NCBI RefSeq assembly: GCF_030362835.1
Contig: NZ_JAUCGQ010000001.1
Span: 1 to 64,000, forward strand
Direction of reading: 5' to 3'
Source: Cellulomonas alba
GTDB taxonomy: Bacteria; Actinomycetota; Actinomycetes; Actinomycetales; Cellulomonadaceae
Length of the DNA stretch: 64,000 nt
In this document: positions 1 through 64,000 of the stretch, one piece after another
Position numbering within the stretch: position 1 is the first letter of the stretch
How the letters are laid out: each line of letters opens with the position of its first letter
The notes under the pieces: generated by a model
Database searches by the model: none
What the model was told of the DNA's origin: nothing
What the model saw: the letters and a program-made list of their open reading frames with translations, nothing else
Program-made: the position numbers and the translations under genes

Positions 1-123
1 CTGCACACCGAGCTCGGCGACATCCCGCCAGCCGAGCACGAAGCGAACTACTACCGTCAGAACCCGGCCGTCACGACGGCCGAAACCAGAGAACCGAGCC
101 TCCACTGAACCCGGGGCGGTTCA
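1..123 (+). mobile_element. 3' end of an IS3-family insertion sequence (transposase C-terminus and right inverted repeat)
   Basis: Frame 1 is open from the window edge to TGA at 106-108 and encodes 35 residues beginning LHTELGDIPPAEHEANYY and ending EPSLH. This matches the C-terminal tail of IS3-family orfB (DDE) transposases, where an RLH..G..PP.E.E..YY motif follows the catalytic core. The stop is followed within 15 bp by CCGGGGCGGTTCA (111-123), typical of the right inverted repeat of such elements. RHS coding sequence begins immediately after, so the element probably interrupts the RHS gene. The rest of the IS lies left of the window. Confidence 0.72.
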
Positions 124-2123
124 GCGGCCGGTTCGACGCCCGTCGATGACACGTACACCGACTACGACAGTCAGGGGCTCGTCGACTACACGGCGAGCCG
201 GGACCCGAGCAGCGGCGCCGAGACAGGCCGACTCTCCACCGCCCATGACCAGTGGGGCCGGGTCACGGACTACACCGACGCCAACCACAAGGTGACTCAC
301 ACCACCTACATCCCCTCGGGCGCCCCCGGCGCCGGGTCAGTCGACATCGTGAGCGATGACCAGTCCTCTACGGACAACGACTACGACACCTCAGGCAACG
401 TCACGAAGCAGACCACCACGGTCGGCGGAGTTCCGTACGTGTACACCGCCACCTTCAACGGGTTCGGGGACCTGACCGAGCAGGGCATGCCCGGCAAGGT
501 GACGCAGAAGGAGTCCTACTCCCGCGATGGCCAGCTGACTGCGCTGGGGTACTGGGGGACAGCGAGCAACGGCGACCCGACGCCGATGCTCGCCTGGACG
601 ATCACGTCCGACGTCCAGGGCCGCACCATCGGCCTCGAGACCAACGCGTCGTCCAACGGCACCACGGTCGGCCGGACACTGACGTATGGGTATGACAATG
701 CGTCGCGGCTCCTCAGCGCCACCGACTCGCGCGGCGAGACGTGCCAGGCGCGGACCTACGGCTTCGACGTCAACGGCAACCGCACCGAGCAGGTGATCAC
801 CAGCTACGACGGCGACGACTGCACCAACAGCAGCGCCAAGCTCCTCAACGTCGACAAGAAGTGGAGCTACAACGACGCCGACCGGGCCAGCAACGAGGCC
901 CAGATCACCACGGACACCTACGACACCGACGCCAACGGCAACCCGACATCGACCACGACGCAGGCGGGTGGGACAACCGCCTACACGTTCGACGCGCTCG
1001 GTCGCGCCACGCGCGTTCCCGCCGGCGACGCACCGGCCAACCAGCAGGCCGAGACTCTCGGACAGAGCGGCACGGGCCAGGACATCACGATCGGCTACTA
1101 CGACACCGACGCCGCCCGCAGCATCACCTCGGGAAGCACGACCACGACGTACAAGCTGGACCCCTCTGGTCGGCGAGCGACCTCAACGGTGACCACACCC
1201 ACCGCGAACCCCGTCGACACGACGCGCGACTACGGCGACGACTCCGACAACCCCTCCTACGCCACCGCGGGCGCGGTCGTGAGCGTGACGGGTCGTCCAT
1301 CGGCGGTGACCTCGGTCTCACCGTCACCGGTGGTGTCGCCTCGCTCGCGCTCGCCGACCCGCACGGCGACACGGTCAGCTCGATGACAGTCCCGACCGAT
1401 GCATCCGGGGCGCTGCTCGGCGCCGTCGCGTGCTACGACGAGTACGGCAACCAGACCACCGACCAGAACGGCGACGCCGACGGTAACCCCGTCGACACCA
1501 GCACCAGGCTCAACACGGGTGCGCTCTCCTACGGATGGCTCGGCGCAAAGCAGCGCTCCGCCGACGGCTCCGGCCTCGTCCTGATGGGAGTGCGGCTGTA
1601 CAACTCGGTCACTGGACAGTTCACATCGATGGACCCGGTGCCGGGCGGTAACTCCACCGCCTACGCGTACCCGCAAGACCCCATTAACCAGTTCGACGTA
1701 AGTGGGCAGTGGGGAGTCAGGAAGTGGTGGCACAGGCACTGGAAAGCTGTCGCCATCGGAGTCGCGATCGCGGCACTGTTTGTGTTGGCGCCGGAAGCGC
1801 TGCCTGCAGTAGCTGCCTTTGCTGAAGACGCCGACGCAGCGTTCATGATCGTGAGGGCTGCGTCCACAGCTGTAGGCGACGACGGGGGCGCGATGGCGTC
1901 AGAGCGAGCGATCGGCTGGGCGGGACGAGTTTGGACCCGAGGGGGGCGTGCGATCCGGAGCAACCATGGAACCGGGCCTAAGATCGGCCTAAAAAGCCGC
2001 GGTGCGTCGCGGATCTATCGATCTCCCCAACTCAAGAACTACAAGGGAAGGTTTCCTTCCGGACGGGTCGCGAACTTTGAAAAGAGGGGCATTTCGAACT
2101 ACCACGTTAGGGCGCTCGAATGA
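124..2123 (+). pseudogene. RHS/YD-repeat protein with C-terminal tip domain, 5'-truncated by the IS and frameshifted
   Basis: Frame 1 is open from the IS boundary and shows YD repeats (YDSQGLVDYT, YDTSGNVTKQ, YGYDNASRLLSATDSRG, YGFDVNGNRTE, YTFDALGRATR). Around 1288-1293 similarity switches to frame 3, which continues GSSIGGDLGLTVTGG and reaches the conserved RHS end: YDEYGN, YGWLGAKQRS, MGVRLYNSVTGQFTSMDPVPGG and YPQDPINQFDVSG. One G missing from the GGG run at 1290-1292 would restore the frame. After the core (about 1707) come a hydrophobic stretch and a basic tip ending at 2123, with visibly lower GC, as in polymorphic-toxin tips. No start codon or secretion signal remains. The frameshift could be real decay or a sequencing error. 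Confidence 0.75.
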
Positions 2124-2410
2124 CAGCGGAAAACAAACCCAGACCCAACGTCACGGCGACCTTTCCCAGCGATTCTAGGTTCGCCGGCTTCGAGTTGCGC
2201 ATCGAGCGACCCCGTGACGAGCACGGCGGTGAAGCGCTCGACCGAGGCTGGGACATCTTGTATGAGAAGCCAGATGGTTCAGAGGCTTACAATCACTGGG
2301 CCGATACGTGGGACCAGGTGCTGCTTTATTTCGCAAAGAGCGCGCCGCCGGAGGCTGGTCCGCCTTGGGTTGATGTGGGGAAGTTCCGGGACGCGGTGTT
2401 TCCCCCGTAG
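2120..2410 (+). CDS. Small protein, candidate immunity protein for the RHS tip
   Basis: This 96-residue acidic, tryptophan-containing soluble protein (RGWDILYEKPDGSEAY, WADTWDQVLLYF) has no signal peptide or membrane segment. Its ATG overlaps the RHS stop codon (ATGA), so the two would be translationally coupled. A small gene directly after an RHS tip is the standard place for the cognate immunity protein. I do not recognise the family. Function is inferred from position and size only. It remains intact although the RHS gene is broken. Confidence 0.6.
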   Translation: MTAENKPRPNVTATFPSDSRFAGFELRIERPRDEHGGEALDRGWDILYEKPDGSEAYNHWADTWDQVLLYFAKSAPPEAGPPWVDVGKFRDAVFPP

Positions 2411-2412
2411 CA

Positions 2413-2980
2413 GTAGCCACCTGTGTGTATCCGCAGGATCGGGTTAACAGGTTTGATCTGGCGGGCAATTGGTGGCACTTGAAGAAGTTGGCGAAATAGG
2501 GTGGCAGGGCCACCCTGAACGCCGAGTTCATTCCTGGGTCGCTGTGCGCAGCTCTGTGGGGCGATCTCACTGGCGGCCGGAGCCATTAGCGCCGGTGCGA
2601 CGCAGCGTCTGGAGACTGGAGGAGCGCCGGCCCGACTGCGGCCGGTACGGCGGTCCGACTGCCTGCAAAGGGCGCCGGTAGTCTGTACGTCAGGGACGCC
2701 GTCCGGCGTGCTTTCGCGCGCAGGGTCCGTTGGTGCTGGCGCACAATGCTTCTCGAACACCTACAACCGCGTGTCACACCGGCAGCCAAAGCATCGACCG
2801 CGCACTTCGACGCCCGGGGGTCGGTACCGGCTCGTGGGTTTGACGAACGACCTCGACCTGGTGATCACCGGCGCGGACCGCGAGTGGATCTCTGTCGTCG
2901 GTGCGCCGCATGCGCCGCAGGCCGACGGCGTCGATCCGGAGTCCGGCACCTGGTTCATACGCGCCAGGCTCGACGGCTAG
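2413..2980 (+). pseudogene. Orphan RHS tip cassette, multiply frameshifted
   Basis: At 2422-2499 one frame reads CVYPQDRVNRFDLAGNWW followed by HLKKLAK and a stop. This is the same RHS core-to-tip junction as YPQDPINQFDVSG in the main gene. Other frames then carry further tip-like pieces: GRATLNAEFIPGSLCAALWG, AISLAAGAISAGA and NTYNRVSHRQ. A last open stretch ends at 2980. The pattern fits an older displaced tip cassette left downstream of the current one, as in rhs tip replacement. It is too decayed to assign a toxin class. The exact right boundary is uncertain. Confidence 0.55.
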
Positions 2981-3415
2981 CCCGGCGAGCTGCGGGTGGC
3001 CAACCCGCGATGGACAAGAACTGGCCAGAAACTGGCCACAAATTCGCCGCGAGCGGACTCGAGGTGTTCCGCGTTGGCGCGAGATCGAGCGATACTCGAA
3101 GGACGCAAGCGCCGGCTGATCTCGGCGTTTGGCCAGATGATGCGAGAACGCGCGAGAAATCCCGCGAGCCAGCGAGGGCCGGATTCGGCTCCCGTCTTTC
3201 AGGGGGACAGGGGTTCGAGTCTCCGCGGCTCGACCAGCCCCACACCCATGCGGGGCGACTTACCGGCGCCGGGGGTTTGCCTCACAAGGTGCTACGTAGC
3301 GACCTCAGACGACCATCAAGTGGCTGTTACGACGGGCTGTCGTCCGCAGCGGATGGCTGTCGTCCGTCCACGTCCGGCGCGGAGATGTTTCCCGAGATGT
3401 TTCCCGAACACGACG
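2981..3415. other. Non-coding or decayed stretch before the tRNA
   Basis: No convincing gene. An open frame ending at 3444 finishes with the repeated peptide EMFPEMFPE, encoded by a 12-bp tandem repeat GAGATGTTTCCC at about 3381-3404. It might be the last codons of a lost integrase-like gene, but I cannot show that. The stretch also contains the tmRNA-like sequence described separately and a short near-repeat (AACTGGCCAGA / AACTGGCCACA) near 3020-3040. Confidence 0.35.
3205..3236 (+). other. tmRNA 3'-end-like sequence, possible island attachment scar
   Basis: GGAC at 3205-3208 is followed by a T-arm: AGGGG (3209-3213), loop TTCGAGT (3214-3220), CTCCG (3221-3225). A 7-nt acceptor-like strand CGGCTCG and ACCA (3233-3236) follow. 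This GGAC/T-arm/acceptor/ACCA order is the 3'-end architecture of tmRNA. No matching 5' acceptor strand or tag-peptide reading frame was found in the preceding 400 bp, so it is not a complete gene. Integration at ssrA leaves a copy of the 3' end, which would fit the RHS/IS remnants to its left. One of five T-stem pairs is mismatched. Confidence 0.45.
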
Positions 3416-3470
3416 AAGCCCAGGTCAGCGACGTCCTAGAATGACTCCCAGAAGCCGCTGACCTGGGCTT
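3416..3470 (-). terminator. Long hairpin downstream of tRNA-Pro
   Basis: Perfect 15-bp inverted repeat, AAGCCCAGGTCAGCG at 3416-3430 and its complement at 3456-3470, with a 25-nt loop. It starts 6 bp beyond the 3' end of the minus-strand tRNA, so a tRNA terminator is the simplest reading. It lacks a clear U-tract and the loop is long for an intrinsic terminator. Confidence 0.5.
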
Positions 3471-3476
3471 TCGCGG

Positions 3477-3550
<74 letters not shown>

Positions 3551-3658
3551 ATGGCCCCGGAGGGCCGGGGAGACTCTATCTCACCTCGGGCCGGCAACCT
3601 GCACGCGTTACCGGCGCCGACCGGTCCCTCCACCGCCCGGCGCCGGTAACGGCGCGGC

Positions 3659-4231
3659 TCAGTCGCCCTTGGGCGTGCCGTCGGGGAAGATGACCGACCA
3701 CAGGTCCTGGTAGCCCTGTCCGCTCGTGTCGCCCGCCTTCGCGTCGCCCGCGAACGTGTACAGCGGCCAGCCGTTCAGCGTGACCTGCGGCTTGCCGTCG
3801 ACTCCGGTGATCGTGGCGACGGTGCCGGTGACGCCCTTGACGGTCGGCGTCGTCGACGACGACTCGATCGCGGGCCACAGCGGCTGGCACACGCCGGTGC
3901 AGGCGCTCTGCTTCGTGCCCTTGGTGTCCTTGTCGTAGACGTACGCCGTCATCCCCTTGCCGTCGACGACGATCGTGCCGAGCGACGTGCCGGCGGTCAT
4001 GAGCGCGTCGCCGCTCGCCGCGGCCGCCGCTCCGCCCTTGGCTCCTGTGGTCGAGCCGGAGCCGTACCCCATGCCGTTGTCCTGGACGTTGGCCGTTGCC
4101 GGCGCAGCGTTCTGCGTCGCGGCGCCGCCTCCGCCGTAGCCGGACCCGGAGCCCCCTGACGTCCCCGAGCACGCGGCGAGTGTCGCGACGGCCGCAACCG
4201 CCAGCAGGCTGCGGAAGTAGGTGGTGCGCAT
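3659..4231 (-). CDS. COG4315-type secreted-repeat lipoprotein
   Basis: 190 residues. A type II signal peptide (MRTTYFRSLLAVAAVATLAAC) places the lipidated Cys in a LAAC lipobox at residue 21. A Gly/Ser/Ala-rich linker follows, then two secreted-repeat units of the PF03640 type: GTIVVDGKGMTAYVYDKDT...CTGVCQPLWPAI and GKPQVTLNGWPLYTFAGD...QDLWSVIFPDG. The protein should be anchored outside the membrane; the biochemical role of the family is unknown. The ATG at 4231 follows AGGGAGG on the minus strand. It is divergent from the VOC gene and close to an ECF sigma operon. Confidence 0.88.
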   Translation of the reverse strand: MRTTYFRSLLAVAAVATLAACSGTSGGSGSGYGGGGAATQNAAPATANVQDNGMGYGSGSTTGAKGGAAAAASGDALMTAGTSLGTIVVDGKGMTAYVYDKDTKGTKQSACTGVCQPLWPAIESSSTTPTVKGVTGTVATITGVDGKPQVTLNGWPLYTFAGDAKAGDTSGQGYQDLWSVIFPDGTPKGD

Positions 4232-4387
4232 GACGAGCCTCCCTCGTTGGCCGCCGCCACCCGGCGGCACACGCTGTCCACGGCGGTGGTGCGCGAGGGG
4301 TTCAACCACCTGCGAGCGGGAGGGCGGACGGGCGTACGTTCGACTGGCCGGTGCGCCGGTGGTCGGCGGCCCGGCAAGGAGGCGACG

Positions 4388-4768
4388 ATGCTCTCGGATG
4401 CGAAGGCCATCCCGGTGATCGCGGTGAGCGACCTGGACCGGGCGCGCGCGTTCTACGAGGGGAAGCTGGGGTTCTCCAGCACCGGACCGGCGCCCGAGGG
4501 CGTCATCTACGGCACGGCGTCGGGCCCGTTCCTCGTCTACCCGTCGGGCTTCGCGGGCAGCAACAAGGCGACGGTCATCTCGTTCCAGATCGACCCCGCG
4601 AAGTTCGACGCCGAGGCCGCGGCGCTGCGGTCGGCCGGGGTCGAGTTCGCGACGTTCGACGTGCCGGAGGGCGAGTGGCACGACGGCGTGCTCGAGGGCG
4701 GCGGCAACAAGTCCGCCTGGTTCACGGATCCCGACGGGAACTTCCTGAACATCGAGTCCATGGAGTGA
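4388..4768 (+). CDS. VOC (glyoxalase/bleomycin-resistance fold) protein
   Basis: 126 residues in the single-domain VOC pattern. An N-terminal beta-alpha-beta unit (IPVIAVSDLDRARAFYEGKLGF) is followed by the second half with the usual AWFTDPDGNFLNIESME ending, where Glu often ligates metal. The ATG at 4388 is preceded by AAGGAGG (4376-4382). The open frame extends further upstream but without a ribosome-binding site. The substrate cannot be predicted. The ECF sigma gene follows within about 50 bp. Confidence 0.88.
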   Translation: MLSDAKAIPVIAVSDLDRARAFYEGKLGFSSTGPAPEGVIYGTASGPFLVYPSGFAGSNKATVISFQIDPAKFDAEAAALRSAGVEFATFDVPEGEWHDGVLEGGGNKSAWFTDPDGNFLNIESME

Positions 4769-4816
4769 ACCGTTCCCGCCCGTGGGACGTTGCACGGGCG
4801 AGGGACGGAGGTGGAC

Positions 4817-5323
4817 GTGGGCGCCGAGCCGGACGAGCTGCTGCGCGCGCTGCACGACGCGTACGCGCGCCCACTGCACCGCTACGTGATGCGGCTGACG
4901 GGTGACGACGCGCTCGCGCAGGACGTGGTGCAGGAGTCGATGCTGCGCGCGTGGCGGCACCCGGAGGTCTTCGAGCGTGACGACGACGGGGCGCGGGCGT
5001 GGCTGTTCACCGTGGCGCACAACCTCGTGGTCGACGACCGGCGCACCGCGTGGCACCGCCGCGAGCTCGCGACGGACCGCGTGCCGGAGCGCAGCCAGAA
5101 CGACGAGACGCAGCGCGTGCTCGACGCCTGGCTCGTAGGGGACGCGCTCGCGCAACTGACGCCCGAGCACCGTGCGGTCGTCGTCGGCGCGTACTACGGC
5201 GGCCGTTCGACGGCGGAGCTCGCGCGCGAGAACGGCATCCCGGAGGGAACCGTCAAGTCGCGGTTGCACTACGGCCTGCGCGCGCTGCGCCTGGCCCTGC
5301 AGGAGAGGGGCGTGACGCCATGA
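4817..5323 (+). CDS. ECF RNA polymerase sigma factor
   Basis: About 168 residues with both ECF domains. Region 2 runs LHDAYARPLHRYVMRLTGDDALAQDVVQ and then ESMLRAWRHPEVF. Region 4 is LTPEHRAVVVGAYYGGRSTAELARENG with a helix-turn-helix ending GTVKSRLHYGLRALRLAL. GTG at 4817 is preferred because GGACGGAG ends 6 bp before it. GTG at 4811 abuts that site and TTG at 4790 has none. The stop overlaps the start of a zinc-finger anti-sigma gene, so this is a SigK/RskA-like pair. The inducing signal is not evident. Confidence 0.9.
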   Translation: MGAEPDELLRALHDAYARPLHRYVMRLTGDDALAQDVVQESMLRAWRHPEVFERDDDGARAWLFTVAHNLVVDDRRTAWHRRELATDRVPERSQNDETQRVLDAWLVGDALAQLTPEHRAVVVGAYYGGRSTAELARENGIPEGTVKSRLHYGLRALRLALQERGVTP

Positions 5324-6027
5324 CGTCGCCGGATCCGTTCCGGGAGTGGGACGCGGCCTACGTGCTCGGGGCGCTCGAGCCGGCCGACCGGCGTGCGTAC
5401 GAGGACCACCTGCGGACGTGCGACGAGTGCCGCGAGGCCGTGGCGGAGCTCGCGGGCATCCCGGGCGTGCTGCGGCTGCTCCCCGCCGACGAGGCGGGCG
5501 CGTCGGCGCACGACGCGGATGCTCCGGGGCTGGCCGACGTCATCCCGATCGCGGACGTGGCGCGTTCCGCGCGGCGGCACCGGCGCCGGCGGACGACGCT
5601 CGTGGCCGCGGCAGCGGGCGTGCTGCTGGTCGGTGGCGTCGCGGGCGGCTTCGCGGCAGCGGGCGACCATGGCTCGCCCGCGCCGAGCGTCACCGTCGCG
5701 GCGCAGCACCTGCAGCTGCAGGCCGCCGACGCGTCCGGCGTGGAGGCCGACCTGACGATGTCCGCGCGCGCCTGGGGCACGCGCCTCGACTGGTCGTGCA
5801 CGTACCCGGCCCCGGGAGCCGGTGGTCTGCCCGCCGACTACGAGCCGACGTACGAGCTCGTGGTCGTGCAGGCCGACGGGACCCCGACGGTGGTCGCCAC
5901 GTGGGCGGCGCACGGCGGCAGCGCGCACGGCCTGGGCGCCTCGACGAGCGTGCCGACGGCGAGCATCCGGAGCATCGAGATCCGCACGACGGATTCCGCC
6001 TCGCCGCTCGCCGTGGCGCACGTCTGA
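5320..6027 (+). CDS. Membrane anti-sigma factor with zinc-binding domain (RskA/zf-HC2 type)
   Basis: 235 residues. The cytoplasmic N-terminus carries the ZAS signature H30-x3-C34-x2-C37 (HLRTCDEC), which clamps the cognate sigma. After a basic stretch (ARRHRRRR), one membrane segment lies at about residues 91-112. The extracellular part resembles the anti-sigma-K C-terminal domain (YELVVVQADGTPTVVATW). The ATG overlaps the sigma stop (ATGA), giving coupled expression. Release probably depends on proteolysis, as known for RskA-type anti-sigmas. Confidence 0.9.
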   Translation: MTSPDPFREWDAAYVLGALEPADRRAYEDHLRTCDECREAVAELAGIPGVLRLLPADEAGASAHDADAPGLADVIPIADVARSARRHRRRRTTLVAAAAGVLLVGGVAGGFAAAGDHGSPAPSVTVAAQHLQLQAADASGVEADLTMSARAWGTRLDWSCTYPAPGAGGLPADYEPTYELVVVQADGTPTVVATWAAHGGSAHGLGASTSVPTASIRSIEIRTTDSASPLAVAHV

Positions 6028-6036
6028 CGCGACGGG

Positions 6037-7656
6037 CTAGGCGGTGCCGACGGGGGCGGCCGCGGTCGGACCGGCGGGGTGCTCGGCGAGGTCGAGCGTC
6101 GCGCGTGGTCGCACCTCGAGCGTGATTGCCGCATCCGGCCCGAGCATCCCGTGCGCGTTGGCGGGCACCGGCACGCGGGCGCGCCACACGCCGGCCGCGG
6201 GGTCCTCGTCCGTCAGCGGGGCGTCGCGCGCCGGGTCGGGCGCCCAGTCGCTGATCGGCGTCGTCAGGTCGGAGTTCCACACGGCCCACGCGTGCGGCGT
6301 CGCCGAGGTCGCCTGGATGTCCACCACCAGCACGTCCGCCCAGTCCGCGGTCTGCTCGAGGTGGTCGACGAACGAGAGGAACCCGCCGCGCCGCCGGAGC
6401 GAGAGCAGCCGCAGCTGGAGCACGTGCCGCATCGTCGGCGCCGGCTGGCCCTGCGCGTCGGTGGGGCGTCGCGCCGCCGTGGAGAGGTAGGTGCGGACCA
6501 GCGGGACCGGTGTCGACGGGCTGTCCTCGGTGGCGGGCCGCTCGATCTGGATCGGGCACAGATACGCCGTGCTCTGCTCGTGGAGCATGACGGGCAGGCC
6601 GCGGATCGAGAGCGCGGTCTCGAGCTGCCAGTCGACGCCGTCGTCGAGCGTGCCGGGCAGGTGGACGTCGGTGAGCGTCGCGGTGACCTCGATGTCGCCG
6701 AACAGGAACCGCCGCAGGTTCTGGTACCCCTCCTCGGAGTTCACGATCCCGAACGGGCCCGAGTGGCTGCGGTGCACGAGCGCGCGGGGCGCGCCCTGCA
6801 CGGCCGCGTCGTCGAACTGCACGAGCCCGTCGCTCCGGGGGCCCACGACCTTCGCCGGCAGGCCCAGCCCGACCGCGTAGTCCTTCGCGTCCGTGCCGAC
6901 CAGGCAGAACAGCCGGTCGAGCGGGAACCCGCCGGCTGGCATGACGGTGCCCTCGAAGCCCTTCGCCGACGGGGGCCCGGCGAGGTTCGGCGTCAGGTAC
7001 TGCGCCATCCGCTCGGCCCCGAAGATGTCGGCGCCCATCGGGTTGAGCGTGTCGCGCAGCTTCTCGAGCAGGCCGCCGCCGATCGCGAAGTCGATGCCGC
7101 CGTGCGGCGTCGCGTAGGTGAAGACGCGGTCGACGAACGCGCGCGCCGCGTCGAGCGTCCCGCCGAGCGTCGGGCTGTCCGGGATCGTCTTCTGGACCGC
7201 CGCGCGCACGACGAGGCCCCCCATCGAGTGCGCGACCAGGAACACGCGCGGCGCACCGGTCTGCTTGCGCACCAGCAGCACGAGGTCGACGAGGCTCTGG
7301 GCGGCGCGCTCCATGCTGAACGCGTTCGGGTCCTTCGTCAGCCCCGGAGCGAACTCGTCGTAGAACCGGTGCACCCAGATCGTCGCGGCCGGAACCGTCC
7401 CGGCCTGTTGCGCCTGGAGGTACGCGAGCTGGTCGCCCTGCACGATCAGCTCGTACCCGTGGTCCATGAGCAGTCGCAGCAGCGGGCTCTCGAACTGGTG
7501 GAAGACCGCCCGGTCGGCGCCGTCGACGCGGACCTGCACCGAGCCCTCGTTGAAGCCGTAGAACGGGTCGTCGACCGCCTTGTCGATGCCGGACGGCCCG
7601 CCGGCGTAGCCGCGAACGTAGATGACGGGCAGCCGCCCGTCGCCCGGATAGGTCAT
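6037..7656 (-). CDS. Alpha/beta-hydrolase, lipase/esterase-like
   Basis: 539 residues. The N-terminus opens with a beta-strand and oxyanion-type turn (LPVIYVRGYAGG), and the nucleophile elbow AHSMGG places the catalytic Ser at residue 144. ATPHGGIDF is a typical next strand of PGAP1/lipase-like hydrolases. The C-terminal ~200 residues are beta-rich and unassigned. No signal peptide is seen, so it is probably cytoplasmic. A tandem 10-bp repeat lies about 60 bp upstream of the ATG. Substrate unknown; an ester of a lipid or secondary metabolite is possible. Confidence 0.8.
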   Translation of the reverse strand: MTYPGDGRLPVIYVRGYAGGPSGIDKAVDDPFYGFNEGSVQVRVDGADRAVFHQFESPLLRLLMDHGYELIVQGDQLAYLQAQQAGTVPAATIWVHRFYDEFAPGLTKDPNAFSMERAAQSLVDLVLLVRKQTGAPRVFLVAHSMGGLVVRAAVQKTIPDSPTLGGTLDAARAFVDRVFTYATPHGGIDFAIGGGLLEKLRDTLNPMGADIFGAERMAQYLTPNLAGPPSAKGFEGTVMPAGGFPLDRLFCLVGTDAKDYAVGLGLPAKVVGPRSDGLVQFDDAAVQGAPRALVHRSHSGPFGIVNSEEGYQNLRRFLFGDIEVTATLTDVHLPGTLDDGVDWQLETALSIRGLPVMLHEQSTAYLCPIQIERPATEDSPSTPVPLVRTYLSTAARRPTDAQGQPAPTMRHVLQLRLLSLRRRGGFLSFVDHLEQTADWADVLVVDIQATSATPHAWAVWNSDLTTPISDWAPDPARDAPLTDEDPAAGVWRARVPVPANAHGMLGPDAAITLEVRPRATLDLAEHPAGPTAAAPVGTA

Positions 7657-7717
7657 GGCAACCCTCCCGTCGGGGCCCGCGACGTTGCGGGTCGTTCCTC
7701 AGGAGTGTGCCGCGGAT

Positions 7718-7740
7718 CGGGTGATACCGGGTGATACCGG
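7718..7740. repeat. Tandem 10-bp repeat upstream of the hydrolase gene
   Basis: CGGGTGATAC occurs at 7718-7727 and 7728-7737, followed by CGGG. It lies between the hydrolase start (7656) and the 3' end of the pirin gene, where the hydrolase promoter must be. It could be a direct-repeat operator, but nothing else supports a regulator. Confidence 0.4.
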
Positions 7741-7746
7741 GCGCGA

Positions 7747-8715
7747 TCAGCGGGGCGGGTGCCGGCGGCGCCGCGGGCGGAGGGTGACGTCCGGGAGCGG
7801 CGGAGCGGGGATGCGAGCCCCACCGTGGCCGTCGACGAGCCCGAACCGCTCGGCCGCGTCGGGCGACTCCCAGTTCGCGCGCGCTGCGGCGATGTCGGTG
7901 TGCGTGCGCCCGACGAAGTTCCACCACATGACGAGGTCGTGGTCGAACGGCGTTCCGCCGAGCACCAGCAGGCGCGCGCCGCCGGCGGACGCGACGCCGA
8001 GCTCGGCGCGCCCGTCACCGAGGTACAGCAGCGCGTGCGGTGCGTGCTCGACGCCCGCGACGCGCGCGGCACCGTCGAGCACCAGCACGGCGTGCTCGAA
8101 CGTCGGGTCCAGCGGCAGCGCGACGTCCGCGCCCGGGTCGACCGTCACGTCGAGCGCGAGCAGCGGCGTGTGCACGACCGCGGCCGACGCGAGCCCGTCG
8201 AGCCCACCGACCACCACAGTCGCGCGCGCGCCGGGCACCTCCAGCACCGGCAGGTCCGTGACCTGCTGGAACGCCGCGCCGGCGTCGGCCACGCCATCGG
8301 GCAGCGCCACCCAGAGCTGGACGCCGTGCAGCAGCGGGGCGTCGCCGAGCGAGAACTCCGAGTGCGAGACGCCCCGCCCCGCCGTCATGAGGTTGAGCTG
8401 CCCGGGCCGCACGACGAGGTCGGAGGCGAGGCTGTCGCGGTGCCGGATCTCGCCGACGACGGGCCACGTCACGGTCTGCAGTCCGGTGTGAGGGTGCGGC
8501 AGCACGCGCATGTCGTGGTGGTCGGGGCCGAACTCGTCGAGGAAGCACCACGCACCGACGAGCGGCAGGTCGCGGTGGGGGAGCGTGCGCCGCACCGGCA
8601 TCGCCCGCAGACCGCCGAGCGGGACCTCGCGCTCGTCGTACCGCTCGATGACGGGCCCCAACCGCGCGTGCGCGTCGCAGAGCTCGGGCACCGGCCGCGT
8701 CTCGAGGTTCGTCAT
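7747..8715 (-). CDS. Pirin-family cupin protein
   Basis: 322 residues with the bicupin pirin layout. The N-terminal domain carries the metal-site motif HPHTGLQTVTW and further His/Glu ligands in GRGVSHSEFS. The C-terminal cupin ends PFDHDLVMWWNFVGRTHTDI, a hallmark of pirins (WWN..G.....I). Some pirins have quercetin dioxygenase activity and others act as redox-sensing cofactors, so the function here is open. It is divergent from the second ECF sigma gene, with only about 60 bp for both promoters. Confidence 0.9.
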   Translation of the reverse strand: MTNLETRPVPELCDAHARLGPVIERYDEREVPLGGLRAMPVRRTLPHRDLPLVGAWCFLDEFGPDHHDMRVLPHPHTGLQTVTWPVVGEIRHRDSLASDLVVRPGQLNLMTAGRGVSHSEFSLGDAPLLHGVQLWVALPDGVADAGAAFQQVTDLPVLEVPGARATVVVGGLDGLASAAVVHTPLLALDVTVDPGADVALPLDPTFEHAVLVLDGAARVAGVEHAPHALLYLGDGRAELGVASAGGARLLVLGGTPFDHDLVMWWNFVGRTHTDIAAARANWESPDAAERFGLVDGHGGARIPAPPLPDVTLRPRRRRHPPR

Positions 8716-8775
8716 GACGCCATCCTGCCGCGGACCTCACGTCCGGCCGACCACGCGCGTCTGCACACTGTGAGG

Positions 8776-9246
8776 GTGACCGAACCGTTCGAGCGCGTGG
8801 TCGCGCGCCATGGCCCGACCGTGCTGCGCGTCTGCCGGTCCGTGCTGCGCGGCGCCGACGCCGAGGACGCGTGGTCGGAGACGTTCCTCGCCGCGCTGCG
8901 CGCCTACCCGGAGCTGCCGGCGGACGCCAACGTCGAGGCGTGGCTCGTGACGATCGCGCGTCGCAAGGCGATCGACGTCGTGCGCCGCGACGCGCGTCAC
9001 GCCGTACCGGTCGCCGAGCTGCCCGACCGGCCGGTGCCGGACGGCGCGCGGGACCTCGACCTCTGGCGGTCGCTCGGCGACCTCCCGCCGAAGCAGCGCC
9101 ACGCGGTCGCCTACCACCACCTCGCCGGGCTGCCGTACGACGAGGTCGCAGCCCTGCTCGGCGGCACCGCGGCGGCGGCACGCCGAGCCGCCGCCGACGG
9201 CATCGCCACCCTGCGCCGCACCTACCCGATCGAGGAGGAGTCATGA
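8776..9246 (+). CDS. Sigma-70-family (ECF-like) sigma factor
   Basis: 156 residues. Region 2 (FERVVARHGPTVLRVCRSVLRGADAEDAWSETFLAALR, shown here in part) includes helix AWLVTIARRKAIDVVRRDAR. Region 4 is LPPKQRHAVAYHHLAGLPYDEVAALLGG. GTG at 8776 or 8770 could start it; neither has a clear ribosome-binding site, and a leaderless transcript is possible. The stop overlaps the alkyltransferase ATG. There is no adjacent anti-sigma gene, unlike the sigma at 4817. Confidence 0.85.
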   Translation: MTEPFERVVARHGPTVLRVCRSVLRGADAEDAWSETFLAALRAYPELPADANVEAWLVTIARRKAIDVVRRDARHAVPVAELPDRPVPDGARDLDLWRSLGDLPPKQRHAVAYHHLAGLPYDEVAALLGGTAAAARRAAADGIATLRRTYPIEEES

Positions 9247-9803
9247 CGGAGCTCGCCGCCCTGCACGAGAGGCTCGTGCGATCCGCGGCCGACGAGGGGC
9301 TGCTCGACGTGGCGTACCGGACCGTGGACAGCCCGGTCGGCCCGCTGCTGCTCGCCCGCACGCCTGCCGGCCTGGTCCGCGTCGCGTTCGCCGTCCAGGA
9401 CCACGACGCCGCGCTGCAGGAGCTCTCCGACGAGGTGAGCCCGCGCGTGCTCGAGGCGCCGCGCGCGCTCGACGACGTCGCGAGCGAGCTCGACGAGTAC
9501 TTCGCGGGCCGGCGTGAGGCGTTCGACGTGCCGCTCGACCTGCGGCTGGCGCGCGGGTTCCGGCGGTCCGTCGTCGAGCACCTGCCGTCGATCGCGTACG
9601 GCCGGACGGCGAGCTACGCGCAGGTCGCCGCGCTGACGGGCAGCCCGCGGGCGGTGCGCGCGGTCGGCACGGCGTGCGCGCTCAACCCGCTGCCGGTCGT
9701 CGTGCCGTGCCACCGCGTGGTCCGCTCCGACGGCTCGCCCGGTCGGTACGCCGGGGGAGACGACGCCAAGCTCGCCCTCCTCGCGCTCGAACGGCGGGCG
9801 TAG
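9243..9803 (+). CDS. ogt: Methylated-DNA--[protein]-cysteine S-methyltransferase
   Basis: 186 residues. The C-terminal DNA-binding/alkyl-acceptor domain is clear: YGRTASYAQVAALTGSPRAVRAVG and then the active-site PCHRVV with acceptor Cys156, followed by GSPGRYAGGDDAKLALLALE. It transfers an alkyl group from O6-alkylguanine to itself in a suicide reaction. The N-terminal domain is of ordinary length. The ATG overlaps the sigma-factor stop (ATGA), so repair and sigma genes form one translationally coupled unit. Confidence 0.93.
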   Translation: MTELAALHERLVRSAADEGLLDVAYRTVDSPVGPLLLARTPAGLVRVAFAVQDHDAALQELSDEVSPRVLEAPRALDDVASELDEYFAGRREAFDVPLDLRLARGFRRSVVEHLPSIAYGRTASYAQVAALTGSPRAVRAVGTACALNPLPVVVPCHRVVRSDGSPGRYAGGDDAKLALLALERRA

Positions 9804-9812
9804 CGTCGAGGC

Positions 9813-10166
9813 ATGTGCCGGAACATCACCACGCTGCGCGGCCTCGAGCCGCCCGCCAGCCACGCCGAGATCGAGGCCGCCGCCCGCCAGTACGTGCGCA
9901 AGGTGACAGGCGTCCAGCAGCTCAGCGCGGCGACGCGCGACCCGTTCGAGGCGGCGGTCGCGGAGATCGCGGCGATCACGGCGCGGCTGCTCGACGAGCT
10001 GCCCGCGCGGCGGAACCCGCCCACCACCGTCCCGCCGCTCCGGCGCGCCGAGGTCCAGGCGCGGATCGCCGCACGCATGGCCGTGCGCGAGGAGCACGAG
10101 CGGGCGCACGAGCTCGGGCTGGCGCACACGCACGACGCCGACGGGGCGATGCGCGTCGGGCACTGA
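9813..10166 (+). CDS. DUF2277 family protein
   Basis: 117 residues beginning MCRNITTLRGLEPPAS, the family signature, including the invariant MCRNI N-terminus. The rest is helical (VRKVTGVQQLSAATRDPFEAAVAEI), followed by a charged tail specific to this protein. The family is small, cytoplasmic and uncharacterised. It starts 9 bp after the alkyltransferase stop and is probably co-transcribed with it. Confidence 0.85.
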   Translation: MCRNITTLRGLEPPASHAEIEAAARQYVRKVTGVQQLSAATRDPFEAAVAEIAAITARLLDELPARRNPPTTVPPLRRAEVQARIAARMAVREEHERAHELGLAHTHDADGAMRVGH

Positions 10167-10439
10167 CGGGCTGAGGCCGGGCTGGTGACGTGACGACGCC
10201 GAACCGGCGTCCGCCGACGGCACCTCGGTACCCACCTCAGGCGCGTGCAGCACCGGCTCGGCGGCCCGGTTGGGCAGGCCTGGCACGAGGCGGGCGCTGG
10301 CGAACCCTGGCGGGGGCCTGCGTGGGCGCGGCCGCCCGAGACCTGTGCCGCTGTTGACGGCGGCCACGAGCCGCCCACAGGTACATGACTGTGGATACGT
10401 TTCTGCAGGTCAGGCCTGGTTATCTCGCCCGGGATCGCG

Positions 10440-10445
10440 TAGAAT
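10440..10445 (+). promoter_or_regulatory. Candidate -10 element of the HNH gene
   Basis: TAGAAT lies 8 bp before the ATG at 10453. The 5' untranslated region would therefore be very short or absent. No good -35 hexamer at 17-bp spacing is evident, so support is modest. The rest of the gap (10167-10439) shows no gene. Confidence 0.35.
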
Positions 10446-10452
10446 CGCACGT

Positions 10453-11898
10453 ATGTACGAATCCGCGCCGCGTGACCCATGTGGGGTGGTGCGGCGTGCG
10501 CTGGACGCGGTCTCGCTGTCCGACGACGAGCTGGTGCGGATCCTCACCGAGGTGGAGTCCCTGGCCCGGTTCGTCGACGCGGCAGGCGTTCGCCTGGCGG
10601 CCGAGGTGGCGCACCGGTCGCGTCGCGAGCTCGGGGGTGAGCGGCTGTCAGCCCGAAGGGGCTGCCGGAACGGCGCCGAACTCGTGCAGCGGGCGACGGG
10701 AGTGTCCGGCGCGAGCGCGGGCCGTCGTATCCGGCTCGGGCTCGCGACTCGAGCCGACGTCGGGCTCGCCGGCGGCGAGATCCCCGCGCGGTTCCCGGCG
10801 GTGGCCGAGTCACTTGCCGCAGGCGATCTCGGTGTCGAGGCGGCGCAGGCGATCGTGACGACGCTCGAGCCGACGCTGGGGGTCGCAGACCCGTCGCACG
10901 CCGCGGCGGCCGAGGCCGATCTCGTCGCTGCGGCGACGGAGACGTGGACCGACGAGCCGGAGCATCGTGCAGATGGGGCAATCGGCGGCGCGGCGCCGCC
11001 GGTGATCGACGCGGACACGGTGCGCGTGCAGGCCAAGGTGTGGGCGGAGTACCTCGATCCCGACGGGAGTGCGCCTGACGAGCGCGACGAGGAGCGGCGG
11101 TTCATGGCGCTCCACCGGCCGCGGCGCGGTCTGGTGCCCGTCACGGGTCTGCTCCTGCCGCAGGTCGCGGCGATGCTCCGGACGTACGCCGACGCGTGGA
11201 CCAGCCCGCGCACCGAGCCCGTGCCGGACCCGACGAGAGCTCCAGGTGACTGTGTGCCGGATGACGCCGCCGACGGCGACGGTGCGCCGGCCGAGACGCG
11301 CAGTCGCGCACAGGTGATGCACGACGTGCTGGCGACCGCGCTCAACGTGGCGGCGCGCGTCGTCGACGCGCCCTCCGTGGCGGGCAACGCTCCCACGCTC
11401 GTCGTGGTCGCACGCGAGTCCGACCTCGTGAGCGGTGAGGGCGCGGCGCAGACCGACGACGGCACGGCCCTGAGCATCACGGCCGCACGCCACGTCGGCT
11501 GCGCCGGAGCCGTCCAGCGAGTGGGGATCGACGCTGCGGGGCGCATCGTCGGGCTGTGGTCCTCCGAGCGGTGCTTCACCGGCGCCCAGCGCCGGGCGAT
11601 CGCACTGCGTGACGGTGGCTGCGTCATCCCGGGCTGCCACGTGTCGGCGGCCTGGTGCGAGGTCCACCACGTCGTCCCGCACGCGGACGACCCGGACGGA
11701 ACGACGACCGACAACGGGACCTTGTTGTGCTGGCACCATCACCGCACGCTCGAGACGTCCGGCTGGGCCATCCGCATGGTCGACGGCCTCCCGTGGATCA
11801 AGGCTCCGGGGTGGCTCGACCGCGCGGGTCGCTGGCGACCATCCAGGCCGGGCGGCCCAACGGCGGCTGGACAGTCCCGCGTGCGGCGACAGAGGTAA
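10453..11898 (+). CDS. DUF222/HNH endonuclease-domain protein (13E12-repeat type)
   Basis: 481 residues. The N-terminal DUF222 region (SDDELVRILTEVESLARFVDAAGVRLAAEVAHRS, shown in part) covers about residues 20-330. The C-terminal HNH domain has CVIPGCHVSAAWCEVHHV with His405-His406 and a closing CWHHHRTLE. The family is abundant and multicopy in actinobacteria, related to the 13E12 repeat proteins, and is often thought to behave like a mobile or homing-type gene. Activity is unproven. The ATG at 10453 is preferred over the longer upstream open frame because residues from there on match the family. Confidence 0.88.
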   Translation: MYESAPRDPCGVVRRALDAVSLSDDELVRILTEVESLARFVDAAGVRLAAEVAHRSRRELGGERLSARRGCRNGAELVQRATGVSGASAGRRIRLGLATRADVGLAGGEIPARFPAVAESLAAGDLGVEAAQAIVTTLEPTLGVADPSHAAAAEADLVAAATETWTDEPEHRADGAIGGAAPPVIDADTVRVQAKVWAEYLDPDGSAPDERDEERRFMALHRPRRGLVPVTGLLLPQVAAMLRTYADAWTSPRTEPVPDPTRAPGDCVPDDAADGDGAPAETRSRAQVMHDVLATALNVAARVVDAPSVAGNAPTLVVVARESDLVSGEGAAQTDDGTALSITAARHVGCAGAVQRVGIDAAGRIVGLWSSERCFTGAQRRAIALRDGGCVIPGCHVSAAWCEVHHVVPHADDPDGTTTDNGTLLCWHHHRTLETSGWAIRMVDGLPWIKAPGWLDRAGRWRPSRPGGPTAAGQSRVRRQR

Positions 11899-11984
11899 GC
11901 CGAGACCTCACCACGGGAGGCCTGAGCCGCGCCGCGAGCAGCACGCGTAGGTCGCGGCGCGCCGACTCCGTCGCTGTCCCTGCC

Positions 11985-12251
11985 TCAGGCGTGCTCGGCG
12001 AGCGGCCAGCCGACGAGCCGCGGGATGCCCTCGGGTGCCACCGCGGCGAGCGCGAGGAATCGCGCCTCCGCGCGGTGCAGCCGGATGTGCTCGTCGAGCG
12101 ACCAGGTCGGACCGTTGGTCAGGCGCATGCCGCACGCGCACTCGATCGTCACGGAGCCGTCGGCAGCTTGCTCGACGAAGCCGACCGTCGTGTGCTCGGT
12201 CGCCGCCTGGACCTTCGCCCGGCGCATCCCGGCACTGACGGCGTCGCTCAC
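11985..12251 (-). CDS. Small protein with Cys pair, coupled to mqo
   Basis: 88 residues (VSDAVSAGMRRAKVQAATEHTTVGFVEQ, shown in part) with a CACGM motif and a conserved-looking segment WSLDEHIRLHRAEARF. The GTG at 12251 overlaps the mqo stop (GTGA), arguing for translational coupling. The two Cys and nearby His could bind metal, but too few ligands are visible to say so. Not recognised; function unknown. Confidence 0.6.
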   Translation of the reverse strand: MSDAVSAGMRRAKVQAATEHTTVGFVEQAADGSVTIECACGMRLTNGPTWSLDEHIRLHRAEARFLALAAVAPEGIPRLVGWPLAEHA

Positions 12252-13732
12252 CCCTCGGAGTGTACGGACTCGTCGTCCACGAGCTGGTCGAGCTCGAACG
12301 ACTCGTCCCACGCGCCGCCGCCGAGGCTCGGCATCATCCGCTGCAGGGCCGGGCGCCACGAGTCGGCGCGGTCGGGGAAGCAGCGGTCGAGCAGGTCGAG
12401 CATCGTGGCGACCGCCGTCGAGGCGCCGGGGGAGGCGCCCAGCAGGCCCGCGATCGAGCCGTCGGCCGACGTCACGAGCTCGGTGCCGAACTCGAGCACG
12501 CCGCCCTTGACGGCGTCCTTCTTGATGACCTGCACGCGCTGGCCTGCGGTGATGAGCTCCCAGTCCTTGGGATGCGCCGTGGGCATGAACGCCCGGAGCG
12601 TGCGCAGCCGGTCGGTCTCGGTCGCGGTGACCTCGCCGATCAGGTACTTGAGCAGGTCGAGGTTGCGCGCGCCGACCTGCAGCATCGGCACGACGTTGCC
12701 CGGCCGGATCGACGTGACGAGGTCGAGCCACGAGCCGTGCTTCAGGAACTTCATCGACCAGCCGGCGTACGGGCCGAACAGCAGGGCCGTCTTGCCCTCG
12801 ACCACGCGGGTGTCGAGGTGCGGCACCGACATGGGCGGCGCGCCGATGTCGGCCTTGCCGTAGACCTTCGCCTGGTGCTGGGCGACGAGCGTCGGGTCGG
12901 TCGTGCGCAGGAACTGCCCGCTGATGGGGAAGCCCGCGTAGCCGCGCGCCTCGCGGATGCCGGACTTCTGCAGCAGCGGCAGCGCGCCGCCGCCGGCGCC
13001 GACGAACACGAAGCGCGCCGTCACCGTGCGCGGCTTGCGCCGTCCGTTCCAGCGCCGGTCGCGGACCGTCACGCGCCAGGTGCCGTCCTTGCGCTGGTGG
13101 AGACGGGTGATCTCGCTCTCGAGGTGCACGCGGGTGCCACGACGCTCGGCGTCCGCCACCAGCGAGCGGGTCAGGGCGCCGAAGTCGACGTCGGTGCCGG
13201 CGGCCGCACGCGTGGCGGCGATCGGCTCGGACGGGTCGCGGTCGGCCACGAGCAGCGGCGCCCACTGCGCGATCTGCGTGGGGTCGGTGCTGAACTCGAG
13301 GTCCGAGAAGAGGGGGTGGCGGCGCAGCGTCTCGTAGCGGCGGCGCAGGTAGTCCGCGTTGGCCTCGCCGCGCACGAACGTCAGGTGCGGGGTGTTCGTC
13401 AGGAAGCCGGTGCCCTCCGGCAGCCGGTTCGCCGCCGCGAGGTAGTGCCAGAGCTCGCGCGAGAGCTCGAACTGCTCGTTGATCGTGACGGCCTTGGCGA
13501 TGTCGATCGTGCCGTCGGGCTTCTCCGGCGTGTAGTTCAGCTCGCAGAGGGCCGCGTGGCCGGTGCCCGCGTTGTTCCACGGGTTCGAGCTCTCCTCGGC
13601 GAGCGCGCCCCGGCGCTCGTGCAGCTCGATCGTCCAGCTCGGCTCGAGGGTCGTGAGGAGCGCCGCGAGCGTGGCGCTCATGATCCCGCCACCTACGAGG
13701 AGTACGTCGACGTCTGCGTTCCGATCCAGCAC
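12248..13732 (-). CDS. mqo: Malate:quinone oxidoreductase
   Basis: 494 residues, the usual Mqo length. FAD-binding Rossmann motif VDVLLVGGGIMSATLAALL is at residues 8-26. The Mqo-specific segments ERRGALAEESSNPWNNAGTGHAALCELNYTP (shown in part) and FVFVGAGGGALPLLQKSGI are present, with the usual C-terminal SPGASTA. It oxidises malate to oxaloacetate at the membrane and reduces quinone, a membrane-associated alternative to soluble malate dehydrogenase. The ATG at 13732 is the natural family start. A small gene overlaps its stop. Confidence 0.95.
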   Translation of the reverse strand: MLDRNADVDVLLVGGGIMSATLAALLTTLEPSWTIELHERRGALAEESSNPWNNAGTGHAALCELNYTPEKPDGTIDIAKAVTINEQFELSRELWHYLAAANRLPEGTGFLTNTPHLTFVRGEANADYLRRRYETLRRHPLFSDLEFSTDPTQIAQWAPLLVADRDPSEPIAATRAAAGTDVDFGALTRSLVADAERRGTRVHLESEITRLHQRKDGTWRVTVRDRRWNGRRKPRTVTARFVFVGAGGGALPLLQKSGIREARGYAGFPISGQFLRTTDPTLVAQHQAKVYGKADIGAPPMSVPHLDTRVVEGKTALLFGPYAGWSMKFLKHGSWLDLVTSIRPGNVVPMLQVGARNLDLLKYLIGEVTATETDRLRTLRAFMPTAHPKDWELITAGQRVQVIKKDAVKGGVLEFGTELVTSADGSIAGLLGASPGASTAVATMLDLLDRCFPDRADSWRPALQRMMPSLGGGAWDESFELDQLVDDESVHSEG

Positions 13733-13800
13733 GTTTCGATCGTAAGTTGACGTCGAGAATCTTCACGACGAGGGATCTGTGATCCTCGTCACGAAGTCAT

Positions 13801-13839
13801 GGGATGGGTGGGCGCGCGCCTCGCACGCCCACCCATCCC
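13801..13839 (-). terminator. Intrinsic terminator of the GH74 gene
   Basis: 14-bp perfect inverted repeat, GGGATGGGTGGGCG at 13801-13814 and its complement at 13826-13839, with an 11-nt loop. It lies 34 bp past the GH74 stop and before the mqo start. It probably insulates mqo from the cellulolytic gene. Confidence 0.7.
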
Positions 13840-13873
13840 CACTCTCGCAGCCCTCAGCGGGCGCCGAGCTTCG

Positions 13874-16678
13874 TCACGAGCAGGTCGTGCCGTTGAGCGC
13901 GAACGACGCCGGCCGCGGGTTCGAGCCGGTGTGCGAGCCGTTGAACCCGATGTCGACCGAGCCGCCCGGCGCGATGGTGCCGTTCCACGCCGCGGCCGTC
14001 GCCGTCACGGCCGAGCCCGTCTGGCTGAACGTCGCCGACCAGCCGTTCGTCACCGTCTGGCCCGCGGTGAACGCGAACGTCAGCCTCCAGCCGTTGATCG
14101 CCGAGGCTCCCGTGTTCGCGATGTGCACCGACGCCGTGAAGCCGCTGTTCCAGTCGGACGTCGAGTACGTGACCTTGCACGTGCCGCCGGTCGTCGGCGT
14201 CGGGGTCGGCGTCGGCGTCACGGTGGGCGTCACGGTGGGCGTCGGGGTCGTTGTCGGGGTGGGGGTCGTGCTCGGCGTGTACGTGGGCGTCGTCGACGGC
14301 GTCGTGGTCGGCGTCGGGTCGCTGCCCGTGAGGTTGCCGACGACGATGCCGCGTCCGTTCGTGCCGAGGTAGACACGGCCGTAGACGTCGGGGTCGCCCG
14401 TGATCACGTCGCCCGCGTTGCCGTACCGGTGCTGGTCGTCGTTGATGCGGACCCACGTCGCGCCCCCGTCCGTCGACCGGTACACGCCCGCCACGCCGCC
14501 GATCTTGGCCATCGTGTAGATGGCGGGGTAGGACGCGCCGGGCGCCGCCTTGCCGAAGCCGACGCTCTTCGCCGCCGTGATCGCGCCGACCTTGCTCCAG
14601 GTCCGGCCGGCGTCGGTCGAGCGCCACACGCCCGGCGTGCCCTTCTCGTCGCTGCCCGCGAACCAGACGTCGCCCTGGTGGCCGGGGACAGGCGCGAGCC
14701 GGCCGGTCTTCGACAGGACCGCGCTCGACGCCGTGAACGTCACGCCGCCGTCGGTCGACGCGTAGGCCGTGCCGTTCGAGAACGCGTAGAACGTCTTCGG
14801 GTCGACACGGTCGGCCCGCACGCTCGCGCCGACGGGCACCCCGGTGGACCTCGTCCAGCTCGAACCCAGCGTGGTCGAGACGTACACGCCCGCGCCGTCC
14901 GGGCTCCAGACGATGCGCCCGCCGTCCGCGCCCACCGCAACCGTGCCCCCGCCGGTCACGCCGGGCGGCTCCTGGCCGGCCCACCACGAGCTGCCGCCCG
15001 ACGTCGAGACGCCGATGTGCGCGACGCCCGTGTCACCGTTGCCGACGCGCACGACGGTCGAGGGCGACTTCTCGGCGAAGTCGACCGACGTGGTGGACGT
15101 GAAGATCGGCGCGCTCCAGTACGTCGACGGGACCTTGGTGATGTCGCTGTGCACGAACCCGCCGATGTCGCCGAGCGCCGAGATCAGCTCGGTCGCGCCC
15201 GGGGGCGCCGCGAGGTCGAGCACCGCGGTCTCCTCGATGCCCCGCGCCTTGACGGAGATGTCGACCTTGCCGCCGGTGTCCCACGCCGTGAGGTTGCTGC
15301 CGCCGTAGACGGTCGCGCCCGTGCCGTACAGGAAGCTGTTCGAGTCGAACGGGTCGATCTCGAACGACTCCGTCATCCAGCCGAGCTTCGGGCTCGGCAC
15401 CGGGTCCTGCGGCTGCGTGCCGAACGTCAGCCACGGCGCCGCCGAGATGTCCTGGGTGTACCGCAGCGTGCGCGACGGGTACCCGTCGAAGTCCCAGATC
15501 CGGGTCCACGTCCTCCCGCGGTCCGTCGACCGGAAGAAGATCGCGTCCGGCCACCACGAGACCTGCGTCGCGACCATGATCGTGTCCGGGTGCTGCCGGT
15601 CGATCGTCAGGCCGCTGTACCCGAAGTAGTCGTCGCTGCTCGAGGCGGCCACGGGGGAGATGTCCGTCCAGGCGCCGGTCGCCTGGTCGAGCCGCAGCAC
15701 CTGGCCCTTGGCGCCGTCGTAGGGGCCGCCGGTGTCACTCGTCGCGACGTACAGCTGCTTGCCGGCGGCGTCGAACACGCCCTTGTGCGGCAGGTAGCCC
15801 GTCGGCGTGCCGCCGACCTCCTGCCAGGTCGCGCCGGCGTCGGTCGACCGGTACACGGGGTGGTTCTTGTCCGCGACGCCGACGTAGACCGTCCTCGACG
15901 GCGAGCCCTTCGTGCCGCTCGTCGGGTCGAACGCCTCCCACAGCACTCCCTGGTTCCCCGCCAGGTAGCCGCTCGCGTCGGACGGGTCCTGCACGTAGGT
16001 GCCGGCGTTCGGGAACGACGCCACCTTGGACCACGTGACACCCGAGTCGGTGCTGCGCCACAGGCCGTTGCCGCCCTCGGTGCCGAGGTAGAGGACGCGG
16101 TCGTCGTTGGGGTCGATCTGCAGGCGCTCGCCCTGGCCGCGGCCCGGCATGTTGCCGCCGACCTTGAACGGCAGGTCGGACTTCTGCCAGGTCGCGCCGC
16201 GGTCGCTCGATCGCAGGATCGCGCCGTTGTTCGGGTCCCAGCTGTTCGTGTACATGCCGACGGCGGCGAACACCTTGTTCGGGTTGATCGCGTCGGCCGC
16301 GAGGCTGAGCACCCCGAGGTGGCCCCAGTCGTCCCAGCCGACGCTGTCGAGCAGAGGCGTCCACGTCTTGCTGCTCTGGTCGAACCGGTACGCACCGCCG
16401 ATGTCGGTGCGCGCGTAGACGAGGCCCTGCTCGCCCTGGTTGTACACGATGCCCGGCACGAACCCGCCGCCGACCACCTGGACGTTGCCCCAGGTGTATC
16501 CGGTGCCGGTGGTCGCCGCCTGCGACGCGGTCGACGCGAGGACCGCGCCGGCGGCGAGCAGGGCACCGGCCGCGAGCGCAGCCGCGCCGCGCGCTGCGCC
16601 GGCCCGCCGACGCGTCGCTGCGGGCGCCGACCCGCGATGGCGTGGGCCGCTCGTGGCCCGGGACGTGGGGAGGCGCAT
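13874..16678 (-). CDS. Secreted GH74 xyloglucanase with C-terminal CBM2
   Basis: 934 residues. An Arg-rich Sec/Tat-like signal ends near SQAATTG. The GH74 catalytic part (about 50-780) is two seven-bladed propellers built of Asp-box/BNR-like units (YRSTDAGATW, LRSSDRGATWQK, WRSTDAGRTWSKV, FRSTDRGRTWTRI). A Thr/Pro linker (about 785-830) precedes a family 2 carbohydrate-binding module (CKVTYSTSDWNSGFTA to GTTCS) with a terminal Cys pair. It hydrolyses xyloglucan backbones outside the cell. The ATG at 16678 follows GAAGGAGCAACCG. Two LacI-type operators lie upstream and a terminator follows. Confidence 0.95.
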   Translation of the reverse strand: MRLPTSRATSGPRHRGSAPAATRRRAGAARGAAALAAGALLAAGAVLASTASQAATTGTGYTWGNVQVVGGGFVPGIVYNQGEQGLVYARTDIGGAYRFDQSSKTWTPLLDSVGWDDWGHLGVLSLAADAINPNKVFAAVGMYTNSWDPNNGAILRSSDRGATWQKSDLPFKVGGNMPGRGQGERLQIDPNDDRVLYLGTEGGNGLWRSTDSGVTWSKVASFPNAGTYVQDPSDASGYLAGNQGVLWEAFDPTSGTKGSPSRTVYVGVADKNHPVYRSTDAGATWQEVGGTPTGYLPHKGVFDAAGKQLYVATSDTGGPYDGAKGQVLRLDQATGAWTDISPVAASSSDDYFGYSGLTIDRQHPDTIMVATQVSWWPDAIFFRSTDRGRTWTRIWDFDGYPSRTLRYTQDISAAPWLTFGTQPQDPVPSPKLGWMTESFEIDPFDSNSFLYGTGATVYGGSNLTAWDTGGKVDISVKARGIEETAVLDLAAPPGATELISALGDIGGFVHSDITKVPSTYWSAPIFTSTTSVDFAEKSPSTVVRVGNGDTGVAHIGVSTSGGSSWWAGQEPPGVTGGGTVAVGADGGRIVWSPDGAGVYVSTTLGSSWTRSTGVPVGASVRADRVDPKTFYAFSNGTAYASTDGGVTFTASSAVLSKTGRLAPVPGHQGDVWFAGSDEKGTPGVWRSTDAGRTWSKVGAITAAKSVGFGKAAPGASYPAIYTMAKIGGVAGVYRSTDGGATWVRINDDQHRYGNAGDVITGDPDVYGRVYLGTNGRGIVVGNLTGSDPTPTTTPSTTPTYTPSTTPTPTTTPTPTVTPTVTPTPTPTPTTGGTCKVTYSTSDWNSGFTASVHIANTGASAINGWRLTFAFTAGQTVTNGWSATFSQTGSAVTATAAAWNGTIAPGGSVDIGFNGSHTGSNPRPASFALNGTTCS

Positions 16679-16770
16679 CGGTTGCTCCTTCGGTCGAGGC
16701 GATGACCACGACCTCGGTGGCGCGGCCCGACGCGTCCGGCGGCGGCCGGCTCGCGGTCGGCGCGAAAGTA

Positions 16771-16784
16771 TCGAAGCGCTTCAA
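16771..16784. promoter_or_regulatory. LacI-type operator 1 upstream of GH74
   Basis: TCGAAGCGCTTCAA is a near-perfect palindrome with the central CG characteristic of LacI-family operators. It is 93 bp upstream of the GH74 start. The core GAAGCGCTTC differs from the CelR core of related cellulose degraders (GGGAGCGCTCCC) mainly in the outer bases. Confidence 0.65.
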
Positions 16785-16798
16785 ACGGGGTGGAGGCG

Positions 16799-16812
16799 TC
16801 GAAGCGTTTCGC
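16799..16812. promoter_or_regulatory. LacI-type operator 2 upstream of GH74
   Basis: TCGAAGCGTTTCGC is a second copy of the same motif, 28 bp (centre to centre) from operator 1. Two phased copies fit repression by a LacI-family dimer or tetramer. Confidence 0.55.
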
Positions 16813-16917
16813 CGATGCGGTGGACGGCCGGGGGGAACCGCGACCGGACTCATGAACGGTGTGTAAATCCGGCCGGTCGCGGGTGCCGTGCGCGCCGCGG
16901 CGGGGTAGAACCGTGGC

Positions 16918-17124
16918 ATGACCCGCCACCGCGACCTCACCTCCGATCCCGCCGCCGAGCACCTCGCCGATCCGGTCACCCCGGAGGCGGAGCTCGCCGC
17001 GGCAGACGCCCGATCAGGCGGCGACCCCGCCCGTGCGCCGCGCTCGCTCCTCGGCGTCGAGCTCGAGCCCGACGACGAGGCGATCGCCAGCCGCGACGAC
17101 TGGGACGACCCCGCGCGGCTCTGA
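16918..17124 (+). CDS. Small acidic hypothetical protein
   Basis: 68 residues, Asp/Glu/Ala-rich (LTSDPAAEHLADPVTPEAEL, LEPDDEAIASRDDWDD), no hydrophobic segment. The ATG lies 60 bp from a GC-rich stretch of the GH74 upstream region and is read divergently from GH74. Low complexity makes the call tentative, though codon bias matches its neighbours. Function unknown. Confidence 0.5.
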   Translation: MTRHRDLTSDPAAEHLADPVTPEAELAAADARSGGDPARAPRSLLGVELEPDDEAIASRDDWDDPARL

Positions 17125-17224
17125 GCCGGCCGGCGCCGCGACCCAGCCCGGCCGCGAGGGAGAGCGCGTGGTGGCACCGCGGCGCGACAGCGGGCGTCGG
17201 CGCCCCTGACGAACGCAGCGCCCG

Positions 17225-18409
17225 TCAGTCGTCGAGCCGCACGCCGCGCAGTCGGGCCAGGCGCAGCAGCGCGTCACCGTCGGGCCCGAGCAGCACGGGG
17301 ATCCCGTCGCGCCGGGCGTTCGCCTCCGCACGGACCGACTCGCTCGTCGGCCCCGGGAGGCCGCGCGCCAGCACGTGCTCGGAGAAGGTGAGCTGCCGGA
17401 TGGCGATGCCGCGCACGTGGTCGGGGTACGCCTCCGCGGCCCGCGCATAGATCTCGGGGTCGTGCTGGCCGTCGTCACCCACGAGCAGCCACCGGACGTC
17501 GGGCAGCTCGGCGAACAGCCGCCGCAGCTGCGCGGCCTTGTGCGCGGGCCCGCTGCGGAACCAGCCCGTGTTGGTCGGCCCCCAGTCGGTGAGCAGCAGC
17601 GGGCCCGCGGGGTAGCCGGCGCGGCGCAGGAACCGCCCGATCGCGGGTGCGGCGTTCCACGCGCCGGTCGAGACGTACACGACCGGCGCCTCCGGGTGGT
17701 GGGCGAGCACGGTGTCGTAGAGCCGCGCCATGCCGGGCACCGGCTCGCGCGCGTTCTCGTGCCGGACGAGCACGTTCCACGCGGCGACGAACGGTCGAGG
17801 CAGACGCGTGACCATCACCGTGTCGTCGATGTCGGAGACGATGCCGAGCCGAGCCGCGGGATCGACGACGTGCACGGGAGCGGCGGCGCGCGAGCCGTCG
17901 GCACCGGTCACGAACACGTCGTGCCAGCCGGGCTCCAGGTCGGACTCCAGGACGATGTCGAGGTAGCCGCCGCGGTCGGTCACGACGCGGTGGCGGCGGT
18001 CGCCGACCTGGACCTCGAGCACGGCGCCTGCGACCTGCGCCGTCGCGAACGACCGCCAGCCGCGCAGCGCGCGCGCGGACGTCGAGCCCGCCTGCGCGGC
18101 ACCACCGGCGCCGGGCAGGTCGGCGTCGCGGACGCGCGGGCTCGCGAGCAGCGTCCGGGCCAGCACGCGCACCCAGCCCGGCGCGCCGTAGCCGACGTAC
18201 GGCTCGATCCGGACGGTCCATCCGCGGGCGCGGAGCAGGTTCGCGACGCGCCGGTCGAAGCGGTCTTCGACACGCGCGGCGACGTGCAGCCGGCGCACCG
18301 GCGCCGCGGGGTGGGCCGTCCCCTCGGCGCGAGCCCAGGGCCGGCCCGCACGGAGGACCGGCCCGCCGTCCCGAGGGGCGGCGGGCCGGTCGCCTCCGGG
18401 TCGGGTCAC
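17225..18409 (-). CDS. App1-like phosphatase-domain protein (DUF2183)
   Basis: 394 residues. The C-terminal domain has the HAD-like DxDxT motif IVSDIDDTVMVT (D193-T197), YVSTGAWNAAP and LVGDDGQHDPEIY, as in fungal App1 Mg-dependent phosphatidate phosphatase and its bacterial relatives. An N-terminal beta domain (VQVGDRRHRVVTDRGGYLDI) precedes it. It probably dephosphorylates a phospholipid or related ester. GTG at 18409 overlaps the dps stop (GTGA), so the two genes are coupled. Confidence 0.85.
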   Translation of the reverse strand: MTRPGGDRPAAPRDGGPVLRAGRPWARAEGTAHPAAPVRRLHVAARVEDRFDRRVANLLRARGWTVRIEPYVGYGAPGWVRVLARTLLASPRVRDADLPGAGGAAQAGSTSARALRGWRSFATAQVAGAVLEVQVGDRRHRVVTDRGGYLDIVLESDLEPGWHDVFVTGADGSRAAAPVHVVDPAARLGIVSDIDDTVMVTRLPRPFVAAWNVLVRHENAREPVPGMARLYDTVLAHHPEAPVVYVSTGAWNAAPAIGRFLRRAGYPAGPLLLTDWGPTNTGWFRSGPAHKAAQLRRLFAELPDVRWLLVGDDGQHDPEIYARAAEAYPDHVRGIAIRQLTFSEHVLARGLPGPTSESVRAEANARRDGIPVLLGPDGDALLRLARLRGVRLDD

Positions 18410-18975
18410 GCAGACTCCTTGCGCGCGGCCTTCCGTGCGGCGGACTGCTCGGTCTGTGCGCCCTCGGTGGCGAGCGCGCCGCCGGCCGACTCCAGGTGCG
18501 CGCGCACGAACCAGTGGAAGAGCTCCAGGCCGTGCAGGTGGCCGATGAGCATGTCGTTCGTGACGGGGTCGCTCTCCTCGGTGTCGCCCGCCGCCTTGCG
18601 GTGGTCCGTGATGACTCCGATGTAGACCTCGTCGAGCGCACCGAGGTGCGCGATCGCGCTGTCCCGGCCGATCGCGTAGTCGTCCCACGTGCGGTTCTTG
18701 ACGAGCGCGCCGGGGGTCCCGACCGGTGCGACGCCGAGCGTGGCGATGCGCTCCGCGATCTGGTCGACCATCTCCCGGACCGCGTCGACCTGCGGGTCGA
18801 TCATCTCGTGGACCGCGATGAAGTGCGGGCCCACGACGTTCCAGTGGATGTGTTTGAGTGTCAGGGCGAGGTCGTTGAGAGCGTCGAGGCGCTGCTGGAG
18901 GATCGCGGCCACCTCGGCGCCCACCTCGGGCGTCAGCGATGGGACCGTGTACTTCGGCAGGGAGTTGCGGGCCAT
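18406..18975 (-). CDS. dps: Dps family DNA-protecting ferritin-like protein
   Basis: 189 residues. The ferroxidase signature is present: HIHWNVVGPHFIAVHEMID followed by VDAVREMVDQIAERI, giving the His, Asp and Glu ligands of the inter-subunit iron site. An Ala/Lys/Arg-rich C-terminal tail (SAARKAARKESA) probably aids DNA binding. It stores iron and shields DNA from peroxide in the nucleoid. ATG at 18975 follows AAGGAGC; a longer form from 19005 has no such site. First gene of a two-gene operon with the App1-like protein. Confidence 0.93.
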   Translation of the reverse strand: MARNSLPKYTVPSLTPEVGAEVAAILQQRLDALNDLALTLKHIHWNVVGPHFIAVHEMIDPQVDAVREMVDQIAERIATLGVAPVGTPGALVKNRTWDDYAIGRDSAIAHLGALDEVYIGVITDHRKAAGDTEESDPVTNDMLIGHLHGLELFHWFVRAHLESAGGALATEGAQTEQSAARKAARKESA

Positions 18976-19043
18976 GTGAGCTCCTTCGCAGGGGTGATGG
19001 CTCAACGCTGCCGGACGGAGGGGTCAGCCGCCATCGGAGGGCG

Positions 19044-19922
19044 TCACGCGAACGGGTCGCCGTCGCGCTCGAGGCGTCCGGCGACCTCGTCGGGGGTCAG
19101 CTGCGCGAGTCCCGGGCCGATCTCGTCCCACCAGCGCGGCGCGGCGACATGCGGTGTCTCGCGGCCCCGGAGCGAGTAGGGCGTGATCGTCGTCTTCGCC
19201 GGGTGGTTCTGCGACCAGTCGATCAGCACCTTCCCGCCGCGCAGCTCCTTGCGCATGACGGCGACGACGAGTGCGGGGTGCGCGGCCGCGAGCTCGTACG
19301 CCACGTCGTGCGCGTACTGCCGCACCTCGAGCACGCTGCGCCGACCCGGGAGCGGCGCGTACAGCTGCATGCCCTTGCTGCCCGACGTCACGGGCACGGT
19401 GGTCTCGAGCCCGTCGGCGCGCAGCCGGTCCGCGACGAGGTGCGCGACCTTCGCGCAGGCGTCGAGCCCCGCGGGCGGTCCGGGGTCGAGGTCGACGACG
19501 AGGCGGTCGGGACGGCGCACCGCTCCGCGCGGCCCGACGGTCCACTGCGGCGTGTGCAGCTCGAGCGCGCCCGAGTTCGCCGCCCACATCAGGCCCGCGA
19601 GGTCGTCGATGAACGGGAGGTCGAGCTCGGCGCCCTCGTCCTCGGCGCCGGGCGCGGCTCGCAGCACCCGGTGCCGCAGCCAGTCCGGGGCGCCGCGTGG
19701 CACGTTCTTCTCGAAGAACTTGCCGCCCTCGACGCCGTCGGGCCACCGGATGCGCGTGACCGGACGGTCGCGGAGCTGCGCCAGGAGCGCGGGGGAGACG
19801 CGGACGAGGTAGTCCATGACCTCAGCCTTCGTCGTCCCCGTGGCGGGGAACAGCACCTTGTCGAGGTGTGTGACGCGCACGGGGCGGCCGCCGACGTCGA
19901 CGACCTGTCGCTCGGGGCTCAC
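19044..19922 (-). CDS. ligD: LigD-type primase-polymerase (NHEJ polymerase)
   Basis: 292 residues, a stand-alone polymerase domain. Family features include THLDKVLFPATGTTKAEVMDYLVRV (shown in part), the catalytic metal motif VVDLDPGP (Asp-x-Asp), TSGSKGMQLYAPL and the closing WSQNHPAKTTITPYSLR. It fills gaps and adds nucleotides, often ribonucleotides, at broken ends held by Ku. The GTG at 19922 is the family start. The ligase gene lies 37 bp upstream on the same strand. The phosphoesterase domain of fused LigD is absent here. Confidence 0.93.
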   Translation of the reverse strand: MSPERQVVDVGGRPVRVTHLDKVLFPATGTTKAEVMDYLVRVSPALLAQLRDRPVTRIRWPDGVEGGKFFEKNVPRGAPDWLRHRVLRAAPGAEDEGAELDLPFIDDLAGLMWAANSGALELHTPQWTVGPRGAVRRPDRLVVDLDPGPPAGLDACAKVAHLVADRLRADGLETTVPVTSGSKGMQLYAPLPGRRSVLEVRQYAHDVAYELAAAHPALVVAVMRKELRGGKVLIDWSQNHPAKTTITPYSLRGRETPHVAAPRWWDEIGPGLAQLTPDEVAGRLERDGDPFA

Positions 19923-19959
19923 GCGTCCTCCTGACGTGCGTCGGCGGGTCGGTACGGCG

Positions 19960-20895
19960 TCACGGCTGCTCCCACGGGTCGGCGTCGGTGTCGGTGCGCA
20001 GCCCGCGCACCACGGGCTGGCGGAGGCGACCGGTGGGCGTCCGGCCGAGATAGCGGAGGTCGACGACGAGCTCGGGCTCGGTCCAGTGCGCGCCACGCGC
20101 GTCCGCGGCGGGGACCTGCTCGGTGAAGGGCGGCGCGGCGACCTCGCGCCCGCGCAGCAGCCGCTCGATCTCGCTCGCACGCGCGCCCGTCAGCCCGCTT
20201 CCCGCCGAGCCGAGCAGCCGGAGTTCGCCCGCACCGTCGCGTGCCCCGACGATGAGCGAGCCGAGCCGGCCCGAGCCCGTCGACTCGTCCTTCCACCCCG
20301 CGACGAGCGCGGCGCGCGTGCGGCGGTGCGCGGACTTCACCCAGTCGCCCGACCGGCGTCCCGGCTGGTAGAGCGAGTCGCGGCGCTTGGCCACGACGCC
20401 CTCGAGGCCGTGGTCCGCCGTGGCGCGCCACAGGTCCTCGCCGTCGGTGTAGACGGGGGAGAGCTGCACGTTCTCCGGCAGGTCGAGCCGCTCGAGCGTC
20501 GCGCGGCGCTCGTCGTAGGGGCTGCGGGTCAGGTCGACGCCGTACAGCCGCAGCACGTCGAACACCACGTACGTCACCGGCCGCCGGGCGGCGAGCGCCG
20601 CGGCCCGTCGCGCGTCACGCACGTGCATCCGCTCCGCGAGCGCCGCGAACGAGGGCACGCCGTCCGCCAGCAGCACGATCTCGCCGTCCAGGAGCGCGCC
20701 CTGAACGTCTGCGAGACCGCCCAGCTCGGGGTACGCGACGGTGACGTCACGCTCGTTGCGGCTCCACAGCCGCAGCCGCTCGCCGGTGGTGTCCGCGAGT
20801 GCCCGGACGCCGTCCCACTTGACCTCGTAGGCCCACTCCCGGCCGCGCGGCAGGGCGCCGACCTGCGGTGCAGGGGTGGCGAGCATGGGCTCCAC
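19960..20895 (-). CDS. ATP-dependent DNA ligase (LigD ligase-domain type)
   Basis: 311 residues. The adenylation motif EVKWDGVRAL puts the AMP-accepting Lys at residue 26. Later motifs are LLDGEIVLL, VFDVLRLYG, EGVVAKRRDSLY and WVKSAH, with an OB-fold C-terminus (LVVDLRYLGRTPTGRLRQP). It seals double-strand breaks in end joining with the neighbouring polymerase and Ku. GTG at 20895 or ATG at 20886 may start it; ribosome-binding support is weak for both. Transcribed divergently from ku across 105 bp. Confidence 0.93.
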   Translation of the reverse strand: MEPMLATPAPQVGALPRGREWAYEVKWDGVRALADTTGERLRLWSRNERDVTVAYPELGGLADVQGALLDGEIVLLADGVPSFAALAERMHVRDARRAAALAARRPVTYVVFDVLRLYGVDLTRSPYDERRATLERLDLPENVQLSPVYTDGEDLWRATADHGLEGVVAKRRDSLYQPGRRSGDWVKSAHRRTRAALVAGWKDESTGSGRLGSLIVGARDGAGELRLLGSAGSGLTGARASEIERLLRGREVAAPPFTEQVPAADARGAHWTEPELVVDLRYLGRTPTGRLRQPVVRGLRTDTDADPWEQP

Positions 20896-21000
20896 GGGTC
20901 CATCCTGCCCAGAAGGGGCGGAGAACGAGCGGCGAACGGGCTGCCGTCGTCGCGCCGCGACGTGCAGGTTCACGCCGAACGACGACGGACGAGGGAGAGC

Positions 21001-21996
21001 ATGCGGGCCATCTGGAAGGGTGCAGTCGCCTTCGGGCTCGTCAACGTGCCCGTCAAGCTCTACGCCGCGACGGGCGAGCACGAGGTGACGCTGCACCAGG
21101 TGCACGCCAAGGACGGCGGGCGCATCCGGTACAAGCGCACGTGCAGCCTCGACGGCGAGACGGTCGAGTACGCCGAGATCGCCAAGGGTTACGAGACCGA
21201 CGACGGCGAGCTCGTGGTGCTGACCGACGAGGACCTCGCACGCCTGCCGCTGGCGACCGAGCGCGAGATCGAGGTCCTCGAGTTCGTCCCGGCGGAGCAG
21301 GTCGACCCGATGCTGCTCGGCAAGAGCTACTACCTCGAGCCGGAGAAGACCGCCGCGAAGCCGTACGCGCTGCTGCGCGGCGCGCTCGAGCAGGCAGACC
21401 GGATGGCGGTCGTCAAGGTCGCGCTGCGCCAGCGCGAGTCGATGGCAGTGCTGCGGGTGCGCGACAAGGTGATCGTGCTGCAGACGCTGCTGTGGCCGGA
21501 CGAGGTGCGCGAGGCCGAGTTCCCGATCCTCGACGGCGACGTGTCGGTGCGCCCGCAGGAGCTCGCGATGGCCGCGTCGCTGGTCGACTCGCTCGCGGCT
21601 GACTTCGACCCGTCGCAGTACTCCGACCGCTACGAGGCCGCGCTCGAGTCGCTCATCGAGGAGAAGGTGTCGGCGGGCCACACGCAGGCGGTCCCGGTGC
21701 CGGCCGAGGAGGGCTCCGCGGCGGGCAGCGGCGGCGGCGAGGTCGTCGACCTGCTCGCGGCGCTGCAGCGCAGCGTCGAGAAGGCGCGCACCGCGCGCGG
21801 GGAGTCGGGCGGCGAGGCGGAGACCGCGAGCCCGCCGAAGGGCAAGGCCACCCGGACCGCCGCGAAGGACGCGACGACCGCGGACGACGGCGAGAAGCCG
21901 AAGAAGGCGAAGGCGAATGCGGCGAAGACGGCCGAGGCCGTCGAGCCGGCCGAGCCCGAGACGCCCGCGCCCCGGCGGCGCCGCAAGGCCTCGTGA
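21001..21996 (+). CDS. ku: Ku end-binding protein for non-homologous end joining
   Basis: 331 residues. The ring-forming core is intact: MRAIWKGAVAFGLVNVPVKLY, LHQVHAKDGGRIRYKRTC, SYYLEPEKTAAKPYALLR and RQRESMAVLR. After about residue 240 the C-terminus is a Lys/Ala/Pro-rich low-complexity tail ending in a basic cluster (RRRRKAS), like tails that tune DNA binding in actinobacterial Ku. It encircles broken ends and recruits the ligase and polymerase encoded divergently. ATG at 21001 follows GAGGGAGAGC. Its stop overlaps the PHP gene. Confidence 0.96.
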   Translation: MRAIWKGAVAFGLVNVPVKLYAATGEHEVTLHQVHAKDGGRIRYKRTCSLDGETVEYAEIAKGYETDDGELVVLTDEDLARLPLATEREIEVLEFVPAEQVDPMLLGKSYYLEPEKTAAKPYALLRGALEQADRMAVVKVALRQRESMAVLRVRDKVIVLQTLLWPDEVREAEFPILDGDVSVRPQELAMAASLVDSLAADFDPSQYSDRYEAALESLIEEKVSAGHTQAVPVPAEEGSAAGSGGGEVVDLLAALQRSVEKARTARGESGGEAETASPPKGKATRTAAKDATTADDGEKPKKAKANAAKTAEAVEPAEPETPAPRRRRKAS

Positions 21997-23033
21997 GCCC
22001 GTCGTCAGCGGACCGCCGCGACGCGGCGGTCGCGACCCTGCGTCGCGTCGCTTACCTGCTCGAACGCGCGCAGGCGAGCGCCTACCGGTCGGAGGCGTTC
22101 CGCGCTGCCGCCCGCAGCATCGAGCGCACGGACCCCGACCAGGTGCTCGCGCTGGCGGGCTCGGGGTCGCTCACGGACCTGCCCGCGGTCGGCGAGCGCA
22201 CCGCCGAGGTCGCGGGGCTCGCGCTCCGCGGCGCCGACGTGCCCTACCTGCTCGACCTCGAGGCCCAGGACGCCGCGGACCCGACGCGCGTCCTGGCGCC
22301 CGGAGCGGCGGCGCTACGAGAGCAGGTCCGCGGCGACCTCCACGCGCACACCGAGGCGAGCGACGGCGCGACGCCGATGCAGGAGATGGTGCTCGCGGCC
22401 CTCGAGCTCGGGCACGAGTACCTCGCGATCACGGACCACTCGCCGCGGCTGACGGTCGCGAACGGCCTGTCCGCCCCGCGGCTGCGCGCCCAGCTCGAGC
22501 AGGTGGCGGCGCTGACGCGGGCGGTCGCACCGTTCACGGTCCTGAGCGGCATCGAGTGCGACGTCCTCGAGGACGGGGGGCTCGACCAGGACCCGGACCT
22601 GCTCGACGAGCTCGACGTCGTCGTCGCCTCGGTCCACTCGAAGCTGCGGATGGACCGCGGCTCGATGACGCGCCGCATGCTCGCGGCGATCGCGAACCCG
22701 CGCACCGACGTGCTCGGCCACTGCACCGGCCGCAAGGTGGTCGGCCGCACGCGTCCGCCGAGCGAGTTCGACGCGCAGGCAGTGTTCGAGGCGTGCGCCG
22801 AGCAGGGCGTCGCGGTCGAGATCAACTGCCGGCCGGACCGCCAGGACCCGCCGGACGAGCTCGTGGCCCTCGCGGTCGAGGCCGGCTGCCTGTTCAGCAT
22901 CGACACGGACGCGCACGCGCCGGGTCAGCTCGACTGGGTCTCGGCGGGGTGCGCGCGCGCCGCCGAGCACGGGATCGGCGCCGACCGGATCATCACGACC
23001 TGGCCCGCGGAGCGCCTCCGCGGCCGACGGTGA
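21993..23033 (+). CDS. PHP-domain protein with helix-hairpin-helix-like N-terminus (PolX C-terminal type)
   Basis: 346 residues. The N-terminal part (AAVATLRRVAYLLERAQASAYRSEAFR, shown in part) with LTDLPAVGERTAEVAGLA looks like the DNA polymerase X helical/HhH region without the nucleotidyltransferase. The PHP phosphoesterase domain follows: GDLHAHTEASDGATPM (D115, H117, H119), ITDHSPRL and FSIDTDAHAP. It is a likely metal-dependent phosphoesterase or nuclease. GTG overlaps the ku stop (GTGA), linking it to end processing by context. Confidence 0.88.
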   Translation: MSPSSADRRDAAVATLRRVAYLLERAQASAYRSEAFRAAARSIERTDPDQVLALAGSGSLTDLPAVGERTAEVAGLALRGADVPYLLDLEAQDAADPTRVLAPGAAALREQVRGDLHAHTEASDGATPMQEMVLAALELGHEYLAITDHSPRLTVANGLSAPRLRAQLEQVAALTRAVAPFTVLSGIECDVLEDGGLDQDPDLLDELDVVVASVHSKLRMDRGSMTRRMLAAIANPRTDVLGHCTGRKVVGRTRPPSEFDAQAVFEACAEQGVAVEINCRPDRQDPPDELVALAVEAGCLFSIDTDAHAPGQLDWVSAGCARAAEHGIGADRIITTWPAERLRGRR

Positions 23034-23171
23034 CGCGCGCGACGTCGCCCGTGTGACCGCGGTGGCCAGGAGCGCGGGTTAGGGTTCCGGCGTCGCCGCC
23101 CGGACGCCGAGCGGCGACGGCCCGGTCCGCCGGGTCCGTGTGCGACCAGTCCCAACCAAGGAGCAGTTTCC

Positions 23172-23453
23172 GTGAGCGTGAACCGCAGCGAGCTCGTCCA
23201 GGCCGTCGCCGCCAAGGCCGGTCTGTCCACCGGCGACGCGGACAAGGCCCTCAAGGCGTTCCAGGACGTCGTCCTCGAGAACGTCGCCGCCGGTGAGAAC
23301 GTGGCGATCTCCGGCTTCCTCGCGGTCGGCCGTGCCGAGCGCGCCGCCCGCACGGGCATCAACCCGCAGACCGGCGAGGCCCTGGACATCCCCGCGGGCT
23401 ACCGCGTCAAGCTCAGCGCCGGCAGCGCCCTCAAGCGCGCCGCCCAGGGCTGA
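23172..23453 (+). CDS. HU-family nucleoid-associated protein
   Basis: 93 residues spanning the whole HU fold: NRSELVQAVAAKAGLSTGDADKALKAFQDVV (shown in part), GENVAISGFLAVGRAERAARTGINPQTGE with the DNA-binding arm, and the closing YRVKLSAGSALKRAAQG. It lacks the long Lys/Ala tail of mycobacterial HupB, so it is a short HU. GTG at 23172 sits about 8 bp from GGAGCAG. It is followed at once by a very strong terminator, consistent with an abundant monocistronic transcript. Confidence 0.94.
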   Translation: MSVNRSELVQAVAAKAGLSTGDADKALKAFQDVVLENVAAGENVAISGFLAVGRAERAARTGINPQTGEALDIPAGYRVKLSAGSALKRAAQG

Positions 23454-23460
23454 CGAGCCA

Positions 23461-23500
23461 CGACGGCCCCGCACCCACCTCGGTGGGTGCGGGGCCGTCG
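23461..23500 (+). terminator. Strong intrinsic terminator after the HU gene
   Basis: 17-bp perfect stem (arms 23461-23477 and 23484-23500) with loop CCTCGG, 7 bp past the HU stop. It has no U-tract, as is common for actinobacterial hairpin terminators. Confidence 0.85.
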
Positions 23501-23598
23501 GCGTGTCCGGCGCCCGACGCGGCTAGCATTGGGAACGACTCTCAGGAAGACGTGTCGGCAGCAGCGTCCCGACGGGCGCTCACGAAAGGACGGACGGC

Positions 23599-24003
23599 GT
23601 GGTGGTGGCCCAGCGGCACACGCGGCAACGTGCCGAGATCCTCGAGCTGCTCGACGACGTCGACGAGTTCCGCAGCGCCCAGCAGCTGCACGAGCTCCTG
23701 CGGGCGCGCGGTTCGGGCGTCGGGCTCGCGACCGTGTACCGCGCGGTCCAGTCGCTCTCCGAGAACGGCGACGTCGACGTGCTGCGCACCCCCGACGGCG
23801 AGTCGGTCTACCGCCGCTGCGCCCAGCGAAGCCATCACCACCACCTCGTGTGCCGCAGCTGCGGGCGCACGGTCGAGATCGACGCGGGTCAGGCCGAGGC
23901 GTGGGCCGCGCAGGTCGCGTCGGCGCACGGCTTCGACGACGTCGAGCACACGATCGAGCTGCTCGGGACCTGCGCGGCCTGCCGCGCGGCCGGCCAGGGC
24001 TGA
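23599..24003 (+). CDS. Fur-family metalloregulator (probably Zur-like)
   Basis: 134 residues. A winged-helix domain (QRAEILELLDDVDEFRSAQQLHELL, shown in part; GLATVYRAVQSLSENGDVDV) is followed by the metal-sensing dimerisation domain: SHHHHLVCRSCGRTVEID with a His cluster and the first structural Cys pair, then CAAC near the C-terminus completing a four-Cys zinc site. Zur or Fur cannot be settled by reading alone; its short length and HHHHLVC favour Zur. The start GTG at 23599 lacks a strong site. A weak dyad (TTGGGAACGACTCTCA, about 23528-23543) upstream might be an autoregulatory box. Confidence 0.85.
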   Translation: MVVAQRHTRQRAEILELLDDVDEFRSAQQLHELLRARGSGVGLATVYRAVQSLSENGDVDVLRTPDGESVYRRCAQRSHHHHLVCRSCGRTVEIDAGQAEAWAAQVASAHGFDDVEHTIELLGTCAACRAAGQG

Positions 24004-24021
24004 CGAGGCGCCGGCCCGCGC

Positions 24022-24594
24022 TCAGCCGTCGGCCGCCGGGACGGCTCGCTCGAGCAGCCAGTTCGACCAGCCGGTGAAGTCCGCTCGCCCGACCACCGCG
24101 AACCCCCGGGCCTCGTAGTAGGCGCGCAGCGCGGGGTTCGAGACGCGGCAGTCGAGCCGCACGAGGTCGACGCCCGCCGCCCTGGCCCGTCCCACCGCCC
24201 ACGCGAGCAGCGCGCGCCCGACGCCGTGGCCGGTCAGCCGGCGGTCGACCATCAGCCCGTGGACGTAGAGCGCCACGGCCGGGTCGTCGCCCCAGAAGAA
24301 CGGGTCGGTGTCGACGAGCCGGACGGTCGCCGCGAGACCAAGCGCGTCGCGGACCACCCACCACTCGCCGGCCGCGACCTGCTCGGCGATCCGCTCACGC
24401 GGCAGCGACCCGCGCGGCCACTGCTCGACGCGGCCGGCCATCCAGTCCTCGAGGGACCGCCGCAGCGCGTGGATGCCGTCGACGTCGTCCGACGTCGCGG
24501 GGACCGGCTCGACGCCCCCGGGCGCCGCGGCGAACGACTCCCTGTCGCGGCGCGTCTCGCGGGCCACCGCGGGGTCGGGCTCGCCAGTCGTCAC
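24022..24594 (-). CDS. GNAT-family N-acetyltransferase
   Basis: 190 residues. GNAT motif A is VHGLMVDRRLTGHGVGRALL (acetyl-CoA pyrophosphate loop R/Q-x-x-G-x-G/A), followed by motif B with LDCRVSNPALRAYYEARGF. A disordered 35-residue N-terminal extension precedes it. The protein is cytoplasmic and the acceptor substrate is unpredictable. It is convergent with the Fur-family gene; the 3' ends are 18 bp apart. Confidence 0.85.
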   Translation of the reverse strand: MTTGEPDPAVARETRRDRESFAAAPGGVEPVPATSDDVDGIHALRRSLEDWMAGRVEQWPRGSLPRERIAEQVAAGEWWVVRDALGLAATVRLVDTDPFFWGDDPAVALYVHGLMVDRRLTGHGVGRALLAWAVGRARAAGVDLVRLDCRVSNPALRAYYEARGFAVVGRADFTGWSNWLLERAVPAADG

Positions 24595-24616
24595 GCGGCG
24601 AGGATAGGCGCGGACG

Positions 24617-25126
24617 TCACGGGTGGCGGTGCGCGCGTCGCGCGAGCACGTGCGGGAGCACCCACCAGAGCCCGACCATCACGGCCAGCGCCAGGCCGCC
24701 TGCGACCCACCCCGCGCCGCGCGACACCACGACGTCGAACAGCAGGCTGGCGACGCCCGCCAGCGCGAGCGCGAGCACCACCAGGCCCGCGCGCGCGAGC
24801 CAGCTGCCGGCGGACACCAGCTCGCTCTTGAGCCGCCGCCGGAACAGCGTGCGGTGCAGGCTCACGGGCGTGACGATCAGCGCGACCGCCAGGACGGCGA
24901 GCACCACGAGCGTGAGGTAGAGGCGCGTCTGGTACTGGTCGAGCGTCGCGAACCGCTGCTGGAACGGGATGGTCAGCAGGAAGCCGGTGAGCAGCTGGGC
25001 GCCCGTCTGCGTGACGCGGAGCTCCTGGAGCAGCTCGTCCCAGTTGCGGTCCATGCGCTCCGTGTAGGTCTCGTGCCGGCCGTCGCCGGGGTCCGCGTCC
25101 GTCTCGTCCGAAGCGCGCGCGCCCAC
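24617..25126 (-). CDS. DUF6328-type four-helix membrane protein
   Basis: 169 residues. A charged N-terminus with a conserved RMDRNWDELLQELRVTQTG motif leads into four predicted membrane helices (LLTGFLLTIPF; LYLTLVVLAVLAVALIV; ARAGLVVLALALAGVASLL; VAGGLALAVMVGLWWVLP). The motif is typical of a small actinobacterial integral membrane family of unknown function. GTG at 25126 is taken as the start. It may be co-transcribed with the downstream GNAT gene. Confidence 0.8.
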   Translation of the reverse strand: MGARASDETDADPGDGRHETYTERMDRNWDELLQELRVTQTGAQLLTGFLLTIPFQQRFATLDQYQTRLYLTLVVLAVLAVALIVTPVSLHRTLFRRRLKSELVSAGSWLARAGLVVLALALAGVASLLFDVVVSRGAGWVAGGLALAVMVGLWWVLPHVLARRAHRHP

Positions 25127-25207
25127 GTCCTGCCCTCCCGGTGCCGGTGAGGGCGATCATCCCGCGGCGTGGCCCGGCTGGCTCGCCCAGCGCGAGAGAC
25201 TGTGCCC

Positions 25208-26254
25208 GTGACGACACTCCACGACCCCGGGCACCGGGACTTCGCGTCCGACAACTACGCGGGCGCTCACCCCGAGGTGCTCGCCGCGATCGCCGCCGCC
25301 AACGGGGGGCACCAGACGTCGTACGGCGCCGACGCGTACACCGCGCGCCTCCAGGAGGTGGTGCGCGCCCACCTCGGCGAGGCGGCCGTCGCGTACCCCG
25401 TGCTCAACGGGACGGGCGCGAACGTGCTCGCGCTGCAGTCGATGCTTCCGCGCTGGGGCGCCGTGATCTGCGCCGAGCAGGCGCACATCCACACCGACGA
25501 GAACGGAGCGCCGGAGCGGGTCGGCGGTCTCAAGCTCCTCACGGTGCCGACGCCCGACGGCAAGCTCACGCCCGAGCTCGTGGCGCGTCAGGCGTGGGGC
25601 TTCGGCGACGAGCACCGCGCGCAGCCGGGCGTCGTCTCGATCACGCAGAGCACCGAGCTCGGCACCGTCTACACGCCGGACGAGATCCGCGCGCTCGCCG
25701 ACCAGGCGCACGGCCTCGGCATGCGGCTGCACGTCGACGGCGCGCGGCTCGCGAACGCCGCCGCGAGCCTCAACCTCCCGCTCCGCGCGTTCACCACGGA
25801 GGCCGGCGTCGACGCGCTGTCGCTCGGCGGCACCAAGAATGGGCTGCTGTTCGGTGAGGCCGTCGTCGTGATCGACCCGGCGGCGGCGGACGGCCTGGTG
25901 TTCCAGCGCAAGGTCGTCATGCAGCTCGCCTCGAAGATGCGGTTCGTCTCCGCGCAGCTCATCGCGCTCTACGAGGGCGACCTCTGGCTCCGCTCGGCGG
26001 TGCACGCGAACGCGATGGCGGGACGCCTGGCCGCGGGCCTCGCGCACGTGCCGGGCGTCCGCATCACGCAGCGCGTCCAGGCCAACGGCGTCTTCGTGGT
26101 GCTGCCGCCGGGCGTCGCCGACCGCCTGCGCGAGCGCTGGCGGTTCTACGACTGGGACGTCGCGACGGGCGAGGTGCGCCTGATGTGCGCCTTCGACACG
26201 ACCGAGCGCGACGTCGACGCGTTCGTCGCGGCCGCCGAGCGCGCCGTGCTCTGA
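25208..26254 (+). CDS. ltaE: Low-specificity L-threonine aldolase
   Basis: 348 residues, PLP fold type I. The N-terminus DFASDNYAGAHPEVL is typical. The PLP Lys lies in SLGGTKNG (Lys210), and LHVDGARLANAA supplies the Asp that contacts the pyridine nitrogen. It cleaves threonine or allo-threonine to glycine and acetaldehyde. GTG at 25208 fits the family start; the longer open frame adds 13 non-conserved residues. A terminator follows, shared with convergent GH6. Confidence 0.93.
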   Translation: MTTLHDPGHRDFASDNYAGAHPEVLAAIAAANGGHQTSYGADAYTARLQEVVRAHLGEAAVAYPVLNGTGANVLALQSMLPRWGAVICAEQAHIHTDENGAPERVGGLKLLTVPTPDGKLTPELVARQAWGFGDEHRAQPGVVSITQSTELGTVYTPDEIRALADQAHGLGMRLHVDGARLANAAASLNLPLRAFTTEAGVDALSLGGTKNGLLFGEAVVVIDPAAADGLVFQRKVVMQLASKMRFVSAQLIALYEGDLWLRSAVHANAMAGRLAAGLAHVPGVRITQRVQANGVFVVLPPGVADRLRERWRFYDWDVATGEVRLMCAFDTTERDVDAFVAAAERAVL

Positions 26255-26297
26255 CCCCTCCCGGCAGGCGCCGCGCCCGGTGCGACGCCTCGGGACG

Positions 26298-26336
26298 CAC
26301 GCAGGGCCCCGACCTCGACGGCCGGGGCCCTGCGTG
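26298..26336. terminator. Bidirectional terminator between ltaE and GH6
   Basis: 13-bp perfect stem CACGCAGGGCCCC (26298-26310) with its complement at 26324-26336 and a 13-nt loop. It lies between the 3' ends of two convergent genes and can serve both. Confidence 0.8.
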
Positions 26337-26350
26337 TCAGGCGTCGGGCG

Positions 26351-28678
26351 TCAGCCCAGGGTGCACGCCGTGCCGTTGAGCGTGAAGCTCGACGGGTTGG
26401 TGTTCGTGCCGTTGTGCGAGCCGTTGAACCCGATGCTGGTCGAGGCCCCCGGAGCGAGGGACGCGTTCCAGTCGAGGTTCTTGGCCGTCACGTTCGCGCC
26501 GGACTGCGACCACGTCGCGCTCCAGCCCTGCGTGACCTGCTGGCCGCTCGGGAGGGCGAAGGCCAGCGTCCAGCCGCTGATCGCGGTCGTGCCGGTGTTG
26601 ACGATGGAGATGTTCGCCGACAGACCGTTGTTCCAGCTGCTGACCTGGTAGGTGACCTTGCAGCTCGCGCCGCCGTTGGTCGAGCCCGACTTGGTGGTGG
26701 CCGAGACCGCGGACGAGGACGCGGACACGTTGCCCGCCACGTCCTTGGCCCGCACCGCGAACGAGTACGTGGTGCTGCCCGAGAGGCCGGTCACCGTGTA
26801 GCTCGTCGAGGTCGTCGTCGCGATCACGGTCGTGCCCTGGAGCACGTCGTAGCCCGCGACGCCCGAGCCGCCCGAGTTGTCGGTCGACGCCGACCACGAC
26901 AGCGGGACGGAGCTCGACGTCGTCGTGCCGGCCGTCAGGCCCGAGGGGACCGACGGAGCGGTCGTGTCGGTCGTGCCGCCCGAGAGCGTCGTCGCCGAGA
27001 CGGAGCTCGACGCGGACGAGACGTTGCCCGCGGCGTCGCGCGCCTTCACGGTGAACGAGTACGCCGTGGCGGCCGACAGGCCGGTCACCGTGGCGCTCGT
27101 CGTCGTCGAGCTCGCGACCTTGGTCGAGCCGCTGTAGACGTCGTAGCCCGCGACGCCCGTGTCGTCGGTCGACGCGGTCCACGAGAGCGCGACCGAGCTC
27201 GACGTGATCGTGCCGGCCTTGAGGTTCGTCGGGGCCGACGGGGCGGTCGTGTCGGACGGCGGCGGGTTGGTGCTGCCGCCGATCGCCGGGTAGGCGTTCG
27301 TCACGAGCTGCTGGAACTGCGCCGAGAACCACTGGCCCGAGAGCGGCGCGTTCGGCAGGGCGTTGGTCGTGTGGCCCTTCAGGGCGTCCGACGAGTACGT
27401 CGGGTCGCACATCCGGTCGAAGCCCTTGCCCTGGTCGTTCGCGATCGCGCTCGACGAGCCGTCCGACTCGCCTGGGGGCTTGACCCACACGAACGCGTCG
27501 AGGTGCGACGACGAGTAGCCGGACGGGGTGGCCTGCGGGCGCTCACCGATGCCGGCGCCGTTCGGGTTGCACCACTCGCCGCGGTGGGTGCGGCGGTCGA
27601 CCCGCGAGGCGTCCACGTAGGTGTTCAGGTCGCTGCTCGTCGAGACGGCGGTCGGACGGTTCGGGCCGCCCCAGCCGTTGCGCGACGTGTCGACCAGCAT
27701 GCCGATGCTCGACGGGAAGCCCGCCGAGACCAGCCGGCTGTACATGTCGGCCGTGAAGTGGGCCTCGTCGAGGTCCGGGTTCCACTCGTAGAAGTTCGCC
27801 GACTTGATCGGCTGGCCGCCGACCTGCTTGCTCGAGTCCTGCAGGAAGGGCTCGTTGAGCGGCGTCGTGTTGGCGGTGTCGGTGACGAAGCCGTCGACCG
27901 ACGAGTACCCCGCGGTCGTCGACTGGGCGACCTGCGCCATGAGCTGCGCGGCCGGGCCCGAGTTGCTCTCCCACCCGAGCCAGCCCGAGTGCGCCAGGTC
28001 GAGGTAGTTGTAGACGTTCGGGATCGCGTGGAGCTTGTCGAGCGCGTACTTCACGCCGGCCTTGTAATACGGACCGGCAGCCGCACAGGCTGCCTCCGAG
28101 CTGTTGGTCGTGATGTTCGGCAGCGAGTCCGGCTCGATCGTGGCGACGATGCGGATGTTCGCGTACTTGGAGCTGCTGAACAGCGTGGCGATCGGGTCGA
28201 TGTACTCGCTCTTGTAGCGGGCCAGGCCGGCGTCCGTCGCGGGCAGCTCGCCGTTCGACGCGAGGGCGTGGCAGTCACGACCGGGGAGGTCGTAGATGAC
28301 GACGTTGAACACGATGGGCGTGCTGCCCTGCTGCTGCGCGAGCGCCTGGTCGAGGTGGTACTGCAGGCCGTTGCCGTCGGCGTTGCCGGCGATGGCGCTG
28401 ATGCGGTCCATCCAGACCGAGGTCGGCTGGGTGTCGATCGAACGCATCTTCGCGGCGAGCGACGAGTCGGTCTGCTTGGCGGCCTCGGCGTCGACCTCGG
28501 CCTTCCACTGCGGGTTGTAGTACTGCGTCGCGCCGACGAACGGGTTGTCGACGTGCGTGGCCGCGGCGGCGCTGGTCGCGAGGGAGATGGGAACGGCCGC
28601 GACGATGGCCGTCGCGGTCGCCGCGGTCGCGACGACGCCGACGCGCCGCCTGACCGCGGTGTTGCGGAGTGTGGACAC
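26351..28678 (-). CDS. Secreted GH6 cellulase (exoglucanase/CbhA-like) with two FnIII and CBM2
   Basis: 775 residues. A signal peptide ends near SLATSAAAATHV. The GH6 catalytic domain (about 45-470) shows VFNVVIYDLPGRDCHALASNG, IRIVATIEPDSLPNI, LDLAHSGWLGW, GFVTDTANTTPL and HLDAFVWVKPPGESDG (Asp/Glu active-site and Trp subsite residues). Two FnIII modules (about 480-571 and 572-670) and a C-terminal CBM2 (CKVTYQVSSWNNGLSA to TACTLG) follow. The layout matches Cellulomonas CbhA but with two FnIII copies. GTG at 28678 follows GGAGGA. lacI lies upstream in the same direction. Confidence 0.95.
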   Translation of the reverse strand: MSTLRNTAVRRRVGVVATAATATAIVAAVPISLATSAAAATHVDNPFVGATQYYNPQWKAEVDAEAAKQTDSSLAAKMRSIDTQPTSVWMDRISAIAGNADGNGLQYHLDQALAQQQGSTPIVFNVVIYDLPGRDCHALASNGELPATDAGLARYKSEYIDPIATLFSSSKYANIRIVATIEPDSLPNITTNSSEAACAAAGPYYKAGVKYALDKLHAIPNVYNYLDLAHSGWLGWESNSGPAAQLMAQVAQSTTAGYSSVDGFVTDTANTTPLNEPFLQDSSKQVGGQPIKSANFYEWNPDLDEAHFTADMYSRLVSAGFPSSIGMLVDTSRNGWGGPNRPTAVSTSSDLNTYVDASRVDRRTHRGEWCNPNGAGIGERPQATPSGYSSSHLDAFVWVKPPGESDGSSSAIANDQGKGFDRMCDPTYSSDALKGHTTNALPNAPLSGQWFSAQFQQLVTNAYPAIGGSTNPPPSDTTAPSAPTNLKAGTITSSSVALSWTASTDDTGVAGYDVYSGSTKVASSTTTSATVTGLSAATAYSFTVKARDAAGNVSSASSSVSATTLSGGTTDTTAPSVPSGLTAGTTTSSSVPLSWSASTDNSGGSGVAGYDVLQGTTVIATTTSTSYTVTGLSGSTTYSFAVRAKDVAGNVSASSSAVSATTKSGSTNGGASCKVTYQVSSWNNGLSANISIVNTGTTAISGWTLAFALPSGQQVTQGWSATWSQSGANVTAKNLDWNASLAPGASTSIGFNGSHNGTNTNPSSFTLNGTACTLG

Positions 28679-28800
28679 GTGGTCCTCCGGGTGTCGTTCG
28701 GCGCTCCCGGAGCGGGGGGTTCCGGCCGGGCGCGAGCCGCCGGACGGTCCACGGCGACTGGGGAGCCACCCGACCACCGGCCCGCGTCGCGGACGAGAGG

Positions 28801-28814
28801 ATGAAGCGTTTAGG
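28801..28814. promoter_or_regulatory. LacI-type half-conserved operator upstream of GH6
   Basis: ATGAAGCGTTTAGG shares the core GAAGCGTTT with GH74 operator 2. It lies between the lacI stop and the GH6 start, 123 bp upstream of GH6. It suggests the two enzymes belong to one regulon. Confidence 0.5.
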
Positions 28815-28838
28815 GCCGCCGTCCACCCCCGGGGACCG

Positions 28839-29969
28839 TTAGCGCGAGCGAGGTCCCGTGCTGCCGCGCACGGCCAGCGCACCGACCGCCACGCGGCGTC
28901 GTGCGCGGACGTCGCCGTCGATGACCGCGAGGACGGCCTCGCCCGTGGCGGTCCCGAGCTCGCGCTGAGCCGAGGGCAGAGCGGTGATCGACGGCGTCGC
29001 GAGCCGGCAGAGCGCCGAGTCCGCGCCCGAGACGATCGACAGGTCCCACGGCACGGACAGTCCGGTGCGCCGCGCGACGTCGAGCGCCGCGACCGCCATC
29101 TGGTCGTTGTCGTAGACGATGGCGGTCGGCCGGTGCGAGCTCGTCACGATGCGACGCGTCGCGGCAGCCGACTCCTCGGGAGAGCCCGACGTCGCCTCCT
29201 GCAGCAGCATGCCGCCCGACGCGGCGAGCGCCTGGTCGAGCGCGTCGACCCGGCTGCGGGTGCGCTGCAGGTCGCCCGGACCGGTCACGACGGCGACCTG
29301 ACGGTGCCCGAGCTCGAGCAGGTAGCGCGCGATGCGGCCGGACGCGTCCGCCTCGTCGACCTCGACGGCCGCGAGCGTGTGCCCCGGGACCGTCGCGCCG
29401 ACCAGCACGGCCGGCGCGCGGAGCCTGCGCAGCGCGTCGAGGCGCGGGTCCTCGAGCAGCAGGTCGGTGACGACCATGACGTCGAACCTGCGCTCGGCCC
29501 ACCACTCGCCGTAGACGTGGGCGGCGGCATCCGCGCCGTCCACGAGCTGGAGCAGCAGCGCGAGGTCGCGCGTCGCGAGGACCTCCTGGAGCGCGGTGAC
29601 GAACTCGATGACGCCGGTCGCCGAGGCGCTCGGCCCGACGATGCCGCGGTCGACGACCAGCCCGACCGCACGCGGTCCGGCGCGCAGGGAGCGCGCTGCC
29701 GCCGACGGCCGCCAGCCGAACTCGTCGGCCACGCGCAGCACGCGCTCGCGCGTCGCCGCCGAGACGCCCGGGCGTCCGTTCAGGGCGTACGAGACGACCG
29801 CGATCGAGACGCCGGCGGCCTTGGCCACGTCGGTGATGGTCGGCCGTCGGCTCGCAGGCGCCCCGGGTGGGGCGCCGGGCGTGGTGGGGGTCGGAGGCGA
29901 CGGGCGCCGGGAGCCGTCCCGAGTGCGTCCGTCATGAGCAGAGTCATATGCGGGTGTGACCACGATCAC
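28839..29969 (-). CDS. LacI-family transcriptional regulator of the cellulase locus
   Basis: 376 residues. A 42-residue Pro/Arg-rich extension precedes the LacI helix-turn-helix and hinge (TITDVAKAAGVSIAVVSYALNGRPG, shown in part; RERVLRVADEFGWRPSAAARSLR). The periplasmic-binding-like effector domain contains VPGHTLAAVEVDEADASGRIARYL (shown in part) and the usual end. It probably binds an oligosaccharide inducer such as cellobiose. It lies directly upstream of GH6 and divergent from a LacI-sensor signalling gene. GTG at 29969 or 29963 starts it; both overlap a CRP-like box. Confidence 0.9.
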   Translation of the reverse strand: MIVVTPAYDSAHDGRTRDGSRRPSPPTPTTPGAPPGAPASRRPTITDVAKAAGVSIAVVSYALNGRPGVSAATRERVLRVADEFGWRPSAAARSLRAGPRAVGLVVDRGIVGPSASATGVIEFVTALQEVLATRDLALLLQLVDGADAAAHVYGEWWAERRFDVMVVTDLLLEDPRLDALRRLRAPAVLVGATVPGHTLAAVEVDEADASGRIARYLLELGHRQVAVVTGPGDLQRTRSRVDALDQALAASGGMLLQEATSGSPEESAAATRRIVTSSHRPTAIVYDNDQMAVAALDVARRTGLSVPWDLSIVSGADSALCRLATPSITALPSAQRELGTATGEAVLAVIDGDVRARRRVAVGALAVRGSTGPRSR

Positions 29970-29970
29970 C
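29955..29970. promoter_or_regulatory. CRP/Fnr-like box between lacI and the sensor gene
   Basis: TGTGA at 29955-29959, six bases, then TCACC at 29966-29970. It matches the CRP consensus TGTGA-N6-TCACA in 9 of 10 positions. It lies in the 65-bp divergent intergenic space and overlaps the lacI start. Confidence 0.45.
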
Positions 29971-30034
29971 TAGTGTGTCGCCCGATGCGGGCGATCCGCA
30001 CCATTCTCGACGACGTGGCCGAGAGGTGGACGTG

Positions 30035-32722
30035 ATGGGAACGATCCGGCGGTTGCCGGTGGCCCCGACGGCACGACGGACCATCGGGGTGCTCTCGCCG
30101 GTGGTGGGCGGGTTCTACTTCGGCGCGCTGATCCAGGGCGTCGCGAGGGCCGCGCGCGCCGCCGGGCACCGTGTCGTCGCAGTTCAGACGTACCCCGCGG
30201 GCCTCGATCGCGAGCGGTACCCGGACGAGAGCGTGCTCGACGCGCCCGTCGCGCTGGGCGCCGTCGACGGGCTCGTGGTCGTCGGGCGCGCCGTCAGCCA
30301 CGCCCGGGTGGCGGCGGCGCACGGCTGGGGCGTGCCCGTCGTCCTCGTCAGCGAGGAGCCGACCGCGCAGGACGACGTCGTCGTGCTCCCGGACAACCCG
30401 GGTGGCACCGCGGCCGCGGTCGACCACCTCGTGGCCCACGGTCACACGCGCATCGGCTTCGTCGGCAACCTGGCACAGCAGGACATGCGCGAGCGCTACA
30501 CCGCGTACCGCGCGGCCCTGGCTGCGCACGGCCTCGTCGCCGAGGACGCCTGGCGGTACGACGCGTCGGACAACCACGAGCAGGGCGGGGCCGATGCGGC
30601 CGAGCGGCTGCTCGCGCTCGGCCGGCCGACCACGGCCGTCGTCGTCGCGACGGACCGCAACGCGATCGGCTTGCAGCGCGCGCTGCGTGCCGCGGGGCTG
30701 CAGCTGCCGCAGGACCAGGCCGTCATCGGGTTCGACCACGCCGAGTCCGGCGCGCGCGTCTCGCCGCGGCTGTCCACGGTGGACCCGCGGTTCGACCGCG
30801 TCGGCGAGATGGCGGTCTCGCTCCTGATCGCGCGCATGCGCGGCGACGCACCGGCGCCGGGGGAGTACCGCGCGCCGTCGAGCCTCGTGCTCCGCGAGTC
30901 GTGCGGCTGCGTGGTCGCGACGGCCGCGGTCGCCGCGGGCGACGACGCGCCGCCCGCGCGGCAGGTGCTGCGCGAGCTCGCGACGACGGCGTTCCTCGGG
31001 CCGCAGGGCCTTGCGCCGGTGCGGCGCACCGGGGTGGCGCCGCACGAGGCATGGTGGCGGGCACTCGTCGAGGCGCTGGAGACCGCGGTCGAGCGGGGCG
31101 CGTCCCCGTCACGGTCGGTGCTCGTGCGGCTCGCCGACCTGACGGCCGCCATGCAGCCGCAGCCCGAGGCGCTCGAGAACCTGCTCGCCGTGGTCCGCGC
31201 GCTCGAGTCGGAGCTGCTCGCGTCCCTGCCCGAGGGCGTGCACCCCGCACCGCTGCAGCGGGCGGTCACCGAGGTGCTCGTCGCGCTCACGCGCGGCTGC
31301 CAGCGCTCGACGCTCGTCCGCACCGGTCAGCTCGAGCGGATCATCGTCGACCAGTACGAGGTCGACATGGACCTGCTTCGCGGCGACTCGACGAGCCCGC
31401 GCGCGCTCGGCTGGCTGCCGCGCAGCGTGCGCGGCCACGCGTGCCTCGGCCTGTGGTCCGGGCCGGCGGGCGGTGACGGCGACCGGGAGCTCGAGATCGT
31501 CGGTGTCCACGACACGTCCGGCACGCTGTCGCGGCTCGTCGGCGTGCGGACGACGGCGAGCCAGTTCCCGCCCGCGGCGCTCGCCCGGGCCGGCACGGCG
31601 GGCGCGGGCGACATCACGTTCGTGGTGCCCGTGACGTTCGGCAGCTCGGACTGGGGCTTGCTCGCGATCGACGGCACGGCCGAGTCGCGCACCACGAGCG
31701 CGCGCGAGCGCTTCAACCACTGGGCGGCGCTGCTCGCGGTGGCGCTCGACCAGGAGCGGCTGCTCGGGTCGCTGCGCGAGCAGCGGCACGCGCTCGAGCA
31801 GGCTGCCGAGCGCGAGCGGGCGCTCGCCGACGCGGTGCGGGCGAGCGAGGAGCGGTACGCGCTCGCGTCGATGGCGGCGCAGGACGGCACGTGGGACTGG
31901 GACGTCTCGGCCGGAACCGTCTACTACTCGCCGCGGTGGAAGCAGACGCTCGGCTACGACGAGCCCGCCATCGGCAGCTCGCCCGCCGAGTGGCTCGACC
32001 GCGTCCACCCGTCGGACCGCGACGAGGTCTCCGCCGCGATCGCGTCGCAGCTCGCCGGGGCGCGCGCACCCCTCGAGCTCGAGCACCGCGTCCGCACCGC
32101 GGCCGGCGACTACCGCTGGATGCTGTGCCGGGCCGTGACCGTGCTCGACGACGCGGGTCAGCCCGCGCGGCTCGTCGGTGCGCTCGTCGACGTCACGGAC
32201 CGCAAGGAGGCCGAGATCGCGCTGCAGCGCGACGCGCTGCGCGACCCCGAGACGGGGCTCGTCAACCGGGCGCTGCTGCTCGACCGCCTCGACGCCGCGG
32301 TGACGCGGACCCGCCGCACGGCCGACTACGACTGCGCTGTCGCGCTCGTGCGTGTCGTCGACGGCGCGACCGTGCCCACCCAGGGCCGCCCCGACGCCGA
32401 GACCGACGGCCGCCGCGACCTGCGACGCGAGCTGGTCCGGCGTCTGCGCCGGAGCCTGCGCGCCGGCGACACCGCGGCGCGCACCGCCGAGGACGAGTTC
32501 GTCGTTCTGCTCGACGACGTCGGCCCCGCCGGCGTGCCGCCGCGGTTCGTGCAGATGCTCGAGCAGCTGCGCGCCGACCTCGGTCCGGGCGTCGCCTACG
32601 GCGTGGTGCCGGGGCTACGGGGGAGTCGCGGGGCCGAGGACGTGCTCCGCGAGGCCGACATCCGGCTGCTCCGCGGCGCCGCGGACACGCGGGTCGACCG
32701 GCCCGGGACCGTCGTGCGCTGA
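30035..32722 (+). CDS. LacI-type sensor domain without HTH, fused to GAF-like, PAS and degenerate GGDEF
   Basis: 895 residues. Residues ~14-290 are a periplasmic-binding/LacI effector domain starting directly at RRTIGVLSPVVGGFYFGALIQ with no DNA-binding helix-turn-helix. A helical stretch follows, then a GAF-like segment (DITFVVPVTFGSSDWGLLAIDG), a coiled-coil (LREQRHALEQAAERERAL), a PAS domain with PAC tail (GTWDWDVSAGTVYYSPRWKQ, PARLVGALVDVTDRKEAE), and a GGDEF-like domain (DPETGLVNRALLLDRL) whose signature is AEDEF (818-822) instead of GGDEF. It probably signals sugar or redox state without making cyclic di-GMP. ATG at 30035 follows GAGAGGTGGA. Confidence 0.85.
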   Translation: MGTIRRLPVAPTARRTIGVLSPVVGGFYFGALIQGVARAARAAGHRVVAVQTYPAGLDRERYPDESVLDAPVALGAVDGLVVVGRAVSHARVAAAHGWGVPVVLVSEEPTAQDDVVVLPDNPGGTAAAVDHLVAHGHTRIGFVGNLAQQDMRERYTAYRAALAAHGLVAEDAWRYDASDNHEQGGADAAERLLALGRPTTAVVVATDRNAIGLQRALRAAGLQLPQDQAVIGFDHAESGARVSPRLSTVDPRFDRVGEMAVSLLIARMRGDAPAPGEYRAPSSLVLRESCGCVVATAAVAAGDDAPPARQVLRELATTAFLGPQGLAPVRRTGVAPHEAWWRALVEALETAVERGASPSRSVLVRLADLTAAMQPQPEALENLLAVVRALESELLASLPEGVHPAPLQRAVTEVLVALTRGCQRSTLVRTGQLERIIVDQYEVDMDLLRGDSTSPRALGWLPRSVRGHACLGLWSGPAGGDGDRELEIVGVHDTSGTLSRLVGVRTTASQFPPAALARAGTAGAGDITFVVPVTFGSSDWGLLAIDGTAESRTTSARERFNHWAALLAVALDQERLLGSLREQRHALEQAAERERALADAVRASEERYALASMAAQDGTWDWDVSAGTVYYSPRWKQTLGYDEPAIGSSPAEWLDRVHPSDRDEVSAAIASQLAGARAPLELEHRVRTAAGDYRWMLCRAVTVLDDAGQPARLVGALVDVTDRKEAEIALQRDALRDPETGLVNRALLLDRLDAAVTRTRRTADYDCAVALVRVVDGATVPTQGRPDAETDGRRDLRRELVRRLRRSLRAGDTAARTAEDEFVVLLDDVGPAGVPPRFVQMLEQLRADLGPGVAYGVVPGLRGSRGAEDVLREADIRLLRGAADTRVDRPGTVVR

Positions 32723-32728
32723 CGCGCG

Positions 32729-32765
32729 CGTCGCCGGGCGTCCGTCCTGGACGGCGCCCGCGACG
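32729..32765. terminator. Hairpin between convergent sensor and helicase genes
   Basis: Imperfect long stem: CGTCGCCGGGCGTCC at 32729-32743 pairs with GGACGGCGCCCGCGACG ending at 32765, loop GTCCT. It is placed for termination of both convergent genes. Confidence 0.5.
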
Positions 32766-32780
32766 CTTCGGCAGGTCGGG

Positions 32781-34550
32781 TCAGCCGCGCCGGCGCGGCC
32801 CGGCGCCCGCGCGCGCGGGCTGGCCGCGGTGCGGTGCGCGCTCGGGGCGGGAGGCGCCCTGGCCCGGGCGCGGCCCGGCGTCGACCCGGATGTGCAGCGG
32901 CCGGCCGGCGACGCGCGTGCGCGAGAGCCGGTCGAGAGCCTCGGGCGACAGCCCGCCGGGGATGTCGACGAGCGCGAAGCTGCCGAAGATGTCGATCCGG
33001 CCGACGTCCTTGCCGGTCAGGCCACCCTCGCCCGTGAGCGCGCCGACGAGCGCGCCCGGCTGCAGACCGTCGCGGTGACCGACGGCGACGCGCCAGCGGG
33101 GGGCGCCCCCGGCGATGTGCGTCTCGGCGCGGCGGCGCTCGCCCCGCTCGGGGCGCTCGCCGCGACCCGGGCGGTCGGCGGACAGGTGCACGCGCGCGAG
33201 CGCGTCGTCGAGGTCGTCGCCGTCGAGCCGCGGCTCGGGACCCTCGTCGCCGACGGCGAGGGCGAGCACCACGGCGAGGAGGTCAGCCACGTCGGTCTCC
33301 GGCTGCTCGGCGAGCATCGCGGCGACCGCGTGCCGGTAGACCTCGAGACGGCCCTTGGCGGCGCGCTCCTGCGAGCGCTCGAGCAGCGCCTTCACCCGGT
33401 GGGCCGAGACCTGCACGGGCGTGGGGATCTCGACCTGCTCGAGCTGCACGCGCGTGGTGCGCTCGATCTGCCGCAGGCGGTTCTGCTCGGACGGCGTCAC
33501 GAACGTGAGGGCGGTGCCCTCGCGGCCGGCGCGGCCCGTGCGACCGATGCGGTGCACGTAGGTCTCGGGTTCGCGCGGGACGTCGAGGTTCACGACGAGG
33601 CCGATCCGCTCGACGTCGAGCCCGCGGGCGGCGACATCGGTCGCGACGAGCACGTCGAGCGCGCCGGAGCGCAGCCGGTCGACGATCTTCTCGCGGTCGG
33701 ACTGCGCGACGTCACCCGAGATGTAGGCCGCAGAGACGCCGCGCTCGACGAGCGCCGAGCCGATCTCCTCGGCGGCGCCGCGCGTGCGGACGAACACGAT
33801 GGCGGCGTCGGCCTCGGTCACCGCGAGGACGCGGGCCAGGGCACCCGCCTTGTGGCGGTGCGGGACGACGGCGTAGGTCTGGCGGACGGTCGTCACGGTC
33901 GACGACTGCCGCGCGACGGTGACCTCGACCGGGTTGGACAGGTGCTGCTCGGCGACGCGGCGGATCGGCGCGGGCATCGTCGCCGAGAAGAGCGCGACCT
34001 GGCGGCCGGACGGCGTGGCCTCGAGCACGCGGTCGACGTCCTCCGCGAAGCCCATCCGGAGCATCTCGTCGGCCTCGTCGAGCACGAGGAACTTCACCTG
34101 GTCGAGCACGAGGGTGCGGCGGTCGATGTGGTCGAGCACACGACCCGGCGTGCCGACGACGACCTGCGCGCCGCGTGCGAGGGCGCGCTGCTGGGGCAGG
34201 AACGGCGCGCCACCGTAGACGGCGACGACGCCGAGGCCCGGCAGGTGGGTGCCGAACGACGCGATGGCGTCGGCGACCTGCATGGCGAGCTCGCGCGTCG
34301 GCGTCAGCACGATCGCCTGGACGCCCGGCGTCCCGGGGTCGACGGCCGCGAGCAGCGGCAGGCCGAACGCCGCGGTCTTGCCGGTGCCGGTCTGGGCGAC
34401 GCCGACCAGGTCGCGGCCGTGGAGCAGCGTCGGGATCGCCTGCTGCTGGATGGCCGACGGGGTGACGAAGCCGAGATCGGCGACGGCACGCTCGAGCGGC
34501 TCGGGCAGGCTCAGGTCGGAGAACGTGGAGTCGGGCATGGCTGTGCTCAT
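32781..34550 (-). CDS. DEAD-box RNA helicase with DbpA-type RNA-binding domain
   Basis: 589 residues. RecA domain 1 carries the Q motif (FVTPSAIQQQAIP), AQTGTGKT, PTRELAMQ, DEAD and SAT. RecA domain 2 carries ATDVAARGLD and HRIGRTGRAGR. The C-terminal region has a DbpA-like RNA-binding fold (GGAPRWRVAVGHRDGLQPGALVGAL, shown in part) and an Arg/Pro/Gly tail. CsdA/DeaD relatives remodel structured RNA in ribosome assembly and the cold. ATG at 34550 is the family start (MSTAMPDSTFSDL). The roughly 250 bp upstream shows no gene and may be a long leader, as is common for these helicases. Confidence 0.93.
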   Translation of the reverse strand: MSTAMPDSTFSDLSLPEPLERAVADLGFVTPSAIQQQAIPTLLHGRDLVGVAQTGTGKTAAFGLPLLAAVDPGTPGVQAIVLTPTRELAMQVADAIASFGTHLPGLGVVAVYGGAPFLPQQRALARGAQVVVGTPGRVLDHIDRRTLVLDQVKFLVLDEADEMLRMGFAEDVDRVLEATPSGRQVALFSATMPAPIRRVAEQHLSNPVEVTVARQSSTVTTVRQTYAVVPHRHKAGALARVLAVTEADAAIVFVRTRGAAEEIGSALVERGVSAAYISGDVAQSDREKIVDRLRSGALDVLVATDVAARGLDVERIGLVVNLDVPREPETYVHRIGRTGRAGREGTALTFVTPSEQNRLRQIERTTRVQLEQVEIPTPVQVSAHRVKALLERSQERAAKGRLEVYRHAVAAMLAEQPETDVADLLAVVLALAVGDEGPEPRLDGDDLDDALARVHLSADRPGRGERPERGERRRAETHIAGGAPRWRVAVGHRDGLQPGALVGALTGEGGLTGKDVGRIDIFGSFALVDIPGGLSPEALDRLSRTRVAGRPLHIRVDAGPRPGQGASRPERAPHRGQPARAGAGPRRRG

Positions 34551-34800
34551 GAAAAGGTGCGGACCGTTCCGTCGGAGGAGCCCTGAACCGACTCGACAGG
34601 ACTGTCGTGCGGCGGTCGCAGCCCCGACACCCACAGCGGCAACCGGTCTCCCGGTGCCTCACCCTACGAACGCGGTGCACCGCACTCGGCGGCACACGAC
34701 TCAGGGGACGCGACGAACTCCAGATTCGGGGGCAATCCTACCGGCGCGGACCCCGTCGACGGTGCCACCGATGCGGTGACGTCACGCACAGCCGGGCACG

Positions 34801-35217
34801 TCAGCCCAGCCCGAGCCGCGGACCCTCGATCGCCGGGCACCGGTCCATCACGACGTCGAGACCCGCGGCCAGCGCGCGCGCCGCGGCCTCCTCGTCCACG
34901 ACCCCGAGCTGGAGCCAGACGGCCCGCGCGCCCCGGGCGATCGCCTCGTCGACCACGGCGCCGGCGAGCGAGCTGTTGACGAAGACGTCCACCACGTCGA
35001 CCTCGGCCGGCACCTCCGCGAGCGTCGGGTAGCCGGTCTCGCCGTGCACGGTCTCGGCCTTCGGGTGCACGGGGACGATCTCGTGCCCGAGCCGCTGCAC
35101 GTACGCGGCGACGCCGAACGCCGCCCGGTCGCGGTTGGTGGAGAGCCCGACGACAGCCCACCGGCCCGGCGTCGTGAGGATGCGGCGGATCGCCGCGGGG
35201 TCGTTGAGCTCGGCCAT
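34801..35217 (-). CDS. CoA-binding (YccU/COG1832) protein
   Basis: 138 residues forming one Rossmann domain: RRILTTPGRWAVVGLSTNRDRAAFGVAAYVQRLGH (shown in part) with the CoA-binding VGLS.N..., then EVDVVDVFVNS, ARAVWLQLGVVDEEAAARA, and the family C-terminus DVVMDRCPAIEGPRLG. ATG at 35217 gives the usual length; an upstream ATG adds 19 Arg-rich residues. Physiological role is unknown. Confidence 0.88.
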   Translation of the reverse strand: MAELNDPAAIRRILTTPGRWAVVGLSTNRDRAAFGVAAYVQRLGHEIVPVHPKAETVHGETGYPTLAEVPAEVDVVDVFVNSSLAGAVVDEAIARGARAVWLQLGVVDEEAAARALAAGLDVVMDRCPAIEGPRLGLG

Positions 35218-35315
35218 GCGGCCAGCCTCGCACGCCTCCTCGCGTCGTGCCCGGGGCGTGGGCGCGGCACGCATAGGATCGGCGCGGTCGTACGGGCACG
35301 TGACGCGGGGGAGCA

Positions 35316-35891
35316 GTGGGCGACGAGGAGACGGTGTCGGCGCGGGTGCTGACGGTGCCGAACCTCATCTCCCTGCTCCGGCTCCTGCTCGTGCCCGTGT
35401 TCGCGTGGCTCATCGCGACGCACCGCGACGGGTGGGCCGTCGCCGTCCTCGCCTTCTCCGGCGCCACGGACTGGCTCGACGGCGTGCTCGCGCGGCGACT
35501 CGGTCAGGTGTCGCGGCTCGGCCAGCTTCTCGACCCCGCGGCCGACCGGCTGTTCATCGTCGTCACGCTCATCGGCCTCGCGCTGCGCGGCGTCGTGCCG
35601 TGGTGGCTGCTCGCGGTGCTGCTGGCGCGTGAGGTCGTCCTCGGCGTCATGCTGCTGGTGCTCCGGCGCCACGGATGGGGCCCGCCGCCCGTGCACCTCG
35701 CCGGCAAGGCGGGCACGTTCATGCTGCTGTACGCCTTCCCGCTGCTGCTCCTGGCGGAGTGGGACTCGTGGGTGGGCGCGCTCGCGCGGGTCTTCGGCTG
35801 GGCATTCGCCCTGTGGGGCGTCGGGCTCTACTGGTTCGCGGGCGGGCTCTACCTCGCGCAGGCGCGCCGCCTGCTCCGGGAGCCCGCGTGA
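35316..35891 (+). CDS. CDP-alcohol phosphatidyltransferase (PgsA-like)
   Basis: 191 residues with about five membrane helices. The catalytic signature DWLDGVLARRLGQVSRLGQLLDPAADR (shown in part) matches DG-x2-AR-x8-G-x3-D-x3-D. It transfers a phosphoalcohol to CDP-diacylglycerol at the membrane, making phosphatidylglycerol phosphate or cardiolipin. The gene opens a five-gene run with GTG overlaps (DUF881, Sbp, DUF881), the same order as around pgsA2 in mycobacteria. Confidence 0.9.
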   Translation: MGDEETVSARVLTVPNLISLLRLLLVPVFAWLIATHRDGWAVAVLAFSGATDWLDGVLARRLGQVSRLGQLLDPAADRLFIVVTLIGLALRGVVPWWLLAVLLAREVVLGVMLLVLRRHGWGPPPVHLAGKAGTFMLLYAFPLLLLAEWDSWVGALARVFGWAFALWGVGLYWFAGGLYLAQARRLLREPA

Positions 35892-36844
35892 CGGCGCGGC
35901 ACGGGGGCTCGACGGTCCGCGTGGTCGACGCGTCGATGACGCTGCTCAACGAGGTCTACCGCCGCCCCCTCGACCCGGGGTACGCCGAGGCCGCCGCCCG
36001 GCGCCAGGCCGCGGGGGCCCCTGCACGCCGCGCACCGCGGGTCGTGGCGCTGCTGCTGGTCGCCGCGGTGCTCGGCCTCGCGATCGCCGCCGCCACCCTC
36101 GCGCTGCGCCAGCCGCCCACCGCGGCGCTGGCCGCGCGGCAGCTGCTCGAGAAGCAGATCCAGCAGCGCACCGACGACACCGCGCAGACGCAGGCGCACA
36201 TCAACGCGCTCAGCAGCCAGATCCAGCAGCTGCAGCGCGACGCGCTCGGCACCAGCGCGACCGAGCTCGCGCGCAACGTGCAGGCGGAGTCCGTCGCGGC
36301 AGCGACCGTGCCGGTCGCGGGGCCCGGGCTGCGCGTCGTGCTCTCGGACGCGCCGACGTCCGACCCCGAGACGCAGGACCCCAACGACCGCGTCCAGGAC
36401 ATCGACCTGCAGGTGCTGGTCAACGGGCTGTGGGCCGCGGGTGCCGAGGCTGTCGCCGTCAACGGCCAGCGGCTCACCGCCACGTCCGCGATCCGCTCCG
36501 CCGGCGAGGCCGTGCTGGTCGACATGGTGGCGCTGTCCAGCCCGTACACCGTCGAGGCCATCGGGAACGCGGGCCGCCTGCAGGCGGACCTCGCGCGCAC
36601 CGCCGCCGGCCAGCACCTCGCGACGCTCCGCGCGACGTACGGCATCGGCGTCGACACGTCGTCGCAGAAGCACCTCTCGCTGCCTGGCGGCGGCCAGGTG
36701 GTGCTCCAGTACGCGCAGCCCGTGAGCGGGACGCCCGCGCCGGCGCCGACCACCCCTCGGGGGAACGCGTCGGGCGCCGTGCGTGCGCCGGGCGGCCTCG
36801 ATGTGGCAAGTTCTGCGGGACGCACGGGGAGGGGTGGCACGTGA
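35888..36844 (+). CDS. DUF881 family membrane-anchored protein (first copy)
   Basis: 318 residues. A short cytoplasmic N-terminus (MTLLNEVYRRPLDPGYAEAAARRQ, shown in part) precedes one membrane helix (RVVALLLVAAVLGLAIAAATLAL). A coiled-coil (RQLLEKQIQQRTDDTAQTQAHI, shown in part) and the DUF881 domain (VPVAGPGLRVVLSDAP, LQVLVNGLWAAGAEAVAVNGQRLT) follow. The family sits outside the membrane and is linked to cell-envelope or division clusters. GTG at 35888 overlaps the PgsA-like stop; its own stop overlaps the Sbp start. Confidence 0.88.
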   Translation: MTARHGGSTVRVVDASMTLLNEVYRRPLDPGYAEAAARRQAAGAPARRAPRVVALLLVAAVLGLAIAAATLALRQPPTAALAARQLLEKQIQQRTDDTAQTQAHINALSSQIQQLQRDALGTSATELARNVQAESVAAATVPVAGPGLRVVLSDAPTSDPETQDPNDRVQDIDLQVLVNGLWAAGAEAVAVNGQRLTATSAIRSAGEAVLVDMVALSSPYTVEAIGNAGRLQADLARTAAGQHLATLRATYGIGVDTSSQKHLSLPGGGQVVLQYAQPVSGTPAPAPTTPRGNASGAVRAPGGLDVASSAGRTGRGGT

Positions 36845-37173
36845 TCGCAGTCATCGGGCTGGTCGTCGGCGTGGTGGCCGGGCTCTGGCTCCAGCCGACC
36901 GTGCCGATCGAGCTGCAGCCGTACCTGCCGATCGCCGTCGTGGCCGCGCTCGACGCGCTGTTCGGCGGTCTGCGCGCCATGCTCGACGGGATCTTCGACG
37001 ACCGCGTGTTCCTGACCTCGTTCCTGTCGAACGTCGTCGTGGCCGCCCTGATCGTCTTCCTCGGCGACCAGCTCGGGGTCGGCCAGCAGCTCTCGACAGC
37101 CGTGGTCGTCGTCCTCGGTATCCGCATCTTCTCCAACGCCGCGTCGATCCGGCGCCACCTCTTCAAGGCGTGA
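36841..37173 (+). CDS. sbp: Small basic protein Sbp (DUF1290)
   Basis: 110 residues, three membrane helices: VIAVIGLVVGVVAGLWL, LPIAVVAALDALFGGLRAML and TSFLSNVVVAALIVFLGDQL, ending IRIFSNAASIRRHLFKA. The conserved ALDALFGGLRAMLDG.FDD..F..SF.SN motif identifies the family. It stands next to division/phospholipid genes in many Gram-positives and its role is poorly known. GTG overlaps the first DUF881 stop. Confidence 0.9.
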   Translation: MIAVIGLVVGVVAGLWLQPTVPIELQPYLPIAVVAALDALFGGLRAMLDGIFDDRVFLTSFLSNVVVAALIVFLGDQLGVGQQLSTAVVVVLGIRIFSNAASIRRHLFKA

Positions 37174-37174
37174 C

Positions 37175-38686
37175 GTGACGGACGAGCCCACCTCCGACGC
37201 GCCGCTGCCGACCACCGCCGACCCGGTGAACGGTGCGGTGCACGATGCGGCGCCGCACCCGCTCGACGAGCCGCTGACGGCGCAGGTCTGGCACCCGGAC
37301 GACGCCGCGCCCGCCGCCGACGAGACGGCGGACGACGCAGACGAGACGGCGCCCGACGCGGACCAGGCAGCGGACGACCAGGTCGGGGCGGACGAGACCC
37401 AGCCGGCATCGGTCGCCGACGGGGACGGCGCGCCCAGGACGGGCGCGGACGCCTCGGATGAGGCAGGTGCGGACGCACCGGGTGACATGCCCGCGACGGG
37501 TGGCGCCGAGCCGGGCACGGCACAGCAGCGGCCCGACGAGGGCGACGATGTCGCCGTCGGCGCTGCGTGGGACGGCGAGGAGGCCTCGGCCGCGTCCGAG
37601 GGGCCCGCCGGCACGTCAAGCGACCCCGCCCGAGGTGCCGACGGGACCGGGCATGGTGATTCCGACGCGGAGGCCGAGGAACGCGACGAGCCGGACGACC
37701 TTTCGCCCGTCCAGCCGGCGGAGGCCGCCACGGGAGCGGCGGCGGGCGCCGACGAGTCCGGGGTTGCGCACGAGCCACCGGACGCCGACGACGCAGGTGA
37801 TCCGGACGAGCCGGCGCTCGCTGAGGCTGACGAGCCGGTCGACGTCGACGGGCCCAGCGACGTCGACGGGCCCAGCGACGCCGACGGGCCGGGCATCCTC
37901 GACGAGCCCAGCGATGCGGGCCCGCCCGTCCCGGCCGACGAGCCGGTCCCGGCGGCGTCCTCGGTCGGTGGGTGGACGGCCCTCGGCCAGGCCCTGCGCC
38001 CGCGCCTGACGACGGCGCAGCTGCTCGCCGGCGTCTTGTGCGCGGTCCTCGGCTTCGCGCTCGTCGTCCAGGTCCAGCATCACGGCGACACGAGCCTCGA
38101 GGGCATGCGCCAGGCGGACCTCGTGCGGATGCTCGACGAGACGACCGACCGCGGTGACGCGCTCGCGCGTCAGGAGTCCAACCTGACCTCGGAGCGCGAC
38201 GAGCTGCTGAGCGGCTCCGACCGGCGGCAGGCCGCGCTCGACGCGCTGCGGCGCACCGCGACGACCCAGGGCATCCTCACGGGTCGGCTGCCGGCCGAAG
38301 GGCCGGGCGTCATCATCACGCTCACCGAGCCCGACGGTGCGATCAGGCCGCTGACCATGCTGGACGTGCTCGAGGAGCTGCGGAACGCGGGAGCGGAGGC
38401 GATCCAGCTCAACGGCCATCGCATCACCGCCAGCAGCGCGTTCACCGGCGTCGCCGGGGCGGTCGTCCTCGACGGCGCGACCCTCAAGGCGCCGTTCACG
38501 TGGATCGCGATCGGCGAGCCGGACGCGATCGCGCCCGCGCTCCAGATCCCGGGCGGTGCGATGGCGGCCGTGCGCACGGACGGCGGCGAGGGGTCGATCG
38601 CGCGTCAGAGCCACGTCGAGGTGAGCGCCGTCCGCGTGGTGCCGGACCCCGTGTACGCGACCCCGGTGCCCGTCGCGACGAGATGA
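37175..38686 (+). CDS. DUF881 family protein with a ~280-residue acidic N-terminal extension (second copy)
   Basis: 503 residues. Residues 1 to about 280 are a low-complexity Asp/Glu/Ala/Pro region, predicted disordered and cytoplasmic, including three 6-residue repeats (VDGPSD-like). One membrane helix follows at about 283-303 (LLAGVLCAVLGFALVVQV), then a coiled-coil and the DUF881 domain (LPAEGPGVIITLTEP, MLDVLEELRNAGAEAIQLNG). GTG at 37175 is 1 bp after the Sbp stop. The acidic tail is far longer than in the first copy. Confidence 0.88.
   Translation: MTDEPTSDAPLPTTADPVNGAVHDAAPHPLDEPLTAQVWHPDDAAPAADETADDADETAPDADQAADDQVGADETQPASVADGDGAPRTGADASDEAGADAPGDMPATGGAEPGTAQQRPDEGDDVAVGAAWDGEEASAASEGPAGTSSDPARGADGTGHGDSDAEAEERDEPDDLSPVQPAEAATGAAAGADESGVAHEPPDADDAGDPDEPALAEADEPVDVDGPSDVDGPSDADGPGILDEPSDAGPPVPADEPVPAASSVGGWTALGQALRPRLTTAQLLAGVLCAVLGFALVVQVQHHGDTSLEGMRQADLVRMLDETTDRGDALARQESNLTSERDELLSGSDRRQAALDALRRTATTQGILTGRLPAEGPGVIITLTEPDGAIRPLTMLDVLEELRNAGAEAIQLNGHRITASSAFTGVAGAVVLDGATLKAPFTWIAIGEPDAIAPALQIPGGAMAAVRTDGGEGSIARQSHVEVSAVRVVPDPVYATPVPVATR
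37841..37894 (+). repeat. Three 18-bp coding repeats in the acidic region
   Basis: GACGTCGACGGGCCCAGC at 37841-37858 and 37859-37876 (identical), and a diverged third copy at 37877-37894. They encode Asp-Val-Asp-Gly-Pro-Ser-type units. Slippage here would change tail length. Confidence 0.8.
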
Positions 38687-38829
38687 TCCCGGTTCGCCCG
38701 TTCTGCGTGCCAAGGCGCGCGACGGACATCGGCTCCGCGGCTGCGGAGGGTGCCCGGGTCCGCATAGGGTGTCGGTGATCAGCGCAGGACGACGCGTAGA
38801 GACGCGCGACGCAGGCCCCGGGAGGTGAC

Positions 38830-39300
38830 ATGAGCGACGCCGGAGCCCCTCAGGAGCCCGCGGTCCGTCCGGCTCACGGTCCCGACACGACCATGAGCTT
38901 CGGTGCGTTCGAGCCGGTCGAGGTCGAACCGCAGGCGTCGGTCGGTCTGTCGCCGGACGAGGTCGTGGCCGTGCAGGCGTTGCCCCCCACGTCGGCGCTG
39001 CTCGTCATGCAGCGCGGTCCGAGCGCCGGCGCACGGTTCCTGCTCGACGCCGACCGCACGATGGCCGGTCGCTCGACGGCGGCCGACATCTTCCTCGACG
39101 ACGTGACCGTGTCGCGCAAGCATGCGGAGTTCGTGCGCGAGGGGCAGCACTTCGTGGTCCGCGACATCGGCTCGCTCAACGGCACGTACGTCAACCGCCA
39201 GCGCATCGAGCAGGCCGTGCTCCGCGCCGGGGACGAGGTGCAGATCGGCAAGTACCGGCTCACGTTCCACCCGAGCCCGCACCGTGCGCCCGGTGCCTGA
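38830..39300 (+). CDS. garA: FHA-domain protein GarA
   Basis: 156 residues. The N-terminal tail has the kinase-target-like motif PDTTMSF, corresponding to the ETTSVF phosphothreonine site of mycobacterial GarA. The FHA domain reads LVMQRGPSAGARFLLDADRTMAGRSTAADIFLDD (shown in part), VSRKHAEF and GSLNGTYVNRQ. Unphosphorylated GarA inhibits 2-oxoglutarate dehydrogenase and glutamate dehydrogenase; phosphorylation switches it off. ATG at 38830 follows GGGAGGTGAC. Confidence 0.92.
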   Translation: MSDAGAPQEPAVRPAHGPDTTMSFGAFEPVEVEPQASVGLSPDEVVAVQALPPTSALLVMQRGPSAGARFLLDADRTMAGRSTAADIFLDDVTVSRKHAEFVREGQHFVVRDIGSLNGTYVNRQRIEQAVLRAGDEVQIGKYRLTFHPSPHRAPGA

Positions 39301-39351
39301 GGAGTCGGCGGCTCGCGCGATCTCGGCGGCGGAGCAAGGCGGGAGCTGCCG

Positions 39352-40131
39352 GTGGTGAGCGTCCCCGCCCGGCGCCAGCAACCGGCCGCGCGTCCCGAGC
39401 CGGACACCGCGCCGCGGCACGGCGCGACCGAGCCGTGGCCACGCGGCATCTCGCGTACCGCCACGATGCGGATCTCGGACGTGCTTGCCGCCCTCCAGCT
39501 CGAGTTCCCGGCGGTGACGCCCTCGAAGCTGCGTTTCCTCGAGGAGCAGGGCCTCGTCGAACCGGTGCGCACACCCGCGGGCTACCGGCAGTACTCACCC
39601 GCCGACGTGGAGCGGCTGCGGTTCGTGCTGCGCCTGCAACGCGACGAGTACATGCCGCTGCGCGTGATCGCCGAGCAGCTCGCGGCCCTCGACGCGGGCG
39701 CGGACGACGACGAGCAGACCCCGCGGGCGCGCCTCGCGACGAAGGACGGCGTACGGCTGAACGCCGACGTGCGGTGGACGGCCGCGACCCTCGCCGCCGA
39801 GCTCGGGGTCGAACCCGCCTTCGTCGAGGACCTCGTCGCGGCCGGCGTCCTCCGGACGACCTCCGGCCATCTGGACCCGTGGTCGCGGGATGTCGTCGTG
39901 GCCGCCGCCGCGCTCGCCGAGCACGGCATCGACGCGCGCCACCTGCGCCAGTTCCGGACCGCCGCCGACCGCCAGGCGGACCTCGTCGACCAGCTCGTGG
40001 CGCCGTGGCGCGGCCAGCGCACCGCGTCGGCGCGCGCACGAGCGGGCACGGTCGCGGCCGAGGTCGGCGAGCTCTGCGCGCAGATGCACACGGCGCTCGT
40101 CCGCGCCGCGGTCGCCGAGCTCGCGCCGTAG
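39352..40131 (+). CDS. ftsR: MerR-family regulator FtsR
   Basis: 259 residues. A disordered ~40-residue N-terminus precedes a MerR winged helix (MRISDVLAALQLEFPAVTPSKLRFLEEQG, shown in part; EPVRTPAGYRQYSPADVERLRFVLRLQRDEYMPLRVI, shown in part). The C-terminal helical region (LGVEPAFVEDLVAAGVLRTT) is typical of FtsR/Rv1828-type proteins, which activate ftsZ in corynebacteria. GTG at 39352 follows GGGAG. Context garA-ftsR-nuclease-merR is conserved in actinobacteria. Confidence 0.9.
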   Translation: MVSVPARRQQPAARPEPDTAPRHGATEPWPRGISRTATMRISDVLAALQLEFPAVTPSKLRFLEEQGLVEPVRTPAGYRQYSPADVERLRFVLRLQRDEYMPLRVIAEQLAALDAGADDDEQTPRARLATKDGVRLNADVRWTAATLAAELGVEPAFVEDLVAAGVLRTTSGHLDPWSRDVVVAAAALAEHGIDARHLRQFRTAADRQADLVDQLVAPWRGQRTASARARAGTVAAEVGELCAQMHTALVRAAVAELAP

Positions 40132-40188
40132 CCGCGCGGGCCGCGCACACCCGCGCCGGAATCCGTCGCTCGTCGTAGCGTGGGGCGC

Positions 40189-40701
40189 GTGGACGAGGAC
40201 CCGGAGCTCGTGCCGGTCGAGGTGGTCGGCGTGCGTCAGCACCTGGCCGACGACGAGATCGTCGTGCTGCTGCTCGACACCGAGTCGGAGCTGCTCGTCC
40301 CGATCCTGATCGGACCGGCCGAGGCCTCGGCGATCGCGGCCGCGCAGGCCGGTGTCGTGCCGCCGCGCCCGATGACCCACGACCTCCTGCGTGACGCGCT
40401 GATCGCCGCGGGCGTCCTGGTGGGCCACGTCGAGATCACGCGGCTCGAGGAGGGCGTGTTCCACGCGGCGCTCGTGCTCGACACCGGCGCGCGCGTGGAC
40501 TCGAGAGCCTCCGACGCGATCGCCGTGGCGCTGCGGTTCGGGTGCCAGGTGCTGTGCTCCGCCGAGGTCGTCGCGGTCGCCGGGATCGAGGTCCGGACGG
40601 CGCCGGCGGAGGAGGACCTGGAGCGGTTCCGGAAGTTCCTGGACGAGGTGACGCCCGAGGACTTCGAGACCGGTGCCGAGCCGGGGGAGGACGAGGCCTG
40701 A
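40189..40701 (+). CDS. Bifunctional nuclease family protein (DUF151)
   Basis: About 170 residues. The family core is LVPVEVVGVRQHLADDEIVVLL (shown in part), ELLVPILIGPAEASAIAAAQ, RPMTHDLLRDALIAAG and SRASDAIAVALRFG. PF02577 proteins have been reported to cut DNA and RNA, but the physiological role is unclear. GTG at 40189 or 40180 could start it; neither has a ribosome-binding site. Confidence 0.9.
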   Translation: MDEDPELVPVEVVGVRQHLADDEIVVLLLDTESELLVPILIGPAEASAIAAAQAGVVPPRPMTHDLLRDALIAAGVLVGHVEITRLEEGVFHAALVLDTGARVDSRASDAIAVALRFGCQVLCSAEVVAVAGIEVRTAPAEEDLERFRKFLDEVTPEDFETGAEPGEDEA

Positions 40702-40707
40702 CGGCCA

Positions 40708-40730
40708 ACCTTCGACTTCAGGTCGAAGGT
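40708..40730. promoter_or_regulatory. Palindromic MerR-type operator
   Basis: ACCTTCGAC (40708-40716), spacer TTCAG, then GTCGAAGGT (40722-40730): a perfect 9-bp dyad. It lies 110 bp before the second MerR gene. MerR proteins bind such dyads, so autoregulation or regulation by FtsR is likely. Confidence 0.65.
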
Positions 40731-40839
40731 GAGACACGCCGGAGGCGCGACACGCGGCGCGGCTCGTTGCGCCGCTCGGTCCCGCGGCCTAGCGTTGCCA
40801 GAGGCCGGGGGAGGCCACCGCGTGACGAGTGGAGGATCC

Positions 40840-41424
40840 GTGACCAGCAACGACAGCGCCGAGAACGTCGGCGCGATCCCGCAGCGGGCGCAGGGTCTCC
40901 TGTTCGACGACGACCTGCCTGACCTTGACGTCGCCACCGGCTACCGCGGCCCCACGGCGTGCCGCGCCGCCGGGATCACGTACCGGCAGCTCGACTACTG
41001 GGCGCGCACGGGGCTCGTCGAGCCATCGATCCGCCCCGCGACCGGTTCCGGCACGCAGCGCCTCTACAGCTTCCGCGACATCCTCGTGCTCAAGGTGGTC
41101 AAGCGGCTCCTCGACACGGGTGTGTCGCTCCAGCAGATCCGCACGGCGGTCGGCCACCTGCGCGAGCGTGGTGTCGACGACCTGGCTCAGATCACGCTGA
41201 TGTCCGACGGTGCGTCGGTCTACGAGTGCACGTCCGCGGACGAGGTGATCGACCTGGTCCAGGGCGGCCAGGGCGTCTTCGGCATCGCGGTCGGCCGGGT
41301 TTGGCGGGAGGTCGAGGGCACGCTCGCCGAGCTCCCCACGGAACGCGCCGAGGACGAGGGCGTGGTCGGGCACTCCGCCACCGACGAGCTCGCGATGCGG
41401 CGGCAGGCCCGGTCGGCAGTCTGA
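40840..41424 (+). CDS. MerR-family transcriptional regulator (second of the block)
   Basis: 194 residues. The winged helix (GPTACRAAGITYRQLDYWARTG, shown in part; IRPATGSGTQRLYSFRDILVLKVVKRLLDTGVSLQQI, shown in part) is followed by an effector-type C-terminal domain (SVYECTSADEVIDLVQGGQGVFGIAVGRVW, shown in part). It resembles the Rv1828/Rv1830-type regulators. GTG at 40840 directly follows GGAGGATCC; a longer frame to 40729 has no such site. A 9-bp dyad is upstream and a terminator follows. Confidence 0.92.
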   Translation: MTSNDSAENVGAIPQRAQGLLFDDDLPDLDVATGYRGPTACRAAGITYRQLDYWARTGLVEPSIRPATGSGTQRLYSFRDILVLKVVKRLLDTGVSLQQIRTAVGHLRERGVDDLAQITLMSDGASVYECTSADEVIDLVQGGQGVFGIAVGRVWREVEGTLAELPTERAEDEGVVGHSATDELAMRRQARSAV

Positions 41425-41437
41425 CCCCAGCCTCAGA

Positions 41438-41473
41438 CGAAGGCCCCGACGCGTCGCTGCGTCGGGGCCTTCG
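41438..41473. terminator. Bidirectional terminator between merR and parA
   Basis: 15-bp perfect stem CGAAGGCCCCGACGC (41438-41452) with its complement at 41459-41473 and loop GTCGCT. It lies between two convergent genes. Confidence 0.85.
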
Positions 41474-41492
41474 TGCGTCTCGACGTGGAGGC

Positions 41493-42272
41493 TCAGCGAC
41501 GCGGCGCGCGCCAGGCGCGCTCGAGCAGCGCCTCGAACGTCTGTGCGAGCTCGGCGGCAGCCTGGCCGGGCCAGGCGTGCACCGGCTGTGCTGCTCCCTG
41601 GGCCTGCTGCAGCGCGGCGCGCTCCGGGACGACGGGGGAGAGGACGAGCGGGCCGTAGAGGTTCTGGAGCTCCTCGAGCCGGAACGCCTGCTCGATCGAG
41701 CGCGCGCGCACGCGGTTCACGACGATGCCGAGCGGCTGCAACGCAGGGGAGGGGCCACGGCGGAGGTCGTCGATCGTCCGCATGGCGCGCCCGACCGCCA
41801 TGACCGCGAACAGCCCGGGCTCGGTGACGACGACCGCACGGTCGCAGGCGACGAGGCCCGTGCGGGTCAGGCCGCCGAGCGACGGCGGGCAGTCGACGAG
41901 CACGAGGTCGTAGTCGGAGACCCACGAGAGCGCGTACCGGAGACGGTCGACGTCGGTGTCGTCGAGCCGGTCGTGCGAGGCGGAGCGCTCGGAACCCGCG
42001 AGCACGTCGAGGCCGGCGGCGGTCCAGCTGCTGGGCACCGTCGCGGCGGCGACCGTCGCCTGCGACGGGTCGTCGAGCACCGCCGAGACGTCCGGCGAGC
42101 CGGGCGAGACGCGCGCACCCAGCGCCATCGTCGCGTCACCCTGCGGGTCGAGGTCGATGACGAGGGTGCGGAGCCCTCGCTCCGACGCCGCCGAGGCGAG
42201 CCCCAGCGTCACCGACGTCTTGCCCACGCCACCCTTGAGACTGCACACCCCGAGCACCAGCACGCCGCACAC
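41493..42272 (-). CDS. ParA/MinD-family ATPase, orphan (no ParB next to it)
   Basis: 259 residues. The deviant Walker A is SLKGGVGKTSV, Walker A' is VIDLDPQGDATMALG and Walker B is DLVLVDCPPSLGG. VVTEPGLFAVMAVGRAMRTID completes the ParA pattern. No parB, partition site or partner is adjacent, unlike chromosomal parAB. It may position a protein or structure at the membrane or nucleoid. Starts GTG 42272 and GTG 42263 are both possible. Confidence 0.88.
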   Translation of the reverse strand: MCGVLVLGVCSLKGGVGKTSVTLGLASAASERGLRTLVIDLDPQGDATMALGARVSPGSPDVSAVLDDPSQATVAAATVPSSWTAAGLDVLAGSERSASHDRLDDTDVDRLRYALSWVSDYDLVLVDCPPSLGGLTRTGLVACDRAVVVTEPGLFAVMAVGRAMRTIDDLRRGPSPALQPLGIVVNRVRARSIEQAFRLEELQNLYGPLVLSPVVPERAALQQAQGAAQPVHAWPGQAAAELAQTFEALLERAWRAPRR

Positions 42273-42335
42273 CGTAGCGCCGCACCTGCCCACCTCCCGA
42301 ACGCGCGACGGCCGCGTCTCCGGCAGGATGTCGGC

Positions 42336-42968
42336 ATGACGTCACGAGTCACGCGCTTCGGTCACAGCTGCGTCCGGGTGGAACGGGGCGGCGATGTCCT
42401 CGTCATCGATCCGGGCGTCCTGTCGGACCTCGACGCGGCGCTGGATGGCGTGCGGGACGTGCTCGTGACGCACGAGCACGCGGACCACGTCGACGTCGCC
42501 CGGCTCGCGTCGTCGGACGTCGACATCACGGCACCGCAGCCCGTGCTCGACGCGCTCGCGGCAGCCGGTGCGCCTGCGGAACGGCTGCACCCCGTCGTCG
42601 ACGGCGACCACCTCGACGTCCACGGCTTCGAGGTGCGCGTGCTGGGGGAGAAGCACGCCGTGGTGCACCCCGACCTGCCGGTCGCGACCAACGTCGGCTA
42701 TCTCGTGGACGGCGTGCTGCACCCCGGCGACGCGTATGTCGACCCTCAGGGCCACGACGTCCGGCTGCTGCTGGTACCGATCGGCGGGCCGTGGCTGAAG
42801 ATCTCGGAGGTCGTCGACTACGTCCGGCGCGTGTCGCCGCCGCGGACCGCGGCGATCCACGACGCCCACCTGAGCCCGGCCGGCGTGGCCCTGGTCAAGA
42901 CCGTCCTCGACGGCCTCGCGAAGACCGACCTGGTCGTGCTCGCACCGGGTGAGGGCATCGACGTCTGA
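42336..42968 (+). CDS. Metallo-beta-lactamase fold (UlaG-like) hydrolase
   Basis: 210 residues. It opens MTSRVTRFGHSCVRVERGGDVLVIDPG, quoted only in part because of length, with the family's GH..V... start. Metal ligands appear in VTHEHADHVD, then LGEKHAVVHP, GDAYVDP and AAIHDAHLSP. It is a likely zinc- or manganese-dependent hydrolase of the UlaG-like group, cytoplasmic, substrate unknown. ATG at 42336. Confidence 0.88.
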   Translation: MTSRVTRFGHSCVRVERGGDVLVIDPGVLSDLDAALDGVRDVLVTHEHADHVDVARLASSDVDITAPQPVLDALAAAGAPAERLHPVVDGDHLDVHGFEVRVLGEKHAVVHPDLPVATNVGYLVDGVLHPGDAYVDPQGHDVRLLLVPIGGPWLKISEVVDYVRRVSPPRTAAIHDAHLSPAGVALVKTVLDGLAKTDLVVLAPGEGIDV

Positions 42969-43011
42969 CCGGCGAACGCCGGCCGCGCATCACGACGAGG
43001 GGGAGCACGAC

Positions 43012-43137
43012 ATGACTGAAGGCCCGTTCGACGACGTCCCCGAGATCGAGTTCGACGAGACGGTCCCGCCACGCCCGGAGGAGGAGGTCGCCGACGTCGC
43101 GCGCACGACGCCGGACCCTGCGGGCCACGGCGGCTGA
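43012..43137 (+). CDS. Small acidic protein of unknown function
   Basis: 41 residues (MTEGPFDDVPEIEFDETV, continued with PPRPEEEVADVAR). ATG at 43012 follows GGGGGAGCACGAC, a convincing ribosome-binding site. No hydrophobic segment. Similar short acidic proteins occur downstream of hydrolase genes, but I do not recognise a named family. Confidence 0.55.
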   Translation: MTEGPFDDVPEIEFDETVPPRPEEEVADVARTTPDPAGHGG

Positions 43138-43194
43138 CGTCGCGCGCCGCCGAGCCCCGTCGGGCCTGCGCGCGGACTTTGAGATACTTGGGCC

Positions 43195-43680
43195 GTGCAG
43201 ATCCGACGCGCCGCCGAAGACGACTGGAAGCTCCTCGCGGAGGTCCGGCTCCGGGCGCTGCGCGAGGACGGGTCCGCGTTCGGCTCGACGTTGACCCGCG
43301 AGGAGATGTTCACCGAGCGGCACTGGCGGATGCGGCTGCGTTCGTCGCTCACCTGGATCGCCGTCGACGACACCGGCGAGGGCCGGGGGATGGTCACGAT
43401 GATCCTCGAGCCGGGCTCTCCGGTCGACGACAGGCACATCGTGGGTCTCTGGGTCGCGCCGGAGTCGCGGCGCTCGGGCGTCGGGTGGGCGCTGCTCGAC
43501 GCGGTGCGGCACGCGGCGTCGGACGAGGGCGCGCGCACGGCGTCGCTCTGGGTCGTCGACGACAACCACGCGGCGATCGACCTGTACGTCCGCGCCGGCT
43601 ACACGCGGACCGGTGAGCGTCAGGTGCTGCCGCGAGACCCGTCGCGGACCGAGGAGCGGTACGCGCTCGCGCTGGGCTGA
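43195..43680 (+). CDS. GNAT-family N-acetyltransferase
   Basis: 161 residues. Motif A is IVGLWVAPESRRSGVGWALLDAV with the R-R-x-G-x-G acetyl-CoA loop; motif B is LWVVDDNHAAIDLYVRAGY. N-terminal MQIRRAAEDDWKLLAEVRLRAL is typical. It probably acetylates a small molecule or a protein N-terminus. Start GTG at 43195. Confidence 0.9.
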   Translation: MQIRRAAEDDWKLLAEVRLRALREDGSAFGSTLTREEMFTERHWRMRLRSSLTWIAVDDTGEGRGMVTMILEPGSPVDDRHIVGLWVAPESRRSGVGWALLDAVRHAASDEGARTASLWVVDDNHAAIDLYVRAGYTRTGERQVLPRDPSRTEERYALALG

Positions 43681-43759
43681 GGGCTCGACCCGGTAGGCGC
43701 CGTGGGTGCGGGCCGGTAGTGGAGGGGCGCGGGGCGGTCTTCGCCTCTCGTTCTCGAGG

Positions 43760-43787
43760 ATCTGACATAACGTCCATTATCGGCGCA
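43760..43787 (-). other. dif: Chromosome dimer resolution site dif (XerC/XerD site)
   Basis: Read on the minus strand: XerC arm TGCGCCGATAA, six-base centre TGGACG, XerD arm TTATGTCAGAT. The actinobacterial dif pattern as I remember it has CCGATAA in the XerC arm and TTATGTCA in the XerD arm, and both are present exactly. The E. coli arms (GCATAA, TTATGT) also align. It sits in a gene-free gap, as expected for a terminus site. The two arms are imperfect inverted repeats of each other. Confidence 0.82.
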
Positions 43788-43911
43788 ACGCTCAAGCGGT
43801 CCGACGGGTCAGCAGACTCCCGGTCCGGAACCGTGACTGTCACCCCGCTGGGCACGTTCGTGCGGTCCGTCGCACTCATCCGTACGTGCAGTCGGCGCCC
43901 GTGAGCTGGTC

Positions 43912-43998
43912 ACGCAGATGGTCGCCGCGGCGAGCGCCTGGGCCGTGTGCTCCCGCGGGTCTGCAGGCTGGGCGCGCAGATAGTTGCCGCGGCTAGCG
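43912..43998 (+). repeat. Imperfect direct repeat of about 25 bp
   Basis: CGCAGATGGTCGCCGCGG occurs at 43913-43930 and CGCAGATAGTTGCCGCGG at 43975-43992, spacing 62 bp. The second copy directly precedes the HAD gene start. Possible operator or duplicated att-type sequence; no further evidence. Confidence 0.5.
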
Positions 43999-44011
43999 GC
44001 ACGATGGGCGC

Positions 44012-44653
44012 GTGAAGAAGTTCGTGCTCTTCGACCACGACGGCGTCCTCGTGGACACCGAGCTCTGGTACTTCCGAGCCGGCGAGCGCGCGCTGGCGGA
44101 CGTCGGCTTCACGTTGGACGGCGAGCAGTACCTCCGGGACATGACCCAGGGCGCGGGCACGTGGGCGCAGGCGCGCGCGGCGGGCATCGACGAGGCGACC
44201 ATCCGCAGGCAGCGGAAGGTCCGCGACGCCTACTACCAGGAGAGCCTCCGCACGGAGGACATCGAGATCGCCGGCGTGGTGGACGCGTTGACCCAGCTGT
44301 CGCCTCACGTGCGCATGGCCATCGTCACGACGTCGAAGCGCTCGGACTTCGAGCTGATCCACGAGAGGCGCCAGATCGTGCCGTTCATGGAGTTCGTGCT
44401 CTGCCGTGAGGACTACGAGCTCGCCAAGCCGCATCCCGAGCCGTACCTCACCGGTCTGGCCCGCTTCGGGGCGACGGCGGCCGAGACCGTGGTCGTCGAG
44501 GACTCGGCGCGTGGGCTGGCGTCCGCGATCGCGGCCAGCATCGACAGCGTCGTCGTGGACAACGCGTTCACGCGGTCGCACGACTTCTCGGGCGCGAGCT
44601 ACCGGATCGCGCAGCTGAGCGAGCTGGTGTCGATCGTCCTCGACGCCCCGTGA
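44012..44653 (+). CDS. HAD-superfamily phosphatase
   Basis: 213 residues. Motif I is FDHDGVLVDTE (nucleophile Asp8 and Asp10), motif II IVTTSK, motif III Lys in KPHPEPY, motif IV VVVEDSARGL. This layout is that of beta-phosphoglucomutase-like HADs with a small helical cap. It could be a sugar-phosphate phosphatase or mutase. GTG at 44012; no strong ribosome-binding site. Confidence 0.9.
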   Translation: MKKFVLFDHDGVLVDTELWYFRAGERALADVGFTLDGEQYLRDMTQGAGTWAQARAAGIDEATIRRQRKVRDAYYQESLRTEDIEIAGVVDALTQLSPHVRMAIVTTSKRSDFELIHERRQIVPFMEFVLCREDYELAKPHPEPYLTGLARFGATAAETVVVEDSARGLASAIAASIDSVVVDNAFTRSHDFSGASYRIAQLSELVSIVLDAP

Positions 44654-44762
44654 CCCGACGAAGGCACGGTCGAGCCGCACCACGGAGGCGGGACCGGGCC
44701 GCACCGGTCATCCCGTTGCTCGGCGCACCCGCGTGTGGCTCCCCGGGCGGATCGTCGTCGCG

Positions 44763-47147
44763 TCAGGCGCCGACGTAGGCCGCGAGGTGCCTACCCGTCA
44801 GCGTCGACCGGCCGGCGACGAGGTCGGCGGGCGTCCCCTCGAACACCACCGACCCGCCGTCATGGCCCGCACCAGGGCCGAGGTCGATGATCCAGTCGGC
44901 GTGAGCCATCACGGCTTGGTGGTGCTCGATGACGACCACCGACTTGCCCGCGTCGACCAGATGATCGAGCAGGCCCAACAGGTGGTCGACGTCCGCGAGG
45001 TGAAGCCCGGTGGTGGGCTCGTCGAGCACGAGGACGCCGCCCTTCTCCCCCAGCTGGAGGGCGAGCTTGAGCCGCTGCCGCTCTCCCCCGGACAGCGTCG
45101 TCAACGGTTGCCCGAGGCTCAGATATCCGAGCCCGACGTCTGCGAGCCGCTGCAGCACGGCGTGCGCCGCGGGGGTACGTGCCTCTCCCCCGCCGAAGAA
45201 CGCCTCCGCCTCGACCACGGACATCGCGAGAACCTCGCTGATGTCGCGCCCACCGAGCTTGTAGTCGAGCACCGACGCGTCGAAGCGGCGGCCCTCGCAG
45301 ACCTCGCAGACGGTTGCGACGCCGGCCATCATCGCCAGGTCCGTGTAGATGACGCCTGCGCCGTTGCAGTTCGGGCATGCGCCCTCGGAGTTGGGGCTGA
45401 ACAGCGCGGGCTTCACGCCGTTGGCCTTGGCGAACGACTTGCGGACGGCGTCCGCCAGGCCCGTGTAGGTCGCGGGGCTCGACCGGCGTGACCCGCGGAT
45501 AGGCGTCTGGTCGACGGTCACGACGCCCTCACGCGGCGACACCGAGCCGTGGATCAGCGAGCTCTTGCCCGAGCCGGCCACGCCCGTCACGACCACGAGG
45601 ACACCCAGCGGCACGTCGACATCGACGCCGCGCAGGTTGTGCAGCGTCGCGCCGCGCACCTCGAGGACGCCCGTCGGCCGCCGGACGCCCGGCTTGAGGC
45701 GCGCACGGTCGTCGAGATGCCGTCCGGTCAGCGTCGCGCTCGCGCGGAGTCCGTCGAGGGTTCCCTGGTAGACCACCTCGCCGCCGGCGGACCCCGCACC
45801 AGGCCCAAGGTCGACGACGTGGTCCGCGATCGCGATCATCTCGGGCTTGTGCTCGACGACGAGCACGGTGTTGCCCTTGTCGCGCAGCTGCACGAGCAGC
45901 TCGTTCATGCGCTGGATGTCGTGGGGGTGCAGCCCGATCGAGGGCTCGTCGAACACGTACGTCACGTCGGTGAGCGCGGAACCGAGGTGGCGGATCATCT
46001 TGGTCCGCTGCGCCTCACCTCCCGAGAGCGTGCCCGACGACCGGTCGAGGGACAGGTACCCGAGGCCGATCTCCACGAACGAGTCGAGCGTGTCGCGCAG
46101 CGCCTCCACCAGCGGGGCGACCGTCGGCTCCTCGATGCCGCGGACCCACTGCGCGAGGTCGCTGATCTGCATGGCGCACGCGTCGGCGATGCTGACGCCG
46201 CCGATCGTCGACGAGCGCGCACCCTCGTTGAGACGTGTGCCGCCGCAGTCGGGGCAGGTCTGGAAGGTGATCGCGCGCTCGACGAAGGCGCGGACGTGCG
46301 GCTGCATCGCGTCGACGTCCTTCGAGAGCATCGACTTGCGGATCTTCGGGATCAGGCCCTCGTACGTGAGGTTGATGCCCTCGACCTTGATCTTGGTCGG
46401 CTCCTTGTGGAGCAGGTCGTCGAGCTCGCGCTTGCTGAACTGCGCGATCGGCTTGTCCATGTCGAAGCCGAAGCCGGCGAAGATCCGGCCGTACCAGCCG
46501 TCCATCGAGTACCCGGGGATCTTGAGCGCTCCCCCGGCCAGCGACTTCGTCTCGTCGTACAGCTCCGCGAGGTCGAAGTCCTGCACCGTGCCGCGGCCCT
46601 CGCACCGTGGGCACATGCCGCCGGTGATCGAGAAGCTCCGCCGCTCCTTGGTGACGCCCTCGCCGCGCTCGATCCGCACCGCGCCCGCGCCGCTGACCGA
46701 CGCGACGTTGAACGAGAAGGCCTGTGGCGAGCCGAGGTACGGCTGACCGAGGCGGCTGAAGAGGATGCGCAGCATCGCGTTCGCGTCGGTCACGGTGCCG
46801 ACCGTCGAGCGCGGGTCGGAACCGATGCGCTCCTGGTCGACGATGATCGCCGTCGTCAGCCCGTCCAGCACGTCCACGTCGGGCCGCGCGAGCGTCGGCA
46901 TGAAGCCCTGGACGAAGGCGCTGTACGTCTCGTTGATCAGGCGCTGCGACTCGGCGGCGATCGTGCCGAACACCAGGGAGCTCTTGCCCGAGCCTGACAC
47001 ACCGGTGAACACCGTCAGCCTGCGCTTCGGCAGCTCGACGCTGACGTCCTTGAGGTTGTTCTCCCGCGCGCCGTGCACGCGGATCCGGTCGTGGCTGTCG
47101 GCGGCGTCGGCCGCGCGTGGGTCGGTGCGCTCCCCGGTGCTCGTCAC
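44763..47147 (-). CDS. UvrA paralogue (UvrA2-like ABC ATPase)
   Basis: 794 residues, shorter than UvrA (about 950). Two ABC units: Walker [11 protein letters not shown] and [10 protein letters not shown], signatures LSGGEAQR and LSGGERQR. Zinc Cys pairs are present ([32 protein letters not shown]). The reduced length fits loss of the UvrB-binding domain as in class II UvrA. Such proteins are linked to drug or DNA-adduct tolerance. GTG at 47147 follows GAGAGGAA. It is the third gene of an AraC-VOC-UvrA operon. Confidence 0.9.
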
Positions 47148-47157
47148 GCGGTTCCTC

Positions 47158-47568
47158 TCAGCGGATCTCGTTGATGCGGACGAGGTTGCCCGACGGGTCA
47201 CGGAACGCGCAGTCCCGCACGCCGTACGGCTGCTCGGTCGGCTCCTGGACGACCTCGGCGCCCGCGGCCTGGATCTTCTCGAACGTGGTGTCGAGGTCGG
47301 GTGTCGCCAGGATGACGCGCGCGAAGGTGCCCTTCGCCATCATCTCGACGACGGTGCGCCGCTCCTCCTCCGTGACCCCGGGATCGGCGTACGGGGGCTC
47401 GAGGACGATGTTGGTGCCCGGCTGGTCCGCCGAGCCGACCGTGACCCAGCGCATCGCGCCGTAGCCGACGTCGGCGCGGACCTCGAAGCCGAGCACGTCG
47501 CGGTAGAAGGCGACCGCGGTGTCCGGGTCGTCGTAGGGCAGGAACGTGGTGTACAGGGTGATGTCCAT
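47158..47568 (-). CDS. VOC family protein
   Basis: 136 residues. Two halves: [30 protein letters not shown] (shown in part) and [37 protein letters not shown] (shown in part). It begins 5 bp after the AraC stop and ends 10 bp before the UvrA2-like start. In this arrangement a VOC protein often serves as a drug or toxin binder. Confidence 0.9.
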
Positions 47569-47573
47569 GCCCG

Positions 47574-48023
47574 TCACGCTAGGTCGGGTGCCGCGGCGCG
47601 CGCTTCTCGGATCCTGACCGGTCTGCCGACCTGCTTCACGACGCACGAGGGCGGCTCGACCTCGCGGCCGGCCGTCTTGGCGCGATAGACGCTCGGCGGC
47701 ATCCCGACGAGCTCGGTGAAGCGTGTGCTGAAGGTGCCGAGCGACTGGCACCCGACGGCGAAGCAGACGTCGGTGACGCTCAGGTCGCCGCGCCGCAGCA
47801 GGGCCATGGCGCGCTCGATGCGGCGCGTCATCAGGTAGGCGTACGGCGACTCGCCGTACGCGAGGCGGAACTGACGGCTGAGGTGACCTGCGGACATGTG
47901 CACGCCGCGCGCCAGCGCCTCGACGTCGAGCGGCCGCGCGTACTCGCGGTCGATCCGGTCGCGCACCTGGCGGAGCCGGGCGAGGTCGCGCAGCCGTTGC
48001 TCGGAGGCGGCGTCGGAGGTCAT
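47574..48023 (-). CDS. AraC-family regulator (short)
   Basis: 149 residues. The double helix-turn-helix (ALARGVHMSAGHLSRQFRLAYGESPYAYL, shown in part; LSVTDVCFAVGCQSLGTFSTRF, shown in part) occupies about residues 12-115, with no separate effector domain, followed by a C-terminal tail. It probably activates the VOC and UvrA2-like genes downstream. ATG at 48023 is chosen because a longer frame adds Arg-rich non-conserved sequence. Confidence 0.9.
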   Translation of the reverse strand: MTSDAASEQRLRDLARLRQVRDRIDREYARPLDVEALARGVHMSAGHLSRQFRLAYGESPYAYLMTRRIERAMALLRRGDLSVTDVCFAVGCQSLGTFSTRFTELVGMPPSVYRAKTAGREVEPPSCVVKQVGRPVRIREARAAAPDLA

Positions 48024-48250
48024 GCCTCGGATCGTGCCACGCACCCCTGACACCGCGCATCGCACCGGGCTTCGCGACAGAGCTCCTGGGACCGAGCGCG
48101 CGCACGTCCGGCCCCGGGTCCGGCTCGGGGCTCGCGCCGGGTGGACGCCGGCGATCGCCGAGCCGCCCACAGCCCCGCCGAGCGCCCTCGCCTCCCCCGA
48201 ACCCGCTGGTGTCCCGCGTTCAGACGCCGCGGCCCGCGAGTGTCGGTCCC

Positions 48251-48964
48251 GTGACGAGACGAACGAACGATGACGACCCCGCCGACCCCGCCGGCCCGGG
48301 CGACCGGCGCGAGCAGACCGAGTGGCCCGCCGGCGACCCGGAGGTCACGTGGACGCCCGACAAGACGGCGCTCCGCGGCGCCCCCCACGACGAGACCTGG
48401 TGGAGCGACGAGGACGACGCGTGGCCGGCGGACGACGGCGACGCGTGGCCGACGCCGCCGGCGGTCCGCCGCGGTGCAGCGCTCGCCGACGGCGGTGAGC
48501 CGTTCGACCTCGGCGCGCTCGACGAGGGCGTCCTCGACCTCTCGGGCCCCGACGACGACCTGCCGGACAGCCCGTCCCAGCCGCTGACGACGCCCGCGGC
48601 GACCCTGGAGTGCCTCCTCGCGCTCGTCGGCCCGGAACGGCACGGGCCACCCGCGATCTGGTTGCTGCCCGTGGACGCCGAGCGCCATGCGCTGCCCTTC
48701 GTGCTCCCCGTCGCAGAGGTCACCGAGCGCGCGGACGGACGCGTGGCTGCGCGGCTCGTCGGGGCCGTCGCATCCGTCCTGGAGGCGGCGGTCGCGGGCG
48801 GCGGCGCGATCGTCGCAGGTCTCGTGCGCTCTGCGGGCGGCGACCGCGGACCGTTCGAGACGTCCTGGGCCTGCGCGCTGCGCGACGCCGCGGACGAGCG
48901 GGGCGTGGACGTGCACGCCGTCGTCGCGATCGGAGCGAGCCGCGCGCGCGTCCTCGAGTGGTGA
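48251..48964 (+). CDS. Hypothetical protein with acidic N-terminal half
   Basis: 237 residues. The N-terminal 110 are acidic and disordered (DETWWSDEDDAWPADDGDAW). The C-terminal part is structured: ATLECLLALVGPERHGPPAIW, ALPFVLPVAEVTERADGR and WACALRDAADERGVDVHAVV. No known domain recognised. Its codon bias is that of a real gene. Start GTG 48251 or 48209. Confidence 0.65.
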   Translation: MTRRTNDDDPADPAGPGDRREQTEWPAGDPEVTWTPDKTALRGAPHDETWWSDEDDAWPADDGDAWPTPPAVRRGAALADGGEPFDLGALDEGVLDLSGPDDDLPDSPSQPLTTPAATLECLLALVGPERHGPPAIWLLPVDAERHALPFVLPVAEVTERADGRVAARLVGAVASVLEAAVAGGGAIVAGLVRSAGGDRGPFETSWACALRDAADERGVDVHAVVAIGASRARVLEW

Positions 48965-48981
48965 CGCTCGAGCTCGGGGCG

Positions 48982-49959
48982 TCAGTGGCGCGGGGCGGGG
49001 GCCGCCTCGTCGATCGCCGCGAGCTGCTCGATCGTGGGCTCCCACAGCACCGACGCGACGTTCGCCCGGAGCTGCTCCGGCGTGCGCGCACCCGCGATCA
49101 CCGACGCGACGGCCGGCTGCGCGGCGAGGCCGCCGAGGGCGAGCGTCGGCAGGTCGACGTCCCACGACCGCGCGAGCGCCTCGAGCGCCTCGATCCGGTC
49201 GAAGTCGGCTCCGGCGAGCCGTCCCGGCATGCGCGTCAGCCGGGTGCCCTCCGGCGCCCCCTCACCCCGCCGGTACTTGCCGGTCAGCAGCCCGGACGCG
49301 AGCGGGACGTACGGCAGGATGCCGACGCCGACGCTCTCCGCGGCGGGGACGAGCTCGAGCTCGGCCGACCGGTCGAGGAGGTTGTACCGGTTCTGCGCCG
49401 AGACGAACCTCGCGAGGCCCTCGGAGCGCGCGGTCCAGTCCGCGTCCACGACCTGCCAGCCGGTCAGGTTCGACGAACCGACGTACCGGACCTTCCCCTC
49501 CGCGACCAGCTCGTCGAGCACGGCGAGCGTCTCCTCGATCGGCGTCAGCGGGTCCGGCGTGTGCAGCTGGTACAGGTCGACGTGGTCGGTGCCGAGCCGC
49601 CGCAGCGACGACTCGATGGCCCGGCGCACGTAGCGGCGCGAGCCGCGCGCGCCCCAGTCCTCGCCGTTGAGGCCGCGCACGTCGTGGCCGAACTTCGTCG
49701 CGATCACGACGTCGTCCCGGCGACCGCGCAGCGCCGCGCCGAGCAGCGTCTCGCTCTGCCCGGGCTCGCCGCCGTAGACGTCGGCAGTGTCGAAGAACGT
49801 GACGCCGGCGTCGAGCGCGGCGTCCACGAGCGCGGGAACGCCGTCGGGCGGCAGCGTGGCGCCGAAGGTGTTCGTGCCGAGGCCGGCGACCGAGACGGTC
49901 AGCCCGCTGTCGCCGAGACGCTGGAACCGCATCGTGGAATCATCGGAGGACGTGGTCAC
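48982..49959 (-). CDS. Aldo/keto reductase
   Basis: 325 residues. Family signatures: GLGTNTFG, FFDTADVYG with catalytic Asp and Tyr, VIATKFGH with Lys, DLYQLHTPD with His, and a C-terminal NADPH loop (SVIAGARTPEQLRANV). It reduces aldehydes or ketones with NADPH. GTG at 49959 or ATG at 49932 may start it. Confidence 0.93.
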   Translation of the reverse strand: MTTSSDDSTMRFQRLGDSGLTVSVAGLGTNTFGATLPPDGVPALVDAALDAGVTFFDTADVYGGEPGQSETLLGAALRGRRDDVVIATKFGHDVRGLNGEDWGARGSRRYVRRAIESSLRRLGTDHVDLYQLHTPDPLTPIEETLAVLDELVAEGKVRYVGSSNLTGWQVVDADWTARSEGLARFVSAQNRYNLLDRSAELELVPAAESVGVGILPYVPLASGLLTGKYRRGEGAPEGTRLTRMPGRLAGADFDRIEALEALARSWDVDLPTLALGGLAAQPAVASVIAGARTPEQLRANVASVLWEPTIEQLAAIDEAAPAPRH

Positions 49960-50021
49960 GCCGGCACCCTAAGCCTCTCCCCCGTGACCCGCCTGCGTTC
50001 ACCAGACCTTCACGCGGAGCA

Positions 50022-50047
50022 GGAACACTGGACGGTTGTCCACCGTT
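50022..50047 (+). promoter_or_regulatory. SigR/SigH-type promoter of rbpA
   Basis: GGAAC at 50022-50026 and GTT at 50045-50047, 18 bp apart, match the SigR consensus GGAAY-N18/19-GTT. It is 56 bp upstream of the rbpA ATG. rbpA is a known SigR target in Streptomyces. A 5-bp dyad (TGGAC / GTCCA) lies between the elements. Confidence 0.65.
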
Positions 50048-50102
50048 GCGTCTGATGGACAGACACCACTCGACTGCCGCGACCCGGCACGGAGGTTCCC
50101 CC

Positions 50103-50447
50103 ATGGCAAACCGGTCTCTGCGTGGCATGCGTATCGGCGCCAACAGCATGGAGACCGAGGAGGGCGTCGAGTTCGCCCCCCGGCTCCAGGCGCACTACGA
50201 CTGCCCGAACGGCCACACGATCATCCTCCCGTTCTCGGTCGAGGCCGACGTGCCCGTCGTCTGGGAGTGCCGGTGCGGCGCTGAGGCGCTGCTGCGCGAC
50301 GCCTCGAAGCCCGAGGCGAAGGCCGGCAAGCCGCCGCGCACGCACTGGGACATGCTGCTCGAGCGCCGCACGATCGGCGAGCTCGAGGAGCTGCTGGACG
50401 AGCGCCTCGACCTGCTGCGCGCCGGCAAGCTCCGCCGGAGCGCCTGA
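50103..50447 (+). CDS. rbpA: RNA polymerase-binding protein RbpA
   Basis: 114 residues. The N-terminus (MANRSLRGMRIGANSMETEEGVEFA, shown in part) is typical. The core has YDCPNGHTIILPFSVEADVP followed by WECRCGAEA, giving two Cys pairs at the zinc site. The sigma-interacting C-terminus is THWDMLLERRTIGELEELLDERLDLLR (shown in part). It stabilises open complexes with primary sigma factors. ATG at 50103 follows ACGGAGG. Confidence 0.95.
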   Translation: MANRSLRGMRIGANSMETEEGVEFAPRLQAHYDCPNGHTIILPFSVEADVPVVWECRCGAEALLRDASKPEAKAGKPPRTHWDMLLERRTIGELEELLDERLDLLRAGKLRRSA

Positions 50448-50454
50448 CCGGCAC

Positions 50455-50583
50455 GGTCGGTCGGCTCCTCGGAGACGGCGAGCCCGCGCGACCCCGTTCC
50501 TGCCGACCGACCTGATCGGCGGCGTCGGCGGCAGGCCTAGCGCGACCGCTTGTGGAACGCTCCCGCCAGTCGGCGGGAGCGTT
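50455..50583 (+). terminator. Two hairpins after rbpA, the second inside the mannosyltransferase gene
   Basis: First: 11-bp stem at 50455-50465 and 50502-50512 with a 36-nt loop. Second: 12-bp stem at 50556-50567 and 50572-50583 with loop AGTC, followed by TTCTGCTAT. The second lies within the last codons of the convergent gene, so rbpA transcripts probably end there. Confidence 0.65.
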
Positions 50584-51301
50584 CTGCTATACCCCACCGC
50601 GTGACGCTGACGAGCGCCTCGACGATGATGCTGCGGCTCATCTTGGACGCGCCGAGCTCGCGCTCGACGAACGTGATCGGCACCTCGACGACCCGCGCGC
50701 CCTGCTTGACGGCGCGCCAGACCATGTCGATCTGGAAGCAGTAGCCCTGCGAGGCGACGTCGCGCAGCGACAGGGTCCGCAGCAGCGACGCACGGTACGC
50801 CCGGAAGCCGCCTGTCGCGTCCTTCACCGGGATGCCGAGCGCGACGCGCGTGTAGAGGTTCGCGCCGCGCGAGAGCACCAGGCGCGAGACGGGCCAATTG
50901 ACGACCTCGCCGCCCGGCACCCAGCGCGAGCCCAGCACCAGGTCGGCGCCGCCCACGGCGGCAAGGATTCTCGGCAGGTCCTGCGCGCGGTGCGACCCGT
51001 CGGCGTCCATCTCGACGACCACGTCGTACCCGCGCTCGAGCGCCCAGCCGAAACCCGCGACGTAGGCCGTCCCGAGTCCCTGCTTGCCGGCGCGGTGCAG
51101 CACGCCGATCGTCCGCGGTCCCTGCTCGGCCTCGGCGAGCTTCTCCGCGATCTCGCCCGTGCCGTCGGGCGACCCGTCGTCGACGACGAGCACGTCGGCC
51201 TGCGGCACGTGCTGCGCGAGGCGCTCGAGCGCGATCGGCAGGCTCTCGCGCTCGTTGTAGGTCGGGACGACCACGAGGACGCGGCTCAGGCTGTCGGTCA
51301 T
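50537..51301 (-). CDS. Polyprenol-phosphate mannosyltransferase (GT2, Ppm1 D2-like)
   Basis: 254 residues. GT2 motifs: [31 protein letters not shown] and GSRWVPGG, with ATGGFRAYR near the end. It makes polyprenyl-phosphate mannose, the donor for lipoglycan and protein mannosylation. ATG at 51301 overlaps the lnt stop (ATGA), as in actinobacteria where both activities are linked or fused (Ppm1). Confidence 0.92.
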
Positions 51302-52863
51302 GCGTCGGTACCCATCCGGTCGGCGCGGCGCACGCGCGCGGCGCCGGCGCAGCCGGCCACCACGGCGCACACCGCGAGGAGATCGATGACTCGCGCCGGC
51401 CACGGCCCCAGGCGGGTGGCGGGGGTCAGCGAGTCGCGCAGTGGGAGCGTAGCGACGAGCTGATCCGCGGTGAAGAGGCCGGTCTGCTGCTCGACGGCGC
51501 CGTTCGGCGCGATCACGGCGCTGACGCCGACGGTCGAGATCTGGATCGTCGCGCGCCCGTGCTCGATGGCTCGCAGCCGGGACATCGCGAGCTGCTGGGT
51601 GGACTCGTCCGAGTGGCCGAACGTCGCGTTGTTGGTCTGGACCATCAGCACCTCGCCGCCGGCCCGCACCGCCGACCGCACGATCGAGTCGTAGGCGACC
51701 TCGAAGCAGATCACGTCGCCGAGGCCGACCGTCCGGCCGAGCCGCGGCGAGTCGAGCGGCACGTAGCCCGGCCGGTGCCCGGGGAGCATGTCGCGCGTCA
51801 CGAGGTCGACCGCGGACGAGAAGTGGCGTGCGATGCCGCGCATCGGGATGTACTCGGCGAACGGCGCCGGGTGCTGCTTCGTGTACGACGCGACCACGCC
51901 CTTCCCCGGCTCCCACAGCACGGCAGTGTTGTACCGGCCGCCGGAGTTCGGGTACTGCACCGTCCCGACGAGCATCGGGGCGCCCACCGCCCGGGCCGCC
52001 GCGTCGATCTTCGCCGCGGCGCCCGCGTCGACCTGCGGGTCGATGTCCGTGCCGTTCTCGGGCCAGACGACGAGGTCGAGGTCGCCGCGGTCCACGGTGT
52101 CGAGCAGGGCGAGCGTGCCGGCGACGTGGTTGTCGAGCACGACGGCGCGGCGCCCGAACGCGTCGAGCCCTTCTCCGGGGACGTTCCCCTGCACGGCACC
52201 GACGTGGAGCGTGCCGCTCTGGGCCGCCGTGTCGAGCGGCAGCAGCAGGCCGACGACGAGCACCGCGGCCGCGCCGCCCAGGGCCAGCAGCGCGCGCCCC
52301 GCTGCCAACCGCCGAGCGGCACGCAGCGCGATGGCGAGCAGCACGCCGGTCGCCACGACCGCGGCGGACAGCAGCGGGGTGCCGGCGAGCCGGGTGAAGG
52401 CGGCGAGCGGCGAGTCGGCCTGCGAGAACGCGAGCCTCCCCCAGGGGAACCCGCCGAACGGCCACGCCGACCGGAGCTCCTCGATCGCCACCCAGAGGAG
52501 CGTGAACACGAGGAGCTGGAGCCACACGTTGCGCCAGACGGCCTCGCCGCGTCGCGCCCACGACCAGGCGGCGCCGAGCAGCGCGACGTACCCCGCCTCG
52601 GTGACGCCGAGCACCAGCCACGGCACGAACCCGACCGCGTCGACGATCCAGGTGATCAGCGGCAGGAAGAAGGTCAGACCCCACACGAGCCCGACGAGGG
52701 CGTTCCACCGGGCGCTGTCGCGCCGGAGGGCGAGGAACAGCGCCGCCACGCCCAGCAGGGCGAGCGGCCACCACCCCGGTGACGGGAACGCGAGCCGGGC
52801 GGCGATGCCGCCGAGGCCGGCGAGCATGAGGGTCCACCAGCGGGCGGGCGGACGTTCGGGCAC
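51298..52863 (-). CDS. lnt: Apolipoprotein N-acyltransferase
   Basis: 521 residues. Several membrane helices at the N-terminus ([33 protein letters not shown]) precede the nitrilase-like domain. Catalytic residues: Glu in VVWPENGTD, Lys in [13 protein letters not shown], Cys in VICFEVAYD. It adds the third acyl chain to lipoproteins at the outer membrane face. It may modify the lipoprotein at 3659-4231. It is coupled to the mannosyltransferase. Confidence 0.93.
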
Positions 52864-53361
52864 CGGAGCAGGTTACGGCAGTGGGCTGGGCGTTCCTGCG
52901 ACCGAGGGCCTCGCACGGCGCGGTGGCGAGCAGGCGACGGCACCGGGCCGGGCGTTCCCGCGCCACAGAACCTCGCGGCGCCGCTCCGACCGACCGGCCC
53001 GCGCGTCCTTCGTACCGGTCGCGTGCGCACGCACGGACCGTTGTCTACTGAACGCGCGGGCCCGGTCGGAGCCCTGGCCACCGCCGGCTGTGTGGCTCGG
53101 GGAGCTGTTCCCGCGTCTTCGAAGGACGCCCCTGCGGCGGTGGATCTGCGCGAAAACCTACCGGTCTGAGGGTGGGTGTCAAGGTCGTGTCACTGCAGGT
53201 GGCAGCCGTATGGGCAGGTCACCGATGCCCGATCCGACCGATATGGACCCTCGCGTTCGGCGTGTCGTCCGCGTGTCGCGCCGACGGCCCCGCGGGTGAC
53301 GCGGGAACGCGACCACGGGTGAGAAGAATTCACCCGTTGGGGTGCATCGTGAGCGGGCCGT
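52864..53361. other. 500-bp gene-free region with an imperfect direct repeat
   Basis: No ORF has recognisable features. Positions 52866-52920 and 52928-52980 form an imperfect repeat of about 53 bp, each starting GAGCAGG. The lnt promoter should be near 52870-53000. A hairpin (acgggtga / tcacccgt) at 53315-53337 follows. Confidence 0.5.
53315..53337 (-). terminator. Hairpin downstream of the amidohydrolase gene
   Basis: 8-bp stem ACGGGTGA / TCACCCGT with a 7-nt loop, about 25 bp past the amidohydrolase stop. Probably its terminator; the stem is short. Confidence 0.45.
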
Positions 53362-54984
53362 TCAGCCCAGCGCGTCGAAGATCGTGACGCCGTCGCGGAC
53401 GGTCCGCAGGCACACGGGCGGGGGCGCGTCGGCCGACAGGTCCGGCAGCAGCGGCGTCCCGGCGCGCGCGTCCGTGCTCCACGCCGAGACCTCGCCGCTC
53501 GCCCCCTGGACGACCAGGTGCTCGGCGCGCCAGACGGCGAGATGGGCGGGTGCGCCGACGCGGAGCTCGCCGGCGCCGAGGTGGTCGAGGCCTGCGAGCC
53601 GCCAGCCGCCGCGGGTCGCGGCGCGGAAGCCGGCCCGTGCGGAGATGCGCTGGTCGGCGGAGTGGTGGTGGAGCGCCGCACGGACACCGGCCCAGGGGTC
53701 GAGCGCCGTCACGGGCGAGTCCGAGCCGAAGGCGAGCGGCACTCCGGCCGCCGCCAGGTCGGCGAACGGGTTGAGCGCGGCCGCCCGTCCCGCGCCGAGC
53801 CGGCGCGCGTACATGCCGTCCTGGCCGCCCCAGGCGGCGTCGAAGGCCGGCTGGACGGAGAGACGCACGCCGAGCAGGACCAGCGCCGCGAGCGTCGGGG
53901 CGTCGATCGCCTCGGCGTGCTCCAGCCGGTGGCCTGCGGCCGCGACCCGGGCGACGCCCTCGACGTCGCTCGCCGCTCGCAGGCCGAGCAGGACCTCGTC
54001 CATCGCGAGGTCGCCGATCACGTGGAAGCCGCCCTGCACGCCTGCGCGCGTCGTGGCCGCGACGTGGTTCGCGATCTGCTCGGCCGAGAGGTACAGCGAG
54101 CCCGTGCTCGGGGCTGCGTCGGCGTAGGGCACGCGCAGCGCGGCGGTGCGCGAGCCGAACGCTCCGTCGACGTTGAGGTCGCCGCCGATGCCGGTGAGCC
54201 CCGGCAGGTCGGCCAGCACGGCGCGCGCGTCGTCGACCGTGACGCACAGCTCGCCGCGGTAGGCGACGAGGTGCGGGAGCCCGCCTGCCGCGTCGGCGGT
54301 GAGGTCGAGCAGCTCGCGCAGGCCCGCGCGGGTGTCGATCGACGGCGCGCTCTGCTCGTGCACCGACACGACCCCACGGGAGGCGGCGTGGGCGAGCGCC
54401 CGCCGGTAGAGGGCCGTGCGGCGCTCCGCGGGCACGTCACGCGCTGCCTCGCGCGCGGCATGGTGCGCGTCGCGGACCACGAGGCCGTCCTCGCGCCAGC
54501 CGTCGGCGCGGTCCGCGCCCGAGGCGGTCGCGAGGCTCGTCGAGACGACCGCCGAGTGGACGTCGACCCGCGCGAGGTACGCGGGCGCTCCCCCGGCCGC
54601 GGCGTCGAGCTCGTGGCGCGTCGGCGGGCGCCGCTCGGGCCAGTCAGTCTCGTCCCAGCCGAAGCCGAGGAGCGGGCCGCTGCCGCTGCGACCGGCGGCC
54701 GCGGCGCGGACCGCGTCGAGCGCGTCGGCGAGCGAGCGCGCGCCCGTGAGGTCGACGCTCTCGAGCGCGAGCCCCGTCTCGAGCACGTGCACGTGCGCGT
54801 CGACGAAGCCGGGGGCGACGAGAGCGCCGTCGAGGTCCACGACCTCGTCCGCGCGAGCGGCGAACCCGTCGGCGGTGTCGTCGGCGCCGAGCCAGGCGAT
54901 CGTGCCGTCCTCCACGAGGATCGCCTCGGCGAACGGGTCGGCGGCGGAGTGCACCACGCCGTGGCGGTAGAGGGTCGAGCTCAC
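53362..54984 (-). CDS. Amidohydrolase family protein (YtcJ-like)
   Basis: 540 residues. Metal motif GFVDAHVHVLETG; further ligand regions in VHEQSAPS, FHVIGDLAMDE, HRLEHAEAID and the Asp in FGSDSPVTALDPW. C-terminal beta domain (GAPAHLAVWRAEHLVVQG). It hydrolyses an amide or related bond of a small molecule. GTG at 54984 gives the usual family N-terminus (STLYRHGVVHSA); the longer frame adds nine residues. Confidence 0.9.
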   Translation of the reverse strand: MSSTLYRHGVVHSAADPFAEAILVEDGTIAWLGADDTADGFAARADEVVDLDGALVAPGFVDAHVHVLETGLALESVDLTGARSLADALDAVRAAAAGRSGSGPLLGFGWDETDWPERRPPTRHELDAAAGGAPAYLARVDVHSAVVSTSLATASGADRADGWREDGLVVRDAHHAAREAARDVPAERRTALYRRALAHAASRGVVSVHEQSAPSIDTRAGLRELLDLTADAAGGLPHLVAYRGELCVTVDDARAVLADLPGLTGIGGDLNVDGAFGSRTAALRVPYADAAPSTGSLYLSAEQIANHVAATTRAGVQGGFHVIGDLAMDEVLLGLRAASDVEGVARVAAAGHRLEHAEAIDAPTLAALVLLGVRLSVQPAFDAAWGGQDGMYARRLGAGRAAALNPFADLAAAGVPLAFGSDSPVTALDPWAGVRAALHHHSADQRISARAGFRAATRGGWRLAGLDHLGAGELRVGAPAHLAVWRAEHLVVQGASGEVSAWSTDARAGTPLLPDLSADAPPPVCLRTVRDGVTIFDALG

Positions 54985-55059
54985 GCCCTGACGATAGGGC
55001 AGGTCAGGCACCCATACCGGACGAGCCGGACGGGGGTCCAGGTGAACGTCGTCACGCCG

Positions 55060-57912
55060 TCAGAGCGACGAGTACGCGACCACGCCGCGGCGCAGCGCGT
55101 CGACCGCGCGGCGTGCCGTCGTGCGCAGCCGCTCGTGCGGCGCGGCCTGCGCGACCTGGTCGAGCACGTCGATCACCTGCTTGCACCAGCGGACGAAGTC
55201 GCCGGCGGAGAGGTCGCCACCCCGCAGCACCGTGTCGAGGCTGCGCCCGGTGGCCCAGCGGTGCACGGCGTCGACGAGCCCGGTGTCGAGCGGCTGGGTC
55301 GTGTCGAGGCCGTGCTCGCTCTCGAGGTCCTCGAGCTCGGACCAGGCGCGGAGCGTGCCCTCGAGCGCGGTCGCGAGCCGTCCGTTCGGGCCGCCGGGCA
55401 CGCGCGGCTCGCCGGAGTCGTCGCGCCGGGACCGGTACACGAGCGTCGACATCGCGGCTGCCAGGCCCGGTGGGTCGAGCTCGTCCCAGACGCCGCGACG
55501 CAGGCACTCCGCGAGCAGCAGGTCGTTCTCGGCGTACAGGCGACGCAGCCACCGGCCGTCGTCCGTCACCGTCAGCGCGCCGTCGGCGTCCGCCAGGTAA
55601 CCGAGCCGGCCGAGCACGTCACAGATCCGGTCGAACACCGCCGCGATCGAGCCTGTGCGGCCCGCGATCCGGCGCACCAGGGCGTCGTGCTCGCCCTGGA
55701 GGCGCTCCCACCGCTCGGCCCACCGTGCGTGGTCGTCGCGGTCGGGGCACTGGTGGCACGGGTGCGCCCGCAGGCGCCGGCGCAGGGCGGCGATCCGGGC
55801 GTCCTCCTCCTGCGCCGTCCGTGCCGCCGCGCGCCGCCCGCCGCCCGGACGGCCCTCCGCCGGCGCGAGGTCGAGGGCGCGCAGCGCGGCCGCGAGGTCC
55901 CGGCGAGCGCTCGGCACGCGGGGGTTGAACGCCCGCGGCACGGGCAGGAAGCCCACGGTGCGCGCGCCGGGCCCGACGTCGGCGACGGTGATCCGACGGA
56001 CGAGCCGGTCGGTCGAGAGCACGGTCGGCCGCGGCCCGTCGAAGCCCGCGGCGCCGCCGGGGTCGATCACGACCGCGTGCCCCGCGCGGCGGCCCCCCGG
56101 GATCTCGAGCACGTCGCCGACCCGGAGGCCCTCGAGCGAGCGAGCGACCTCCGCGCGGCGGGCGGACGCGGCGGCCCGCGACGCGTCCTTCTCGAGCCGC
56201 GAGATGTCCCGGCGGATCGCCGCGTACTCGGCGAAGTCGCCGCGGTCGCAGGCCATCGCCTTCGCGTACCCCTCGAGCGCCTCGGCGTGGCCCTGCGCCT
56301 GACGCGCCAGGCCGACCACGCCGCGGTCCGCCTGGAACTGCGCGAACGAGGTCTCGAGGACGTCGCGGGCGCGCTCGCGCCCGAACTGCGCGACGAGGTT
56401 GACCGCCATGTTGTACGTCGGCCGGAAGCTCGAGCGCAGCGGGTAGAGGCGCTTGGACGCGAGGCCCGCGAGCTGGACCGGGTCGAGCCCCGAGTGCGCG
56501 ACGACGACCGCGTGCCCCTCGGTGTCGATGCCGCGCCGGCCGGCGCGCCCCGTCAGCTGCGTGTACTCCCCCGGCGTCACGTCGACGTGGTTCGAGCCGT
56601 CCCACTTGACGAGCTTCTCGAGCACGACCGACCGCGCCGGCATGTTGATGCCGAGCGCGAGCGTCTCGGTCGCGAACACGACCTTGACGAGGCCGCGCGA
56701 GAACAGGTCCTCGACCGTCTCCTTGAACAGCGGCAGCATCCCCGCGTGGTGGGCTGCCACGCCGCGCGAGAGCGCCTCCGCGAGCTCCCAGTACCCGAGC
56801 ACGTCGAGGTCCTCGGGTGGCACCGCCGCGCAGCGCTCCTCGACGACCCGACGGATCTCCGCCTGCTCCGCAGGCTCGGTGAGGCGGACGCCGGCGGCGA
56901 GGCACTGCTTGACGGCCGCCTCGCACCCGGCGCGGCTGAAGATGAACACGATGGCGGGGAGCAGCGCGTCGGCGGCGAGCGCGTCGACGACGGCGTACCG
57001 CGGGGTCGCGCGCAGGCCGACGGCCGGTCGGTTGCCGCCACGGCCGCGGTACCCGCGGTCCCCGCGACCACGGGGTGCGGGCGTTGCCTCGGCGCGCGCG
57101 TGGCGACGGAGCAGGTGCGCGAGATCCGGGTTGATCGGCGGGTCGACGCCCGGGTCGGTCGGATCGACGTGGCCCGCGTACAGGTCGAGCAGCTCGCCGC
57201 CGACGATCACGTGCTGGCCGAGCGGGACGGGTCGGTGCTCGCTGACGATCACGGTCGTGTCGCCGCGGACCGTCGCGAGCCAGTCGCCGAACTCCTCCGC
57301 GTTCGAGACCGTCGCGGAGAGCGAGACCAGCTGCACGTCGTCGGGCAGGTGGATGATCACCTCCTCCCAGACCGGCCCGCGGAAGCGGTCCGCCAGGTAG
57401 TGCACCTCGTCCATGACGACGAACCCGAGGCCGCCGAGGGTGGCCGAGCCGGCGTAGAGCATGTTGCGCAGCACCTCGGTCGTCATGACGACCACCGGCG
57501 CCTCGCCGTTGATCGTCGTGTCGCCCGTGAGCAGGCCTACGCTGTCGGGCCCGTACCGGCGGACGAGGTCGCCGTACTTCTGGTTCGAGAGCGCCTTGAT
57601 GGGCGTCGTGTAGAACGCCTTGCGGCCGCCGGCCAGCGCGAGGTGCACCGCGAACTCGCCCACGACCGTCTTGCCCGCTCCGGTCGGCGCCGCCACGAGG
57701 ACGCCGCTGCCGCGCTCCAGCGCCGCGCACGCCTGCGCCTGGAAGTCGTCGAGCGGGAAGTCGAGCAGGTCGCGGAAGCGGGCGAGCTCGCCGGTCTCGG
57801 TCTCCGCGCGGCGGCGGGAGGCGGTGTAGCGCTCGGCGGGAGACGGCTCGCGCGCCGCCTCTCGGGCCGGCTTCACGGCGGCGGAGGACGACGAGCGACG
57901 GCGGGACGGCAC
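55060..57912 (-). CDS. helY: Ski2/Mtr4-like RNA helicase HelY
   Basis: 950 residues. Q motif region FPLDDFQAQACAALE, Walker A APTGAGKT, DEVH box (MDEVHYLADRFRG), SLSATVSNAEEFG, ATETLALGINMPA, and TGRAGRRGID for motif VI. Ski2-type C-terminal region follows. Probable RNA unwindase, part of the pafBC-tat-helY block of actinobacteria. ATG at 57912. Upstream dgk ends 30 bp away. Confidence 0.92.
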   Translation of the reverse strand: MPSRRRSSSSAAVKPAREAAREPSPAERYTASRRRAETETGELARFRDLLDFPLDDFQAQACAALERGSGVLVAAPTGAGKTVVGEFAVHLALAGGRKAFYTTPIKALSNQKYGDLVRRYGPDSVGLLTGDTTINGEAPVVVMTTEVLRNMLYAGSATLGGLGFVVMDEVHYLADRFRGPVWEEVIIHLPDDVQLVSLSATVSNAEEFGDWLATVRGDTTVIVSEHRPVPLGQHVIVGGELLDLYAGHVDPTDPGVDPPINPDLAHLLRRHARAEATPAPRGRGDRGYRGRGGNRPAVGLRATPRYAVVDALAADALLPAIVFIFSRAGCEAAVKQCLAAGVRLTEPAEQAEIRRVVEERCAAVPPEDLDVLGYWELAEALSRGVAAHHAGMLPLFKETVEDLFSRGLVKVVFATETLALGINMPARSVVLEKLVKWDGSNHVDVTPGEYTQLTGRAGRRGIDTEGHAVVVAHSGLDPVQLAGLASKRLYPLRSSFRPTYNMAVNLVAQFGRERARDVLETSFAQFQADRGVVGLARQAQGHAEALEGYAKAMACDRGDFAEYAAIRRDISRLEKDASRAAASARRAEVARSLEGLRVGDVLEIPGGRRAGHAVVIDPGGAAGFDGPRPTVLSTDRLVRRITVADVGPGARTVGFLPVPRAFNPRVPSARRDLAAALRALDLAPAEGRPGGGRRAAARTAQEEDARIAALRRRLRAHPCHQCPDRDDHARWAERWERLQGEHDALVRRIAGRTGSIAAVFDRICDVLGRLGYLADADGALTVTDDGRWLRRLYAENDLLLAECLRRGVWDELDPPGLAAAMSTLVYRSRRDDSGEPRVPGGPNGRLATALEGTLRAWSELEDLESEHGLDTTQPLDTGLVDAVHRWATGRSLDTVLRGGDLSAGDFVRWCKQVIDVLDQVAQAAPHERLRTTARRAVDALRRGVVAYSSL

Positions 57913-57942
57913 GCGCTCACCCTAAGCACCACGAGCCCCGGA

Positions 57943-58857
57943 TCACGCGAGGACGGCAAGCGCTCCCGGCACGACGTCGACGCGCAGGGGCAGCGGGCCG
58001 ATCCGCTCGCCGTCCGCGAAGGCGATCGGCGGGTGCGGTCCGCGGCTCGCGAGCGGCTCGATGAGCACCGACCGGGCGCGCGCGAGCTCGATCCGAGGGT
58101 GCCCGAGGTGCCGCCCGCGCTGCACGGCCGGGAAGATCCGCGCCACCTGCATCCGGTTGAACTCGGCCGCGAGCACGACGTCGAGCAGGCCGTCGTCGAC
58201 CTGGGCGCCGGGCGCGATGTGGATGCCGCCGCCGATCCAGGGCACGTTCGCGACGGCGACGAGCGCGCCCGCCGACTCCCACACGCGGTCGTCGAGCGTC
58301 ACCCGGTAGCCGTACGAGCGGAAGCCGTGCAGCTCGGCGAGCAGCGCCCGGATGTACCGCCCCTCCCCCCGCGGCCAGTGCATCGCGTTGGCGCGCGCGT
58401 TGACGGCCGCGTCGATGCCGCACGACAGCACGCCGACGAACCACTCGTGCGCGGCGTGACCGGGGGTGCTGACCCGCGCGGCGTCGACGGACCGCGGCCC
58501 GGACGCGAGGCCCGCCTCGATCGCGCGCACCGCCGCCGCGACGTCACCGCGCGGGAGACCGAGCGTGCGCGCGATGTCGTTGCCGGTGCCGGCCGCGACG
58601 ACACCGAGCGGGAGCGACGTGCCGGCGACGACGGTGACGCCGAGGTGCACCATGCCGTCACCGCCGACCACGACGAGCGCGTCCAGACCCGCCAGCGCGG
58701 CCTGGCGCGCGCGGTCGGTGGCCTGCGCGAGCGTCGGCGCCGACAGGTCCGCGACGTCGTGCCCGCCCGCGGTGAGCAGCTCGTGCGCCCTCCTGCCGGC
58801 CGCTCCCCCGCGCCCCTTGCCGGACGTCGGGTTCACGGCGAGCCCGATCCGCGTCAC
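57943..58857 (-). CDS. Diacylglycerol kinase-family lipid kinase
   Basis: 304 residues. DAGK catalytic motif: RIGLAVNPTSGKGRGG, ALVVVGGDGMVHLGVT, LGVVAAGTGNDIARTLGLPR. C-terminal beta domain (WIGGGIHIAPGAQVDDGLLDVV, shown in part). It phosphorylates diacylglycerol or a related lipid. GTG at 58857 overlaps the tatC stop (GTGA). Confidence 0.92.
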   Translation of the reverse strand: MTRIGLAVNPTSGKGRGGAAGRRAHELLTAGGHDVADLSAPTLAQATDRARQAALAGLDALVVVGGDGMVHLGVTVVAGTSLPLGVVAAGTGNDIARTLGLPRGDVAAAVRAIEAGLASGPRSVDAARVSTPGHAAHEWFVGVLSCGIDAAVNARANAMHWPRGEGRYIRALLAELHGFRSYGYRVTLDDRVWESAGALVAVANVPWIGGGIHIAPGAQVDDGLLDVVLAAEFNRMQVARIFPAVQRGRHLGHPRIELARARSVLIEPLASRGPHPPIAFADGERIGPLPLRVDVVPGALAVLA

Positions 58858-59675
58858 CTCCGGGTCCGGGGCTCGTCGGCGGTGGTGCCGTCGAGCCGTG
58901 GCAGCCCGGCGGCGAGGCGCGCCCGGTCGACGCGGCGGTCGTGCAGCACGCAGACACCGAGCGCCGCGAAGTACAGCACGCAGATGGGCAGCGCGACCGC
59001 GATCATCGTGATCGCGTCCGGCGTCGGCGTCATCACCGCGGCGAACACGAACGCGATCATCACGGCCCACCGCCAGCCCTTGCGCCACGTCGCCGCGCGC
59101 CCGATGCCCGCGAAGTTCAGCGCGACCATGACGACCGGGAGCAGGAACGAGAGCCCGAACGCGAGCATCAGGCGCATGACGAAGCTCAGGTACGTCTGCG
59201 CGTCGATGAGGTTCGTCGACCCGGACGGCACCATGCTCGTCAGGAGCCGCACCGCGTTCGGCAACGCCCACCACGCGAGGAGGCAGCCGGCGAGGAACAG
59301 CGGGACCGCGGCGCCGAGGAACCCGAACGTGTACACACGCTCGCGCCGCGTGAGGCCCGGCGTGATGAAGGCCCAGAACTGGTAGAGCCACCAGGGGCTC
59401 GACAGGATCACGCCCAGGAACAGCGAGACCTTGATCTTCAGGTCGAAGGCCGTCGCGACGCCCTGGAAGTTGATCGCGACCAGGCTCCCGCGGTCCTTCG
59501 CGACCTCGAGGATCGGGTGCTGGAGCGCCTCGAAGACGGGTTCGAACAGGAACCACCCGACCACGGCGCCGACGGCGATGCCGAGCGCGGCCCAGAAGAA
59601 GCGGCGACGCAGCTCTCTCAGGTGCGACCGCAGCGGCATCCGGCCGCCCGGCTCACGCCCGCGGCGTTCGGCCAT
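58854..59675 (-). CDS. tatC: Sec-independent protein translocase TatC
   Basis: 273 residues, six membrane helices. Signature: MPLRSHLRELRRRFFWAALG, ISSPWWLYQFWAFITPGLTRRER-like segment (LSSPWWLYQFWAFITPGL), and a C-terminal helix pair. The conserved cytoplasmic Glu/Arg region is intact. It forms the twin-arginine substrate receptor with TatA downstream in gene order (upstream here at 59682). Tat substrates include Arg-rich-leader enzymes such as the GH74. Confidence 0.94.
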   Translation of the reverse strand: MAERRGREPGGRMPLRSHLRELRRRFFWAALGIAVGAVVGWFLFEPVFEALQHPILEVAKDRGSLVAINFQGVATAFDLKIKVSLFLGVILSSPWWLYQFWAFITPGLTRRERVYTFGFLGAAVPLFLAGCLLAWWALPNAVRLLTSMVPSGSTNLIDAQTYLSFVMRLMLAFGLSFLLPVVMVALNFAGIGRAATWRKGWRWAVMIAFVFAAVMTPTPDAITMIAVALPICVLYFAALGVCVLHDRRVDRARLAAGLPRLDGTTADEPRTRR

Positions 59676-59681
59676 GCGGTC

Positions 59682-59921
59682 TCAGGCCTTCGGCGACCGG
59701 TCGTCCCCGGTCGAACCCTCGCCGGAGGTGCCGTTGGTGCCGGTCTTCTTCTCGTCGGGCTTCGACTCGTCGTCGCGCAGGTCGCGCATCTCGTTGCGGA
59801 AGATCTTCATCGACTGGCCCACGCTTTTGGCGACCCCGGGCAGGCGGTTCGCACCGAACAGCAGCACGATGACGACGAGCAGCACGATGACGTGCCAGGC
59901 CTGCAGGCCGTTCCTGAACAT
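59682..59921 (-). CDS. tatA: Twin-arginine translocase subunit TatA
   Basis: 79 residues. N-terminal helix (WHVIVLLVVIVLLFGANRLP) with the FG hinge, then amphipathic helix (GVAKSVGQSMKIFRNEMRDL) and a charged tail. Forms the Tat translocation pore. ATG at 59921 follows GAGGGAGAACCC. It is 6 bp from tatC. No TatB is adjacent. Confidence 0.94.
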   Translation of the reverse strand: MFRNGLQAWHVIVLLVVIVLLFGANRLPGVAKSVGQSMKIFRNEMRDLRDDESKPDEKKTGTNGTSGEGSTGDDRSPKA

Positions 59922-60012
59922 GGGTTCTCCCTCGGTGGCCCGCGTCGGGCGAGCCCCACGATCCTAGCCGCGCCGGACAGGGGCGCCGGCCGCCGCGGCC
60001 GGCGACGCGCCG

Positions 60013-60339
60013 CTAGCGCCAGTACGCGCGCCAGCTGCGCGCGGTCGCACGGTGCCGCTCGCGCCGCGCTGCTCTCCGCGCGGCGGCCTCGTCGCGCAGC
60101 ACCCAGATCCGGTCGAGCAGGGGCCCGAGGTCGGAGAGCAGGGTCGGCGAGGTGTCGGGCGCGTTCCGCGCCGCGATCGCCTCGAGCTCCGCGGCCCGCT
60201 CCGACAGCTGGGCGGCCACCTCGCCGGCGCGCGCGAGCTCGCGGGCGACGCCGGACGCCTGGCGCCACAGCCGCCGCCCGAGCAGGAAGGCGCCGACCAG
60301 CGTCCCGACCACGAGCACGAACCAGATCCAGAACCACAC
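60013..60339 (-). CDS. Small single-pass membrane protein
   Basis: 108 residues. N-terminal helix (WFWIWFVLVVGTLVGAFLLG), then a helical coiled-coil (ARELARAGEVAAQLSERAAELEAI, shown in part) and a basic tail (RRAARRERHRATARSW). Lies between pafC and tatA. Unknown family; a conserved small membrane protein is common in this position. GTG at 60339. Confidence 0.7.
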   Translation of the reverse strand: MWFWIWFVLVVGTLVGAFLLGRRLWRQASGVARELARAGEVAAQLSERAAELEAIAARNAPDTSPTLLSDLGPLLDRIWVLRDEAAARRAARRERHRATARSWRAYWR

Positions 60340-60345
60340 GGCGCC

Positions 60346-61305
60346 TCACTCCCCCAGCGGCTCGTAGGCGGCGAGCGCCGCGCGGGCGGCGGCGGCGACC
60401 TCGGCGGCGATCCGGGCCGGCCGCACCTCGACGAGGTCGTCCGCGACCTGCAGCACGAGGTGGCGCAGCCAGGCCGGCTGCTCGACGAGCAGGTCGACCT
60501 CGAACGTGCCGTCGGGCAGGTTGCGCACCGCCTCGACGGGCGACGACTCGGCGACCCAGCGCGCGCGGCTCGCGAGGTGCAGCGTCACGAGCTCGCCGTG
60601 CGGGCGGTAGACGTCCTGGCGGTCGGGCACGTCGTGCGCGAGCGCGGGCTCGTCCAGCACCCGGGCCTCGAGCACGCGGTCGACGCGGAAGAGTCGCTCG
60701 TCGTCGACGAGCAGGCACCACGCGAGCAGGTACGACCGGTCGTCCTCGGTGACGAGGCGGACGGGGTCGACGTCCCGCTCGGTCGCGACGTCGGACGCGT
60801 TGACGTACCGCAGGTGCAGGCGCCGACGGTCGCGCAGCGCGGTCGCGATCGCCGCGGCGACCTCGGGTGCGCCGTCGACCGCGAGCCGGACGTCGACGGC
60901 CGATGCGGCGTCGCCCGTCGCGGCCGTCAGCTTGTCGAGCGCCGAGCGCAGGACCGCCTGCTCCGCGGGGTCGAGCGCCGCGTGGAGCGTGCCGTCGAGC
61001 GCGCGCAGCGCGGCGACGAGCGCGACCGCCTCCCGCGTGCCGAGCCGCAGCGGACGCGTCATGCCCCGCGCCTCGGTGAGCCGGACGACGCCCTGGTCGT
61101 ACGAGTCGGCGTCGAAGTCGATGAGGTCGTGCGGGAAGTACCCGGGCGTGCCGGTGACCCAGAGCGTGTCGACGTCGGCCATCACCTGGTCCGCCGAGAC
61201 GCCGAACTGCTCCGCGACCTCCTCGACGGGCACGCCGCCGTGGCGGTCGAGGTACGCGACCATGCCGAGCATCCGCAGCAGCCGGTCGCTCGCGCGCTCA
61301 GCCAT
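60346..61305 (-). CDS. pafC: WYL-domain transcriptional regulator PafC
   Basis: 319 residues. N-terminal winged helix (LRMLGMVAYLDRHGGVPVEEVAEQFGVS, shown in part). WYL domain (about 145-225): LHLRYVNASDVATERDVDPVRLV (shown in part), SYLLAWCLLVDDERLFRVDRV (shown in part). C-terminal WCX-like extension. With PafB it activates DNA-damage genes independently of LexA. ATG overlaps the pafB stop by 8 bp. Confidence 0.93.
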   Translation of the reverse strand: MAERASDRLLRMLGMVAYLDRHGGVPVEEVAEQFGVSADQVMADVDTLWVTGTPGYFPHDLIDFDADSYDQGVVRLTEARGMTRPLRLGTREAVALVAALRALDGTLHAALDPAEQAVLRSALDKLTAATGDAASAVDVRLAVDGAPEVAAAIATALRDRRRLHLRYVNASDVATERDVDPVRLVTEDDRSYLLAWCLLVDDERLFRVDRVLEARVLDEPALAHDVPDRQDVYRPHGELVTLHLASRARWVAESSPVEAVRNLPDGTFEVDLLVEQPAWLRHLVLQVADDLVEVRPARIAAEVAAAARAALAAYEPLGE

Positions 61306-62350
61306 GTGCCCGACCCTCCTCCACGTCGGTGCCGGAACGGTCCGGGCGGTCGAGCTCGGCGGCCGTGCGCAGCAGGTGCAGCACGCCGCGGCGCAGCTCG
61401 ACCGGCGCGACGACGAGCACGGCGCCGCCGTAGCCCACGAGCTCGTCCGCGAGCTCCCAGCCGGATCGGAACGGCACGTGGACCACGTCGCGCTGCGCGA
61501 GCAACGGACCGACGGCCGGGTCCGCCGACCAGTCGGGCTCGTCCGCGGGCGCCGGGACGGCGCGCGCCCGCAGCGCGCTCGCGCGCTCGGGCAGCACGGC
61601 CAGCGTGGCCACCCGCTCCTCGCGGGGCGCCCACTGCGTCAGTGCGGCCTCGAGCTCGTCAGGTCCGGGGGCCTCGAACGCACCGGGCTCCCCGACGGGA
61701 CGGACGCCGCCCTCGATGCGGGAGAGCCGGAACGACCGCGACGCGCCCCGGTCGCGGTCGAAGCCGACGAGCAGCCAGCCGCCGCGGCGCGCGAGCAGCT
61801 TCCACGGCTCGACGACCCGCGTCCGCACCTCGCCCGTGGTCGCCGCGCGGTACGTGAACCGCACGACCTGGCGGGCCTGCACGGCGTCGACGAGGGGTGC
61901 GAGGGCGCCTCCCGCGGCGCGCACGCGCGGCGCGAGGCCGACCGCCAGGTCGTTGGCCTCGGGCGCCTCGCCGACCGCGCGCAGCTTGGTCAGCGCGCGC
62001 GTGGTGTCGGTGCGCATCGCCTGGTCCTGCCACACCTGCGCCGCCATGGCCAGCACGCCGAGCTCGGCCGCCGTCAGGTCGATCGGCGGCAGCGCGTAGG
62101 TGTCGAGGTCGATCCGGTACCCGATGTCGTCGCCGTGACCCGCGGAGGTCACGGTCACCACCGGGATGCCGAGCTCGCGGAGCGTGTCCTTGTCGCGCTC
62201 GAACATCCGCTCGAAGGCGTCGTCGGACTGCGCGTCCTGGTACCCGGCGACGCTGCGGCGCACCTGCTCCTTGGTCATGCGTCCCGAGGTGTTGACCAGG
62301 GCGATGACGAGGTTGAGCAGGCGCTCGTGGGCGGGGATCTGCGCGGGCAT
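61298..62350 (-). CDS. pafB: WYL-domain transcriptional regulator PafB
   Basis: 350 residues. N-terminal winged helix (AHERLLNLVIALVNTSGRMTKEQV, shown in part; DKDTLRELGIPVVTV), then the WYL region (VRFTYRAATTGEVRTRVVEPWKL, shown in part; GWLLVGFDRDRGASRSFRLSRI, shown in part) and WCX extension. It partners PafC. ATG at 62350 is the family start. It is divergent from the DUF3866 gene over only 34 bp. Confidence 0.93.
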   Translation of the reverse strand: MPAQIPAHERLLNLVIALVNTSGRMTKEQVRRSVAGYQDAQSDDAFERMFERDKDTLRELGIPVVTVTSAGHGDDIGYRIDLDTYALPPIDLTAAELGVLAMAAQVWQDQAMRTDTTRALTKLRAVGEAPEANDLAVGLAPRVRAAGGALAPLVDAVQARQVVRFTYRAATTGEVRTRVVEPWKLLARRGGWLLVGFDRDRGASRSFRLSRIEGGVRPVGEPGAFEAPGPDELEAALTQWAPREERVATLAVLPERASALRARAVPAPADEPDWSADPAVGPLLAQRDVVHVPFRSGWELADELVGYGGAVLVVAPVELRRGVLHLLRTAAELDRPDRSGTDVEEGRAHG

Positions 62351-62384
62351 CGGGTCAACCGTAGTGGGCCGGTAGCGTGGCCCG

Positions 62385-63500
62385 GTGATCACGTGGCGCG
62401 CGGGTGTCGTCGTCGGACTCGGCGCCGCCTGGACGGGCGCGCAGGAGCTCACGGTCGAGCTCGACGAGCCGCTCTCGTTCCCCACGGTGCGCGCCCTCGC
62501 CTACCCGGCGCTCGTCGGCGAGCTCGCGATCGGCGACCGCGTGCAGCTCAACGTGTCGGCGCTCGCGCGGGGGCTCGGGACCGGCGGGTACGCGCTCGTC
62601 GTGGCGCGCGACGGCGCCCTGCCTGCGGACCCTCCGGCGGGAGCCGGCCACCTGGTCAAGGCGCGCTACACGCCGCTGCAGGCGATGGTGCTCGGCGTCG
62701 ACGACCAGGAGTCCCCGCACCACGACGCGCTGCGCGACGCGGACGACCTCGGTGGGATGCCGGTCGTCGTCGCGGACCTGCACTCGGCGCTGCCCGCGGT
62801 GGTGGCGGGCGCGCGCCACGCCGCCGCGCGCGCCGGGGGCCGGGCGCCGCGCGTCGCGTACGTCATGACGGACGGCGGCGCCCTGCCCGCCTGGTTCTCG
62901 CGCGCGGTCGCCGGGCTGCGCGAGGCGCGCTGGATCGCGGCCTGCGTGACGACCGGCCAGGCGTTCGGCGGCGACCTCGAGGCCGTGACGGTCCACACCG
63001 GCCTGCTCGCCGCGCGGCACGTGGTCGGTGCCGACCTCGCGGTCGTGGCGCAGGGGCCCGGCAACCTCGGGACCGGCACGCGGTGGGGGTTCTCCGGCGT
63101 CGCCGCGGGCGAGGCCGTCAACGCGGCGGCAACGCTCGCGGGCCGACCGGTCGCGTCGCTGCGCGTGTCCGGCGCGGACGCGCGAGAACGTCACACGGGC
63201 GTCTCGCACCACTCGTTGACGGCCTACGGCCGGGTCGCGCTCGCGCCGGCCGACGTCGTGGTGCCCGTGCTCGACGTGCCCGGGCTCGGCCCGCTGAGCC
63301 GGCGTGTGGCGGACCAGGCGGCCGCGCTCGCGGACCGGCACCGGCTCGTGGAGGTCGAGGCGGGCGCCGACCTGCTCGAGGCGCTCGCGGCCTCCCCCGT
63401 CCGGCTGTCCACGATGGGGCGCGGGCTCGATGCGGACCCCGCGTCGTTCCTGGCGGCAGCGGCCGCGGGCGTGCACGCGGTCGACCTCCTCGGCGCCTGA
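62385..63500 (+). CDS. DUF3866 family protein
   Basis: 371 residues. Features: ITWRAGVVVGLGAAWTGAQELTV (shown in part), RYTPLQAMVLGVDDQESPHH, MPVVVADLHSALPAV, VAYVMTDGGALPAWFSR, VVAQGPGNLGTGTRWGFSG and VRLSTMGRGLDADPASFLAA (shown in part). Family is actinobacterial, cytoplasmic and uncharacterised. GTG at 62385. It is often found beside pafB. Confidence 0.88.
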   Translation: MITWRAGVVVGLGAAWTGAQELTVELDEPLSFPTVRALAYPALVGELAIGDRVQLNVSALARGLGTGGYALVVARDGALPADPPAGAGHLVKARYTPLQAMVLGVDDQESPHHDALRDADDLGGMPVVVADLHSALPAVVAGARHAAARAGGRAPRVAYVMTDGGALPAWFSRAVAGLREARWIAACVTTGQAFGGDLEAVTVHTGLLAARHVVGADLAVVAQGPGNLGTGTRWGFSGVAAGEAVNAAATLAGRPVASLRVSGADARERHTGVSHHSLTAYGRVALAPADVVVPVLDVPGLGPLSRRVADQAAALADRHRLVEVEAGADLLEALAASPVRLSTMGRGLDADPASFLAAAAAGVHAVDLLGA

Positions 63501-63556
63501 CGCGCGCCGTCGTCGAGCTGCTCGCAGCCGGCTCTCCTGCCCGACCTCTGGCGCTG

Positions 63557-63585
63557 TATCGCCTCGCGTAGTACGTTCGGCGATA
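63557..63585. promoter_or_regulatory. Inverted repeat upstream of padR
   Basis: TATCGCC at 63557-63563 and GGCGATA at 63579-63585 with a 15-bp spacer; flanked by GTATC and GATATAC. It is 20-48 bp before the PadR start. PadR regulators often bind dyads in their own promoter. Confidence 0.5.
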
Positions 63586-63605
63586 TACCGACGGACGGAG
63601 CACCG

Positions 63606-63920
63606 ATGGCTGACGACCTGGGCCGCTGGGCCGAACCGGGCCTGCTGATCCTCGCGAGCCTCGCCGACGGCGAGAAGCACGGGTACGCGATCACGGCAGA
63701 CGTGGCCGAGCAGGTCGGCGTCAGGCTCGGACCGGGCACCCTCTATGCGGCGCTGGGCCGCCTCGAGGCGCTCGGCCTCATCGAGGGGCGCCCTGCCGAG
63801 GGGCGACGACGGCCGTACCGCCTCACCGCGGCCGGCGCGACCGAGCTGACGGCGCAGTCGCGCCGGATGCACCGCCTCGCCACGCTGAGCCTCGGCCGGC
63901 TCGGAACCGTCCAGGCATGA
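63606..63920 (+). CDS. PadR-family transcriptional regulator
   Basis: 104 residues. Winged helix: LLILASLADGEKHGYAITADVAEQVGVRLGPGTLYAALGRLEALGLIEGRP (shown in part), then the wing and a short dimerising helix (SRRMHRLATLSLGRL). ATG at 63606 follows CGGAGCACCG. The stop overlaps the next gene (ATGA), a frequent PadR/membrane-protein pairing. Confidence 0.92.
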   Translation: MADDLGRWAEPGLLILASLADGEKHGYAITADVAEQVGVRLGPGTLYAALGRLEALGLIEGRPAEGRRRPYRLTAAGATELTAQSRRMHRLATLSLGRLGTVQA

Positions 63921-64000
63921 GCCAGGACCCGCGGCTCGTCCGCGTCCTCGTCGGGTGCTACCCCGCCCGGTGGCGACGCGTGCACGGCGACGAGTACAGC
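63917..64000 (+). CDS. Start of a protein co-transcribed with padR (runs off the window)
   Basis: 28 codons visible (MSQDPRLVRVLVGCYPARWRR, shown in part). The motif YPARWR..HGDEY is typical of integral membrane proteins partnered with PadR regulators. The 3' part lies beyond the window. ATG overlaps the padR stop. Confidence 0.7.
   Translation, partial: MSQDPRLVRVLVGCYPARWRRVHGDEYS

What the first reader, a model, noticed from the sequence alone, without database searches (positions are those of the whole stretch)
1690..2410. RHS C-terminal tip with coupled candidate immunity gene
After the RHS core end (FDVSG at about 1692-1706) comes a lower-GC tip of about 140 residues with a hydrophobic stretch and a basic C-terminal part. 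The next gene overlaps it by 4 bp. I recognise neither the toxin nor the immunity family, so this may be an undescribed pair.
Basis: partly seen in the sequence, partly recalled or inferred. Interest (0 to 1): 0.65.

Follow-up and report, generated by a model that had tools for sequence, protein, structure and literature searches.

The report
Stranded RHS toxin tip and immunity gene
This looks like the leftover toxin end of a broken bacterial weapon gene with its probable antidote gene next to it; the pair matches no catalogued family, which is usual for such tips, so it is a modest addition to a known kind of system.

Summary
Observation confirmed: FDVSG at 1692-1706, a 138-residue tip (1707-2120), and a 96-codon ORF (2120-2410) overlapping it by ATGA, with AGGG 7 nt upstream. 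Tip and ORF have 62% and 61% GC, against 74% beyond 3600.

Bases 1-123 are the end of an IS3-type insertion sequence, RHS homology starts just inside it, and the frame changes from 1 to 3 between 1266 and 1293. No other RHS repeat was found in the genome. The fragment probably lies in a small element bounded by a 43-bp tRNA-Pro repeat; a second core-end remnant follows.

Neither protein has a relative beyond chance in Pfam, NCBIfam, PHROGs, PADLOC, PDB sequences, phage, plasmid and viral contigs, or 396-genome samples; for the ORF alone, also 85k species' contigs by pattern. That is normal here: 16 of 20 same-genus tips match no curated family.

Best reading: an orphan RHS toxin/immunity cassette. 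The toxin is probably a basic, cytoplasm-acting, nuclease-like domain blocked by a soluble acidic protein, now silent for lack of a carrier. Toxicity is untested.

The parts
1..123 (+). Right end of an IS3-type insertion sequence: transposase C-terminus (1-105), its stop TGA (106-108) and terminal inverted repeat
   Evidence: Exact copy at the end of contig C4; 91% identical over 35 aa to an annotated IS3 family transposase of a Cellulomonas plasmid; Pfam gave no match to the 35 aa
124..1266 (+). 5'-truncated RHS/YD-repeat region, reading frame 1 (frame stays open to the stop at 1384-1386)
   Evidence: PF05593 above cut-off; aligned in frame 1 from 130-133 to 1266 with the RHS proteins of G840 and G026
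1267..1292 (+). Stretch within which the RHS frame changes from 1 to 3
   Evidence: tblastn pieces 133-1266 (frame 1) and 1293-1706 (frame 3) match adjacent parts of one G026 protein; the same break with G840 (tblastx)
1293..1706 (+). RHS core end, frame 3, ending FDVSG (1692-1706)
   Evidence: TIGR03696 above cut-off; 54% identical to G026
1707..1949 (+). Tip, N-terminal part: aromatic/basic start, hydrophobic stretch (1746-1802) and linker
   Evidence: Hydropathy; predicted helical at low confidence
1950..2120 (+). Tip, basic C-terminal part, the presumed toxin domain (57 aa); stop TGA at 2121-2123
   Evidence: pI 11.6; no relative found
2109..2112 (+). AGGG, ribosome-binding-like, 7 nt before the ATG
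   Evidence: Sequence; no test of function
2120..2410 (+). 96-codon ORF, candidate immunity gene, ATGA overlap with the tip
   Evidence: no relative found
2428..2499 (+). Second RHS core-end remnant (YPQDRVNRFDLAG, 2428-2466) plus ten residues of another tip and a stop
   Evidence: Frame-1 translation; DNA similarity of 2417-2472 to 1657-1713 scores 31, reached by 1 of 1000 mononucleotide shuffles
3475..3550 (-). tRNA-Pro (GGG); its 3' 43 bases (3476-3518) are repeated exactly at G000:C3:839-881, taken as the two ends of the element

Best explanation
The stretch 1707-2410 is an RHS C-terminal toxin/immunity cassette of the polymorphic-toxin kind, stranded on a broken carrier. As it originally worked (inferred), the tip sat at the end of a long secreted RHS protein, its basic C-terminal domain acted in the cytoplasm of a neighbouring cell, most likely on RNA or DNA, and the acidic 96-aa protein bound and blocked it in the producer. 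Shown: tip after an RHS core end, ATGA coupling, low GC, complementary charge, broken carrier. Inferred: toxicity, neutralisation, nuclease activity. Today the RHS gene has lost its 5' part at an IS3-type element and changed frame, so toxin delivery is probably dead; the immunity gene may still be read.
For: RHS core model above cut-off directly before the tip. ATGA coupling and ribosome-binding-like AGGG. Same layout in same-genus RHS genes: GC-poor tips of varied sequence, and 5 of 29 tabulated tip rows (two places listed twice) have a next ORF at the same -4 overlap. pI 11.6 against 4.8. The next ORF is hydrophilic, unlike the membrane-type next ORFs (judged by eye) of the hydrophobic tips in L036, L159 and L047. 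Carrier broken: IS end and frame change. A second core-end remnant downstream fits cassette displacement.
Against: No homologue of either protein, so no conserved catalytic residues and no second example of the pairing. The 96-codon ORF by itself is only a 5% chance event. Codon-position signal is weak in the tip (p 0.18). Most tabulated same-genus tips (24 of 29 rows) do not have the -4 overlap. AlphaFold gave mean pLDDT 52.8 for the tip and 66.8 for the ORF, so no fold supports a nuclease.
Confidence: 0.6

Rival explanations
1. Pure decay: tip and ORF are remains of an old cassette that no longer encode a working toxin or immunity protein; their length and the 4-bp overlap are leftovers.
For: IS truncation and frame break upstream; a second, more degraded core-end remnant downstream; no other RHS repeat found in the genome to keep it in use; no relatives found in the collections searched.
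Against: Tip and ORF themselves are uninterrupted, with intact coupling and a coding-like pattern in the ORF.
Confidence: 0.25
2. The hydrophobic stretch is the active part: a membrane-acting toxin, the basic end being secondary.
For: 19 residues at mean hydropathy 2.26; several same-genus tips look strongly hydrophobic.
Against: Only one such stretch, near the start of the tip where other tips have their linkers; the partner ORF is acidic and hydrophilic (GRAVY -0.78), whereas the partners of three hydrophobic tips look like membrane proteins.
Confidence: 0.1
3. The RHS gene is intact in the organism and the frame change and IS junction are sequencing or assembly faults, so the pair is a live effector/immunity system.
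For: The window begins at a contig start inside a repeat; no reads were available to check the frame change.
Against: Two independent breaks; no RHS repeat elsewhere in an assembly rated 99.99% complete; the IS ends are seen at four contig ends, with a 4-bp target duplication in the other pair (read by eye).
Confidence: 0.1

Closest known systems
Orphan rhs-CT/rhsI pairs (Salmonella LT2 rhs-orphan; PMC3967940, abstract and passages seen)
   Same: RHS fragment without start and export signals, tip after a core end, linked immunity gene
   Different: [quoted passage not shown] here no other RHS repeat was found in the genome, and the truncation is at an IS end
Polymorphic toxin systems in general (PMC3482391, passages seen)
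   Same: Variable C-terminal toxin joined to a conserved carrier, small immunity gene next to it
   Different: Toxin and immunity match none of the profile families scanned above cut-off
RHS tips of the same genus (G026, G840, G828)
   Same: Same core end, low-GC tip, closely following small ORF, tandem cassettes in G828
   Different: Tip sequences do not clearly resemble this one: against 26 tips the best is L047 with 7.3 bits (nominal E 0.006 in that small set), over the Ala-rich linker and with a bias correction larger than the score; several partner ORFs look like membrane proteins

Membership tests
RHS C-terminal toxin/immunity cassette | Tip directly follows an RHS core end | tested here: met
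   TIGR03696 37.6 bits against cut-off 32.5; FDVSG at 1692-1706
RHS C-terminal toxin/immunity cassette | Small ORF immediately downstream, coupled | tested here: met
   ATGA overlap at 2120-2123
RHS C-terminal toxin/immunity cassette | Tip differs between related RHS genes and is compositionally distinct | tested here: met
   Best phmmer score to 26 same-genus tips 7.3 bits, in the linker; GC 0.618 against 0.741, third-position GC 0.67 against 0.86-0.90 in the RHS part
RHS C-terminal toxin/immunity cassette | Tip toxic, neighbour neutralises | not testable with these tools
   Needs expression
Functional full-length RHS effector | One open frame from export signal to tip | tested here: not met
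   IS3-type end at 1-123, frame 1 to 3 change, no other RHS repeat in the genome
Orphan rhs-CT (Salmonella LT2 type) | Fragment lacking start and export signals, with linked immunity ORF | tested here: met
   5' truncation at the IS end and frame change; coupled ORF
Orphan rhs-CT (Salmonella LT2 type) | Full-length rhs gene upstream in the same locus | tested here: not met
   The only RHS_repeat matches in the genome are at 670-741 and 928-1014 of this window; the assembly breaks at the IS
Any curated toxin or immunity family (Pfam-A, NCBIfam, PHROGs, PADLOC) | Profile match above cut-off | tested here: not met
   only sub-cut-off hits for the tip in Pfam (Wzy_C 15.7 bits against 31.7)
Known immunity-protein fold | Structural match of the 96-aa model | tested here: inconclusive
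   Model pLDDT 66.8; no Foldseek match at E 0.001 or better in PDB or BFVD; best VIA Z 4.0, rmsd 4.1, 81 aligned

The most novel reading that the evidence does not exclude
The last 57-68 residues of the tip are a so far uncatalogued, very small basic toxin domain, and the 96-aa acidic protein founds an immunity family of its own, both known so far from this one genome.
Probability: 0.4. Interest if true: 0.4.

Novelty: new member of a known kind. Interest (0 to 1): 0.25.

Why it matters
If the pair is active it adds one more toxin/immunity family to a very diverse arsenal, and shows such a cassette persisting, perhaps as immunity only, after its carrier was cut at an IS element. The control matters more widely: 16 of 20 RHS tips scanned from this genus match no curated family, so 'unrecognised tip' is not in itself remarkable here.

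Tried and rejected
Profile scans: Pfam, NCBIfam, PHROGs and PADLOC gave nothing above cut-off for tip or ORF. PDB sequences: for the tip 12 matches at E up to 1, all one putrescine-binding protein, best 15.8 bits, E 0.097; none for the ORF.

Genome searches with the ORF: 1 of 98 relatives (own only); 5 of 396 in the phylum (own plus four at 17.6-22.7 bits); 8 of 396 in the order (own plus seven at 17.7-24.2 bits). Genome searches with the tip: 26 of 396 in the order (own plus 25 at 16.8-20.1 bits). That is more than the four or so expected at E 0.01 per genome; I lay the excess on the Ala/Arg-rich composition. In one search only up to 10 first-look candidates per genome were scored. With the tip's last 57 aa: 5 of 396 in the phylum (own plus four at 17.2-19.8 bits). 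I aligned these weak matches (the printed alignments were cut, so not every one was seen). Those seen were composition-biased or lay in unrelated frames: L070 looks like ribosomal protein S4 and L179 like a phytanoyl-CoA dioxygenase, both by recall. I treat all as chance.

Peptide-pattern scans: with the ORF none confirmed in genome contigs or viral contigs; with the tip none confirmed in viral contigs. A degenerate pattern for GWD-hydrophobic-hydrophobic-Y..PDG of the ORF gave 3 viral contigs (best 14.2 bits to the ORF) and 42 genome contigs. In 41 of the 42 the context is one family, mostly of Clostridia, that I recall as Eco47II-like restriction enzymes, and L105 differs; best score to the ORF 12.0 bits. 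Plasmids and phages by tblastn: no tip match; ORF matches at E 0.5 and 1 only.

Structure: the tip model was too poor to search. The ORF model gave only tied, weak matches; one is a CdiI immunity protein (8ssm_D, Z 3.0, rmsd 3.7, 69 aligned), level with ribosomal proteins, so it counts for nothing.

Considered and dropped: the TGA at 106-108 as a premature stop of the RHS gene (it is the stop of the IS transposase); the tRNA-like 3' piece at 3176-3236 as the element's attachment site (it matches resident tRNA and tmRNA genes only loosely, while the 43-bp tRNA-Pro repeat is exact); RHS remains at tRNA-Pro in other species (no core, tip or ORF match at E 0.1 in L126-L157 and eight contig-end loci).

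Full report
WHAT IS THERE. The window is bases 1-64000 of contig C1 (2.80 Mb) of an unnamed 3.80-Mb genome in 7 contigs. In frame 3 the RHS core end reads ...AYPQDPINQFDVSG, with FDVSG exactly at 1692-1706; NCBIfam TIGR03696 matches above its cut-off. A tip of 138 residues follows and stops at TGA 2121-2123. ATG 2120-2122 opens a 96-codon ORF to 2410, so stop and start overlap as ATGA; AGGG at 2109-2112 is a plausible ribosome-binding site. The tip begins with an aromatic, basic stretch, then a hydrophobic run (residues 14-32), and ends in a strongly basic part (residues 82-138: 13 K/R against 2 D/E, pI 11.6). The 96-aa protein is acidic (pI 4.8) and hydrophilic. GC of both is 12-13 points below the part of the window beyond 3600; the RHS part and the stretch after the ORF are also low (0.675 and 0.661), so the whole island is GC-poor and the tip a little more so.

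IS IT MORE THAN CHANCE. The ORF alone is not strong: an ATG ORF of that length near the stop arises in 187 of 4000 dinucleotide shuffles. The exact ATGA overlap, the ribosome-binding-like site and the coding-like codon-position GC pattern (p 0.010) add to it. A similar layout follows RHS tips in other species of the genus: 37 of 81 genomes, own included, have a match to the core-end query at E 0.001. I tabulated tips in 30 loci (L036-L064, kept from the 64 places listed, and L160). Of the 29 tip rows passing E 1e-5 (two places appear twice), 5 have a following ORF at the same -4 position and 24 do not.

THE CARRIER IS BROKEN. Two RHS proteins of the genus, from G026 (956-aa open frame) and G840 (2008 aa), align with the window as two collinear pieces: frame 1 from 133 (130) to 1266, then frame 3 from 1293 (1299) onward. 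The frame therefore changes between 1266 and 1293. Upstream, the in-frame TGA at 106-108 is not an RHS stop. The 35 residues before it are 91% identical to the C-terminus of an annotated IS3 family transposase on a Cellulomonas plasmid, and bases 1-123 recur exactly at the end of contig C4. Contigs C2 and C3 begin with the other end of the same kind of IS (for C3; for both). Read by eye, the C2 and C4 flanks share a 4-bp duplication (CTTG), so they form one clean insertion. That leaves C3 and C1 as the flanks of a second copy, without such a duplication (TGAC against GCGG). A second, independent sign that C3 is the neighbour: the 3' 43 bases of tRNA-Pro (3476-3518) are repeated exactly at C3:839-881 in the matching orientation. 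The simplest reading is a small element integrated at tRNA-Pro, holding about 0.7 kb, an IS copy and the RHS remnant, with the 5' part of the RHS gene lost at the IS (inference). No other RHS repeat was found in the genome. Whether the frame change is real or a sequencing fault cannot be told without reads.

A second core-end remnant, YPQDRVNRFDLAG, lies at 2428-2466 in frame 1, followed by ten residues and a stop. Its DNA similarity to the main core end is reached by 1 of 1000 mononucleotide shuffles. Tandem core-end/tip/ORF units occur in the genus too, for instance five on G828:C110. The locus thus looks like the usual RHS cassette displacement, partly decayed. The paper on C-terminal displacement (PMC2935791) was seen only as a search listing with the start of its abstract.

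WHAT THE PAIR IS. Nothing found resembles either protein beyond chance; the searches and their weak hits are listed under Tried and rejected. Limits: the collection scans find close relatives only, the tip was not scanned against genome contigs, and the genome samples are a few hundred species. As a control I scanned 20 tips of same-genus RHS genes (20 of the 29 rows; dropped were two L038 rows that repeat L160 places, the short L045, L051 and L055 tips, L056, L057, L063 and one more L160 tip). Four of 20 had a match above cut-off, three to the pretoxin HINT domain and one to HNH nucleases; 16 of 20 had none. A tip without a known family is therefore the rule here.

HOW IT PROBABLY WORKED. By analogy with RHS and polymorphic toxin systems (PMC3967940 and PMC3482391, passages seen), the tip would be carried out on the RHS protein and enter a neighbour, and the small protein would protect the producer. 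The basic domain and acidic, hydrophilic partner suggest a cytoplasmic nucleic-acid target; this is inference, at perhaps 40%. Three same-genus tips that look hydrophobic throughout have membrane-like partners (L036, L159, L047, judged by eye), which argues against a membrane target here. With the carrier truncated and out of frame, the toxin is probably silent, and unlike the Salmonella LT2 orphan (PMC3967940) no full-length RHS gene was found that could pick it up.

VERDICT. Observation confirmed, interpretation partly supported. It is an orphan RHS toxin/immunity cassette of unknown family: a new member of a known kind, of modest interest.

Noticed in passing
window 3476-3518 and G000:C3:839-881: The 3' 43 bases of tRNA-Pro(GGG) are duplicated exactly. 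G017 (C84) has the same 43 bases again 4.3 kb from its tRNA-Pro match, and G836 (C2) has 41 bases at 98% about 4.3 kb away, so tRNA-Pro looks like an integration hotspot in the genus.
   Followed up: partly
window 1-123; start of G000:C2 and C3, end of C4: Four contig ends carry the two ends of one IS3-type element; the C2/C4 flanks share CTTG, a 4-bp target duplication, while the C3/C1 flanks share none.
   Followed up: partly
window 3176-3236: A tRNA-like 3' piece (18.5 bits to the tmRNA model, below its cut-off of 47) that resembles resident tRNA-Ala genes only loosely; possibly an older attachment-site remnant.
   Followed up: partly
window 3416-3470: Inverted repeat of 20-nt arms (90% complementary, 15 nt apart) just beyond the 3' end of tRNA-Pro, terminator-like.
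   Followed up: no
window 2502-2980: Frames after the second core-end remnant look like pieces of a further tip and a small protein, interrupted; no family match above cut-off to 2735-2977.
   Followed up: partly
L160 (G828:C110:1-20000): Array of five RHS core ends, each with its own tip, followed in most cases by a small ORF.
   Followed up: partly
L049:1750-2271; L040, L042, L050 tips: Same-genus RHS tips with an HNH nuclease end (L049) and with pretoxin HINT domains.
   Followed up: no
L036 and L159 tips: Strongly hydrophobic tips with membrane-like partner ORFs, candidate membrane-acting toxin/immunity pairs; the tips match no family (the L159 tip is the same place as the scanned L037 tip).
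   Followed up: no
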